Shown one piece after another: positions 1-64,000 of a stretch of DNA of 64,000 nucleotides. This stretch comes from Burkholderiales bacterium. GTDB lineage: Bacteria > Pseudomonadota > Gammaproteobacteria > Burkholderiales > Casimicrobiaceae. Every line of letters begins with the position of its first letter. The first letter of the stretch is position 1. The stretch covers positions 1-64,000 of the forward strand of contig JANXNI010000095.1 in the NCBI GenBank assembly GCA_025354165.1, read 5' to 3'. The position numbers and the translations under genes are program-made. The notes below the pieces were generated by a model. That model was not told where the DNA came from. It saw only the letters and a list, made by a program, of their open reading frames with translations, and did no database searches.

Positions 1-864
1 CTCGAAATCGGGCACGGTTGCCTTGCGTGCAAACTTGTTCCACGGGCAGATGAGTTGGCAGTCGTCGCAGCCGTAGATGCGGTTGCCGATGGCTTTGCGG
101 AACTCTACCGGAATAGCGGTTTTTAGTTCAATCGTTAGGTAGCTGATGCATTTGCGTGCGTCGAGGCGGTGCGGGCCTGTGATGGCTTGGGTGGGGCAGA
201 CGTCGATGCAGGCGGTGCAAGTGCCGCAGTGCTCCTTCTGTGGCTCGGGCGGGGCTAGTTTTAGTGAGGTGTAAATGTCGCCGAGGAAGAACATCGAGCC
301 GCGTTCGCGTGAGAGCAGGAGTGTGTGCTTGCCGCGCCAGCCGAGGCCTGCTTTTACTGCGAGAGGAATTTCCATAACGGGCGCAGAGTCGGTGAATACC
401 CGAAATTCGTGTGGTGCGATTTCGTTGTTGATGGCTTCGGCGAAGGCTTGCAGTTTGTTGCGTAAAACCTTGTGATAGTCGCGGCCCAGGGCGTAGCGGG
501 AGACGTAGGCTTGGTTATTCTCGGAGGAGGATTGCGCTAACGCCACGACCCCCTCACTCCAACCCTCTCCCGCGAGGGGAGAGGGGGCCAGCGCAGCGGC
601 GTTGTTCGGCGTGTAATCGAGCGCTACGCAAATCACGCTTCGCGTACCCGGCTGCAATTCATCGGGCTGCCATCTTTTGGAACCGTGGCGGGCCATATAC
701 TCCATCTCGCCATGATGACCGGCCTCAATCCACGCCTGAAACCCCTCTACCTCGCGCTCAAGCGCGATGTCGGCTATCCCCACCGACGAGAAGCCCATGC
801 GCTCGCCGAGTTGCACGATGCGTGCTTCTATCGTTGGTTGAGTGGGGTTTGACATGAGGGCCAT
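1..864 (-). CDS. queG: epoxyqueuosine reductase QueG, 3' end beyond the left window edge
   Basis: Minus-strand translation by eye (not in ORF track because no stop lies in the window): MALMSNPTQPTIEARIVQLGERMGFSSVGIAD...RWQPDELQPGTRSVICVALDYTPNN...YVSRYALGRDYHKVLRNKL...HCGTCTACIDVCPTQAI...YGCDDCQLICPWNKFARKA; two 4Fe-4S motifs typical of QueG. Start at 864 or 855. Confidence 0.93.
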   Translation of the reverse strand, partial: MALMSNPTQPTIEARIVQLGERMGFSSVGIADIALEREVEGFQAWIEAGHHGEMEYMARHGSKRWQPDELQPGTRSVICVALDYTPNNAAALAPSPLAGEGWSEGVVALAQSSSENNQAYVSRYALGRDYHKVLRNKLQAFAEAINNEIAPHEFRVFTDSAPVMEIPLAVKAGLGWRGKHTLLLSRERGSMFFLGDIYTSLKLAPPEPQKEHCGTCTACIDVCPTQAITGPHRLDARKCISYLTIELKTAIPVEFRKAIGNRIYGCDDCQLICPWNKFARKATVPDFE

Positions 865-1357
865 TGTAGAAACGACTGAGTATTTGCCCGACGAAGCGGC
901 AACATTGGCCTTTGCGCAGCGATTTGCGGCATCGGTTGAATCGCCGTGCTCAATCGCGCTTGTCGGTGATCTCGGTGCCGGAAAAACGACCTTCGTGCGC
1001 GGCGTGTTGCGCGCGCTCGGCGTGACCGGTGCGATCAAGAGCCCGACCTATGCGCTTGTGGAAAGCTACGACACGACGAAGGGTGAAGTGCATCATCTCG
1101 ATGCCTATCGCATTGAGAGCGTGGATGACTTTGAAGCGCGCGGTGGGTTTGAGTATTTTGAGTCGCGGTCGATTCGATTTTTGGAATGGCCCGCGCGGTT
1201 GCAAGGCGCTGTTTCGTTTGATTGGGAGTTGAAGTTTGATTTTGAAAATGAGGGGCGGCGAGTGACGATTTCTCGTTGCGAAAATACTGCTGTTGGTGTC
1301 AAAGTTACCCCACCCCCTAACCCTCTACCGCAAGGGGAGCGGGGATCAAACCCATGA
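854..1357 (+). CDS. tsaE: tRNA threonylcarbamoyladenosine biosynthesis ATPase TsaE
   Basis: Walker A GDLGAGKTTFVRG, KSPTYALVESY, HHLDAYRI, FLEWPARL; ATG at 854 preferred over GTG at 842. Confidence 0.93.
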   Translation: MRAIVETTEYLPDEAATLAFAQRFAASVESPCSIALVGDLGAGKTTFVRGVLRALGVTGAIKSPTYALVESYDTTKGEVHHLDAYRIESVDDFEARGGFEYFESRSIRFLEWPARLQGAVSFDWELKFDFENEGRRVTISRCENTAVGVKVTPPPNPLPQGERGSNP

Positions 1358-2646
1358 ACCGCAGACAGGCTTTGCAAGTTCTGGCTTCGCTCGTGGCCGG
1401 TGGTGCCGCCACCATCGCGCTTGGTGGCCCGAAAATTCTTGCGGTACGCGCATGGCCGGGCAAGTCGTCGACTCGAATCACGATTGAGTCGGACAGCGAA
1501 CTGCGCTTTTTTGTCACGGCGTTATCGAATCCAGATCGAGCGGTCGTTGACTTGTCCGATGTGCAAGCGGATGCAGCGTTTCAAAAGGCGCTGGAAACAC
1601 TCAAGAACGACACGGGCGTACTCGCGCGTGCCCGCATCGGTCAGTTTCGCGCCGACACGGCTCGCCTGGTACTTGAGCTTAAATCACGTTCCGAGACGGC
1701 CGCGTTTGCGCTGCCGCCGGTCGGGCAATATCGTCATCGCTTAGTGATCGATCTCACGCCAGTTGATGCGGATGATCCCATCGCCACTTTTCTCGCCAAA
1801 ATCATCGAGCGCGAAGCGCAACTGGAAAAGGCAGCTGATCTCGCGGCCATCGAAGCCGCCAAACCCGTTCCGCCCATTCTTCCGCCGAAAGTCAATAAGT
1901 TGCCGCCCGTGCTGCCGCCGGTTGCTCAGCGGCCGCCGACCCCGAAGCACGTCAAACCCTTCGTCGTCGTGCTCGACCCCGGCCACGGCGGCGAAGACCC
2001 CGGTGCCATTGGGCCAGCGGGCACGTACGAAAAAGACGTGGTGCTGGCCGTGGCGCACAAGACAAAAGCGCTGCTGGAGCAGGACCCTCGCATCGTCGTA
2101 CTGATGACGCGCGAAGAGGACGTGTTCATCGCCCTCGGTGATCGTGTGCGGAAGGCGCGCGGCGTGAATGCAGATGTCTTCGTATCCATTCACGCCGACG
2201 CATTCACGCGGCCCGATGCGCGCGGCAGCTCCGTGTTTGCGCTGTCGGAGCGTGGTGCCAGCAGCGCTGCGGCGAAGTGGATGGCCGACAAAGAAAATCA
2301 GTCGGATCTGATTGGCGGTGTGCGCCTTGTGGGGCGTGACCCGTCGCTCTCGAAAATGATCCTGGAGATGAGTCAATCGATTACCAATGCAGAATCGATG
2401 AAGCTCGGGCGCGGCATGATCGGCGAGATCAAACCCATCAACACGCTGCACAAGGGCAGCGTCGAGCAGGCGGGTTTTGCAGTGCTTAAGGCGCCGGACA
2501 TTCCGTCGATATTGATCGAGACGGCGTTCATCTCGAACCCCGAGGAAGAAGCGAAGCTGTCGAACCCGGCGCACCAGCAGAAACTCGCTCGCGCTATCCG
2601 CAATGGCGTGCGAAAATTTTTGATGACGCAGCAAGTGCGGGCATGA
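1354..2646 (+). CDS. amiC: N-acetylmuramoyl-L-alanine amidase (AMIN domain + Amidase_3), AmiC-like
   Basis: Tat-like MNRRQALQVLAS signal, AMIN-like N-terminus, VVLDPGHGGEDPGAIGPAGTYEKDVVLAVA, SIHADAF, ILIETAFISNPEEE catalytic motifs. Confidence 0.92.
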   Translation: MNRRQALQVLASLVAGGAATIALGGPKILAVRAWPGKSSTRITIESDSELRFFVTALSNPDRAVVDLSDVQADAAFQKALETLKNDTGVLARARIGQFRADTARLVLELKSRSETAAFALPPVGQYRHRLVIDLTPVDADDPIATFLAKIIEREAQLEKAADLAAIEAAKPVPPILPPKVNKLPPVLPPVAQRPPTPKHVKPFVVVLDPGHGGEDPGAIGPAGTYEKDVVLAVAHKTKALLEQDPRIVVLMTREEDVFIALGDRVRKARGVNADVFVSIHADAFTRPDARGSSVFALSERGASSAAAKWMADKENQSDLIGGVRLVGRDPSLSKMILEMSQSITNAESMKLGRGMIGEIKPINTLHKGSVEQAGFAVLKAPDIPSILIETAFISNPEEEAKLSNPAHQQKLARAIRNGVRKFLMTQQVRA

Positions 2647-2820
2647 TCAGCTTTTAGCCGAAAGCATTATTCAAAAGGGGCTAAGGTCAATTTAATGAAG
2701 AAGTCGAGAATTAATTAAATGAAGCGTGAGCCCCGGTGCAATGTCGGTTTCAGTAAAAAGCTGATACATCAAGCGCCACTCGATCGTCGCTTTTTTTTCG
2801 ACATGAAAGCGCGATAACCA

Positions 2821-3738
2821 GTGGCGTCCAGTCTCCTCGCGCTCATCGACGACATTGCTACGCTGCTTGATGATGTTGCGCTGCTTACCAAAGTCGCGGC
2901 GAAAAAAACAGCCGGAGTACTCGGCGATGATTTAGCGCTCAATGCGCAGCAAGTGTCGGGCGTTACCGCCGATCGCGAACTGCCGGTCGTGTGGGCGGTG
3001 TTCAAAGGCTCTGCGGTCAATAAACTGATTCTGGTTCCAACCGCTTTGGTCATCAGCGCGTTTGCGCCGTGGGCGGTGACGCCGCTGTTGATGGTGGGCG
3101 GCGCGTTTCTTTGCTACGAGGGATTCGAAAAGCTGGCGCATAAATTTCTGCACAACAAGAACGAGGACGACACGCAACACGCGGAGCTCGTCGGAGCCCT
3201 GGCAGACGAGAAAATCGATCCCGTTGCCTACGAAAAAGACAAGGTGAAGGGCGCGATACGCACCGACTTCGTGCTTTCGGCCGAGATCATCGCGATCACG
3301 CTGGGCACGGTCACAGCGTCGCCGTTTGTCACGCAGCTCACCGTACTCTCGGGCATCGCCGTCATCATGACCATTGGTGTTTACGGCATCGTCGCGGGCA
3401 TCGTGAAGCTTGACGACGCGGGGCTCTACCTGAGCCGCGCCGTTGGTGAGGGCGGCTATACAAATTTCAAACGCAGCTTCGGTCGCGGCATTTTGGTCGC
3501 AGCCCCGTATTTGATGAAAGCCCTGTCCATTGCAGGAACCATCGCGATGTTCCTGGTCGGCGGCGGCATCCTCACGCACGGCATTCCCGTTGTGCATCAC
3601 TGGATCGAAGGCGTGAGCACGAGTCTGGGCGGCACGGTGGGGGCGGTTGCGCCGACGTTTATTGACGGCGTGTTTGGCGTGCTGGCCGGTGCGGTCGTGT
3701 TGCTCGTGGTCATGTTGCTCAAACGAATTCGCAGGTAA
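2821..3738 (+). CDS. DUF808 family membrane protein (YedI-like)
   Basis: MASSLLALIDDIATLLDDVALLTKVAAKKTAGVLGDDLALNAQQVSG and C-terminal multi-TM pattern; start GTG 2821. Confidence 0.88.
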   Translation: MASSLLALIDDIATLLDDVALLTKVAAKKTAGVLGDDLALNAQQVSGVTADRELPVVWAVFKGSAVNKLILVPTALVISAFAPWAVTPLLMVGGAFLCYEGFEKLAHKFLHNKNEDDTQHAELVGALADEKIDPVAYEKDKVKGAIRTDFVLSAEIIAITLGTVTASPFVTQLTVLSGIAVIMTIGVYGIVAGIVKLDDAGLYLSRAVGEGGYTNFKRSFGRGILVAAPYLMKALSIAGTIAMFLVGGGILTHGIPVVHHWIEGVSTSLGGTVGAVAPTFIDGVFGVLAGAVVLLVVMLLKRIRR

Positions 3739-3742
3739 CCCT

Positions 3743-3886
3743 GGGGCACCTCTAAAAATTCATTTGTGGGGCGCATTGTGTCGTCGCGCGGTGCTAGCAA
3801 TCCTCATGTACTAGGGCGCACATTCCGGTTGCTGCGCTCCGGGCTCCTAACACTGCATCCCCACAAATGAATTTTTAGGGATACCC
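3743..3886. repeat. MITE-like dispersed repeat, copy 1
   Basis: About 144 bp with terminal inverted repeats (GGGGCACCTCTAAAAATTCATTTGTGGGG... / ...CCCCACAAATGAATTTTTAGGGATACCCC); core closely matches the reverse complement of 17134-17278. Confidence 0.85.
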
Positions 3887-3926
3887 CCTGATTTACGGCA
3901 ATTCACTAATCAGTTAAATTAGCGGG

Positions 3927-4574
3927 ATGTCTCGTGCCAAAGTCATTCCACCGGAACCGCGTTCGCGTGACGCTGATCGTTCGCAGCAAACCATCTTGCT
4001 GGCCGCGCGCGACGAGTTCGCACGCTACGGTCTGGCGGGCGCGCGCGTTGATCGTATCGCCGAGCTGGCTGATGTCAACAAACGGTTGATTTACTACTAC
4101 TTTAAAAGCAAAGACACGCTGTTTCTGGCGGTGCTTGAAGCAGCGTACGCTGATATCCGTGCCGCTGAAAAGGCGCTACATCTGGACGAAATTGACCCCG
4201 TAGAGGCGGTGCGTCAATTGCTATCTTTTACTTGGAACTACTACCTTGAGCATCCCGAGTTCATGTCGCTGCTCAACAGCGAAAACCAGCATAACGCCGC
4301 CCATTTGAAGCAGTCCGTGCGTATTCAGGAAATGAATTCACCGCTCATACAAATGCTCGATATGGTGCTGCTGCGCGGGCGCGAGAAGAAGCTATTCAGG
4401 AACGGGATTGATCCGATGCAGCTCTACATCTCAATCGCCGCCATATGTTATTTCTATCTTTCCAATAACCAGACGCTTTCCACGATCTTTGGGCGAGATT
4501 TGCGCGCACCCAAAGCGATGCAACAGAGACTGTCACACATGACCGAGATGGTGCTTGGCTACGTCATGCACTGA
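3927..4574 (+). CDS. TetR/AcrR family transcriptional regulator
   Basis: N-terminal HTH: QTILLAARDEFARYGLAGARVDRIAELADVNKRLIYYYFKSKDTLFLAVLE. Confidence 0.92.
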   Translation: MSRAKVIPPEPRSRDADRSQQTILLAARDEFARYGLAGARVDRIAELADVNKRLIYYYFKSKDTLFLAVLEAAYADIRAAEKALHLDEIDPVEAVRQLLSFTWNYYLEHPEFMSLLNSENQHNAAHLKQSVRIQEMNSPLIQMLDMVLLRGREKKLFRNGIDPMQLYISIAAICYFYLSNNQTLSTIFGRDLRAPKAMQQRLSHMTEMVLGYVMH

Positions 4575-4724
4575 CGGCATGCGCGCCGGAAACCTTGCCT
4601 AAGGCTTTCCCTAGGTGACATCAACAACAGTTGACATACGACATTTCAGTGTCGACAATTCACCAAATGGTTACATGCGTACCGGCTGCGCGTGGACAGA
4701 TCGCTACGAATAAGGAGGTTTTCG

Positions 4725-5498
4725 ATGTTGCGCAGGCTGCTGCTGTTACCGGCGCTCCGACCTTTTTTGCTGATCATCCTGCTGCTGGTGCTGTGGGATC
4801 TTGCGATCCGCATTTTCAAGATCCCGGCATACCTGATTCCGCGTCCGGAACAGGTCGTGCAGCAGCTTTTCGCCGAATGGCCGCGCCTGCTGACCGAAAG
4901 CTGGAAGACGACACAGGCAACGCTCGGCGGCTTTGCGCTCACCATCCTGATTGGCATTCCACTGGCAATGGTGATCGCGTATTCAAAGCTGGTTGAGTCG
5001 TACGTGTATCCGCTGCTCGTTTTTTCGCAAAGCATTCCGAAGGTTGCCATCGCGCCGTTGTTCGTGGTGTGGTTCGGCTTTGGCATTTTCCCCAAGATCA
5101 TCTCGGCGTTTCTGCTCGGTTTCTTCCCCGTCGTTGTGTCCACCGTCATGGGCTTCAAGTCGGTGGAGCCGGACATGATTGACCTCGCGCGTTCGATGGG
5201 TGCCAGTCGGCTTCAAACGTTCTTCAAATTCAGCTTGCCGCAGGCGTTGCCTGCGATTTTTAGCGGCCTCAAAGTCTCGATCACACTCGCCGTCGTGGGG
5301 GCGGTCGTGGGTGAATTCGTAGGTTCGAACTCCGGCATCGGCTATGTGCTTCAGGTCGCGAACGGCAACTTTGATTTACCGCTGATGTTTGCAGCGCTCG
5401 TCGTTTTGTCCACCATTGGCGTGCTGCTCTTCGTGGCAATTGATCTGATTGAACGTCTGATGATTCCGTGGCATGCGTCACAGCGTCAGGTGTTCTGA
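4725..5498 (+). CDS. ABC transporter permease (SsuC/TauC/ThiX type)
   Basis: AAGGAGG SD upstream of ATG 4725; multi-TM; EAA-like motif DLARSMGASRLQTFFKFSLPQALPAIFSGLKVS. Confidence 0.92.
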   Translation: MLRRLLLLPALRPFLLIILLLVLWDLAIRIFKIPAYLIPRPEQVVQQLFAEWPRLLTESWKTTQATLGGFALTILIGIPLAMVIAYSKLVESYVYPLLVFSQSIPKVAIAPLFVVWFGFGIFPKIISAFLLGFFPVVVSTVMGFKSVEPDMIDLARSMGASRLQTFFKFSLPQALPAIFSGLKVSITLAVVGAVVGEFVGSNSGIGYVLQVANGNFDLPLMFAALVVLSTIGVLLFVAIDLIERLMIPWHASQRQVF

Positions 5499-5560
5499 TT
5501 TCTACTGTTCGCATTTCATTACGTTCGACAACCAAACACTGGTAACACAAGGAGGCTCCC

Positions 5561-6565
5561 GTGAAAAAACTGATCCCCAGCCTGATCGCAGGCGCTGTCG
5601 CAGCACTGGCGCTAGTCATTGCACCCGTACATGCGCAACCGAAACCGCAAGAAAAAGTAACGCTGATGCTCAACTGGTACCTTTACAGCGAGCACGCCCC
5701 ATTTTTTCTTGGAAAAGAGCGCGGCTTTTATGCTGAAGAAGGCATTGATCTCGACATTCAGGAAGGACGCGGATCGGCAGTGACGGCCCAAGCCGTGGCA
5801 GCGAAGTCGGCCACGTTTGGCTACATCGACGTCACCACGATGATTAAGGCTGCGGCCAAAGGCGCGCCGCTTAAATCAACAGGCGTGCTATTCCAGCTAA
5901 GCCCGATGTCAGTCATGGGTTTTGCGGAAAAAAACATCAAAACACCGAAGGACATCATCGGCAAAACGGTTGCTACGACGCCGGGCGACTCGATGTCGCA
6001 AATGTGGCCGTTGTTTTTGAAGGTAAACAACATTCAGCCCGACCAGGTGAAGATCGTCTCCGGCGACGGCCAGACGAAGTTGAACGCCGTAATGAGCGGT
6101 CAGGCCGATCTGTTGCTTGGGTACGTGATGGATCAGGCAATCAAGTTGCAGGATGCCACCGGCAAACAGGTGTATCCGATCCGATTCGCGGACTCCGGCA
6201 TCAATCAGATCAGCTCAGGCATCATCGCAAACAAGAGTCTGTTGACTGACAACCCTGACCTCGTCAAACGCTTCATGCGCGCCTCTACTCGCGCTGCCGA
6301 AGCCGCCGAGAAGAGCCCGGAAGCGGCAGTGGATGCCATGCTCAAAGCCAATCCGAAAGCAGGCGTACGCGATACCTTGATAGTGGGCATGAAGCAGAGT
6401 GTCGCGCTGTATCACACGAAAGAAACCGCGAGTCAGCGCCCGTTCCGCGTCAGCATGAAAAACGTCAGTGATTCACTTGATCTGCTCGTGCAATACGGCG
6501 GCATGGATACGGCTACGCGCGGCAAACCTGAGGACTACGTGAGCCTCGACTTCCTGCCTAACTAA
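5561..6565 (+). CDS. ABC transporter substrate-binding protein (NMT1/THI5-like)
   Basis: Signal peptide MKKLIPSLIAGAVAALALVIAPVHA; KVTLMLNWYLYSEHAPFFLGKERGFYAEEGIDLDIQEGRGS. Confidence 0.93.
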   Translation: MKKLIPSLIAGAVAALALVIAPVHAQPKPQEKVTLMLNWYLYSEHAPFFLGKERGFYAEEGIDLDIQEGRGSAVTAQAVAAKSATFGYIDVTTMIKAAAKGAPLKSTGVLFQLSPMSVMGFAEKNIKTPKDIIGKTVATTPGDSMSQMWPLFLKVNNIQPDQVKIVSGDGQTKLNAVMSGQADLLLGYVMDQAIKLQDATGKQVYPIRFADSGINQISSGIIANKSLLTDNPDLVKRFMRASTRAAEAAEKSPEAAVDAMLKANPKAGVRDTLIVGMKQSVALYHTKETASQRPFRVSMKNVSDSLDLLVQYGGMDTATRGKPEDYVSLDFLPN

Positions 6566-6623
6566 TTCCGATAAGTACGTTCTTCGTTAGTGCTATTGCA
6601 TCTCGAACTCGTTCGTTAGTCTC

Positions 6624-7403
6624 ATGCCCAACCAACATCTGATCGAAGCGCGCGGCGTCACCAAGGTTTATCAGACCAAGGACGGTGCCGTCGAGTCGCT
6701 GAAACCGCTTGATTTCTCGATTCGCGAAGGTGAATTCATCTCAGTAGTTGGGCCATCGGGTTGCGGCAAGAGCACGCTGCTGAAAATGGTGGCGGGATTG
6801 TTGCCGGTGACCGCTGGCACGCTCGAACTGGCGGGCAAACCCATTAGCGGCCCGCAACGGGATGTTGGCATCGTGTTTCAAAGCTCGGTGCTGCTGGCAT
6901 GGCGCACGGTGCTCGACAATATTTTGTTGCAGGCTGAAATTCGTCGCATGCCAAAGGCAGAAGCCTTGGCCAAGGCGCGGCAACTCATGTCTATGGCGGG
7001 ACTCGCGGGGTTCGAGGGCAAGTACCCGTGGCAATTGTCGGGTGGCATGCAGCAACGTGCGTCCATTTGTCGTGCGCTGTTGCACAATCCTTCAGTGCTG
7101 CTGATGGATGAGCCGTTCGGCGCACTCGACGCGATGACGCGCGAGACGATGAATCTGGAATTGCAGCGAATCTGGTCAGAATCGAAGAAGACGGTGCTGC
7201 TTATTACGCACAGCATTCCTGAGGCTATCTTTTTGTCGGATCGGGTGATGGTGATGAGTGAGCGCCCCGGCTCAATCGCCGCCATCTACGACATCGATTT
7301 GCTACGTCCACGCACGCTGGACATGATGGGTTCGCCCGCGTTTGCGGTGTTTGCGAAGAAGGTGCGAGCGCATTTTTATTCGCAAGGCACGCTGGATCAC
7401 TAG
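6624..7403 (+). CDS. ABC transporter ATP-binding protein (SsuB/TauB type)
   Basis: Walker A VGPSGCGKSTLLKM, signature LSGGMQQRASICRAL, Walker B VLLMDEPFGALD. Confidence 0.95.
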   Translation: MPNQHLIEARGVTKVYQTKDGAVESLKPLDFSIREGEFISVVGPSGCGKSTLLKMVAGLLPVTAGTLELAGKPISGPQRDVGIVFQSSVLLAWRTVLDNILLQAEIRRMPKAEALAKARQLMSMAGLAGFEGKYPWQLSGGMQQRASICRALLHNPSVLLMDEPFGALDAMTRETMNLELQRIWSESKKTVLLITHSIPEAIFLSDRVMVMSERPGSIAAIYDIDLLRPRTLDMMGSPAFAVFAKKVRAHFYSQGTLDH

Positions 7404-7428
7404 ACGCGACGCGTCGCTCAATCTCGCC

Positions 7429-8862
7429 ATGGAGCCGCTTCGCTTTTACATTGATGAGATACGCTTTTTTGAGCGTGACGTGGTGTTGCGTTTGCCGTTT
7501 CGCTTCGGTGCCGCCACGGTGCGTGCATGCCCGCAGGTGTACGTGCAGGCGCGCATCCGCTTTGCCGACGGTTCAACCTCAATCGGCTGCGCCGCTGAGA
7601 TGATGATCCCCAAATGGTTTGACAAAAATCCGGCGCTGTCGAACGAAGAGAATTTTCAGCAACTGCGCGACGCGTTGATTGCAGCTCGCACCGCCTACCG
7701 AAGCGACGATTCGCCCAAGACCGCATGGCAACATTTCACCAGTCACTATCGGGCTCTGCTAGTAGCCGGAGCACAAAGCGGGCTGAATCCACTGGTGGCA
7801 AGTTACGGTTCTGCGCTGCTGGATCGTGCGTTGTTCGACGCGCTTTGTCTGAAGCTCAATTGCAGTTTTGCTGTGGGTATGAGCACGAATCTAGCGGGTA
7901 TTGATCTACGCGGTTGTGGGTTGTCGGATGATCTGCTTGACTTTGATATGGTGCGGTTTCTGTCGTTGCATGAACCTCGCGTCAAGATCGCCGCGCGACA
8001 TACGGTTGGACTGGCGGACGTGATTCACGAGGCGGATGTGCCTCGCGATGCGCCAGATGACGGCTTGCCGTGCTCACTGGAAGCGGCTATTGCGCGTTAC
8101 GGTCACGATCATTTCAAGCTCAAGCTGTGTGGCAGCACTGAAGCCGATCTGGCGCGGTTGACTGCGATCAATAGTGTTACCCAGGGTTGCGCGACGCTCA
8201 TTACGCTAGATGGGAACGAGCAGTACCCTGACGCGGCCGCCTTCGCCGATTTCTTCCGACGGCTGACGTCAACACCAGCGCTCGCGCCACTCGTTGCCAA
8301 GACCGTTTTCGTGGAGCAGCCGATCCACCGCGATCAAGCGGTGCAGCAGGACGTGTCAGCACTCGCACGAGAAATTCCGCTGCTGATTGACGAATCGGAC
8401 GCCACGCTGGATGCATTCGTTCAGGCCAAAAGTTTGGGATATACCGGCGTCTCTAGCAAGAGTTGCAAGGGCTTCTACAAATCGGTGGTCAATGCTGCGC
8501 GTTGCGCGCAGTGGAATGCGCAGGCGGCCTCAGACGGCGCGCGCTACTTTCTGTCCGGTGAAGATCTGACCATGCAGGCAGGGATTGGCTTGCAGCAGGA
8601 TTTGGCACTGGTCGGATGGCTTGGTTTGACGCACGTCGAACGCAATGGTCATCATTACGTGAATGGTTTGATGGCCGCACCAACCGTCGAACAGCAGGGC
8701 CTTCTAAGCGCGCACGCCTCGCTGTACGAACAAAGTTTTGACGCGACACGCTTGCATATCGAAGGCGGAAAAATTTCGATGCAATCACTCGATTGCGTCG
8801 GCTTCGCGACGGGCGAACCCGGTGCCCATATCTCATGGGATGCCATGCGTTCTAACTATTAA
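7429..8862 (+). CDS. enolase-superfamily (mandelate racemase-like) protein
   Basis: HDHFKLKLCG, LITLDGNEQYPDAAAFADFF, VFVEQPIHRD, PLLIDESDATLDAF, YTGVSSKSCKGFYKSV; typical enolase-superfamily barrel pattern. ATG 7429 preferred. Confidence 0.8.
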   Translation: MEPLRFYIDEIRFFERDVVLRLPFRFGAATVRACPQVYVQARIRFADGSTSIGCAAEMMIPKWFDKNPALSNEENFQQLRDALIAARTAYRSDDSPKTAWQHFTSHYRALLVAGAQSGLNPLVASYGSALLDRALFDALCLKLNCSFAVGMSTNLAGIDLRGCGLSDDLLDFDMVRFLSLHEPRVKIAARHTVGLADVIHEADVPRDAPDDGLPCSLEAAIARYGHDHFKLKLCGSTEADLARLTAINSVTQGCATLITLDGNEQYPDAAAFADFFRRLTSTPALAPLVAKTVFVEQPIHRDQAVQQDVSALAREIPLLIDESDATLDAFVQAKSLGYTGVSSKSCKGFYKSVVNAARCAQWNAQAASDGARYFLSGEDLTMQAGIGLQQDLALVGWLGLTHVERNGHHYVNGLMAAPTVEQQGLLSAHASLYEQSFDATRLHIEGGKISMQSLDCVGFATGEPGAHISWDAMRSNY

Positions 8863-8885
8863 TTTTGATGATCTGAGGAATACCT

Positions 8886-10049
8886 ATGAGCACACAAAAT
8901 CTTGGCATCATCATGCATGGTGTGACCGGACGTATGGGCATGAATCAGCACCTCATTCGCTCGATTCTGGCGATCCGCGCGCAGGGTGGCGTATTGCTGT
9001 CGAACGGCAATCGCGTCATGCCTGATCCGATCCTGATCGGTCGCAACGCCGACAAGATGGAGGCGTTGGCCAAAGCGCATGGCGTGGCGCGCTGGGGCAC
9101 TGATCTTGACGCCGCATTGGCGAGCAAAGAAGACACGATTTTCTTTGATGCTGGTACGACGCAAATGCGACCCACGCTGCTCGCGAAGGCGATTCGTGCC
9201 GGCAAGCATGTCTACTGCGAAAAGCCAATCGCCACAAACCTGAATGAAGCGGTTGAAGTGTGTCGCCTCGCCGAAAGCTCGGGCCTCAAGCACGGTGCAG
9301 TGCAGGACAAATTGTTCCTGCCGGGCTTGCGCAAGCTCGACATGCTGCGTCGTGCCGGCTTTTTCGGTCGCATGCTGTCGGTGCGCATCGAGTTTGGCTA
9401 CTGGGTGTTTGAAGGCGATCTACAACCGATTCAGCGACCAAGCTGGAATTACCGCAAAGAAGAGGGCGGCGGCATCATCCTCGACATGGTGTGCCACTGG
9501 CGCTACGTGCTGGACAATCTGTTCGGCGAAGTGCAGTCGGTGTCATGCCTCGGCGCGACGCACATTCCAAAACGCTGGGACGAGGCGGACAAGGCGTATG
9601 ACGCCACGGCTGATGATGCGGCTTACAGCACTTTTCAGTTGAAAGGACACAACGGCGAACCGGTTGTGGCGCAAATCAACATGTCGTGGGTAACGCGGGT
9701 GCGCCGCGATGATCTGGTGACATTTCATGTCGACGGAACACATGGCTCCGCTGTGGCAGGGTTGACTTCATGTCGCGCACAGTCTCGTGTAACGACGCCG
9801 CGTCCGGTGTGGAATCCTGACCAGAAACAGATGATGAATTTCTTCGACCAATGGCAGGAAGTGCCAGACTCGCAGGTCTACGACAACGGCTTCAAAATTC
9901 AGTGGGAACACTTCATTCGCCACGTCGTCGAGAACGAGCCGTATCGCTACACGCTACCCGAGGGCGCGAAGGGTGTGCAACTGGTTGAGGCTGCTCTGAA
10001 GAGCTGGCAGGAGCGGCGCTGGATCGATGTCCCACCGCTCGCGATTTAG
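8886..10049 (+). CDS. Gfo/Idh/MocA family oxidoreductase
   Basis: GIIMHGVTGRMGMNQHL N-terminus; AGKHVYCEKPIATNLNEAVEVCRLAE motif. Confidence 0.92.
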   Translation: MSTQNLGIIMHGVTGRMGMNQHLIRSILAIRAQGGVLLSNGNRVMPDPILIGRNADKMEALAKAHGVARWGTDLDAALASKEDTIFFDAGTTQMRPTLLAKAIRAGKHVYCEKPIATNLNEAVEVCRLAESSGLKHGAVQDKLFLPGLRKLDMLRRAGFFGRMLSVRIEFGYWVFEGDLQPIQRPSWNYRKEEGGGIILDMVCHWRYVLDNLFGEVQSVSCLGATHIPKRWDEADKAYDATADDAAYSTFQLKGHNGEPVVAQINMSWVTRVRRDDLVTFHVDGTHGSAVAGLTSCRAQSRVTTPRPVWNPDQKQMMNFFDQWQEVPDSQVYDNGFKIQWEHFIRHVVENEPYRYTLPEGAKGVQLVEAALKSWQERRWIDVPPLAI

Positions 10050-10060
10050 GCGGAGCGCTT

Positions 10061-11248
10061 ATGGCTTTGACACTGACTTTGCCCAATGCTGCAGGCGACC
10101 TCTATACGTATTCGCTAGTGGGTGCTACGCCGGTGAAACCTGTGCTTGGCGTTCGCTTCAATCGCATCGCGTACTCGGCTGCGCACGTCGTCGCCGACCC
10201 GCGCGCAGCCATTGATCCGTGGCTCACTTGCGCGATTGATTGGGATACAACGATTGCTTATCGCAAACATCTGTGGTCGCTGGGTCTGGGTGTGGCCGAG
10301 GCGATGGACACGGCGCAGCGCGGCATGGGGCTTGATTGGCCAACGTCGCTGGAACTGATCGGTCGTTCGCTCGATGCTGCGAGCGATGTTCCCGGCGCGC
10401 CGGTGGCGTCGGGTTGTGGCACCGATCATCTGATACTCGATGAGGTGAAGTCAGTTGATGATGTGATTCGTGGCTATGAAACGCAGATGGCTGCCATCGA
10501 AAAATTGGGCGGCAAACTGATTGTGATGGCGAGTCGCGCGCTGGCGCGCGTTGCGCAAAGTCCGGCCGATTACGAGCGTGTGTATGACCGTGTGTTGAGT
10601 CAGGCGAAGCAACCTGTCGTGCTGCATTGGCTCGGCGACATGTTCGATCCGGCGCTGGCGGGCTATTGGGGCTCTAAGGACATAGATACGGCGATGGCGA
10701 CAGCACTTGGCATCATCAACGCGCATCCCGAAAAGGTCGACGGCATCAAAATTTCCCTGCTCGACAAACACAAAGAAATCGCCATGCGCCGCCGTTTGCC
10801 GGCGGGAGTTCGTATGTACACGGGCGACGATTTCAATTACGCCGAGTTGATTGCTGGCGACGGCATGGGCGCATCGGTTAACCAGCAGCAAAGTGACGCA
10901 TTGCTAGGCATTTTTGATGCCATCGCGCCCGCAGCGAGCGCCGCGTTGGGCGAACTCGCGCAGGGTAACGTCGAAAAATTTCACTCTATCCTTGGGCCTA
11001 CGGAGCCGCTTTCGCGCCACATCTTTGCTGCGCCGACACGTTTCTACAAAACGGGCGTCGTGTTCATCGCCTGGCTCAACGGGCATCAGAGCCATTTCAC
11101 GATGGTCGGTGGGCAGCAAAGCACGCGGTCACTGGTGCATCTGACCGAGTTGTTCTGTCTTGCTGATGCGGCAAATTTGCTTGAACAGCCCGATCTGGCG
11201 GTGCACTGCATGAAGACGTTGCTGTCGCTGCACGGCGTAGATGCTTAG
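10061..11248 (+). CDS. DUF993 family protein (dihydrodipicolinate synthase-like barrel)
   Basis: Full ORF; KPVVLHWLGDMFDPALAGYWG..., KVDGIKISLLDKHKEIAMRRRLP, MYTGDDFNYAELI; follows directly after the oxidoreductase. Confidence 0.8.
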   Translation: MALTLTLPNAAGDLYTYSLVGATPVKPVLGVRFNRIAYSAAHVVADPRAAIDPWLTCAIDWDTTIAYRKHLWSLGLGVAEAMDTAQRGMGLDWPTSLELIGRSLDAASDVPGAPVASGCGTDHLILDEVKSVDDVIRGYETQMAAIEKLGGKLIVMASRALARVAQSPADYERVYDRVLSQAKQPVVLHWLGDMFDPALAGYWGSKDIDTAMATALGIINAHPEKVDGIKISLLDKHKEIAMRRRLPAGVRMYTGDDFNYAELIAGDGMGASVNQQQSDALLGIFDAIAPAASAALGELAQGNVEKFHSILGPTEPLSRHIFAAPTRFYKTGVVFIAWLNGHQSHFTMVGGQQSTRSLVHLTELFCLADAANLLEQPDLAVHCMKTLLSLHGVDA

Positions 11249-11259
11249 GGCAAGAAGGT

Positions 11260-12138
11260 ATGCGTGACTTCTCCCAAGACCATCTGTGGTTATCCATTAA
11301 CACCGCAACTGTCCGCAAACAACGCGGCGTCGAGCAACCGCTTCCCGCCATCATCGAAGCCTGCGCCAAACGCGGCATACGCGCAATTTCGCCGTGGCGG
11401 GATCAGGTCGCGGCGGCAGGGCTCGGACGCGTCTCCAGCCTCGTTAAAACGCACGGAATCGCACTCTCCGGTTATTGCCGGGGCGGCATGTTCCCGGCCG
11501 CTGATGCGGCTGGAATTAAAGCCGCGCATGAAGACAATCGGCGAGCCGTAGACGAGGCCTGCGAACTCAACGCGGCATGTCTGGTGCTGGTGGTCGGTGG
11601 GCTCCCCGGCGCGCTCGCAGGCAAAGCGACGCACAAGGACATCGCGCTGTCGCGCAGTCAGGTGCGCGACGGCATTGCCGACCTGCTCGACTACGCAAGG
11701 CAGAACAAGATGCCTCTGGCAATCGAACCGCTGCACCCGATGTACGCAGCGGATCGCGCCTGTATCAACACGATGGAGCAGGCGCTTGATGTCTGCGACG
11801 CGCTTGACCCGTCGCGCACCCGAGCGCTTGGTGTGGCGGTTGACGTCTATCACGTCTGGTGGGATCCGAAGCTTGAGGCGCAGATCAAGCGCGCTGGCAA
11901 GGAGCGTTTGCTCGCCTTTCACGTTTGCGACTGGCTCACCCCGACGACGGATTTACTCAATGATCGCGGCATGATGGGCGATGGCGTCATTGACATCCCT
12001 AAAATTCGTGGCTGGGTGGAAGCAGCGGGCTTCGCGGGTTACAGCGAGGTGGAAATTTTTTCTTCTGTCAACTGGTGGCAACGCGATTGTGCCGAGGTAC
12101 TGGACACGTGCATAGCGAGGCACAAGAGCGTAGTTTAG
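11260..12138 (+). CDS. sugar phosphate isomerase/epimerase family protein (AP-endonuclease-2-like TIM barrel)
   Basis: AIIEACAKRGIRAISPWRDQV, PLAIEPLHPMYAADRACINT, VAVDVYHVWWDP, YSEVEIFS. Confidence 0.9.
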   Translation: MRDFSQDHLWLSINTATVRKQRGVEQPLPAIIEACAKRGIRAISPWRDQVAAAGLGRVSSLVKTHGIALSGYCRGGMFPAADAAGIKAAHEDNRRAVDEACELNAACLVLVVGGLPGALAGKATHKDIALSRSQVRDGIADLLDYARQNKMPLAIEPLHPMYAADRACINTMEQALDVCDALDPSRTRALGVAVDVYHVWWDPKLEAQIKRAGKERLLAFHVCDWLTPTTDLLNDRGMMGDGVIDIPKIRGWVEAAGFAGYSEVEIFSSVNWWQRDCAEVLDTCIARHKSVV

Positions 12139-12412
12139 GTCGCCGCAAGAAGCGTGATTCATCCTCAAGCCGCGTGCACGAACGAACGCCACGCCAATTC
12201 AATCCGAAATCCGCTGCTTCGTTAGAATTTTGCCTTGCGCTGTTCGGGCGCTGCATCCGCGTTGGTAAGGCAACTTCGCTGGCGGATCGTCCGCAATTCC
12301 CTGAAGGTTGTTTGGGCCCACATTCGTCCGGCTTGATAACGTTTCACGGAATGATCGACGTTTGAATCGTGCCTGAACAGCGCGCAAACTATTTTCAGAA
12401 GGCCAGACTCGC

Positions 12413-13315
12413 TTGTTCAAAAACATCATCGTCTATCGCATTGATCCGTTGTGGTCAAAAACCACTGCTCAGGTGGAGGCCGGATTGAGTCAGATGCGCT
12501 TCCGCGACTGCGGCGCAACGCAGGAAAAATCTGTCGGCTGGTCGGAGCCACGCGGCGAGAAACATGGCATGCTGGTTGAGTCGGTCGGCGGGCAACTGAT
12601 CATGCGATTGACGATGGAATCGAAGGTATTGCCGTCGTCGGTCGTGAAGCGTCGTGCCGAAGAAAAAATCGAGCAAATCGAAGAGTCGACAGGCCGCAAA
12701 GTCAGCCGCATCGAGAAGAAGGACATTCGCGAGGAAACGCTTCTCGATTTGTTGCCCAAGGCGTTTACGCGGATATCGAACACCGTTGTGTGGATTGATC
12801 CAACCGAGCGGCTTTTGGTGATCGACGCCTCCGGGCAAACTAAAGCCGATGAAGTGGTCGCCGTGCTGCTGCGCTCGCTGGATAGTCTTGTCATCACGCC
12901 GATTCAAACCAATGTCGCTCCGGCGACGCAAATGGCCGCATGGCTCATGAGCCACGAAGCACCGGGCCGCTTTGATGTAGATCGCGAATGCGAACTCAAA
13001 GCGACTGATGATTCACAGGCAGTGGTTCGCTATTCCAAACACACGCTCAACAACGAAGAAGTCCGCAAGCATCTGCAAAACAATAAGATGCCGACGCGCC
13101 TCGCGTTAACGTGGAATGGTCGCGTTTCTTTCGTGTTGAATGAAGAAGCACAAATCAAGAAAATCAAGTTTCTCGATGGCGTTTTTGATGCGAGCGATAA
13201 CGCTGCGCCGGACGAAGACCGCTTCGACGCCGACGTCGCAATCGTCACCGGCGAACTCGGCAAACTCATCCCGGAAATGATTGATGCGCTCGGCGGCGAA
13301 ATGGCGGTCGGGTAA
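12413..13315 (+). CDS. rdgC: recombination-associated protein RdgC
   Basis: TTG start; MFKNIIVYRI...GWSEPRGEKHGMLVESVGGQLIMRLTMESKVLPSSVVKRRAEEKIEQIEESTGRKVSRIEKKDIREE. Confidence 0.93.
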   Translation: MFKNIIVYRIDPLWSKTTAQVEAGLSQMRFRDCGATQEKSVGWSEPRGEKHGMLVESVGGQLIMRLTMESKVLPSSVVKRRAEEKIEQIEESTGRKVSRIEKKDIREETLLDLLPKAFTRISNTVVWIDPTERLLVIDASGQTKADEVVAVLLRSLDSLVITPIQTNVAPATQMAAWLMSHEAPGRFDVDRECELKATDDSQAVVRYSKHTLNNEEVRKHLQNNKMPTRLALTWNGRVSFVLNEEAQIKKIKFLDGVFDASDNAAPDEDRFDADVAIVTGELGKLIPEMIDALGGEMAVG

Positions 13316-13604
13316 TCGCGGAGGTAAGCGCGCGGCGTCTCGCGGGCTCGGGGGGATGCCGATGAGCGGCAACCGTGTGCGTAGTGCGTAGCGTTTAGCC
13401 CTTGTCCTTCGGGCGTTTTCCGGCAGGCTGGAGTGATAATTTCTGCACAGTTTCGATTGAGCCGTATGCAATGAGATGGACGCCGTAGTAGTCCGACAAG
13501 GCCGTCATTGACATTGAGGCAGGCGTTCAGGCGTGCACGTTCGGGACACCATACATGAATCAATTTAGCCTGAAAGAACTGCAGCGATGCTTTTGGCAAC
13601 GATC

Positions 13605-13997
13605 CTACTTGGCGCGATGGATTGCGCAGAGCTTGTTGCCATCGGGATCGCGCACATAGGCCAGGTGCATCGCCCCCAGATTGCCTTCTCGTAGACCCGG
13701 CTCGCCTTCGATCGATTGGCCACCATGCGCAACCGCGATATCGTGAAATTCTTGAACCTTTTCGGGCGAGTTGCACTTAAAGGCGATGGTGCCCCCATTT
13801 GCACAGGTGGCCGTTTCGCCGTTGATGGGCTCGCTGATACAAAAGGTACTGCCGTCGTGTCGGTAGAAGAGCCGATTGTGGCCGGATTTCGCCTGATTGC
13901 GCAGCGGCTCGCCGGCCCCGAGCGTTCCCAGCACAGCATCGTAGAAACGCTTCGAGCGCTCGATGTCGTTCGTACCAATCATGATGTGATTAAACAT
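13605..13997 (-). CDS. VOC family (glyoxalase/bleomycin resistance-like) protein
   Basis: MFNHIMIGTNDIERSKRFYDAVLGTLGA...YVRDPDGNKLCAIHRAK. Confidence 0.92.
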   Translation of the reverse strand: MFNHIMIGTNDIERSKRFYDAVLGTLGAGEPLRNQAKSGHNRLFYRHDGSTFCISEPINGETATCANGGTIAFKCNSPEKVQEFHDIAVAHGGQSIEGEPGLREGNLGAMHLAYVRDPDGNKLCAIHRAK

Positions 13998-14312
13998 GCG
14001 TTCTCTCCTTTACCCAGAATGGAACCGGGCTTAACTTTGGGCGATCATTGCTGCGCATCGTGCGGTGCGACGGCCTTGCTTCGTGGCATCGACCACAACC
14101 ATGCGATGCATCGCATGATATAAAAAATAGCCGAAAGCTGCGCATGCATTGTCCGATATCAGGTGTCGCGATTCTTTGAATCCATGGAACGGAATTCACG
14201 CGCTAAATGGGCTCACACTGCGTCCAACCCGGGTATCTCGCTGAAATTTTGTGCGCAGCTCAGCGCGAACTTGCACCGTATGCGCAATCGCTCGCGCAGG
14301 CGTCATTTTTCG

Positions 14313-14759
14313 CTAGCCCGGAATATCTGGCTCAACCAGATTCGCGAGCTGCGCGAGGCACTCTTGCCACCCCAGGTAGCACATCTCGACAGGAATAATT
14401 TCAGGAATTCCGGACTGCTCGACATTGATATCGGTGCCGCACAACACGGCTTTCAACGTGACCTTAACCATCATTTCACCCGGCAAATTGGGGTCATCAA
14501 ACGTGTCGGTGTACTCGATGAATTCGCCTGGAATCAGCTGCTGGTATGTCCCACCAAATGAGTGGCCATTCCCAGTCGAAAAATTCGAAAACGACATCTT
14601 GAACGTGCCGCCGACTTTGGCATTCATGTGATGAACCGTACAGGTGAATCCATATGGTGGAAGCCACTTGGCCATCGCCGAAGCATCCAGAAAGGCACGG
14701 TAAACCTTATCCGGTTTGGTTTTTAAAACACGATGAAGACGGACAGTTCCCGTGGGCAT
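14313..14759 (-). CDS. SRPBCC / AHSA1-like domain protein
   Basis: TVRLHRVLKTKPDKVYRAFLDASAMAKWLPPYGFTCTVHHMNAKVGGTFKMSFSNFSTGNGHSFGGTYQQLIPGEFIEYTDTFDDP. Confidence 0.92.
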   Translation of the reverse strand: MPTGTVRLHRVLKTKPDKVYRAFLDASAMAKWLPPYGFTCTVHHMNAKVGGTFKMSFSNFSTGNGHSFGGTYQQLIPGEFIEYTDTFDDPNLPGEMMVKVTLKAVLCGTDINVEQSGIPEIIPVEMCYLGWQECLAQLANLVEPDIPG

Positions 14760-15005
14760 GGTTGAATCTCCTCTGATTCGCGGTTGAAGCTAAATTGTCT
14801 CTGTGATTCGATATGGGTAAAAAAATTGGTTTGCGTTGTGAAGACGAATGTTTGAAATATCGCCTCTTGGAATAATAAGGCCGGCAAGCGCGGCAACCGA
14901 AGCGAAGTCAAGGGCGATTTTGTTTGCTTCGACCGAGTTCATCTCGGATGCCAGCTAACTTTTGAGGTATCCGGCATGCCGTGGAGAGTCCGGCTAACGG
15001 AAGGG

Positions 15006-15470
15006 TCAGGCTTCAGTTTGCCCACGCGCTCTTTCCATAGCAACAGATGAAACTCTGAAACCCAGCTTGGCAAAGATGGCTTCGGCTCCCTCACGTCCAG
15101 CACGCAAAACCCAGGTGACATTCGGATTTCCGCCAGTGACGTGCTTTACGAGAGCTCGACCAATGCCTTGATTTCGGTGCGCTGAGGAAACGACCACCAT
15201 AGAGAGATAGCCATTTGACAAGCCGTCGGTGATGCCGCGAGCGAAACCGACTACTTGCTCACCCACAACTGCCACAGCCGTGCGTTGCGAGCTTGCAATG
15301 AGCGCTGAGAAATGTTCTCGGGTTGCTATCCGGTTACTCCAACCGTTGACTGACAGCAGGGCGTACGCTCCTTGAAGCTCGGAAAGGGACAGGTCGTGTA
15401 CTTGCATGAGGCCTAACGAAATTTCACGATGCGTCGCATCATATAAAAAAGTAAACGCACAACGAATCAC
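15006..15470 (-). CDS. GNAT family N-acetyltransferase
   Basis: GYLSMVVVSSAHRNQGIGRALVKHV acetyl-CoA binding motif; start could be internal (MQVHDLSLSELQGAY). Confidence 0.88.
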   Translation of the reverse strand: MIRCAFTFLYDATHREISLGLMQVHDLSLSELQGAYALLSVNGWSNRIATREHFSALIASSQRTAVAVVGEQVVGFARGITDGLSNGYLSMVVVSSAHRNQGIGRALVKHVTGGNPNVTWVLRAGREGAEAIFAKLGFRVSSVAMERARGQTEA

Positions 15471-15487
15471 TCAAGGGTCAAGACCGC

Positions 15488-16144
15488 TTATTCAGGCGTC
15501 GGTACGGACGCCCACCAATTCCTTGTGTCGTGGCATGCTTCCACAGCACGCTTGTAGCCGTCACGCTCACTGACGCGAGCCAGATAGGCTAGCTCCACTT
15601 CACCAAAGACGTAGCCACCACCTTTTTGCGCCAATCGCAGGGCGTAACTCACAGATATATCTGCCGCCGTGAACGCCTCGCCCGCGAGATAGGGTGAGCG
15701 GGCAAGCTGCCGCGTCACCAGCCCGAGTCGGCTTTCGAACAAGTCGAGCGCATGGGTCGCTGTCCAATTCTGGCGCTCGGCCGGGGGGGCGCGGCGACGA
15801 GTGCTGTTGACGAAGTACATGTTGGCGGCCAGACCAGCTTCGCCGAGGTGAAGAAACTGCAGGTACGCTGGGAACGCCGGATCGGGCGGGCTCGGTGCGA
15901 GCGGCGTCGGCCCGTGGCGGGCAATCAGATATTCCATGATCGCAATCGACTCGACCATCGTCGCGTCGCCGGCCTCACTATCCCGGATGGCCGGGATGAA
16001 GCCCGCTGGGTTGATCGCCAAAAACTCCGGGTCATTCTCGACGCCGGCCAGCAAATCCACCCGCCGCAGCCGGTAAGGCAGCCCCATCTCTTCCAGCAGC
16101 CAGACGACCCGGAATCCTCTACCTTCGCCAAAGACGGTAATCAT
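15488..16144 (-). CDS. glutathione S-transferase family protein
   Basis: FRVVWLLEEMGLPYRLRRVDL, NPAGFIPAIRDSEAGDATMVESIAIMEYLIARHG, LAGEAFTAADISVSYAL. Confidence 0.93.
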   Translation of the reverse strand: MITVFGEGRGFRVVWLLEEMGLPYRLRRVDLLAGVENDPEFLAINPAGFIPAIRDSEAGDATMVESIAIMEYLIARHGPTPLAPSPPDPAFPAYLQFLHLGEAGLAANMYFVNSTRRRAPPAERQNWTATHALDLFESRLGLVTRQLARSPYLAGEAFTAADISVSYALRLAQKGGGYVFGEVELAYLARVSERDGYKRAVEACHDTRNWWASVPTPE

Positions 16145-16211
16145 GTTCGCAACTCCTTTGCGTACGGTTTGTAGTAACGATTAAAAAAACGCGTATGTGG
16201 AAAGCAAATGC

Positions 16212-16958
16212 CTACCTACCGCCAGAAACATCAACGTTCGTCCCCGTGACATAAGACGCGTCCTCCGACAGCAACCACATCACTGCGCGCGCCACTTCAT
16301 CTGCAGAGCCGCCACGTTTCATGGGCACGCTGTCCTGCAACCGATCCACGCGGCCCGGCTCGCCGCCGCTGGCGTGAATGTCGGTGTAGATAAGGCCTGG
16401 CGAGATTGCGTTCACTCGAATGCCTTCGGCAGCGACTTCTTTGGCGAGGCCGATGGTGAAGGTGTCAATCGCGGCCTTTGAGGCGGCGTAGTCAACGTAT
16501 TCGCCGGCTGCGCCAAGTCGCGCGGCGCGTGACGACATATTGACGATGCCGCCGCCACTGCCGCCGTGGCGCGTAGACATGCGGCGGATTGCTTCGCGCG
16601 CGCAGGAAAAGCTGCCAATCACGTTGGTCGCAAAAATGCGCGCCACGCGCTCGGCTGTCATCTCGTCGACGCGAGACTGTTGCTCCAGAATGCCTGCGTT
16701 GTTGACGAGCGCGGTGATCGGCCCAAGTGTTTGGTCGATCTGCTCGAACAGCCGCACGACGTCGGCATCAACAGCTACGTCGGAGCGCACGGCAATCGCG
16801 GTGCCGCCTTTGACGTTGATTGAGGCGACCAGCGCGTCAGCGGCCGACTGATTGCTGAGATAACTGATACACACCGCGTAGCCAGCGTCTGCCGCGCGCT
16901 GGGCGATGGCTGCGCCGATACCGCGCGAGCCGCCTGTAACCAGAATGATTTTTTTCAT
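16212..16958 (-). CDS. SDR family oxidoreductase (YgfF-like)
   Basis: ILVTGGSRGIGAAIAQRAADAGYAVCISY, NNAG, YAASKAAID, VTGTNVDVSGGR. Confidence 0.94.
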   Translation of the reverse strand: MKKIILVTGGSRGIGAAIAQRAADAGYAVCISYLSNQSAADALVASINVKGGTAIAVRSDVAVDADVVRLFEQIDQTLGPITALVNNAGILEQQSRVDEMTAERVARIFATNVIGSFSCAREAIRRMSTRHGGSGGGIVNMSSRAARLGAAGEYVDYAASKAAIDTFTIGLAKEVAAEGIRVNAISPGLIYTDIHASGGEPGRVDRLQDSVPMKRGGSADEVARAVMWLLSEDASYVTGTNVDVSGGR

Positions 16959-16993
16959 GATTTTCTGTGAATGCTACTTGTGTCAATTGCTGC

Positions 16994-17050
16994 GGGAGCG
17001 GTTCTACAGCGATTGTTGGCTGAGCGAGAAATCGCGGCAGAACCGCTCCC
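16994..17050. repeat. REP-like inverted repeat between the SDR gene and dnaB
   Basis: GGGAGCGGTTCT (16994-17005) pairs with AGAACCGCTCCC (17039-17050). Confidence 0.65.
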
Positions 17051-17133
17051 ACAAAGGTGTCTGTTGCTCGGGCTCTCCTAATCACAGTTTACGAGAACGA
17101 TTGCGGCGAAGCGCCCGATAGAATCCCTTTTAT

Positions 17134-17278
17134 GGGCATCTCTAAAAATTCATTTTTTTGGGGATGCAGTGTTAGAAGCCCGGAGCGCAGCAACCGGAAT
17201 GTACGCCCTGGTACATGAGGATTGCGAGCACCGCGCGACGACGCAGTGCGCCCCACAAATGAATTTTTAGAGGTGCCC
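17134..17278. repeat. MITE-like dispersed repeat, copy 2 (inverted relative to copy 1)
   Basis: GGGCATCTCTAAAAATTCATTT... / ...AATGAATTTTTAGAGGTGCCC TIRs; core matches reverse complement of 3743-3886; ends 2 bp before dnaB ATG. Confidence 0.87.
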
Positions 17279-17280
17279 TT

Positions 17281-18714
17281 ATGGCCCTAGACCCCGACAT
17301 CCAAGCACTCCGCACGCCCCCGCATTCGATTGAAGCCGAGCAATCGGTGCTCGGCGCACTGATCATTGACAACAACGCCATCGACAAAGTGGCTGATTTG
17401 CTGCGCGCGGAGGACTTCTATAACGAAGGTCATCGCCTGATTTATGAACACATCAACAGGCTGGCGGCGGACAACAAACCTGCCGATGCGGTGACTTTGT
17501 CGGAGAGTTTGCGCTCGATTGCGAAGCTGGAATATGTGGGCGGTCTGGCCTACATTGGCGCGATTGCCAACGCAGTGCCGACGGCAGCTAACGTGCGGCG
17601 GTATGCGGAGATTGTTCGGGATCGCTCGGTGATGCGTCGGCTCGCGAGCGTTGCGACGAGCATCGCTGAAGCTGCGTTTAACCCGATGGGGAAATCGAGC
17701 GAACAGTTGCTCGATGAGGCCGAGGGCAAGGTGTTTGAGATCGCCGAATCGGGTGATCGCACCAAGGCGAATTTCGTATCGTTATCGGACTTGACGGCGC
17801 AGGCGATTGATCGTGTTGAAGAGCTTTATCGTCGTGGCAACGACAGCGATGTGACTGGCCTTTCTACCGGCTACAAAGATCTCGATTCGATGACGGCGGG
17901 CTTGCAGCCGGGCGATCTGGTGATCGTCGCGGGTCGTCCGTCGATGGGCAAAACGGCCTTCGCGTTGAACATTGGCGAGCACGTCGCGGTGCGCTTGAAG
18001 AAGCCCGTCGCCGTGTTCTCGATGGAGATGGGCGCGTTGCAACTGGCGATGCGTTTGATTGGCTCGGTCGGCAAGCTCGATCAACACAAGCTGCGCACCG
18101 GGCGGCTGAACGATAGCGATTGGCAGCGCTTTACGGAGGCGTTGTCGCTCCTTGATTCGAGCCCTATGTACATCGATGAAACGGCCGGGTTGAACCCGTT
18201 TGAGCTGCGTGCTAGGGCGCGACGTCTGGCGCGTCAGGTCGGCGGTCTCGGCATGATTATTGTGGACTACATCCAGCTCATGAGCGCCTCGGGCAGCGGT
18301 GAGAATCGTGCGACGGAAGTGTCCGAGATTTCGCGATCACTCAAGTCGCTGGCAAAAGAATTGCAGGTGCCGGTAGTGGCGCTGTCGCAGTTGAACCGCT
18401 CGCTGGAGCAGCGTCCGAACAAGCGCCCAGTGATGAGCGACCTGCGTGAATCCGGTGCTATCGAGCAGGACGCCGACGTGATTTTCTTCATCTATCGCGA
18501 CGAGGTTTACAACCAAGAATCCGCGCAAAAAGGCGTCGCCGAAATCATCATCGGCAAGCAGCGTAACGGCCCGATTGGCACGGTGCAGTTGACCTTCCGC
18601 GGTGAGTTCACACGGTTTGAAAATTACGCCGCAACGGATTCGTATATGCCTTCGGCTCCCGTCCAATCGGTGCGGTCTGGCGCGCCGAAATTTGGTGGTG
18701 ATAGTCCATTTTGA
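17281..18714 (+). CDS. dnaB: replicative DNA helicase DnaB
   Basis: TPPHSIEAEQSVLGALIIDNNAIDKVADLL, GRPSMGKTAFALNIGE, LGMIIVDYIQLM, SDLRESGAIEQDADVIFFIYRDE. Confidence 0.97.
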   Translation: MALDPDIQALRTPPHSIEAEQSVLGALIIDNNAIDKVADLLRAEDFYNEGHRLIYEHINRLAADNKPADAVTLSESLRSIAKLEYVGGLAYIGAIANAVPTAANVRRYAEIVRDRSVMRRLASVATSIAEAAFNPMGKSSEQLLDEAEGKVFEIAESGDRTKANFVSLSDLTAQAIDRVEELYRRGNDSDVTGLSTGYKDLDSMTAGLQPGDLVIVAGRPSMGKTAFALNIGEHVAVRLKKPVAVFSMEMGALQLAMRLIGSVGKLDQHKLRTGRLNDSDWQRFTEALSLLDSSPMYIDETAGLNPFELRARARRLARQVGGLGMIIVDYIQLMSASGSGENRATEVSEISRSLKSLAKELQVPVVALSQLNRSLEQRPNKRPVMSDLRESGAIEQDADVIFFIYRDEVYNQESAQKGVAEIIIGKQRNGPIGTVQLTFRGEFTRFENYAATDSYMPSAPVQSVRSGAPKFGGDSPF

Positions 18715-18769
18715 TCGGCGGTTTGGGTCATTCGTTGTAGCGCATTTTTTCCTGCCTGAACCGGATTGG

Positions 18770-18896
18770 CTCCTTCTCCCCTTGAGGGAGAGGGCTGGGG
18801 GGAGGGGGAAAGGTGCTTGGAGGTGGCAAGTTGGCTGCACGAGCCACCCTCCCCCTCTGCCACAGCCCCTCTCCCACGAGCGGAGAGGGGAGCCCA
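18770..18896. repeat. inverted pair of GC-rich CCTCTCCC-type dispersed repeats
   Basis: GGCTCCTTCTCCCCTTGAGGGAGAGGGCTGGGGGGAGGG and the oppositely oriented CCCTCCCCCTCTGCCACAGCCCCTCTCCCACGAGCGGAGAGGGG between dnaB and the SPFH gene. Confidence 0.7.
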
Positions 18897-18918
18897 GCAT
18901 CCGTCGAGATTAGTGCGC

Positions 18919-20877
18919 CTACTGCACTCGTGCCGCAGTCATATTCCGTCCCAACGCCTGACCCGACAACACCATCGCGGCGATGGCGTCAATCGCGTTG
19001 CCGCCACCGTTGATTCCTGCGCCCACGACGACATTCGGCACCACGGGCATTCCTGACTTAGCCACGGCGTTGGTAATCTGCGTAGCAATCTCTTGTGCGA
19101 GGCGAATCTCGGCACCACCGAACGCTTCAACTTGCGCTTTCGCGGCAAGCGCTGTTGCCGCACCTTCCAACTCAATGCGATTCGCATTCGCCGCACCAAT
19201 CGCTTTGATTTTTCCTGCGTCGGCATTCGCAACGGCGACGATGCGCGCGGCTTCTGCTTCACCTTGTCGGCTCTGCTTTTTGACTTCTGCCTGGCCGTTG
19301 TTTTCGGCGATGTCGATGGCGATTTTTGATTCGGTTAGACCGCGCTGCTGTGCGGACACGGCCTCGGCTTCGCGCAGCGTGCGCTCCTTGATCGCGGCTT
19401 CCTGCTGACGCTCATACGTCTCGATGCGTTCGCGTGCAATTTGCCGCTCGCGAAGCTGCGCGAGGATCACTTCGATCTGCGTGTCGCCCACGGGTGAGCG
19501 TGGCGTGCCGATCAGAACTTCCTGCAATTCCAGATTGTACTCGGCGAACTTGGCGCGCATGTCGGCGAGTGCGCGGGTCTGCACGTCGGTACGTTCTTGC
19601 AACAGCTCGATCAGCGTTTTGGTTTGCGCCGTATTTTTGAAATACGCGGAGACCATCGGGTCAAGCGTTTGCTCGACGAGTTGCTGAATGTTGCCAAAGC
19701 GTTGCACCACGCGTGCGGCTTTTTTGTAGTCGATGTGCACCACGACCGAGAGCGGCAGTGTTGGCTCAAACGCGTCCTTGGTGATGAGCGAAACTTCCTT
19801 CAAATTCTGGTCGAACTTGGAGCCAGAATTACCGGATTCCCACTTCAAAATGAAGTTGGTCGTGGGCACTTCGATGACTTTGCCGGAGAACGTGTTGAAC
19901 GCGTATTTGCCAGGTAGCAAAGGCAGCTCCCACACGCCGCGCTCGCCCGTGCGCACAAGCTCGCCGTGCTGATAATCGTCGCCCGAGAGATCAGCACCGG
20001 ACAGTCCGGTGTACGAAATCACCACGCCCGCCATGCCCATCGCGATCACGGTTTTCGGGATCATGTCGACCGTGGCGAACAGGCGGTTGATGTAGTAGGT
20101 GCCGTCGGCCAACACTTGTTGCTGGCGACCGCGCGAACCACCGCAAGCGAGGAAGGCCTCGGGGTTCTGGAAATTGTCGTGTGCGGAGCGTCCGGCGCTT
20201 TGCCCGACGACGGGCGCGATCAGCTCGCCCGTTGGCAACCCGGGACCGTCGTGTACGGTTAGCACGCCGATTTCGTCGCGTACGCTGTCGATCACGAGCG
20301 GGGTGAAGCCACTGCGGTCGACGATGTCGGCCTTCATCGCATTGATCGCGGATTCGTCGCCCGTCGAGAGACCGAGCGCGTAGGTGTTGCCCTGCGTGAT
20401 GACCACGAATTGCGCGGTGTTGATGGCGTACACACCTTCGCGCAGGATTTTGCGTTGCGGGCCTTTTTGACCTGCGACCTGAAGGAAGTCGCGCACGTCC
20501 TCAAAATTCACGGCTTTATCGTTTGCGCCCAGGGCCTGCGACGGGGCCAGCGCCACGCCGTCGCGAGCGAACACATAGCCGATTTCACCCTGCGGAATCA
20601 TCACCAGATCGGCCTTGCGGACTCGGTACATGAAGGGCGTGAGGAAGTGAATGCCACCGCGCAAAAGATCCGGCTCAAACCCGGCCTCTCCGTTCAATGC
20701 GATCAGGCCAGACTTGACCGAGCCGCGCAGCGACCACAGCCGCTCACGAATGCCCACGCGGCTGTTCGGCACGTAAACAATCGACGAATACAACACAAAA
20801 AACACCAGCAGCAGTAGCGGCGTATTCCAGGAAAACACCCACGAAAGTACTGCTGCGAAAAGACTGTTCATATCCAT
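18919..20877 (-). CDS. SPFH/Band 7 domain protein (flotillin/prohibitin-like)
   Basis: N-terminal TM; long coiled coil QEAAIKERTLREAEAVSAQQRGLTESKIAIDIAENNGQAEVKKQSRQGEAEAARIVAVANADAGKIKAIGAANANRIELEG. Confidence 0.9.
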   Translation of the reverse strand: MDMNSLFAAVLSWVFSWNTPLLLLVFFVLYSSIVYVPNSRVGIRERLWSLRGSVKSGLIALNGEAGFEPDLLRGGIHFLTPFMYRVRKADLVMIPQGEIGYVFARDGVALAPSQALGANDKAVNFEDVRDFLQVAGQKGPQRKILREGVYAINTAQFVVITQGNTYALGLSTGDESAINAMKADIVDRSGFTPLVIDSVRDEIGVLTVHDGPGLPTGELIAPVVGQSAGRSAHDNFQNPEAFLACGGSRGRQQQVLADGTYYINRLFATVDMIPKTVIAMGMAGVVISYTGLSGADLSGDDYQHGELVRTGERGVWELPLLPGKYAFNTFSGKVIEVPTTNFILKWESGNSGSKFDQNLKEVSLITKDAFEPTLPLSVVVHIDYKKAARVVQRFGNIQQLVEQTLDPMVSAYFKNTAQTKTLIELLQERTDVQTRALADMRAKFAEYNLELQEVLIGTPRSPVGDTQIEVILAQLRERQIARERIETYERQQEAAIKERTLREAEAVSAQQRGLTESKIAIDIAENNGQAEVKKQSRQGEAEAARIVAVANADAGKIKAIGAANANRIELEGAATALAAKAQVEAFGGAEIRLAQEIATQITNAVAKSGMPVVPNVVVGAGINGGGNAIDAIAAMVLSGQALGRNMTAARVQ

Positions 20878-21284
20878 TTATTTCCTACAAATAGGCGGGA
20901 AACAAATGCTATGCCTCGGTTTTGGAATGGCCTTCCATTTTTGGTGTGTTTTCAGGGTTTTGTAGGTTGGGATTTGCTGTTTTGCGGTGAGTTGCACGCG
21001 TGTTCAAGCGGCGCGCTATTGGGTTCTTGATGCGCCAACTTGGGACTGGATCGACCATTTATGGGCGTTTGCGCGCGATTTTGGTGGTTGAGCGACTTTG
21101 CCATTTATTCTACTGATGTGCGGCGCTAGCCCTCGTGCGGTGGGCGTTCTGGTCGCATGGTTGCCAAAAGCTGTTAACCCGATTTAGAGGCTGGGGTCTA
21201 AATTGGGAAATGGGGTGATTTTTGGCCGGATGCAGTCGCGGTATTGTTCGCAATGCCATTCGCGTAGTAACAGCTCTCAGGTCT

Positions 21285-21394
21285 TGTAGGAGCGCCCTTC
21301 GACTGTGCTCAGGAGAGCACTTGCCGCGACCAACCTCCGCTTGAGCGAAGGATTGAGGTAAGCCAGCTTGGGTCGCGGCAGGCCGCTTCTACAG
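21285..21394. repeat. REP/BIME-like inverted repeat region
   Basis: TGTAGGAGCG...TTGCCGCGACC ... GGTCGCGGCAGGCCGCTTCTACA: nested complementary arms in a non-coding gap. Confidence 0.55.
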
Positions 21395-21403
21395 GGTGTC
21401 GAA

Positions 21404-22192
21404 CTAGAACGTACCCGGATACGAACCGCCGTCCATCAGGATGTTTTGCCCTGTGATGTAGCCCGCGTGTTCGCTGCATAAAAACGCGCAGGTGGCGCCG
21501 AATTCGTCCGCCGTGCCGAAGCGCCTTGCGGGGACGGTTTTGGCGCGACCTTCGGCTAATTCTTCGTAGGTTTTGCCGTCGCGCTTGGCCCAGTTAGCGA
21601 TCATCGTTTGCAGTCGCTCGGTGTCGAACGGGCCGGGCAGGAGACCATTGACGGTGACGTTGCGGCTTGCGATTTGCGGCTGCCGCGCAAGTCCAGCAAC
21701 GAAGCCGGTAAGCCCGGAGCGTGCACCGTTTGAGAGGCCCAGCGTGTCGATCGGCGCTTTCACGGCGGCGGAGGTGATGTTGACGATACGCCCAAAGCCG
21801 CGCGAGGTCATGCCGTCGATCACGGACTTGATGAGGTCAATCGGGGTCAGCATGTTGCCGTCGACCGCTTTGATCCAGTCGTCGCGCGTCCAGTTGCGGA
21901 AGTCTCCCGGTGGTGGGCCACCAGCGTTGTTGATGAGGATGTCGATTTGCGGTGCCGCAGCTACTGCGGCGGCGCGGCCTTCAGGCGTCGTAATGTCGCC
22001 AGCAACGGTGACCACCTTGACGTTCGGGTTGAGCGTGCGCAGCTCAGTGGCCGTGGCTTCCAGTGCCTCAGCGCCGCGTGCCGTGATGACTACGTTGACG
22101 CCTTCCATCACCAACGCTTTTGCGCAGCCCTTGCCCAAACCTTTGCTCGCGGCACACACGAGCGCCCATCTGCCTTCGATTCCCAGTTTCAT
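21404..22192 (-). CDS. SDR family oxidoreductase
   Basis: RWALVCAASKGLGKGCAKALVMEGVNVVI, DILINNAGGPPPGDF, NGARSGLTGFVAGLARQ, ITGQNILMDGGSYPGTF. Confidence 0.94.
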   Translation of the reverse strand: MKLGIEGRWALVCAASKGLGKGCAKALVMEGVNVVITARGAEALEATATELRTLNPNVKVVTVAGDITTPEGRAAAVAAAPQIDILINNAGGPPPGDFRNWTRDDWIKAVDGNMLTPIDLIKSVIDGMTSRGFGRIVNITSAAVKAPIDTLGLSNGARSGLTGFVAGLARQPQIASRNVTVNGLLPGPFDTERLQTMIANWAKRDGKTYEELAEGRAKTVPARRFGTADEFGATCAFLCSEHAGYITGQNILMDGGSYPGTF

Positions 22193-22373
22193 TGCTTCGA
22201 TTCCTTTTTCAAATGATGCCTAAAACTCAATGGCATCATTCTCGCTGAAGGCGGCAATCTGGGAGTGTTGCCTATTGCTGCTATGCAATCTTGGGCGCTC
22301 GACCACCCTCTCGATCCCCGCCTGCAGCGAGGATGACGGCCAAGAGGCGGCGAAACATCAGAGTCAGATCGCG

Positions 22374-22706
22374 TTACGCGGCAACCAACGGCAGCATCGT
22401 TCTTCTTCCGTCTGCCGCGCAGCGCTCGTTCACTTTCGCGCACTGCGCGTACACGGCGCGCTCGTTCGCGGCAGACACCTTGACCTGCGAATCCTTGAGC
22501 GCATAAACGATGGCGACGCGATGTTCGGTGGTGTGGAACCGGTCGTCGTTGCTGCCCGCAGTAAGGATGATGTCGCGCAGATCGCCGTCCAGCGTGAGCC
22601 ACAGGCTGCCTCGGGTGCAGGTGATGTCGAGGCCTGCGACGTCGGGGACGCGCAGCGTGGTTTTGTGAGTGAGGGCTACGGTGGTATTGACGGCGGCGGT
22701 GTTCAT
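22374..22706 (-). CDS. DUF2917 domain protein
   Basis: LRVPDVAGLDITCTRGSLWLTLDGDLRDIILTAGSNDDRFHTTEHRVAIVYALKDSQVKV. Confidence 0.8.
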   Translation of the reverse strand: MNTAAVNTTVALTHKTTLRVPDVAGLDITCTRGSLWLTLDGDLRDIILTAGSNDDRFHTTEHRVAIVYALKDSQVKVSAANERAVYAQCAKVNERCAADGRRTMLPLVAA

Positions 22707-22788
22707 GGATGCGTCCTTTGCATGCGATGTGGGTATGATTATGCAGAGCTGCAGCCCTTAGCTCAAACGTTTATTTGGAATCATTGGC

Positions 22789-23769
22789 ATGCATCCAGCG
22801 AATGCGAAACCCATCATTTCAGCGAAACCGTCCGGCAAAACAGTCACCGCCAGTGCAATTGCGCGCGCCGAGTTGCCGCGTCTGGATTTGCTGCGCAGCT
22901 TTGAGGCGGCGGCGCGTACGCTGAGCTTTACGCTCGCAGCGGACGAGTTGTTTCTCACGCAATCGGCCGTGAGCCGCCAGATTCAACAGATTGAGCAGGG
23001 GCTCGGCGTGCCGTTATTCGTGCGCCAGCATCGCGCTTTAGCGCTGACGGAGGCGGGCCGCGTGATGCAGCGTGCTGTAATCGATTGTCTGGAGCGATTG
23101 CGTGATGCGACGGCGCTGGTGCGATCGGCCTCGACGCTGCGTCAGGTGTCGATCACCACGACACCGGGGTTCGCATCCATGTGGTTGATTCCGCGCCTCG
23201 CGAAATTCACGGCCAGTCACCCGCTGGTGGATGTGCGGCTGTCGGCGACGCTTGATGTCCTCGATCTGGCGCGTTCACAGATCGATGTCGCGGTGCGCTT
23301 CGGACCGATTCGGGATGCTGCGGAGCGCCCATTGTTTGAGGAGACTGTGCAGCCGGTGTGCTCACCCGCGTTGCTGCGCAATCCGAAGAATCCACTCAAA
23401 AAGCCCGCCGATCTGGCTAATCACACGCTGTTGACCATCGACATGCCCGCTGCCTTTTCGCCCACCACCGACTGGGAGCCGTGGCTGGAGGTGATGGGTG
23501 TGCCCGAACTGCGCATGAAAAACACGCTGCGTTTTTCGCTATGGACGGACTCGATTGGTGCGGCAGTTGCGGGGCAGGGCGTAGCCATCGGGCGCTTTCC
23601 GTTGCTCAATGAATATCTGAAAGACAAGCGGCTGGTCACGCCGTTTCGTGGGACGGCGGCGTCGCAGCGCGGGTACTACGTTGAGGTTGCGCCGCATGCG
23701 GCGGGCAATGCGGATGCGCAGGATTTTGCCAAGTGGTTGCGCGAGGCGGCGGATACAGCTTTGACGTGA
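22789..23769 (+). CDS. LysR family transcriptional regulator (GcvA-like)
   Basis: PRLDLLRSFEAAARTLSFTLAADELFLTQSAVSRQIQQIEQGLGVPLFVRQHRALALTEAG. Confidence 0.95.
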   Translation: MHPANAKPIISAKPSGKTVTASAIARAELPRLDLLRSFEAAARTLSFTLAADELFLTQSAVSRQIQQIEQGLGVPLFVRQHRALALTEAGRVMQRAVIDCLERLRDATALVRSASTLRQVSITTTPGFASMWLIPRLAKFTASHPLVDVRLSATLDVLDLARSQIDVAVRFGPIRDAAERPLFEETVQPVCSPALLRNPKNPLKKPADLANHTLLTIDMPAAFSPTTDWEPWLEVMGVPELRMKNTLRFSLWTDSIGAAVAGQGVAIGRFPLLNEYLKDKRLVTPFRGTAASQRGYYVEVAPHAAGNADAQDFAKWLREAADTALT

Positions 23770-23876
23770 AATCTAGGTTTCATTGGGGCTGAGCGCACAT
23801 TTATGCGCTTATCGATAAGTGCAGTTTTGCGCCGCTAGCCCCTGTTCAGCGGTGCTTTCATGACAAAGCTGTACGA

Positions 23877-25151
23877 CTATTTCATCCGCCAATCCACTGT
23901 TTCCGGCCGACCTGCAAGCGCAAGTTTCGCGGTGGTCGGTGGGGTTTGTACGATGACTCTGCCGCGACGGATCACAGCCAGCCGCGTCGCCCGGGTTCGT
24001 AGCGCCTCAATCGGGTCCGTCGCCTGCAGCAGCACCAGATCAGCGTTGCAGCCTGGCGCGATGCCGTAACCCTGCAGTCCGAGAATATTTGCCGGGTTTT
24101 CCGTCACCGCATCAAAGCACGCTTTCATCTGCGCCTGCGACGTCATCTGCGCCACATGCAGGCCCATGTGAGCAACCTCCAGCATGTCGCCGGTGCCCAG
24201 CGAATACCACGGATCCATCACGCAATCATGACCAAATGCAACGTTCACGCCCGCCTGCATGAGCTCCGGCACGCGCGTCATGCCGCGCCGCTTCGGGTAC
24301 GTGTCGTGGCGGCCCTGAATCGTGATGTTGATCAGCGGATTAGCCACGACATTCATGCGCGCCTCGGCCATCAGCGGAATCAGCTTGCTCACGTAATAGT
24401 TGTCCATTGAATGCATGGACGTCAGGTGCGAGCCCGTCACGCGCCCTTGCATGCCCAAACGCTGCGTTTCGAAGGTCAGCGTCTCAATATGGCGCGACAT
24501 CGGATCGTCGGTTTCGTCGCAGTGCATATCGACCGGCAGGCCACGCTCGGACGCCAGCGCCATAAGCAGTTTGACGCTCGCCGCGCCATCCGCCATCGTG
24601 CGCTCGAAATGCGGAATGCCGCCCACCACGTCGACGCCGAGATCGAGTGAGCGCGTGAGATTTTCAAGTGCGCCGGGGCTGCGCAGAACGCCGTCCTGCG
24701 GAAAGGCAACGAGCTGCAAATCCAGATATGGTTTGACCTTCGCTTTGACGTGCAGCAACGCTTCAACCGCCAGCAATCTTGGGTCACAAATATCGACGTG
24801 AGAGCGAATGGCCAACAACCCCTTCGCCACTGCCCAGTCGCAATAGGCTAGCGCCCGCTCGACCAGCGCTTCCTGCGTGAGATGCGGTTTCAGCTCGCCC
24901 CACAGCGCGATGCCCTCAAGCAACGTGCCGCTTTCGTTCACGCGCGGCATGCCGTACGACAAAGTCGCGTCCATGTGGAAATGGGCGTCGACGAAGGGTG
25001 GGGAGACGAGCATGCCTGCGGCGTCAATGGTCTGTTCCGCTTCGGCTTTGATCGACGGCGCAACCTCTGTGATTTTTTCGGCGCTAACCGCGATGGATTG
25101 CCCTTTGCGGCCATCGGGCAAGTTGGCGTTTGTAATGAGTAGGTCAAGCAT
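23877..25151 (-). CDS. amidohydrolase, cytosine deaminase-like
   Basis: VSPPFVDAHFHMDATLSYG, GLPVDMHCDETDDPMSRHIETL, GSHLTSMHSMDNYYVSKLIPLMAEARMNVVANPLINITIQGRHDTYPKRRGMTRVPELMQAGVNVAFGHDCVMDPWYSLGTGDML (CodA-type). Confidence 0.9.
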   Translation of the reverse strand: MLDLLITNANLPDGRKGQSIAVSAEKITEVAPSIKAEAEQTIDAAGMLVSPPFVDAHFHMDATLSYGMPRVNESGTLLEGIALWGELKPHLTQEALVERALAYCDWAVAKGLLAIRSHVDICDPRLLAVEALLHVKAKVKPYLDLQLVAFPQDGVLRSPGALENLTRSLDLGVDVVGGIPHFERTMADGAASVKLLMALASERGLPVDMHCDETDDPMSRHIETLTFETQRLGMQGRVTGSHLTSMHSMDNYYVSKLIPLMAEARMNVVANPLINITIQGRHDTYPKRRGMTRVPELMQAGVNVAFGHDCVMDPWYSLGTGDMLEVAHMGLHVAQMTSQAQMKACFDAVTENPANILGLQGYGIAPGCNADLVLLQATDPIEALRTRATRLAVIRRGRVIVQTPPTTAKLALAGRPETVDWRMK

Positions 25152-25181
25152 TCATTAGTCCTCGTTCTGATCGTTGCCGCG

Positions 25182-26126
25182 TCACCGTTCGCCCTTACGG
25201 TACGGCACCATCAATGCCTGCGGATAGCTGGCTTTGCGCGCTACCAAGATCAGGGCCGCAATCGACAGAAGATACGGTGCCATAAGCCACAGCTGATACG
25301 GCAGCACGTTACCCGGTACTTGTTGCAATCGCAATTGCATTGCGTCAAACACGGCAAACAAAATCGCGCCAAGCAGCGCCTTGCCCGGTCGCCAGCTCGC
25401 GAACACAACCAGCGCAACGCAGATCCATCCACGCCCGTTAATCATGTTGAAAAAGAACGCGTTGAACGCCGAAAGCGTCAAAAAACTGCCCGCCAAACCC
25501 ATCAGCGCCGAGCCCGCGACGATGGTGCCGATGCGCACGGCAGTGACGTTGATGCCCTGACTTTCTGCGGCCTGCGGATTCTCGCCGACCATGCGGATCG
25601 CGAGGCCGACGGGCGTGCGATAGAGCACCCATGCGACCAAAGCGACCAGAGCAAACGCGAGCCAGGTCAACGGGGTTGAGGCGGCGAATACTGAGAGCAC
25701 GGGGATGCCGTCCATGGCGTTCGGGGCAACTGCCTGAAACGGTTGAATCGTCGGCGGCGTAGTGACCTTTGGAAACGTCACGCGATAGGCGAAGTAAGAC
25801 AAGCTAGTGGCGAGTAGCGTGATGCCTAATCCCGCGACGTGTTGCGACAGCGCCAGCGGGACGGTCAACACGCCATGAAGCAGACCGAACAGGCCGCCGG
25901 TGGCCATCGCCGCCAGAACACCCACCCACAATGGGGCACCAAGATAAACCGCGAGCCATCCCGTGTAAGCGCCGGCGACCATGATGCCTTCAATGCCAAG
26001 ATTCAACACGCCTGCGCGCTCACACATCAACACGCCGAGCGTGCCGATGATGAGCGGCGTGGCAATGCGCAGCACGGCAACCCAGAACGGATCGCTCAGC
26101 AAAAGTTGTAGGGCTTCAGAAAGCAT
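25182..26126 (-). CDS. ABC transporter permease, nucleoside/BMP type
   Basis: APLIIGTLGVLMCERAGVLNLGIEGIMVAGAYTGW-type motif; sits next to a second permease. Confidence 0.92.
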   Translation of the reverse strand: MLSEALQLLLSDPFWVAVLRIATPLIIGTLGVLMCERAGVLNLGIEGIMVAGAYTGWLAVYLGAPLWVGVLAAMATGGLFGLLHGVLTVPLALSQHVAGLGITLLATSLSYFAYRVTFPKVTTPPTIQPFQAVAPNAMDGIPVLSVFAASTPLTWLAFALVALVAWVLYRTPVGLAIRMVGENPQAAESQGINVTAVRIGTIVAGSALMGLAGSFLTLSAFNAFFFNMINGRGWICVALVVFASWRPGKALLGAILFAVFDAMQLRLQQVPGNVLPYQLWLMAPYLLSIAALILVARKASYPQALMVPYRKGER

Positions 26127-26132
26127 CGCCGC

Positions 26133-27203
26133 CTACTTCCATCGCAATCGGTATCGCGTCAGCATCGTCGCGACGAGCACGGCGACAAGGCTCACCGCGA
26201 CGATGACGTCTGCGATGTAGGTCGGCACGCCGACCGCGCGACTCATCGAGTCCGCGCCCACGAGCATTCCGGCGACAAAGATCGCGGCGGGCACCACAGC
26301 CAGCGGATTGAGCGCAGCGAGCATCGCAATCACAATGCCGCTGTAGCCATAGCCTGGGCTCATGTCGAGCGTGACGTAGCTCGTGCGCCCCGCCACTTCG
26401 ATGGCCCCAGCGAGCCCCGCGAGTCCACCTGACAAAAGCGCCGTCAGCATCGCGGTTCGCGCGACCGGTAGGCCCAAAAATCTCGCTGCATTGACATTCG
26501 CGCCCACCGCACGCGCGGCGAAACCAAACGTCGTAAAGCGGAAGATCGCCCAGACAATTGCTGATGCGCTGACCGCAATGAGCAGCCCGGTGTGCAGGCG
26601 CGTTTGACCGATGAGTTTCGTCAGTTCCAGCTCGGGCTTTAGTGCCACCGATTGCGGCCAACCCATCGCGGTCGGATCCTTCATCGGGCCGTCCAGCATC
26701 CAGCTGACGAGCAGCAATACGATGAAATTCATGAGCAAGGTGACTACCACCTCATCGACGCGCCCCCAAGTTTTAAGGATCGCGGCAAACATTAGCAGCG
26801 CTGCACCCGCTGCCATCGCGGCGAGAATCATGAGCACGAATAACAGCGGCGTTGCCAAATCGAAACCTTCGCCACCGTGCAGGCCGCCCACGGCCACGGC
26901 TGCGAGCGCGCCCGCGTATAACTGCCCTTCCGCGCCGATGTTCCAGAGTTTCGCCTTGAACGCAACAGTCGCGGCAAGCCCCGTCAAAATAAGTGGTGTC
27001 GCTCGAGTCAGAGTTTCGCTCCACGCGAAAACGTCGCCAAAGCCCCCTTTGAACAACGCGACGTACGCCGCAAACACCGGTGCGCCAGCCCAAATCACGA
27101 GCAGCGACACGATGACGAGCGTAAATGCAATTGCGGACAACGACGCCAGCGCAATGGCGCGCGTTTGTGATTTCGCGTGGGCGGACTTAGGTTCAAGCCG
27201 CAC
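26133..27203 (-). CDS. ABC transporter permease, nucleoside/BMP type
   Basis: ATPLILTGLAATVAFKAKLWNIGAEGQLYAGALAAV; YGYSGIVIAMLAALNPLAVVPAAIFVAGMLVGADSM. Confidence 0.92.
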   Translation of the reverse strand: MRLEPKSAHAKSQTRAIALASLSAIAFTLVIVSLLVIWAGAPVFAAYVALFKGGFGDVFAWSETLTRATPLILTGLAATVAFKAKLWNIGAEGQLYAGALAAVAVGGLHGGEGFDLATPLLFVLMILAAMAAGAALLMFAAILKTWGRVDEVVVTLLMNFIVLLLVSWMLDGPMKDPTAMGWPQSVALKPELELTKLIGQTRLHTGLLIAVSASAIVWAIFRFTTFGFAARAVGANVNAARFLGLPVARTAMLTALLSGGLAGLAGAIEVAGRTSYVTLDMSPGYGYSGIVIAMLAALNPLAVVPAAIFVAGMLVGADSMSRAVGVPTYIADVIVAVSLVAVLVATMLTRYRLRWK

Positions 27204-28734
27204 GCGTAATCTCTTGATCGGTAGTCGCGGTCATCGCCAGTCCGAGCGACGCCAACGTCCATTCCGCCTTGGGAAGGGCTTCGGACAACTGTCCGCGCGA
27301 CATCACAGCAATTCGATCGGCTAGCGCCATGATCTCTTCGAGGTCTTCGGAAATGAGCAGTACACCGGCGGCTGTAGATCCATCGCCTACCGGGACGCAG
27401 GCGGCAACCAGACGTTCATGAATTGCCGCTACAGCGCCAACGTCCAATCCCCACGTCGGCTGGTTCGCAACGATGAGTTTGGGTTTGCGCGATAACACGC
27501 GGCCGAGAATCAGCTTCTGAATGTTTCCGCCGGAGAGGCCGCGAATCGGCACGTTGACGCCTTGCGTTCGCACGTCAAACTGTTGAACGAGCGCGGTTGC
27601 GTGCTGCTGCGAAGGCTCGCGACGGACAAAACCGGCGCGCGTGAAGCGTGAATCAGTGAGGTCTTCAATGACGGCGTTTTCCCAGACCGTCATGTCGCCG
27701 ACCACGCCAATGTGGCTGCGGTCTTCGGGAATGCGACCGATGCCCGTGTTTACGCAAGCAGAGGGTGAAGAGGATAGTGGTTGGGTGTCGATTCGGACGC
27801 TTCCGCTTTCCAGCGGAACGAGTCCACACAACAGATCAGCGAGAGCGGCTTGTCCGTTGCCGGCAACCCCGGCAATCGCAACGATTTCGCCCGCGTGCAA
27901 GGTGAGCGACACGCTTTTGAGTTTTGGATGGCCAGCAGTACATGCAGCGTCCAGCTGCAGCAGCGGAGCCCCGCGCTGACGCGTAGGATGCACGGAAGGC
28001 GTCAGGGTGCGACCCACCATCCATAGCGCGAGCTGCGGTTTGGTTGCGTCTGCGGTAGCGCATTCAGCGACCAGTTTACCCGCGCGCAGCACGGCAATAC
28101 GGTCGCTGATCTGCAACACTTCGTCAAGCTTGTGGCTGATGAAAATAATCGAAAGTCCCTGCCTGACCATTTGCTTTAGCGTGACAAATAGCGCTGCGCT
28201 CTCGAGGGGCGTGAGCACCGCCGTAGGTTCGTCAAGGATCAGCACTTTGGCACCGCGCACGAGTGCTTTAAGGATTTCAACGCGCTGCTTTTCTCCGACC
28301 GACAGCGATCCAACCAGGGCATCAGGATTGATTGCGAGACCAAAGCGTAAGGCAGCTTCAGCCAGTTGCTTGCGTACGGGCGCTGCGTGCGAGCGGAGCC
28401 GCCACAACGGCTCAAGGCCGATCAGTACGTTGTCGAGAACGCTCAGGTTATTGGCGAGTGCGAAATGCTGATGCACCATGCCGATGCCAGCGGCTAGCGC
28501 AGACTTGGGATCTGCTGCCGGAAGCGGTTTGCCAAAGGCAGTGATAGCGCCCGCATCAGCGGCGTAATGCCCAAACAGGATGGACACCAACGTTGATTTG
28601 CCCGCACCGTTTTCGCCGAGCAGAGCGAGCACTTCTCCCTTATCGAGACGTAGTGAAATGTTGTCGTTGGCCACCAGAGCGCCGAAGCGCTTGGTGATCC
28701 CCGATAACTGAAGTGCAGGTGTTGCTTCTGTCAC
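27193..28734 (-). CDS. ABC transporter ATP-binding protein with two NBDs (nucleoside/BMP type)
   Basis: LLGENGAGKSTLVSILFGHYAADAG, LSVGEKQRVEILKALVRGAKVLILDEPTAVLTPLE, second domain GVAGNGQAALADLLCG, LSGGNIQKLILGRVLS. Confidence 0.95.
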   Translation of the reverse strand: MTEATPALQLSGITKRFGALVANDNISLRLDKGEVLALLGENGAGKSTLVSILFGHYAADAGAITAFGKPLPAADPKSALAAGIGMVHQHFALANNLSVLDNVLIGLEPLWRLRSHAAPVRKQLAEAALRFGLAINPDALVGSLSVGEKQRVEILKALVRGAKVLILDEPTAVLTPLESAALFVTLKQMVRQGLSIIFISHKLDEVLQISDRIAVLRAGKLVAECATADATKPQLALWMVGRTLTPSVHPTRQRGAPLLQLDAACTAGHPKLKSVSLTLHAGEIVAIAGVAGNGQAALADLLCGLVPLESGSVRIDTQPLSSSPSACVNTGIGRIPEDRSHIGVVGDMTVWENAVIEDLTDSRFTRAGFVRREPSQQHATALVQQFDVRTQGVNVPIRGLSGGNIQKLILGRVLSRKPKLIVANQPTWGLDVGAVAAIHERLVAACVPVGDGSTAAGVLLISEDLEEIMALADRIAVMSRGQLSEALPKAEWTLASLGLAMTATTDQEITRAA

Positions 28735-28781
28735 GAATTCAACAATCCCCTGAACTGCGTCATGGGCGCTAGTTCTGGAAT

Positions 28782-29796
28782 CTATTTGGCGGTTGACTTC
28801 GGCTGAGAGTCATCCACTTTGACAGTGAATTTGCCATCGAGAATCATCTTTTCTTTGGCGCGTGTTTTGGTCACGACGTCAGCCGGGATTTTCTTCTCAA
28901 ACGTGCCGAGCGGAGCAAGTTCTGAGCCCTTGTTTTTCATCATCGAGTATTGGCCGTAATCTTCGGCCGTGAACTTGCCTTCTTTGACGAGTTTCAGTGC
29001 ACGATCAATGCTGGGCTCCATGTTCCAGAGCGCAGACGAGACAACCGTTTCAGGGTATTTATCCTGAGTGTTGATTACGTTACCAATCGCAAGTTTGCCG
29101 CGCTCTTTGGCCGCGTCCGACACGCCGAAACGCTCGGCGTACATCACGTCTGCACCCTTGTCGATCATGGCAAAAGCGGCTTCTTTGGCTTTTGGTGGAT
29201 CGAACCAGCTATTGATGAAAGTCACCATGAATTCGACCTTGGGATTGGTCTCTTTCGCACCGGCCATGAAGGCGTGCATCAGGCGGTTGACCTCGGGGAT
29301 CGGGAAGCCACCGACCATGCCGATCTTGCCGGTTTTGGTCATGCCGCCAGCGATCATTCCCGAGAGATAAGCCGGTTCCTGAATGAAGTTGTCAAACACG
29401 GAGAAATTGGGTGCTTGCGGCTTACCCGACGAGCCCATCAGGAAGCTCACTTTCGGGAAGTCTTTGGCGACTTTGCGGGCTGCGGCTTCCACGGCGAAGG
29501 ATTCACCCATGATGAAGGCGTTGCCCTCTTGCGCGTACTGGCGCATGACGCGTTCGTAGTCGGCGTTGCTGACGTTCTCGGAGGCTTTATATTCGATTTC
29601 GCCGCGCGCCTGCGCTGCGTTGAGCGCCTTGTGAATCCGGCTAACCCATTGCTGTTCGAATGGCACCGTGTAAACGGCGGCGACTTTCATTTTGGCCTGA
29701 GCGAGGGCAGCGCCAGAACCCAGCAATGCGGTGCCTGCGACGAGCGTGGCGGCGACAGATTTGATGAGTGTGCGTCTAATGAGTGAATGCTTTTGC
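28782..29796 (-). CDS. BMP family ABC transporter substrate-binding protein
   Basis: MQKHSLIRRTLIKSVAATLVAGTALLGSGAALAQAKMKVAAVYTVPFEQQWVSRIHKAL; GMVGGFPIPEVNRLMHAFMAGAKETNP. Track ORF extends to 29849; internal ATG preferred. Confidence 0.92.
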
Positions 29797-29944
29797 ATGA
29801 CATTTTTCCTATTCTTGGTTGACGGTGAACGGGCTGAAACTAGGCTCAAGAAGGTAAGAGCCTAAAGTTGGTTTCGGGGCGACGGGCGATACGATGCTAG
29901 CAAGCACATAGCGTTCCAGCGACGAATTTCTCGCTGATCCGAAG

Positions 29945-30577
29945 CTATTTGGTTCCGAAAATCCGGTCACCCGCGTCGCCAAGTCCCGGCAGGATGTATC
30001 CGTGGTCGTTGAGTTCGCGGTCAATCGTGGCTGTGTAGATCGGGACGTCAGGGTGAACGGAGTGGAAGTGTTTGATGCCTTCCGGGCAGCTAACCAGGCA
30101 AACAAACTTGATCGAGCGTGGGCGTGACTCCTTCAGACGCTCGACGGCCGCGACGGCCGAGTTTCCCGTCGCGAGCATCGGGTCCAGCACGATCGCATCG
30201 CGGTCCGGCATCCCCGTAGGCATCTTGAAGTAATACTCCACGGCGACCAGCGTTTTCGGGTCGCGATACAGCCCAATGTGACCAACGCGCGCGCCTGGGA
30301 TCACGCCCAGCATGCCGTCGAGAATGCCCATACCCGCACGCAGGATCGGCACGAAGACGACTTTTTTGCCATCGATCAGCTTCGACTGCATGGTCTCCAT
30401 CGGCGTCTGAATGGTCACTTCGTGCATCGGCATGTCGCGCGTGACTTCGTAGGCCATGAGGGTGGAGAGCTCGTTGACGAGGCGACGAAAGCTCGTGGTC
30501 GAGGTTTCTTTCTTTCGCATCAGCGTGAGCTTGTGCTGCACCAGTGGGTGGTCGATGACGTGAACTTGTGCGGTCAT
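29945..30577 (-). CDS. upp: uracil phosphoribosyltransferase
   Basis: [81 protein letters not shown]. Confidence 0.97.
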
Positions 30578-30606
30578 GGTCTGCTTTCTATCGTCAATAG
30601 TGGGAG

Positions 30607-31821
30607 TCAAAAAACGGTGCCGTCGCTGACGATGCGAATCGGTGGTTCTCCGCCTCGCAATGTCGTAGCGAGCGCGCGGCCTGCGGCCCAGGTGCCGCCT
30701 TCGAGAATGCACGCCAGCGGCAAGTTCGCGGCACTTGCGCCGAGCGCGGTGCGCACGAGCGGCGCGAGCTCGTCGAGCAGTGCTACCGTCAGGGCGCGCC
30801 ATTCGATGATCGGTTCGTCTGACGGAGCGTAGCCCTGACTCAGAAGCGCCGGTGCCGCAATCAGCACACCGCTATCTACCAGCAAGCCGCCGTTGCGGTA
30901 CTCGGCCAGCCCCGTGAGCGCGTCCAGATCAGTGAGCTGCACGCCAGCCCATTCGAATGGCTCCAGCAAGGAATAAGTCATCCACTGCGAGAGCTTGTGA
31001 ATCGGTATCCAGCCAGCCGTTGCACCGCTGCTGCCCGCCAGCGGATGCCGCCAGCAGTCGCCCAGCGCTACGCCGTCAAGCCGATTGCCAGAGGGCCAGA
31101 TGCTGCCCAAGCCTTGCAGCAGCGCAGCGAGGACTTCGTCGGCACGAATGGATTTTCGTGAACTGGTTTCAGTCAAAGCATCGAACAGTCGGCCGGGTCG
31201 CTGATCGCTGCCGAACCACTTGGGCGCGCTCGCGAGCGCTGCGCCCAGACTTTGCATCAGATTAGCGCGGCCTGCCAAACCAACTAGGGCGTTCTCGGTC
31301 GTTACCTGAAACACAGGAGTCAGTCGCTCAGCCGTCAACGCTTTCAAACCGTTCGCATCGGCGCGAAATGGTTGCGATGGATCGGACGAGAACACGCCCT
31401 GCATAAACGCGCGAAAACTCGCAACGCCCAAGCCTTCCGAACGCGTAAATTTCTGTCCAGTTGATGCTTCGACGTAGCGCCAGGCCGCGCCTGCACCAGC
31501 GTCCAGCAAAACGCTGACGACCGCGAGATCAATATGCGCTCGGGCTTTTTCCGCAGGGCTTGCATCGCCAAGCGCCGCGTCGAGTAGCGCCTTGCGATCC
31601 ACGCCGCCCGGTTCGAAGTGACGCCAGCGGCTGTGATACGGGATTTCGAGCGTCGGGTAGCGTTGCCGCGTTACGTTTGCGACTTCGCGCGCCGCGCCCG
31701 CGAGCGCCGCGTCGTTAACCGTGAACCATTTTGATTTGCCTGATCGTGCCGCGGTCAGCACGTTCTGGCAACGCTCGCGAATCGCCGTGGTCGTTTGCAG
31801 ATAAGCCACGCCGTCACTCAT
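30607..31821 (-). CDS. URC4/urg3-like (DUF1688) uracil catabolism protein
   Basis: [97 protein letters not shown]; located between upp and a GTP cyclohydrolase II homolog. Confidence 0.85.
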
Positions 31822-33071
31822 GACAGCGCGCGCCCCTTTGCCGTCGCCAACTCAACCGCATCCGGCACCGGGCCCTCGGTGAAGTAGCCCGCAGCCATCT
31901 TCGCGTCCATCTCGACCCGCGCATCATCGGGGATCAATTCGTCGGGTAGCGCCACCCGCTCACCAATCTCGATCCCGGAACCGACGATAGCGTCGTACTT
32001 CATGTTGCTCATCGAAACGAGGCGATGAATTTTGGTGATGCCAAGCCAGTGCAGTACATCGGGCATTAGTTCCTGAAAGCGCATGTCCTGAACGCCTGCG
32101 ACACATTCGGTGCGCAAGAAGTAGTTCTCTGCACTATCGCCGCCGACCTGACGTTTACGTGCGTTGTACACGAGGAATTTCGTTACTTCGCCGAGTGCAC
32201 GACCTTCTTTGCGGCTATACGACACGAGGCCGACGCCGCCAGCTTGCGTGCCGCGAATGCATTCTTCGATGGCGTGCGTGAGATAAGGTCGACAAGTGCA
32301 AATGTCAGAGCCAAACACGTCCGATCCGTTGCACTCGTCATGTACGCGGGCGGTGAGCGGAATTTCGGGGTTCGACAGGTCTTTCAGATCGCCGAAGATG
32401 TAGAGCGTTTGCCCGCCGATAGGTGGCAAGAAGACTTCAAGATCACTTCGCGTAACGAGCTCCGGATACATTCCGCCCGTCTCTTCAAACAGAGTGCGCC
32501 GTAAGTCCGCTTCGGAACAGCCGAACCGCTCGGCTACACCCGGCAAATACCACACAGGCTCGACCGCGATCTTAGTGACGACTGCGGTGCCATTTTCTTT
32601 AAGCACTTTGCCATCGGTAATCAGCCGTCCCGCGCGAATGGCGTCATGCACTTCCGGGATGTCAATGTGCGCTTTTGTGACGGCGATGCTGGGGCGAATG
32701 TCATAACCCGCTGCAATACGATCCGCAAAAACGTCGGCCACAACCGCACCAAACGGGTCAATTGACACGATTTTTTTGAAGTCGAACCACTGCGGATAAG
32801 TACCTACCGAATCGGTAGGCGAGGTATTCGTCAAATCAGCGCGGTGGCCCTTTTTGAGAGAACCTGCGGCCATCGCCAGCGCCCGGTAAATTCCGTACGA
32901 ACCCGCATGGGTGCCGATGACGTTGCGGTTGGCGCGGCTGGTCGTGGTGCCGATGACAGGGCCGCGAGCGGCGGCGTCTGCGGCTCCCCAGTTGATAGAC
33001 AGGCCAGAAGGATCACCGCTACCGGTGTGCGACGTGAGGCGGATATGGCCGGTGACTGTGTCGTTGGGCAT
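31818..33071 (-). CDS. GTP cyclohydrolase II-family protein, URC1-like
   Basis: TARVHDECNGSDVFGSDICTCRPYLTHAIEECI, LVSYSRKEGRALGEVTKFLVYNARKRQVGGDSAENYF; 4-bp overlap with the URC4-like gene. Confidence 0.88.
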   Translation of the reverse strand: MPNDTVTGHIRLTSHTGSGDPSGLSINWGAADAAARGPVIGTTTSRANRNVIGTHAGSYGIYRALAMAAGSLKKGHRADLTNTSPTDSVGTYPQWFDFKKIVSIDPFGAVVADVFADRIAAGYDIRPSIAVTKAHIDIPEVHDAIRAGRLITDGKVLKENGTAVVTKIAVEPVWYLPGVAERFGCSEADLRRTLFEETGGMYPELVTRSDLEVFLPPIGGQTLYIFGDLKDLSNPEIPLTARVHDECNGSDVFGSDICTCRPYLTHAIEECIRGTQAGGVGLVSYSRKEGRALGEVTKFLVYNARKRQVGGDSAENYFLRTECVAGVQDMRFQELMPDVLHWLGITKIHRLVSMSNMKYDAIVGSGIEIGERVALPDELIPDDARVEMDAKMAAGYFTEGPVPDAVELATAKGRALS

Positions 33072-33195
33072 CGTTAACTTTGTAGGAATAGCAGCGCACT
33101 AAGCATAACGTTTACGATTGGCGAAGTTCGAGCCTGTTGCGCGAGCCCATCTAATCTATGTGCTGGAATCGGCACAACATCAGCGAGTGATCCCT

Positions 33196-34128
33196 ATGAG
33201 TATTGGTCGTCCCTGTCGTCCCTACGGCGGCGTGTTCCCGGTCGTCCCGACGACGTTTACTGAATCGGGTGCACTTGATTTGCCGAGTCAGCTCCGTTGT
33301 GTTGATTTCATGATCGATGCGGGCTCAACCGGGTTGTGCATCCTCGCCAATTTTTCAGAGCAGTTTGTACTCTCGGACGAGGAGCGTGAGGTTTTGACCA
33401 AGGCGATTCTTGAGCACGTCAAAGGACGCGTGCCCGTGATCGTGACGACCACGCATTTCGGCACCAAAGTGTGTTCAGAGCGCAGTCGCCGCGCCGAGGA
33501 TATGGGTGCGGCGATGGTCATGGTGATGCCACCGTATCACGGCGCAACCATCCGCGTTTCCGAGCAGCGCATCTATGAGTTTTACGCCGCTTTGTCGGAC
33601 GCGATCAACATCCCGATCATGATTCAGGACGCGCCAGTGAGCGGGACGCCGCTTTCCGCTGCCTTCCTCGCTCGCATGGCAAAAGAGATCAAAAACGTCG
33701 CCTACTTCAAGATCGAAACTGCGGGGGCGGCCTCCAAGCTGCGCGAGTTGATCTCCTTGGGTGGCGATGCCATCGAAGGGCCGTGGGATGGCGAGGAGGC
33801 GATCACGCTATTGCCTGACCTTGACGCGGGCGCCACTGGGGCGATGACGGGTGGCGGTTACCCCGACGGCATTCGGCAAATTATGGACGCCTATTCCGCA
33901 GGGCAGCGCGACGAGGCGATTGCGGCCTATACGCGCTGGCTGCCGCTGATTAATTACGAAAACCGCCAGGGTGGAATACTGACAGCGAAGGCGCTGATGA
34001 AGGCGGGCGGTGTGATCGACTGTGAAGCGCCGCGACATCCGTTCCCTGTGATGAATCCTGTCGTACGCACCGGTTTGCTCGAAACGGCCGCACGACTCGA
34101 TCCGATGGTTTTACGCTGGGGCAAATAG
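33196..34128 (+). CDS. dihydrodipicolinate synthase/N-acetylneuraminate lyase family protein
   Basis: RPYGGVFPVVPTTFTESGALDLPSQLRCVDFMIDAGSTGLCILANFSEQFVLSDEEREVLTKAILEHVKGRVPVIVTTTH; ATG 33196 preferred. Confidence 0.9.
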   Translation: MSIGRPCRPYGGVFPVVPTTFTESGALDLPSQLRCVDFMIDAGSTGLCILANFSEQFVLSDEEREVLTKAILEHVKGRVPVIVTTTHFGTKVCSERSRRAEDMGAAMVMVMPPYHGATIRVSEQRIYEFYAALSDAINIPIMIQDAPVSGTPLSAAFLARMAKEIKNVAYFKIETAGAASKLRELISLGGDAIEGPWDGEEAITLLPDLDAGATGAMTGGGYPDGIRQIMDAYSAGQRDEAIAAYTRWLPLINYENRQGGILTAKALMKAGGVIDCEAPRHPFPVMNPVVRTGLLETAARLDPMVLRWGK

Positions 34129-34307
34129 CACTTTGCTGTGCGTCGGGCCCTTCGACGGACCTAACAGCTTTTTACTGAAAACGCCGCTGCATATGGGCTG
34201 AGTGCGATAATAGTCAATTATCGATAAGCTAATTTTTATGCATTAAACCCGCATGCAGTCGTCATTTAACAAAAAAGCTGTTAACCCATACGACTACAAT
34301 TGCGGCC

Positions 34308-36581
34308 ATGACAAAAACATCGGACGCCACCCTCACGACGCTCAAACGCGTCTTTGGATTTGATGCGTTTCGCGGTGCGCAAGAGGCGATTGTCGCGACC
34401 CTCGTGAACGGTGGCGATGCGCTGGTACTGATGCCCACGGGTGGCGGTAAATCGCTGTGCTATCAGCTCCCCGCTCTGCTCAGAAATGGCGTCGCGATCG
34501 TCGTTTCGCCACTGATCGCATTGATGCAGGATCAAGTCGACGCGATGAAAGAGATTGGCGTCGCGGCCAGTTTTTTGAATTCTTCGCTTTCGATGGAGGA
34601 GGCCAATCGCGTCGAACGCGACATGCGTGCGGGCAAGTTGAAGCTCGTCTATGTCGCGCCCGAGCGGCTGAATACCGAGCGCTTTTTGTCCTTGCTCGAC
34701 TCGCTCAATGATCGCGGCGAGATTGCGCTCTTCGCGATTGACGAGGCGCACTGCGTATCGCAGTGGGGCCATGATTTCCGTGCCGATTATCTTGAGTTGA
34801 CGCTGCTTCACACGCGCTACCCAAACGTGCCACGTATCGCGCTAACGGCGACGGCCGACACCGCGACGCGCGAGGAAATTCGCAACAAACTGTCGCTGAC
34901 CGATGCCGCGCAGTTTGTCTCAAGCTTTGACCGCCCAAACATTCACTACGCGGTGACGGATCGCCGTGAAGAGAAAGCTCAGCTCCTCGAATTTCTTGCG
35001 GATCACGAGGACGAAGCGGGTATTGTGTATTGCATCTCACGCGCAAAAGTGGATGAAACAGCGTCGTGGCTGCGCACTAAAGGATTCAACGCAATCCCTT
35101 ATCACGCGGGGCTCGACGCCGAAACGCGGCGTGACCATCAATCAAAGTTTTTGCAAAACGACGCGGTGGTCATGGTCGCCACCGTCGCGTTTGGCATGGG
35201 TATCGACAAGCCCGATGTGCGCTTTGTCGCCCACCTGGATTTGCCGAAGAGTATCGAGGGCTACTACCAGGAAACCGGCCGCGCAGGTCGCGACGGAGAG
35301 CCCGCTTTTGCGTGGATGACCTACGGTCTGGCCGACGTCGTGAAGCAGCTGCGATTCATCGACGAGAGCGACGCGGGCGAAGACTTTAAGCGGCTGCAAA
35401 AAAATCGACTCGACCGTTTGCTCGCGCTTGCCGAAACCACGGCTTGCCGTCGGGCGGTGTTGCTCGACTATTTCAGCGAGCCGCAGCCTGCCGGTTATCG
35501 CTGCATGAATTGCGACAACTGCAACGATCCTCCCGAAATGTGGGACGCAACCAAGCCTGCGCAAATGTTTTTGTCGGCAGCGGTACGTACCGGACAGTTT
35601 TTTGGCGCAGCGCATTTGATTGATGTGCTTCGTGGTAGCAAAAGCGAGAAAGTTCTCGCGCGCGGGCACGACAGCCTGCCCGTACACGGCATCGGAGCTG
35701 CATACGAGGTTGACGTGTGGCGATCACTCATTCGTCAGCTGGTCGCTCGCGGCGCGCTCTTTGCGGATGCAGAGGCCTACGGTGCGCTCAAACTGACTCA
35801 GTCGGCACGCCCGATCTTACGCGGTGAGCAAACTTTGATGATGCGAAAAATCGCTACGAAAGCTGAAAGACGCAGCGAACGAACGCGTGAGCGCAAAGGT
35901 GTTTCGAGAAAGGTCGATACCGGCAAAACTAGTAGTCCCATCGCTGACAATATGGGCGCAGATGCGCGCGGTCGTTTCGCGGCGCTCAAAGCGTGGCGCA
36001 CCGCGCAGGCTGCCAGCGCTGGCATACCCGCGTATATGATTTTCTCGGACGTTGCGTTGCGCGGTATCGCTGAGCGCGCACCGATAACGAACGCGCAATT
36101 GCTTGAAGTTTCAGGTGTGGGCGACGCCAAACTGGCGCGCTATGGTGAGTCAATCCTTGCGCTTCTGGCTGGCGAACACAGCGAGATTGACGCGCTCACG
36201 CCTAGTGAGTCCTCGATCGAAGCCGCCGAAGAATTTGACTTGACACCGACGGTCGCGCACAGCTTTGCGCTCTGTAAAGACGGCCATCGCGTCGCCGCAA
36301 TCGCCGCTGTGCGCGTACTCGCCGTCAGCACGATTTACGGCCACCTCGCAGTCGCAGTTTCGGCGGGCGCACTTTCCCTCAAGGACGTGTTGCCCGATGT
36401 GGGCGCTGTTGAACTGGAAGCAATGCGGAGCGCGCTACGCGCGGCGCAAACAGACGCACCTGAAGCGGTGCTCAAAACTGCCGCCGAACGGCTGGGAGAA
36501 AGTGCAAACGTGCCATGGCTCAGATGCGTGTTGTCGGAAATGGGAAATTGGAGGAAGGATGTGGAGGTAGTAGCGGAATAG
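34308..36581 (+). CDS. recQ: ATP-dependent DNA helicase RecQ
   Basis: [74 protein letters not shown] zinc-site Cys, HRDC-like C-terminus. Confidence 0.97.
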
Positions 36582-37098
36582 ATCCGCTCTGAACGAATTT
36601 GAAATCGCTCAAATAACATTCAAGATCAACGCCTTGCGGCATGCATCGCCCAAACATTAACCACTTTGTTACTGAGAAGGCACCAGTTGAGAGAACCAGG
36701 CACCTTCAACCCTTGCTTGTTTTCCCCTTCGAAAAAGTCATCGTGCGTTAGCGTTGCATCGCTGGCTTGAATCGCGCCTTTTTCGCGGCTTCCACCCGTC
36801 GTACGGAACAAAAGCAATTCGGACATTTTTATTCTGTCGGAATGCTGCAAGCCAAACCGATCGAACACGACATCGCCGGAACGGTTCGCCAGGGACATAG
36901 ACACGGTTAGAAACGACGATGGCGAGCTGAGCTTGCGCATCCCGCATTTCGCGTGTGAAATCATGACCGTCAGTTTACCGAACGCATGTACTGATTCATC
37001 GCCCTCGCGCTGCTGCACCGACCCTTTTTTTTGTGGAAAACAAGAACATGCCGAGCACGTTGTGGGGGTAGAAAACCGTTTTGTCTCTTCTTCACCAA

Positions 37099-38976
37099 TT
37101 AATTGCGATCAAGAAAGAAGCCCGCGAAGAAGGCGGCGAGTTCGTCGTGTGCGTCTAGCGGAAGTACGTTTGCCACGTACTGATCGGGACGAACCACAAC
37201 CATTGCACCGTGCGCGCGGTCGATACCACGCATGTCAAAGATGTCGGACCCATTCGTCAGATCGGGGCAATAGGCCTTCTCGTAGTCGATTAGCCCGAAG
37301 CTCCCCTTGCGCGGCAGCAGAATCAGCGGCAACTCTTCGACCTTGAGGTCGCGGTGCCCTTGCTGGAACACTGCACGAACGTCGATCACGTTGTCGATGT
37401 CCGATCCTTTCGGCGTGAAGCGGCGGATTGGCGATTTCGCCGATTCCGCCAGAAAGTCGGCCAGCGCGTGCAGTCGCTCACCGCTCCCGTCGGCAAACAC
37501 ATAGATGCGCCAGGCGGCATCGGCGCGGGCAGCGTGGCCGAGCTGCATCGGCTTGCCGTCGGCGAGACGTACCACAGGAGCGGAGTGGAAACGCATGCCG
37601 ACCGTGAAGCCCTTGGCAAGGTCCTGATGGGTTGCCTGAGCCGTGAGAACAGTTGCTGGCGGGTAGTGCGTCGCGACGCCCGCCGTGTAGCGGCCTGACT
37701 TCACAAAGTAAGCCTGCAGCTCTTCCGGATCGACGCCGCCGAGTTCCGGGTGCAATGGATCCTTCGGGGGCGAAGCCATGATCTTCGACCACTCCTTGTC
37801 GAAGTCGATTAGACCCTGCGCAATGGCATGGCGCTCGACGTTGTAAGTGCGAAGCAAATCCGGTTTGGCACGCCCCTCCAGAACCGAGATGAGTTTCCAC
37901 CCCAAGTTAAACGTATCCTGCATCGACACGTTCATGCCCTGGCCAGCCTTGGCGCTGTGCGTGTGGCAGGCATCGCCCGCAATGAAGACGTGCGGAAGGC
38001 GCGAGTCGGCCCGCTCCGCAGGGACGTCGTCGAAGCGGTCGGTGACCCGCTGGCCTACTTGGTAGACCGCAAACCACACGACGTTTTTAACCTCCAGCGT
38101 GTACGGGCGCAGCACACGTTGGGCGGTCGCGATGACCGTCTCTTGCGTAATCTCACGGATCGCTTCGCGCTTGTTCGGATCGATCTCGCCGAGGTCGACG
38201 TATAGCCGCACCAGATAGCCGCCCTCGCGAGGGATGAGCAGGATGTTGCCGTCGTCGCCGGACTGGATTGCGGCCTTAAGGCGGATGTCCGGAAAGTCGG
38301 TGACGGCGAGCATGTCGACGACGCCCCATGCGTGGTTAGCGAAGTCGCCGCGCGGCTGGGCACCAATCGCATCGCGAACCATACTGCGGGCGCCGTCGCA
38401 GCCAACCACGTATTTGGCGCGGATCGCCGTTTGGGTGCCAGTGCCCACATTCCGCAACGTGACCAGCACAGGATGCTCACCTTCAGACGCCACATTTAGG
38501 CTGACGAACTCAAGCCCGTAGTCGGCCTCGAGGCGCGACGGCGAGCGGCGCGCGTAGTCGAGCAGGTATTCCATCAAGCGGGCCTGATTGACAATGACGT
38601 GCGGGAACTCGGACAAGCCCTCCTCGGTATCGTCCACGCGACCGGTACGTACGATGCGCGAGCGATCTTCTGGCGACGGCCGCCAGAAGACGGTCTCGTT
38701 CACCCAATAGGCTTCGCGGCACAGCTTGTCGCCCATGCCAAAGGCCTGGAACATTTCAACCGTGCGGCAGGCGATGCCGTCAGCCTGACCCAAATGGAGC
38801 GGACCGGTGCGACGCTCGACGAGTCGCGTGTTGATGTTGGGGAACGCCGATAACTGCGCGGCAAGCAGCGTTCCAGCCGGGCCGCTGCCGACGATGAGAA
38901 CATCGACGGCGTCAGGTAGGCAGGCTGTTTGAATATCGGGGTCACCGGGCTTGTAGCCATTCAGGTAGAACTGCAT
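37099..38976 (-). CDS. FAD-dependent aromatic monooxygenase (phenol 2-monooxygenase / 3-hydroxybenzoate 4-hydroxylase-like)
   Basis: VDVLIVGSGPAGTLLAAQLSAFPNINTRLVERRTGPLHLGQADGIACRTVEMFQAFG, RLPHVFIAGDACHTHSAKAGQGMNVSMQDTFNLGWKL; ATG 38976 preferred. Confidence 0.92.
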   Translation of the reverse strand: MQFYLNGYKPGDPDIQTACLPDAVDVLIVGSGPAGTLLAAQLSAFPNINTRLVERRTGPLHLGQADGIACRTVEMFQAFGMGDKLCREAYWVNETVFWRPSPEDRSRIVRTGRVDDTEEGLSEFPHVIVNQARLMEYLLDYARRSPSRLEADYGLEFVSLNVASEGEHPVLVTLRNVGTGTQTAIRAKYVVGCDGARSMVRDAIGAQPRGDFANHAWGVVDMLAVTDFPDIRLKAAIQSGDDGNILLIPREGGYLVRLYVDLGEIDPNKREAIREITQETVIATAQRVLRPYTLEVKNVVWFAVYQVGQRVTDRFDDVPAERADSRLPHVFIAGDACHTHSAKAGQGMNVSMQDTFNLGWKLISVLEGRAKPDLLRTYNVERHAIAQGLIDFDKEWSKIMASPPKDPLHPELGGVDPEELQAYFVKSGRYTAGVATHYPPATVLTAQATHQDLAKGFTVGMRFHSAPVVRLADGKPMQLGHAARADAAWRIYVFADGSGERLHALADFLAESAKSPIRRFTPKGSDIDNVIDVRAVFQQGHRDLKVEELPLILLPRKGSFGLIDYEKAYCPDLTNGSDIFDMRGIDRAHGAMVVVRPDQYVANVLPLDAHDELAAFFAGFFLDRN

Positions 38977-39407
38977 ATGATTTCCAATGAAGCATTTGCG
39001 CGACGATCGATAGCCTCTGGTCCCGCCGCTCTGCGGTGTCGTCGACCGATTACGCGCATAACAGCTCGGCCGACAATTCAATCGAACTGCATAAATTGAT
39101 GCGATGTGTCACAAGCCAGTTTACTCAGTTCGACCTTTGGGCGTCCGGTGGCAAGCGCAGCAGAGTAAGGTCGGTGTATGGCGCGAAGCTTGGAAGCACG
39201 GTGGCCAACGTTGCTGCAATGAACTCACATGGTGCAAACACGGTAGCCATTGACATCCCCTTAAAAATTGCAACTGACTAATTGAAAGTGGCGGGGTGGT
39301 TTTCTGGCTCTTTTGCCACGATTTGGCTACGTTTTTCGAACCCGTGACTACAGCTAAAGTTGCTTAAGTTATTGTTCTTATTGACCCTACCCCAATTCCC
39401 GTACTAG

Positions 39408-40270
39408 TCATAAGTTAGGAATTTTGGCTTTTGGCTTGCCTTGCTGCATGGGCTTAAGCCCATGCAGCAGGGCAAATTCACGTGGCGTGCGCCAGTCTAG
39501 CGCAGAGTGGGGACGGGTCTCGTTATAGTGTCTGCGCCACGCCGCGATTTTGCTCTTTGCGTCGTCTAGACTCATGAACCAATGTTCGTTCAAACACTCC
39601 TGGCGCAGCCGTCCATTGAAGCTCTCGACCATCGCGTTGTCGGTTGGCGTACCCGGACGACTGAAGTCGATTTCAACCTTGTGTTCATAGGCCCAGCGAT
39701 CCATCGCCTTGCTGATGAACTCGCTGCCATTGTCGGTCTTGATCGTTTGTGGCGCACCGCGATCCCGGGCAATCCGGTCAACCACTTTGACCACATCCTC
39801 GCCTTTCAGACTCTGTCCAACGTGAATGGCCAAACTCGCGTGAAGCAGTCCGCCACAGTGAGCATGCGCAGCTTCCGGCCATCAAACAGGTTATCCGCCA
39901 CAAAGTCCATACTCCACATTTGATTGGCATGTTGCGCGGTGGTCTTCGGTTGCCGCAGCTTGGCCGCCTTGTTGCGCTTCGGCCGCTTGTGGCGCAACGA
40001 TAGACCTTGCTCGCGGTAGAGCCGATACACGCGCTTATGATTGTCTTTGAAACCCTCGCGCCTGAGCATCACGTGCACGCGGCGGTAGCCATAGTGCACC
40101 CGCGTCTGCGTGATCTCTTTCATTCGCATGATGAGCGCGCGCTCGTCTTTGACCACGGATCGGTAGAGGTACACCGTCCGACTCAACTTCAGTGCCGCGC
40201 ACGCCCTGCGTACGCTTGCACCGAAACTTCGGGTTAAGCCCTCGGCGAGTTCGCGCTTGCGCGAGGGCAT
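39408..40270 (-). pseudogene. IS3-family transposase OrfB, frameshifted
   Basis: MPSRKRELAEGLTRSFGASVRRACAAL...NQMWSMDFVADNLFDGRKLRMLTVADCFTRV (ORF 39806-40270), then another frame continues AIHVGQSLKGEDVVKVVDRIARDRGAPQTIKTDNGSEF...DNAMVESFNGRLRQECLNEHWF (39408-39833): frame break at about 39830-39838. Confidence 0.88.
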
Positions 40271-40535
40271 CAGAGCTTTTTTGACAGCACCTCCTGCAAC
40301 ATCGCCTTGTCCAGACTCAAATCCGCCACCAGACGCTTCAACTTGCTGTTCTCTTCCTCAAGCTGCTTTAACTTGCGCAACTCGCTCGGCCCTACCCCGC
40401 GTATTTCTGTCGCCACTTGTAAAAAGTGGCGTCGCTGATGCCCATCTTCCGGCATATCTCTTCGACCTTTGTGCCCAGCTCCGATTGCTTGATCGCCAGC
40501 GCAATCTGCTCCTCTGTAAACCGACTCTTCTTCAT
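40271..40535 (-). pseudogene. IS3-family OrfA, frameshifted
   Basis: MKKSRFTEEQIALAIKQSELGTKVEEICRKMGISDATFYKWRQKYAG then stop; the next frame continues GVGPSELRKLKQLEEENSKLKRLVADLSLDKAMLQEVLSKKL. 1-nt loss in a 4-nt C/G run at 40395-40398. AAAAAAG slippery site near the orfA end. Confidence 0.87.
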
Positions 40536-40615
40536 GACATCACTCCTTTTCTACAAGGTTAATCATGCCGAAATTTCTACTTCAATTTGGTCCGGTTTTT
40601 TGGGGTAGGGTCAGG

Positions 40616-41064
40616 GCTCGACGTAGGCGTTGTTGGATTGGCTATTGCTGGGCGGAAATGAAACTACAGGGTCTGCCCCCTGCCGCAATATTTGTGACCA
40701 CCGTAATCGCAGCACTTGTGGACGATGCGCTGGAACCCAGCGGAAGGATCCAGATGGAGTCCATGGCAGCGGATCCGTCAGTGCTAAGCGCCGCTTGACT
40801 AAGAGGCTGCGCGCCAAATGGCACCGATGTCACCGGCAAGCCGCCATTGTCAGCGTGTGACACCGTCACCACCAACAATCGATTGCTGCCCGCCTGCAGC
40901 AAATAGGTGGTAATCGAATTCTGGGCGTTGACCGAAACGACACTGCCGCCGCCCGCAGCGACCGGCTGCGCCCACGCGGTAACTGGCGCAGCGCCCAGAA
41001 AAATAGTAAGCGCTGCCAGCGCGCATAGCGGCAGCCGGATTATTTTACCGAGCAGCATTTTCAT
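40616..41064 (-). pseudogene. secreted protein N-terminal fragment truncated next to the IS end
   Basis: Signal peptide MLLGKIIRLPLCALAALTIFLGAAPVTAWAQ then NSITTYLLQAGSNRLLVVTVSHADNGGLPVTSVPFGAQPLSQAAL...; the plausible continuation ADPVVSFPPSNSQSNNAYVEP lies in another frame and stops at the IS boundary. Confidence 0.55.
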
Positions 41065-41590
41065 GGTTTTCCAATTGGAAGATTCGGACGTAGATCCGAA
41101 AATGTCTATCGCATATTTCTCATTTACCATCAGCTACTTGACGAAAGGAAGAGGGAGGTGGTGCTTTACATGCCGGTAGTTGCCCGACGATGCGGGCGAC
41201 GATAGCTCGCCACGGCGGGGTAATTTGATGCTGCGCCGCAGAGGACATCATGTGCCCCAGAATTGCATGTCCATCGATGAAACTTAACACGACCGAATCG
41301 CTGGCGACAGCCATTGCAGCAATCAGCGGATGTGTCTGCCCAGCCTGGCAGTCTGTCTACCGAGGAGTTGAGTAATAGCAGGCAGCGGTTGTTGCTTCGT
41401 ATCGTGATTTCGGGTGCGACGCCCTCGTACCAAGTTGGAGATGTCGAGCAATGCACGAAACTCGACAACTTCTTGCTCCAGACGGATTTACTGCAACGGT
41501 CTGCGTCTCACTGGAACGCGTCTTTGAAAATGCGAGGGAGACCGCGGTACTGGCACACGTGGCTTCGCGACCAACTGCACCTTCCTGAAA

Positions 41591-42850
41591 TTACGCAGCA
41601 GTCGCGAATCGTTCACGTTGGCTGGTGTGAACCAATGGAAGATCTAGCGTCTGAAACGACGCGACCAGCGCTGTCACTAGATCGTCAATCATCGTGTCCG
41701 TGTGCAGCGGGCCTGGCGTAATGCGCAACCGCTCGGTGCCAATCGGCACTGTGGGATAGTTGATCGGTTGCAGGTAAATTCCGTGGCGCGTGAGTAGGTG
41801 ATCGGAGAGACGTTTGGCTTGTACAGCGTCGCCAATCAGCACTGGGACGATGTGGCTCATGCTTGGCATGACAGGAATGCCCGCTGAAATCAACAAACGC
41901 TTGACGCGCACTACGCGATCGCGTTGTGCCACCCGTTCAACTTGCGAATTCATTAAGTGCGAAACGCTTGCAATTGCGCCCGCCGCTAGGACAGGTGCGA
42001 GCGAAGTGGAGAAGATAAATGCAGCACCAAAACTGCGGATGCAATCCACCGCCTCTGCTCGCCCTGCGACGTAGCCGCCCTGAACGCCGTAAGCCTTGCC
42101 GAGAGTACCTTGAATCACGTCAATCTGATCGGCAAAGCCCAACTCCTCGGCGACGCCACCGCCCTTCGCTCCATACATACCGACGGCGTGAACTTCGTCG
42201 ATGTAGGTCATAGCGCTATAGCGCTTTGACAGCTCAACAATCTTCCCTATAGGTGATATGTTGCCGCTCATCGAATAGACGCTCTCAAATGCGATCAGCT
42301 TCGGCTGACCCGCTGGAATTGCTGCTAGCTTCTTCTCAAGATCGATAACACAATTATGTTTGAAAACAAGCTTATCGGCGCCTGAGCGCCGGATGCCTTC
42401 AATCATAGAGTTGTGGTTGTCACCGTCGGACAGTATGACGGTATTTGGCAGTATCGATCCGAGCACGGAAAGGCAGGCCAGATTGGCGGTATAACCCGAC
42501 GCAAATGTCAGCGCAGACTCTTTGCCGTGCAGCTCAGCCAGCAGGCGTTCCAGTTCGATATGACGAGTATTGGTGCCGCCGATATTTCGTGTGCCCCCGG
42601 CACCTGTTGCGCCTTCATCGATGGCGGCGCGCATGCCGCGCCGCACGCTCACATGATGACCCATGCCCAGATAATCGTTGGAGCACCAGACGACGACCTG
42701 ACGGCTGCCGCTTTCGGAATGCCAGCGCACGCGAGGAAACTCGCCGGCTGGCCGCACGAGCTCTGTAAAGACACGGTAACGACCCTCGCGTTTCAGTGCC
42801 GCTAAGCGTTCGCCGAATTGCCCGTTATAGTCCAAAGTCTGTGGCATCAT
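41591..42850 (-). CDS. hemA: 5-aminolevulinate synthase (C4 pathway)
   Basis: VVWCSNDYLGMGHHVSVRRGMRAAIDEGATGAGGTRNIGGTNTRHIELE, YIDEVHAVGMYGAKGGGVAEELG, GTLGKAYGVQGGYVAG, PINYPTVPIGTERLRITPGPLH. Confidence 0.97.
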   Translation of the reverse strand: MMPQTLDYNGQFGERLAALKREGRYRVFTELVRPAGEFPRVRWHSESGSRQVVVWCSNDYLGMGHHVSVRRGMRAAIDEGATGAGGTRNIGGTNTRHIELERLLAELHGKESALTFASGYTANLACLSVLGSILPNTVILSDGDNHNSMIEGIRRSGADKLVFKHNCVIDLEKKLAAIPAGQPKLIAFESVYSMSGNISPIGKIVELSKRYSAMTYIDEVHAVGMYGAKGGGVAEELGFADQIDVIQGTLGKAYGVQGGYVAGRAEAVDCIRSFGAAFIFSTSLAPVLAAGAIASVSHLMNSQVERVAQRDRVVRVKRLLISAGIPVMPSMSHIVPVLIGDAVQAKRLSDHLLTRHGIYLQPINYPTVPIGTERLRITPGPLHTDTMIDDLVTALVASFQTLDLPLVHTSQRERFATAA

Positions 42851-42913
42851 AGTCCCCTAAGCTTTGCTGAGATGCCGTCACACCCGATTGGGCAGTAGCA
42901 GCGCCTGCTCAGG

Positions 42914-42953
42914 ATTGTACGTAGCCGTAACTGACTGTCAAGTAATGTTTACA
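42914..42953 (-). promoter_or_regulatory. predicted sigma70 promoter of hemA with overlapping PpsR/CrtJ-type operator
   Basis: Minus strand: TGTAAACATTACTTGACA (TGT-N12-ACA, 42936-42953) whose right half is part of TTGACA (-35), 16-bp spacer, TACAAT (-10, 42914-42919); hemA ATG at 42850. Confidence 0.7.
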
Positions 42954-43573
42954 CTAAATGTGTACACCCTATTTGTCACTTCTGACAGTTGGTTTGTTAC
43001 GGAATCGAATTTGGTTGCCGACGTGTTGAGCGACAGCAATTGCATACGAGATTGCATGGCCTCAAAGTTTCTACTCCAACTACGTGTTGAGGTCATACGA
43101 AGCCCAACAGACGACGCATATGTCGAGTCCACGCTCCTTGTAGGCCTCCCAACAAACCGAAGCTGTTCGCGTAACGCCTGACGAGAGTACCGGAGCGATC
43201 GCGCTCATTGTGCAAACATTTCCCTGCACGCGTTTGCCTAAAGTGCGGGCTCGCCAACAACATCGATCGGTTGAGTTCGAAAGTTTGTGCTATCGCCCGC
43301 GCTTAGATCGGGAGATAGCATCAGTTCGGCAGAAGTCGCCTGCCTTCGATGCTATTTTCGATGTGCTAAATCATCTAAAGTGTCGCTGGAATGCCCTTTT
43401 CGACGATGCCAGCTCAGTGTCAAGTCACATCGCTGGTCACGGCATGCGCTACATATGTGCTGAGTCTTGATAAATATTCAGCGCTCGATTTGCCGACCGA
43501 AATGAAGCAGAGCACACGAGGCACGCGTCGCACAGTAGATATGCTCGAAGATATTTGTAGATTTGAGAACGAA

Positions 43574-44206
43574 ATGTCAATCCCCGTAACCGAGCGACTT
43601 CGCGATTCCACTCGTGCGATGCATACCGAGGTCGAGCGAGCGGGCGTGATGCGGTTGTTGCTGCACGGGCAACTGGGGCAGGTAGGCTACTGTCGGTTGC
43701 TGCGCAATTTACACGCGATTTATGTCGCGCTAGAGGCGGGTCTGTCGCAAAACGCGAGCAAGACGGTGTTGGCTGCGTTGCGCTGTGAGCCGTTGTTTCG
43801 CAGCGATGCATTAGGTGACGATCTGAATTTTCTGCACGGTGCAGACTGGGCGGAAGCGATACCGCTGACGGTAGCGGCGATGCAGTACGCAGACCATCTA
43901 AACGCCCTTGCAACGCGGAAGCCGTTAATGCTGGGCGCGCACGCCTACGTTCGCTATTTGGGCGATCTGAGCGGCGGACAAATGCTTGCACGTATAGTTG
44001 CCAAAAGTCTTGCCCTGGAGGCTGATCAAGGCGTGAATTTTTACGATTTTGGCGGGGCCGAAAACGTGGCGAAACACGCGCGGGCATTTCGCGCCGGGCT
44101 GGACATATTGGCCGATGACGAAACGAACGCGCAGGCTTTAGTCGAAGAAGCGGGTGATGCTTTTTCGCGGCACCGAATGCTGTTCGAAGAACTCGTCTAC
44201 ATCTGA
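43574..44206 (+). CDS. bphO: heme oxygenase (biliverdin-producing), BphO/HmuO type
   Basis: MSIPVTERLRDSTRAMHTEVERAGVMRLLLHGQLGQVGYCRLLRNLHAIYVALE..., AHAYVRYLGDLSGGQMLARIVAKSL; ORF extends upstream to 43391 but homologous region starts at 43574. Confidence 0.93.
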   Translation: MSIPVTERLRDSTRAMHTEVERAGVMRLLLHGQLGQVGYCRLLRNLHAIYVALEAGLSQNASKTVLAALRCEPLFRSDALGDDLNFLHGADWAEAIPLTVAAMQYADHLNALATRKPLMLGAHAYVRYLGDLSGGQMLARIVAKSLALEADQGVNFYDFGGAENVAKHARAFRAGLDILADDETNAQALVEEAGDAFSRHRMLFEELVYI

Positions 44207-44214
44207 CACCCGGA

Positions 44215-46410
44215 CTACTCGGCCGCGATTCCCGTGAACGTCCGAATCTGCTCATAAAGCGATGCGGCGCGATGCGTCGAAGTCTCAAGCTCTTCCAAGA
44301 ACGTCGCCGCCAGCGCACCAATGGGGCCGTCGGCGATGTCCATTGCAGCGAGGCTCGCATTGGTCAGGATTGCGGCCATCACTTCATCCGCGCCTCGGCC
44401 CGTGCCGTCGACGGCTTGCGTCAAACCATGACCCTGCGCCGCCCGCTGCATTGATTCTTCGAGGTGCCGTCGCGCCGCCGCAGCACGCTTGCTATCGCGC
44501 AGATCAAATAGCGTGACTATGAAGCCGAGCAACGTGCCATCGCGTCCCGGAACCGTCTCGGCACGCACCGCCACCGGCAACCCGGGATCACCTTCGCGCA
44601 ACAACGCCATTTCGCCGCGCCACGGTGGCTGTCCCGCCTTGAGCGTGTTCATGGCCCGCCGCATTGAAACCGGTTCGGTGAAGAGCAGCGCGATTTCTTG
44701 CAAGCTGCCAACCTCGATATCGATGCGCCCAGTGAGCGCAGCAAAGGCCTGATTACAAAACAACAGCCGCCCACCCGCATCGGCAATTACGACAGGCTCA
44801 CCCGAACGCTGCACGGCTGCCCGAATGCCCGCGAGCTGATGCTCGGCTATCAATAGCCGCACCGAATGCACCTGCACGATGATGTCCACCAGCGCGAGGC
44901 CAATGGCGCGACCGAGTGCAATCTCGGCGCTCGTCCACGGCAGCGCTGTGCCGCGCACAATCTCTGACCATGCAGCAAATGAGCGGCGCGGCGAGAGTTC
45001 CATCGGGTCGTCGTTCACCATCGGCTTCGACGGATCGCCCGCCCAGGTGACCGACAGCAATTGTTCTTTGCGGAACCACATCAAATAGTCAGAGCCTTCG
45101 CGCGACAGCCGGACCGCCATCACGCCGCTGGCAGTCGGTGTAAGCGAGGCAAGCGCAGGGTTAGCTTTGGCGACGGACGAGCAACTGAACAGCGAATCAA
45201 ACGACTGCGCTTCGATCCACGCCTGCAACTCACGCAGCTCAGGCGTTGAGGGCACTTCGCCCGAGGTGAGGATTTCGCCTTCGGTGAACAGCGCCGCACC
45301 CGTTGCCTCCAGCGGTTGCAACAACGTGCGCGGATTGCGGAACAGCGCGAGCCGCCAATCACCCTCAGTCGACGTCGCTTCGATCAGCCGTTGCTCCACG
45401 CGGCGCACCATCACAGCGACCTGAGCATGCGCATAATTTTCAATCGCAGCGATGCGCGTTGACACCACTTCGGCCAGCAAATCGCAGGCCGCACGAACGG
45501 CAAAGCGCACGTTGCGTGCCGAATAGTGATGTGCCGCAATTAGGCCCCACAACTTGCCTTCGCGCACCAGTGACACCACCAAAGTCGCGGTGACGCCCAT
45601 ATTTTTCAGGTACTGCAAATGCAGCGGCGACATGCTGCGCAGGTACGACATCGACATATCCAGCGGACCGCTGTTATCTGCAAAAAATTCCGGCTGCAAC
45701 AGCGACGGTACGTAATGCACGTCGACCAGCACTCGCACGCGATTGCGCAGGTACAACTCGCGCGCGCGCTGGGGAATATCGGTCGCCGGATAGTGATGGC
45801 CGAGTAGCGATTCAAGTCGCGGATCGCGCGCCTCGGCAACGATTTTTCCGTGACCATCGGCATCAAATTTGTAAACCATCACACGGTCATAGCCGATGAG
45901 ATCGCGAAAGCTTTGTGCTGCCGTGTCGGCAAGCACGCCCATGCTGGCTGCGTTGCTCAGCCGCTGCACCGCATCGGCCACCAGTTGCAGCAAACGCGCC
46001 TGATCATGGTCAACGATGGCACCAGTGTTCGCGACGACGGGTTCCAATTCGACGATCAATCGGCCCGGTTCGATCTGATGGAGCGCGCCTTCCCACTGCA
46101 GGTTCGTGCCGCAAAGCTCCGGGTAGCAGCGGATTGGCAGCGGTTCAGCGCCCATGCTCTGGTTGGACCAGCTAAGGATCCGAGCGGCGAGGTTGCTGGG
46201 GAGCAGGTTCACGGGCGTGCCTACGAGCGCCGCGCTCGATGAATCGAGACCGAGCAGTGCTGATGCGTTCGCCGACGCCTGCAGAACTTTGCCATCAGCC
46301 TGGTCGAGCACCAGCAAAAAACCGTGCGGCTGAATCGAGCCTGCTAGATTAATCAGCTCGCGTTCGCAATTGCTGAGATCGGCTTGGCCGAAGGGCGGGC
46401 TGTAAGTCAC
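44215..46410 (-). CDS. bphP: bacteriophytochrome, PAS-GAF-PHY with C-terminal PAS and helical output, no histidine kinase domain
   Basis: DLSNCERELINLAGSIQPHGFLLVLDQ (chromophore Cys at residue 15), YDRVMVYKFDADGHGKIVAEARDPRLESLLGHHYPATDIPQRARELYLRNRVRVLVDV, SMSPLHLQYLKNMGVTATLVVSLVREGKLWGLIAAHHYS, tongue PRRSFAAWSE; C-terminus lacks H/N/G boxes. Confidence 0.95.
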   Translation of the reverse strand: MTYSPPFGQADLSNCERELINLAGSIQPHGFLLVLDQADGKVLQASANASALLGLDSSSAALVGTPVNLLPSNLAARILSWSNQSMGAEPLPIRCYPELCGTNLQWEGALHQIEPGRLIVELEPVVANTGAIVDHDQARLLQLVADAVQRLSNAASMGVLADTAAQSFRDLIGYDRVMVYKFDADGHGKIVAEARDPRLESLLGHHYPATDIPQRARELYLRNRVRVLVDVHYVPSLLQPEFFADNSGPLDMSMSYLRSMSPLHLQYLKNMGVTATLVVSLVREGKLWGLIAAHHYSARNVRFAVRAACDLLAEVVSTRIAAIENYAHAQVAVMVRRVEQRLIEATSTEGDWRLALFRNPRTLLQPLEATGAALFTEGEILTSGEVPSTPELRELQAWIEAQSFDSLFSCSSVAKANPALASLTPTASGVMAVRLSREGSDYLMWFRKEQLLSVTWAGDPSKPMVNDDPMELSPRRSFAAWSEIVRGTALPWTSAEIALGRAIGLALVDIIVQVHSVRLLIAEHQLAGIRAAVQRSGEPVVIADAGGRLLFCNQAFAALTGRIDIEVGSLQEIALLFTEPVSMRRAMNTLKAGQPPWRGEMALLREGDPGLPVAVRAETVPGRDGTLLGFIVTLFDLRDSKRAAAARRHLEESMQRAAQGHGLTQAVDGTGRGADEVMAAILTNASLAAMDIADGPIGALAATFLEELETSTHRAASLYEQIRTFTGIAAE

Positions 46411-46420
46411 CGGTAGCGGG

Positions 46421-47920
46421 CTAATTCAGTAAAGAGGGTGGTGTGCTGCGGACGTGGCCCAGCATGCCCACCCCAAGATAATGGATACGTTGCCACAGCG
46501 CAACGCCGTCGATACCCAGAATTTCAGCGGCGAGTTGATGTTCGCCGTGTGATTGCGAGAGGGCGAGTTCAATGATGTGGCGCTCGGCAGCGTCGTTAAT
46601 CGCAGCGACGAGATCGGGGAGCGAAGTCTGCCCAATCTGCGCAACCAGATCGGAAACGGCGGACGCGAGTTTACTAGCTGGCTCCGAATCAGGGTGACCG
46701 CTCAGATCGCGTATTGCCCGCTGGTCGATGCGCCGCAGCGTTAGCCCGATGCATTCCTGATCACCTTCCGCTAAAAGCGCCGCCGACACCTCTACATCAA
46801 ATCGCGATGCATTTGTCAATCCAATCGTGGCGGGCCGTTGCTCGGACAGGCCGTTCGACTTCGCTTCGGTGAGGATCGATATGAGCGTGTGCTGCGGGTC
46901 ACCCAATAGCTCGATCAAGCTGCGCCCCACGACCTTGTGCGTCTCGCTTCCGAGGGGAAGCTGGCAGAGCGCAACGAACGCCGGGTTCGCCATCAGCACG
47001 CGTCCGCTGGAGTCGGCAATCGTCACCGCGTCGGGAGTCTGCTCCACAAAATCCGACAATCGCGTCGCCGACGACGGCTCCGACGACACCTTAGTCGCGC
47101 GTGCCCGAACCAGCAGCAACATCTTGTCGCCGGCGCGAAACGGCGTGGCCGAGATGTCAATTACGGTGGCATACAAGGGGTTATCTAAACCACCCTGCGC
47201 AAGTGCATGAACGCGGATTTCGCCGGGTCGCCCGCTGCTGCGCGCCATTACCAGAAGCTCCTCTACGCCGAGACGTTCTGCGCGCAGAATACCTACGGTC
47301 GCGCCTTGCCCGACTAGTGTCACCTGATTGCCGCCAAACAAATCGTTCGCAGCGCGATTGGCTTCAACAATGGCAAGCGTTTCTGCATCGACCACCATCA
47401 CGGCGTCGGTGGCGACCTGAAATAGTTGCTTGTAACGCGATTCAGTTTGGCGCAGCTTCCAATAGTCCTGCTCCAACTCCCGCTGCGCAACAAGAAATTG
47501 CTGCTTGATCGCAGCAACGGTACCCAGATCGCGCCCTACGGCCAGCACCGGGCCATTCGGCCCCAGTTTGATCGCAGAATACGATACCGGAACGTTCTGG
47601 CCATCGGGAGCTGAATGAAAGACTTCGCGGCGACGCGTGACACCAGCGGACTCGGCCTCCGCAAGAAGTTCTCCGATTTTGTCGCGTGTACCGCCGCTCA
47701 CAGTTTCGGCCCACGGACGACCAACCCATTGTGCGGTTGAACCGGGAATAGGATCGGCACCCACCGCCATGTGCCGGATCACACCGTCTGCATCGATGAC
47801 CAGCGCGATGTCGCTTGCAATTGAGACAAAGGTCTGTGCCAATTGCGGCGCAAAGTCTGCCAGACCAGGCAACGTCACGATATCGGTTGGATTGGCAGGC
47901 CGATTAGCGCTATCGCTCAT
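46421..47920 (-). CDS. ppsR: PpsR/CrtJ-family transcriptional repressor of photosynthesis genes (multi-PAS, Fis-type HTH)
   Basis: FAPQLAQTFVSIASDIALVIDADGVIRHMAVG, LGRDLGTVAAIKQQFLVAQRELEQDYWKLRQTESRYKQLFQVATDAVMVVDAETLAIVEANRAA; C-terminal HTH IIELALSQSHGEHQLAAEILGIDGVALWQRIHYLGV. ATG 47920. Confidence 0.9.
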   Translation of the reverse strand: MSDSANRPANPTDIVTLPGLADFAPQLAQTFVSIASDIALVIDADGVIRHMAVGADPIPGSTAQWVGRPWAETVSGGTRDKIGELLAEAESAGVTRRREVFHSAPDGQNVPVSYSAIKLGPNGPVLAVGRDLGTVAAIKQQFLVAQRELEQDYWKLRQTESRYKQLFQVATDAVMVVDAETLAIVEANRAANDLFGGNQVTLVGQGATVGILRAERLGVEELLVMARSSGRPGEIRVHALAQGGLDNPLYATVIDISATPFRAGDKMLLLVRARATKVSSEPSSATRLSDFVEQTPDAVTIADSSGRVLMANPAFVALCQLPLGSETHKVVGRSLIELLGDPQHTLISILTEAKSNGLSEQRPATIGLTNASRFDVEVSAALLAEGDQECIGLTLRRIDQRAIRDLSGHPDSEPASKLASAVSDLVAQIGQTSLPDLVAAINDAAERHIIELALSQSHGEHQLAAEILGIDGVALWQRIHYLGVGMLGHVRSTPPSLLN

Positions 47921-48678
47921 ACAAAACCCCGGCAAATCCGGAAAGCGCGCGTTAATTGCACCATGACTTTTACGCACCGATGTGCAAATTGCATTGTTAA
48001 ACTCACACTGGATTTTAACTCAGTGCATTGCGCTTTGTGCATCGAATGCTAGGAGTTGGCGAGCTGGGCCACGCGTGGCATGTGGCGTTCGCGCAAAATG
48101 TTCTGCCTTCTATTGACGAAGTAAATTCAATGATGCCCCGATTTCACAGCTCGAAAGGAGGTCGGAAGGAGCTGGCTAAAACGGAGCCGATGACTTAATA
48201 GATTCACCGAATCGAGGGGTCTGATGGACAAACAGAACAAAACTAGCTTTCACCACGTCTATCAGGTCGCGACGGCCGGACCAGTGCACTCACAATGCTA
48301 TTGATCACTTCTCTGCGTATTTGCTGTTCGTATCGCCGTGGTATCTCAATTTTGACGGATCCCTCGGAGACATCACTCGCCCGCTACGCGGGGAGCAGGT
48401 CACCGCATGCCATCGTCCTTACCCTCGCAGACGCAACTAGTATTTTTTCCCAAACAGATGAGCTGAGGATGGGCGCGAACGTAAATGTGGTGTTTGCGGT
48501 TGCGGAATTTTCGATTCTCGGAACAGACATGAACGCAATGTATCCGCGTAATATTTGAACTGGGATATCGCGTCGCCCTTAAGTAAAAAAATTGGACAGT
48601 GGAGAGTGTAATCGGCCCCCGGTTGAGGAGCGTAGCGAACGCACGATCCTTGGCACATCCGCGTCACCGTATCGTTTG

Positions 48679-49101
48679 CTACCCAGTTTTCTTCACATAA
48701 GCGCTGCACCAGCCACTAGAGCTTACCTGCTTGCCGGGAAACAGCGGGCATGGGCCTGAGGCGCTTCCTGCCGTGCCCTGAAACAGATTGCAGACGCCGC
48801 ACTTCGTGCCGTCGACGTGTTGCGCGTACTTGGTCTTGTCCACTTTAGTTGCATCGGGCGAATAGCCGAGCGACATGGCGGTGGGATCGTCGGCGGCAAC
48901 CATCGGCAACGGGCCGGCAGCGGGTGCAGGGGCTGCCGACGCGGGCGCTGCGGGCGCGGGCATCGGTGCAGGCGCGGGAGTCGGCGTTGGCGTTGGCACG
49001 GCCTCAACGGCGGCTTTCGGCTTTTCCGAGCATGCGGCGAGCAAACCGACGCCAACAAACGGGATGATTTTTATGAAGCTACGACGGGTTTCGATGGCCA
49101 T
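48679..49101 (-). CDS. high-potential iron-sulfur protein (HiPIP), predicted Tat lipoprotein
   Basis: MAIETRRSFIKIIPFVGVGLLAACSEKPK (twin Arg + LAAC lipobox), Pro/Ala linker, KCGVCNLFQGTAGSASGPCPLFPGKQVSSSGWCSAYVKKTG (four cluster Cys). Confidence 0.93.
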   Translation of the reverse strand: MAIETRRSFIKIIPFVGVGLLAACSEKPKAAVEAVPTPTPTPAPAPMPAPAAPASAAPAPAAGPLPMVAADDPTAMSLGYSPDATKVDKTKYAQHVDGTKCGVCNLFQGTAGSASGPCPLFPGKQVSSSGWCSAYVKKTG

Positions 49102-49212
49102 GTTGGATGCACTCCAGTGTTGATTAAATGGATTAGCGTGATGATTTTTGAAATATTAGTCGGTGGCAATGGTATTGACCATGCGCATGCCAAAGCGGTC
49201 CGCATCAAAGGC

Positions 49213-50001
49213 TCAAGATTCGACATTCGAAGTAGCCGCTTCTATGCGGTTTCCCAGCGCCGGTGACCACAAAGCCTCAACCGAGCGTGGCGCGATCAGA
49301 AACAGATGCTCCAGCACCGCGAGCGTGAGCAGCGTTGCCACCAAGACCATGCCAGTCGTTGCGAACGGTGACAGACTGGCTCGACCCACTGCCACCCAGA
49401 TGGTCGCAGCACAGGCGGCAGCCATTGCCACGCTGACCGTAAAAAATTTGCCAATCGAATTGCTTTGACGGAAGTACGTGCCCAGATAAGCCATGTGCGG
49501 TGGAAGGAAGTGCGAATAGGTATTGCGGACGCCGAAGAAAAGATTTAACTTCGCCGACAGCCGCATGATCCAGAGCACCAAATAGGTATAACCTCCAATA
49601 TGATTCACCGCCCCCCATGTGAAAACCAGCAGCAAGACTCCACCGCCGAGCAACGCTAGCTCGTGATAAATCACCGCGCGAGTAGCGAGCGTAAATCGTT
49701 GTAGCTCGGAGGCGTCGGGTGGGCAGCTCAGCCGTGACGGCCCCGCTATGCCGCCCATCAGGAAAAGCATCTCCTGCCAGCCCCAAATCAAGAGCGTGTA
49801 GCCGAATGCCGCGTACGCGCTGCCGACACTTGCGCTGCGGCTCGCCACCATGAGACCAATCAAGCTGCACGTAGCAATGAGCGTGGCTACTCCGAGGCTC
49901 CAGAAGTAGGTGCGTTTGGGCAGCCCGTCGAGATAAAAGATCAAGCCGGTTAGGAACCACCAAAGGAGGGCGGCGACGGCGACGGCTGCGAGTATTTCCA
50001 T
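49213..50001 (-). CDS. puhE: photosynthetic complex assembly protein PuhE (DUF3623)
   Basis: MEILAAVAVAALLWWFLTGLIFYLDGLPKRTYFWSLGVATL...YLVLWIMRLSAKLNLFFGVRNTYSHFLPPHMAYLGTYFR. Confidence 0.93.
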   Translation of the reverse strand: MEILAAVAVAALLWWFLTGLIFYLDGLPKRTYFWSLGVATLIATCSLIGLMVASRSASVGSAYAAFGYTLLIWGWQEMLFLMGGIAGPSRLSCPPDASELQRFTLATRAVIYHELALLGGGVLLLVFTWGAVNHIGGYTYLVLWIMRLSAKLNLFFGVRNTYSHFLPPHMAYLGTYFRQSNSIGKFFTVSVAMAAACAATIWVAVGRASLSPFATTGMVLVATLLTLAVLEHLFLIAPRSVEALWSPALGNRIEAATSNVES

Positions 50002-50024
50002 GCGTATTTACTGCCGGCCTGTAG

Positions 50025-51098
50025 CTACCAGGTCGGCTGAAGACGCATGTCGCTCGGCAGTGCGTGTGAGTGCGTTGGCAGCAGATAGAGGCGTGCGAAA
50101 GCGGCTGCGGCGCATACACCCAGGCCCAAGCGTTTGATGCCACCGATGAAACCGCCTTGCGTTTTTGCGGCGTCGATAGCCAGCGCCAGAACTCGCATGC
50201 GCTCAAGACCAGCCCGGAAGCGCGGGTCGTCGAGATTAAGCGTCACCGGAAACACTTGTTTGGTGATTTCGTTAGTGATGCGGAACACGGTGAAATCGTA
50301 ATCGGCTGGCGTGAGATTGAGCGCTTTGTGAAATTCGATACGCGCGTGGTCACGCACATACATCGTTGCGTAAACGGCGAGCAGGAAGAAGCGAATCCAG
50401 TAAACATTCGCGCCGCGCAGCAAGGCTGGATCAGAGCGCATCAATAGCGTAAACGCTTCGCCATGGCGAAATTCGTCGTTGCACCAGAGATCAAACCATT
50501 TGAAGATCGGATGAAAACAAAGTTCGGGATGGCGCTCGATTTGACGAAAGATCGTGATGTAGCGGGCGTAGCCGATCTTCTCGGATAGATACGTCGCGTA
50601 AAAGATGAATTTCGGCCGGAAGAAGGTGTATTTTTTCGCCTTGGTGAGGAAGCCTAAGTCCACGCCAATACCGAAGTCCTTCAGCCACTGATTGATGAAC
50701 CCGGCATGGCGCGATTCGTCGCGGCTCATGTAACCGAAGAGCTTTCGCATTTCCGGATTTTTTACGCGACGCTTGATTTCTGCGTAAAGCACGCAGCCTG
50801 AGAATTCAGCAGTCACCGAGCTGATCATGAAATCGACGAATTCGCGATACAAGCCTTCGGGCAGTTCGGAGAAGTCACGATCCATATCGGCGGGGCGTAC
50901 GAAGTGGCCGCGATTGAGATCGAGGCGGAATTCTTCCATCAAAGCGTCCCACTCGTTGCGCACGAGCGAGATGTCGATATGATCCATCGCGTCAAAGTCT
51001 GTCGTGTAGAAGCGCGGTGACAACAACGTGTTGGTCTGCGCGCGTTCGGTAGCCTCGTGTGAATTGGCTGGCGCAGCTTCAATTTCAAGGGCGCTCAT
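50025..51098 (-). CDS. acsF: Mg-protoporphyrin IX monomethyl ester (oxidative) cyclase AcsF
   Basis: [81 protein letters not shown]. Confidence 0.97.
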
Positions 51099-51469
51099 GG
51101 TTTACGGCTCCGGGAAAAATTATGTGATTGGCACAGACGGTCTGGCGAAAAGCTCACCTCATACAGCGCTGTTAGTTCAAAGCGTGAACACATGCGAGTC
51201 CAGATCCGAGCGAACCACGAGGCCCTAGAAACCGTGGCGCTACGCTGATAAACCGTGTGCTCGCCGAACGCAACAATGAACGGGGCGTCGTGAACCAGCA
51301 CTTCGTCACCGGGGCCAACCTCAACGCCATCAAGCTCAACGTGCGCGTGCAGCGTCTCGGCGGTGTTGCTGAGTTCTACGGTGCAGGGAACTGTGACGGA
51401 GCTGCCCATCCAGGACGCGCTTTCAGAAGCGGTACTCGTGGGTAATGCGATTTGGAAAGATGCGTTCAT
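51095..51469 (-). CDS. conserved-position small protein between puhC and acsF, function unknown
   Basis: 124-aa ORF overlapping its neighbours by 4 bp on both sides; [72 protein letters not shown]. Confidence 0.85.
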
Positions 51470-51963
51470 GGTGTTGCCTTGCTGGTTTTGGTTGCAGCTT
51501 CCGGTTTGCTCAACAACTTTGCGAACACCTCCGCGTTCGTCGAGCCAAATGAGGCTAGGTCAATTTCGTGATCGGTCACGCTGTCGCGCAGTACGAGGCG
51601 AGCATCGGCCAAGGCGATGATCGAAAATGGTTTGTCGGCGCCAATGCTGGAACGTTTGCGCTCACGCACCAAGCTGCGCACCGCACCGCGCATGAAGCCG
51701 TTGGTTTCTGGCGCGACGCGTTCGATGACTTCGTTAGTAGCGGCGTCGCGCACTTCGATGCCGCCATCAAGTTGATCTTCAAAACGAATGTCTCTCGTGG
51801 CTACCACCGCGACCTTCGATTGAGCGATGGTGGTCGGCAGATCGACGCCACGTTCCGGCTTCAAAAATACATAGGCCATCGTGCCCAAGAGCACTGCCGC
51901 GATTGCGATCATCGGCCCTGCCATTGAGGACGTACGCGGCGTCGGAGCGGTAGTTGTTTGCAT
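51466..51963 (-). CDS. puhC: photosynthetic complex assembly protein PuhC
   Basis: Single TM then KVAVVATRDIRFEDQLDGGIEVRDAATNEVIERVAPETNGFMRGAVRSLVRERKRSSIGADKPFSIIALADARLVLRDSVTDHEIDLASFG. Confidence 0.93.
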   Translation of the reverse strand: MQTTTAPTPRTSSMAGPMIAIAAVLLGTMAYVFLKPERGVDLPTTIAQSKVAVVATRDIRFEDQLDGGIEVRDAATNEVIERVAPETNGFMRGAVRSLVRERKRSSIGADKPFSIIALADARLVLRDSVTDHEIDLASFGSTNAEVFAKLLSKPEAATKTSKATP

Positions 51964-51996
51964 CAGAGAACTCGTCTTTGAAAACTTGATGTGTCG

Positions 51997-52677
51997 CTAG
52001 GCGGCGTTAACCAGACCGCCAGACGGTATCGCAGGCGCGTGGCTGGGGGTGAGGTCACTGCTTTCGCGCTCGCTCGCCTGAATTGCCGGTTGTGCAGCCA
52101 GCGTGGCTCTGGTCAAGAGTGCTGCAACGCGCTCAACATTGGCAATTGAACGCAACATCGGCTGCGTATGCCGCATCTGCCATGGACGTGCATGCGGCCA
52201 GAGGTGCAGATAAGCGATATTGAATTCGCTTTGCAATGAAAGCGGAATATCGCCGGTTCCATCGCTATTAATTTTCAGTCCGGCAGCCGTGAGTGTCTTC
52301 AAAGGCAGATTAAACGTAACACTAAGCACGATACCGATACGCATCACGATCCGTCGATCCGTCAACGTGTACACGGCCGCACGCGAAGCGAGATAGGCAA
52401 GCAGCCACACCAGACCGATCCCTAAGACCGCCAGTGCGAGCAGCGGCGCAACGGACCTTAGCGCTTCGCCATATGTCTCACCGTCGGCTACTGCGAACAC
52501 GGCGCGGAGCACCAACAATAAAGCGAAGTAGCCTGCGAACGCGCGAATGTGAAACGCGTTGCGGGCGAAAGACGATACGTCTGGTGAGCCTTGCCAAATG
52601 ATGTTTTCTCCGGCAGGCAGCGCAGCGGGTAAGCCGTGTACTGCTTCCAACTCATGCTCCGGTGCGACGTACATCAT
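51997..52677 (-). CDS. puhB: photosynthetic complex assembly protein PuhB
   Basis: HGLPAALPAGENIIWQGSPDVSSFARNAFHIRAFAGYFALLLVLRAV...TDRRIVMRIGIVLSVTFNLPLKTLTAAGLKINSDGTGDIPL. Confidence 0.94.
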   Translation of the reverse strand: MMYVAPEHELEAVHGLPAALPAGENIIWQGSPDVSSFARNAFHIRAFAGYFALLLVLRAVFAVADGETYGEALRSVAPLLALAVLGIGLVWLLAYLASRAAVYTLTDRRIVMRIGIVLSVTFNLPLKTLTAAGLKINSDGTGDIPLSLQSEFNIAYLHLWPHARPWQMRHTQPMLRSIANVERVAALLTRATLAAQPAIQASERESSDLTPSHAPAIPSGGLVNAA

Positions 52678-53441
52678 GCCAAGGGTTCCTGACGTGAGGG
52701 ATGTGCGTAGAGGTTTCCACCGCCGTAGTAGGCCATGACTTTTTCCTCTTCAAGCAGCGTGATCGAATCAGCATTCCGGGTGCGCGGCACATTCGCGAAA
52801 TGCTGACCGTAAATCGAATTCACGGTGACACGACCATTGCGAATTCGTGCAGCCGTCATCGGCAACAAAACGCGTGCTGGCCCGTCGGCGGCTTTCACTT
52901 CTAGTTCGATGTAGCGCAGTATGTATTCAGCGCGATCGACCCACACGTCTTTCACTGTGCCGCCTACTTCGCCATCGGCCCCAAACACCGGCATACCGCG
53001 CGGATCAGGGTCGGCGGTTTCCAGATGGTAATCAGTCGCCACACTCAAAGGAACGAGCTTCGGGTGACCATCAAACGTCATATCGGGTACGTCTGCACGC
53101 ATCGCGTACGAACCGGGACCCACCGCCGCAAGCATTGCATCGCCGTGCGGATCCATTGGCGTCCCCAGCGAGCGTCCTACGGCGGAGGCGTTGAGCGGGG
53201 GCTCAATACTGTTGATGGGAGGCGAACTGCGAGTAGTGCCATCGCGCAGGTGGAAAATTTTTGCCTTTGGAACTGCGGGCCAGCCTTGCACAATCTTGCG
53301 GCTAGGCCCGTCGTGCTCGAGGGGGTAACCCTCGCGCTTGTTTTCCCGATGCAGGTAATAGATCAAGCATGCGAAGAATACCCAGAACAGGTAGAGCATT
53401 ACCTGTGCAATATCAATATATGAACCAAGCGCGCCTTTCAT
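52674..53441 (-). CDS. puhA: photosynthetic reaction centre H subunit
   Basis: MKGALGSYIDIAQVMLYLFWVFFACLIYYLHRENKREGYPLE, MPVFGADGEVGGTVKDVWVDRAEYILRYIELEV; ATG 53441. Confidence 0.97.
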   Translation of the reverse strand: MKGALGSYIDIAQVMLYLFWVFFACLIYYLHRENKREGYPLEHDGPSRKIVQGWPAVPKAKIFHLRDGTTRSSPPINSIEPPLNASAVGRSLGTPMDPHGDAMLAAVGPGSYAMRADVPDMTFDGHPKLVPLSVATDYHLETADPDPRGMPVFGADGEVGGTVKDVWVDRAEYILRYIELEVKAADGPARVLLPMTAARIRNGRVTVNSIYGQHFANVPRTRNADSITLLEEEKVMAYYGGGNLYAHPSRQEPLA

Positions 53442-53490
53442 AGCGTGTACCTCCTTGTGGTGTAAGTGATCGAGTGCGTCATGCGATGGA

Positions 53491-54935
53491 CTATTTTGGA
53501 AATTCGGCCAGCTCAAACGAGATACTTGCCAGATTGTCGGACCTGACTCGCCGTACCAGCGGCCCCAGCACGACCAGGGTCAGGAAGATCAGACCAATTT
53601 CAATGTGATAGACGACGCTGTAGCTTGTCGCTGGAGCACTCATGGCGTCGCCAAGCATGCCAGCCTGCGCGAGGTAAGCTACCGCGTCGCGGAGTACACC
53701 ACCTGCCGCGATGGCGAGTCCTGTCCCCGTTGCTTGAACCGCGCCCCAAGCACCAAGCGTCAGGCCGGCCTCGGCTTTGTTATCCATGCTCATCGCAGCA
53801 GTCAAAGTACCGATAGCGAAAAAGCCTCCGCCTAATCCGACGAGCATTGCGCCAAGGCGAAACAGGATCGAAGAATGCAGTGGATCAGAAAAAATAATGG
53901 ATGAAAAAGCGAACAAGCCAATCATCAAACCGAGCGCGCAAAGGCGGAAAGGATCGATCCCGGTGCGAAGCAGTTTCGCGGACCACATGAAGCTCGCCAG
54001 TGCGCCCGCTGCGGTGAACGCGGTCAATAACGTAGTTGCGCTCACAGATAGACCCAGTATCTCGGCGCCGTAGGGCTCCAGAATGATGTCCTGCATGCTG
54101 AATGCGGCGCTGCCCAAAAATACTGCCAGCAAAAAGCGACGTGTTTTTCCATGCCCCGAGAACGCGGCCCACGACGATTTGAAGCTAGCACGAAGTGCCT
54201 TGGCGGCTCTTTGCTCGGCGGCACGCTCTGGTTGCCGCGCTTCTTGTTTCCACAGCGCCGTGGCGTTCAACAGGAAGGTCAAAAGCCCTGCGCCCTGCAC
54301 CACTTGGATCAGGCGCAAAGGCGTGAATCCTTGCAGCAAATAGCCGAATGCCAGGCTGCCCAGAAGCGTGCCGACCAGCAACATCACATACATTAAAGAG
54401 ACCACGCGAGGGCGTGTGTCTACGGTAGCTAAATCGGTGGCCAATGCAAGGCCAGCTGTCTGAGTCACTTGCATGCCGACGCCCACCAACAGGAACGCAA
54501 GCGCGCCGCCAACTTGCCCGATCCACATCGGGGATTGGTGATCGCCCGACAGCAGTAAAAGTGCAAATGGCATGATGGCAAAACCAGAAAACTGAACCAT
54601 CGTTCCAAGCCACAAGAACGGGACGCGCCGCCAGCCAAACGCCGAGCGATGAGTGTCAGAGCGGAATCCCACCAGAGCACGGAACGGTGAGAACAATAGT
54701 GGCAATGCGATCATGGCGGCCACCAACGCAGCCGACACTTTCAATTCAACAATCATCACGCGGTTGAGGGTGCCGACCAAAAGCCCAGTCGCCATGCCGA
54801 CGGTGACCTGAAATAACGATAAACGCAGCAGGCGCGCCAGCGGCAAGTCTTTCGTCGCCGCATCGGCGAATGGCAGAAATTGCGGACCAATTTTGCGCCA
54901 TTGCCGGAGCATCTTTGCCTGCGTCTGAGCGAGAT

Positions 54936-54939
<4 letters not shown>
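53491..54939 (-). CDS. lhaA: light-harvesting complex assembly protein LhaA (PucC/BCH2 MFS family)
   Basis: 12-TM pattern; LPLARLLRLSLFQVTVGMATGLLVGTLNRVMIVELKVSAALVAAMIALPLLFSPFRALVGFRSDTHRSAFGWRRVPFLWLGTMVQFSGFA. Confidence 0.95.
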
Positions 54940-60400
<5,461 letters not shown>

Positions 60401-60429
<29 letters not shown>

Positions 60430-62041
60430 ACAGGATCTCCAAGGTAATCAAGTCAATGGAATGTTCTGCTGCGTAGCGCTCGGTATTTCGCCGTGCTTTT
60501 CCTCGCACAAAAAAGGGAATCTTTGCTAGTTCGCGCTCGGCTACAGCTTCCCATATAGCTGGACCGATTGGCTTTACTACGGCCTCTATCGAGTTTCCCT
60601 CTGCAATGGGAGGGTGCGCTGATTGTGCCGTTGCAATGGCAACCTCTGCTTCGAGAGCTGCGGCATGCGCCATGGCGACTTCTGAGCTTGCCAACGGCGC
60701 AGGCGTCGTGTGGCCCAGATGAGACGGGCCCGATTCGCCATGAAATTCAAAGTCGCCACGGAACATGCCCAGCAGGTGCTCTTCAAGCCCCATCATCAAC
60801 GGATGAACCCAGGTGTCAAACAGCACGTTCGCGCCTTCAAAACCCATCTGCGGCGAATAGCGGGCAGGGTAGTCCTGTACGTGTACCGGTGCCGAAATCA
60901 CCGCGCATGGCACGCCCAAACGCTTGGCGATGTGACGTTCCATCTGAGTACCCAAAACGAGCTCGGGCTGCAACTCTTGCACCCGAGCTTCTACGTCCAG
61001 GTAGTCATCGGTAATGAGCGCTTCCACGTCGTAGCGCTTAGCTGCTTCACGAATCTCGCGAGCAAATTCGCGGCTGTAGGTGCCGATGCCTACCACCTTG
61101 AAACCCATTTCTTCATGCGCAACGCGCGCTGCGGCGATGGCGTGCGTGGCGTCGCCAAATACGAAGACACGCTTGCCTGTCAGGTAGGTGGAGTCTACGG
61201 ATTTCGCATACCACGGCGCACGCGCTGTGTCTGCTTCTGCTGACTTCAGAAATTCAGTCGCGTCAATATTGGCAAGCTCCGTCACTTCCATGATGAATTC
61301 GCGAGTGGCGCGCATGCCAAGCGGAATGGTTTTTGTCGAAGGTTGTGCAAAATTCTTTGTGAGCCATGAAGCGGCTTGCATGCCGATTTCCGGATACAGC
61401 ACAACATTGAAATCGGCGTCAGAGAGTCGCGTGATGTCATCGGGGGATGCCCCCAGGGGTGCAACGATATTCACAGCGACGCCAAGACGTTCGAGCAGCC
61501 CGATAATTTCACGGACATCATCGCGGTGACGGAATCCCAGTGCACTAGGTCCCAAGATATTGCACGACGGTTTCGCCGCGTCGTCTTTGGGGGCAGTGCG
61601 GGGCTTTGCCAGCTTGCGAACGATTTGATAGAACGTTTCTGCCGCTCCCCAGTTTTCTTTCTTCTGGTACGAAGGCAACTCAAGCGGAATGACTGGAATC
61701 GGCAGACTGAGCGCCAAAGCCAAGCCGCCCGGATCGTCCTGAATTAATTCGGCAGTGCACGAAGAGCCCACCAACATCGCTTTCGGCTGGAAACGGTTGT
61801 ACGCATCACGCGCCGCAGTTTTGAACAACTCAGCCGTGTCACTACCCAGATCACGTGCCTGAAATGTAGTGTAGGTGACAGGTGGTCGTGCGCTGCGGCG
61901 CTCGATCATGGTGAACAGAAGGTCAGCATACGTGTCGCCCTGTGGCGCGTGCAACACGTAGTGCACGTCCTTCATTGCCGTCGCAACGCGCATTGCACCA
62001 ACGTGTGGCGGGCCTTCGTATGTCCAGACTGTGAGCTGCAT
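60401..62041 (-). CDS. bchB: protochlorophyllide reductase subunit B
   Basis: [67 protein letters not shown]. Confidence 0.98.
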
Positions 62042-62053
62042 GGTCGATGCCTC

Positions 62054-63929
<1,876 letters not shown>

Positions 63930-63948
<19 letters not shown>

Positions 63949-63986
63949 AATGTGTCAAGTGAACTTGACGTACAGAAAAGTTGACA
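63930..63986 (-). promoter_or_regulatory. predicted bchF-operon promoter with two near-consensus PpsR/CrtJ-type sites
   Basis: Plus-strand TGTCAAGTGAACTTGACG (63953-63970, TGT-N12-ACG) and CGTACAGAAAAGTTGACA (63969-63986, CGT-N12-ACA); minus-strand TTGACA (63958-63953), 17-bp spacer, TAAAAC (63935-63930). Confidence 0.5.
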
Positions 63987-64000
63987 CTCATGTTTCGGCG

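Follow-up and report, generated by a model that had tools for sequence, protein, structure and literature searches.

A HiPIP with a predicted lipid anchor and a Pro/Ala-rich linker, encoded at the end of the puh operon in a Burkholderiales bacterium

By current descriptions, HiPIPs diffuse freely as electron carriers, and models of electron donation to reaction centers build on that behavior. Does the hip gene of a Burkholderiales bacterium (Casimicrobiaceae) encode instead a HiPIP tied to the membrane, and if so, which redox partners would it serve? The gene lies in a stretch of 64,000 nucleotides of this genome (hereafter, the window) among genes of the photosynthetic apparatus. We analyzed its product, its surroundings, its relatives in other genomes and the partners available to it.

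Results

The hip gene and its product

The hip product (Table 1) matches the PF01355 (HIPIP) profile over residues 71-136 (80.3 bits, cut-off 22, E 1.3e-22), and C101, C104, C118 and C132 are invariant across the aligned orthologs. Its closest solved chain is 1hlq (E 3.6e-20), the HiPIP of Rhodoferax fermentans. The N-terminal part, MAIETRRSFIKIIPFVGVGLLAACSEKPKAAVEAVPTPTPTPAPAPMPAPAAPASAAPAPAAGPLPMV, leads from the Tat motif through a short hydrophobic stretch to LAAC24, the linker and the HiPIP domain. It has the features of a Tat substrate (TRRSFIKIIPFVGVGLLAAC), and alignment A1 shows no variation at RR or F; in the signal region as a whole, only R6, R7, F9, P14 and C24 are invariant among the first seven orthologs. 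The preliminary description of this DNA, which had recognized a four-Cys HiPIP with a twin-arginine stretch and a lipobox-like LAAC, is thus borne out (TRRSFIK, LAAC24). It had also proposed a Pro/Ala linker of about 35 residues; the composition stands, with 13 Pro and 14 Ala making up 27 of the residues, but the measured length is 40. The AlphaFold model, weak as a whole (mean pLDDT 56), has pLDDT <50 at residues 17-45 and 47-62.

The ribosome-binding stretch directly 5' of the hip ATG, CTGGAGTGC, is identical in two congeners. In all three regions, signal, linker and domain, dN/dS relative to the closest congener falls well under 1; in the comparison with genome G016, dN is 0.03 and dS 0.47 in the signal, and dN is 0.08 and dS 1.4 in the domain. 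The identical ribosome-binding stretch, together with dN values far below dS, identifies hip as a real gene. Membership in the cytochrome cy family was considered and rejected: the product has no CXXCH and carries a HiPIP domain, and a lipobox closes its hydrophobic N-terminal stretch.

Table 1. Coordinates of the features discussed (window positions unless a contig or locus is given)
Feature	Location	Strand	Remarks
hip, Tat-exported lipobox-bearing HiPIP (predicted)	48679..49101	-	ATG start, 140 aa
Twin-arginine pair R6-R7 (TRRSFIK)	49081..49086	-	Invariant in alignment A1
Lipobox L21-A22-A23-C24	49030..49041	-	Predicted lipidated Cys24, codon 49030-49032
Pro/Ala-rich linker, residues 25-64	48910..49029	-	40 aa, predicted disordered
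HiPIP domain, residues 65-140	48682..48909	-	Profile match and four cluster Cys
Cluster ligands C101, C104, C118, C132	48799-48801, 48790-48792, 48748-48750, 48706-48708	-	
Ribosome-binding stretch CTGGAG	49112..49117	-	Conserved with start codon in two congeners
puhE (TIGR03055 / DUF3623)	49213..50001	-	Immediately upstream of hip
acsF (oxidative cyclase)	50025..51098	-	
Unnamed puh-operon ORF	51095-51469	-	Between puhC and acsF
puhC, puhB, puhA	51466..53516	-	
Stretch between hip and PpsR-like gene	48000-48670		About 650 bp
Heme oxygenase, bacteriophytochrome, PpsR-like regulator	43391-47977		Beside puh operon
IS3-type transposase remains	39408-40270	-	Two ORFs
pufC	L132:6715-8109 (G000 contig C17:90715-92109)	+	Outside window
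Second HiPIP of the window's genome (G000)	C64:6653-6894 and C97:1-75		Soluble, split over two contigs
Cluster-linked HiPIP of G111	L200:7390-7707		No lipobox or linker, ~20 kb from puhE
Photolyase or photolyase-related genes near lipo-HiPIP	L137:11004-12368, L016:210-2935, L139:18968-19885		

The surroundings of hip

The gene is the last of a same-strand run, lhaA-puhA-puhB-puhC-orf-acsF-puhE-hip, whose members took their names from NCBIfam or Pfam matches wherever a model was available. It follows puhE on the same strand at a spacing of 111 bp, in agreement with its earlier placement at the end of the puh operon next to puhE. The ORF between puhC and acsF, which has no Pfam, NCBIfam or PHROGs match, shows 49-57% identity to ORFs that occupy the corresponding position in four other phototrophs (L088, L090, L091 and L098) and is an unnamed gene of the puh operon.

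Beside the operon are encoded a heme oxygenase (PF01126), a bacteriophytochrome without a recognizable kinase domain and a PpsR-like regulator that scores slightly below the NCBIfam cut-off, possibly forming a light-control unit. IS3-type transposase remains (HTH_21 and integrase core) mark the edge of the photosynthesis cluster. The roughly 650 bp that separate hip from the PpsR-like gene hold no convincing gene, and the part directly downstream of hip is not conserved in congeners; the intergenic stretch at hip was found conserved in congeners only at the ribosome-binding site. A search for PpsR sites (TGTN12ACA) gave none near hip and no excess across the window, and scans for promoters and terminators around hip gave nothing convincing.

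A long linker and a lipobox cysteine occur together among HiPIPs

A lipobox pattern alone is weak evidence for lipidation, because it also matches the hydrophobic stretch of six ordinary HiPIPs that lack a linker and carry an AxA site. We gathered HiPIPs from genus, family, order, class, phylum and named genomes, 132 distinct Tat-HiPIPs altogether, and scored each independently for the number of residues separating RR from its first cluster Cys and for the amino acid occupying the cleavage position. A long spacer, defined as a distance of at least 75 residues, was present in 14 of them, the other 118 being short. The distance is 86-121 in the 13 long HiPIPs with Cys at RR+18 and 106 in the remaining one (L202), where the lipobox Cys lies three residues off this position; all other HiPIPs in the first set of 104 have distances of 46-68. 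The lipobox Cys was found in 14/14 long HiPIPs (13 exactly at RR+18) versus 0/118 short ones (Fisher 4e-17, the rows not being independent).

Such joint gain or loss of Cys and linker is what a tethering function of the linker would predict. Since the long linker always comes with a lipobox Cys and short HiPIPs have neither, lipidation is very likely, and so is the anchoring of the Tat-exported hip product by a lipid on its Pro/Ala tether. The comparison thereby lends strong support to what had been proposed for the protein from its own sequence. Homologs with a nonconserved Cys had been named as evidence against that proposal; in the set examined, all 14 linker-bearing homologs keep the Cys, and hip with its long-linker orthologs (14/14) displays the traits of a bacterial lipoprotein, namely a lipobox with Cys at the cleavage site, kept in orthologs. 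We refer to these 14 proteins as lipo-HiPIPs. The residue at +2 is Ser in 12 of them, including the window's hip, and Gly in two. In a tree of the HiPIP domain, which offers only 73 columns, a single lipo-HiPIP clade was neither rejected (p-AU 0.39) nor established.

Distribution and link to phototrophy

The lipo-HiPIPs come from at least 14 species and at least three families of one order; beyond the order, none was found among the 369 class genomes and 379 phylum genomes drawn. Of the 14 genomes concerned, 12 also have puhE. Among the 64 genomes of the window's family, three have puhE, and the lipo-HiPIP occurs in precisely the same three (3/3 versus 0/61, p 2.4e-5). In family f49, to which genome G320 belongs, lipo-HiPIPs occur in 8 of 146 genomes, 7/22 with puhE versus 1/124 without (p 5e-6), and in an even draw of the order they were found in 4/48 puhE genomes versus 0/351 others (p 1.9e-4). 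Most phototrophs of the order have no lipo-HiPIP. It is the sole HiPIP found in the phototrophs G320 and G174, and the nonphototrophic relatives of the window's genome have soluble HiPIPs only.

In all three puhE-bearing congeners hip directly follows puhE as the last gene of the puh run, within a photosynthesis gene cluster. This adjacency is limited to the window's genus; in other families the lipo-HiPIP is unlinked to the photosynthesis cluster, and no shared neighborhood of the unlinked genes was found, no neighbor being common to most loci. At three of the unlinked loci that were read, DNA photolyase or photolyase-related genes lie about 1-10 kb away, possibly a light-stress region and possibly chance. 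Two genomes have a lipo-HiPIP and no puhE match. One of them, G819, is only 73% complete; the other, G1277, is complete in one contig and is a genuine exception to any strictly photosynthetic role.

The window's genome also encodes an ordinary soluble Tat-HiPIP, split over two contigs; the contig ends share about 10 codons (GGCPLFAGKQ), so the two probably adjoin. With a soluble HiPIP also encoded, electron donation need not depend on the tethered form alone. In family f49, many phototrophs (e.g., G111, G1222, G1236, G1213 and G1279) have a linker-less HiPIP about 20 kb from puhE, as in Roseateles.

PufC and its OmpA-like domain

The window's genome encodes PufC, so the usual HiPIP acceptor is available. 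This PufC is a predicted lipoprotein (ILTGC, with Glu at +2) and has an extra C-terminal OmpA-like domain (PF00691, E 2.6e-13). The same fusion is present in G016 (L256), G824 (L198), G320 (L269) and G1294 (L240). Among the six lipo-HiPIP genomes whose PufC was read, four have it; the domain is absent from the seven other PufC proteins read (L092, L073, L178, L075, L245, L086 and L274), and PufC matches in seven plasmid records end before it. A literature search joining pufC, OmpA and reaction center cytochrome found no paper. The domain content suggests that in these bacteria the reaction center may be tied to peptidoglycan.

Discussion

Proposed role of the lipo-HiPIP

The gene, its motifs, their conservation, its co-occurrence with puhE and its operon position are observed; from lipidation onward, we infer the following course. 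The HiPIP would fold around its 4Fe-4S cluster in the cytoplasm and then be exported by Tat, a route that fits a protein needing to fold around its cluster there. Cys24 would gain a diacylglyceryl group and signal peptidase II would cut at this residue, so that the electron carrier would remain attached to the membrane by a flexible leash some 40 residues long. Judging from motifs and their conservation, we hold this part of the explanation with high confidence.

As to what the carrier does, we consider it rather probable that it remains at the periplasmic surface of the cytoplasmic membrane, acting there as a short-range shuttle from cytochrome bc1 to the tetraheme PufC subunit of the reaction center, a HiPIP counterpart of cytochrome cy working beside the soluble HiPIP of the same genome; here we infer both the membrane and the partners. 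HiPIPs are known donors to PufC-type reaction centers (PMC7889895, PMC10991045), the passages of PMC10037100 and PMC10991045 that cite the Rubrivivax work name HiPIP as the main donor there, and the hip gene of the Roseateles photosynthesis cluster is co-regulated with puf and puh (PMC10037100). The distance from the HiPIP cluster to the special pair exceeds 70 A (PMC7889895). By a rough polymer estimate, a disordered linker of 40 residues has an rms span of about 40 A and a maximum length of 140 A when stretched out, which would be long enough to reach the outer heme. In Rhodobacter capsulatus cytochrome cy, however, fast transfer to the reaction center required a linker of 69 residues, whereas about 45 sufficed for the oxidase (PMC7876108), and the former figure counts against a reaction center role of the lipo-HiPIP linker.

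The earlier reading of the sequence is supported in part. Its suggestion that hip encodes a dedicated reaction center donor is plausible given the co-occurrence with puhE in two families (3/3 and 7/8) and the PufC of the same genome; the puhE adjacency confined to one genus, the lack of puhE in G1277, the absence of lipo-HiPIPs from most phototrophs of the order and the Ser at +2 count against the donor role, and the second, soluble HiPIP also weighs against a dedicated one.

Respiration is the main competing role. The tethered HiPIP would then chiefly carry electrons from bc1 to a cbb3-type terminal oxidase, its link to photosynthesis being secondary. The occurrence without puhE in G1277 speaks for it, as do the HiPIP-oxidizing oxidase activity reported in Rhodoferax fermentans and proposed for Congregibacter (PMC2654016) and the shorter linker sufficient for oxidase transfer by cytochrome cy. 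We nevertheless regard it as unlikely, given the strong enrichment of lipo-HiPIPs in puhE genomes, the puh-operon position in three congeners and the exclusively soluble HiPIPs of nonphototrophic relatives.

Somewhat more doubtful still is sorting to the outer membrane, where the protein might, for example, take electrons from an outer-membrane donor rather than serve the reaction center. In Escherichia coli only Asp at +2 retains a lipoprotein in the inner membrane (PMC4623201), and all 14 orthologs have Ser or Gly at this position. This rule may not carry over, since Betaproteobacteria have LolF and not LolC/LolE (PMC7240156); moreover, in the same genome PufC, which must sit in the inner membrane, carries Glu at +2, and no outer-membrane electron conduit was noticed near hip. 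An ordinary soluble HiPIP, cleaved by signal peptidase I and with an incidental Cys, has a parallel in the six AxA-bearing lipobox matches, but is very improbable with Cys at the cleavage position in all 14 long-linker proteins and the linker never occurring without it.

Returning to the membrane-bound donor, we put forward tentatively, as somewhat less than an even prospect, the wider reading that phototrophic Burkholderiales possess an undescribed subfamily of lipid-tethered HiPIPs, in which a reaction center donor confined to the membrane surface would act as a two-dimensional shuttle, functionally converging on cytochrome cy, some of its members serving a PufC tied to peptidoglycan through the OmpA-like domain. 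The tether would probably hold the carrier near the photosynthetic complexes it feeds, and would mean that the cytochrome cy solution has arisen independently a second time. Related phototrophs with tethered and untethered HiPIPs would provide a natural set for testing the effect of tethering on cyclic electron flow.

Comparison with known systems

HiPIPs, Tat lipoproteins and cluster-encoded HiPIPs are already known. Our literature search, with subscription papers mostly outside its reach, found no lipidated or membrane-tethered HiPIP; a membrane-attached HiPIP has reportedly been observed in Rhodothermus marinus. Relative to the literature found, the combination of a predicted lipid anchor with a Pro/Ala linker on a HiPIP is new, and it is conserved across at least 14 species belonging to several families.

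The soluble photosynthetic HiPIPs of Rubrivivax gelatinosus, Rhodoferax fermentans (1hlq) and Thermochromatium tepidum share with hip the domain, the four cluster Cys, Tat export and use as a donor to PufC-type reaction centers (for hip, the proposed use), but they are released into the periplasm, whereas in hip a lipobox stands where they have the AxA site, and about 40 aa of Pro/Ala linker are inserted. In Roseateles depolymerans and relatives (PMC10037100; G111, L200), hip likewise lies within the photosynthesis gene cluster, although in G111 at a distance from puhE and not, as in the window, as the last gene of the puh operon. The lipid-anchored PufC cytochrome subunits (PMC9640540) offer another case of a lipidated Cys anchoring a periplasmic photosynthetic redox protein; PufC, however, is a fixed subunit of the reaction center, whereas the lipo-HiPIP would be a mobile carrier. 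Similar in design is cytochrome cy of R. capsulatus (PMC7876108), likewise a carrier domain on a long, flexible, membrane-tied linker, which serves both reaction center and oxidase. It combines heme c with a transmembrane helix, and the lipo-HiPIP a 4Fe-4S cluster with a predicted lipid; the two share no homology, and their likeness is one of analogy only.
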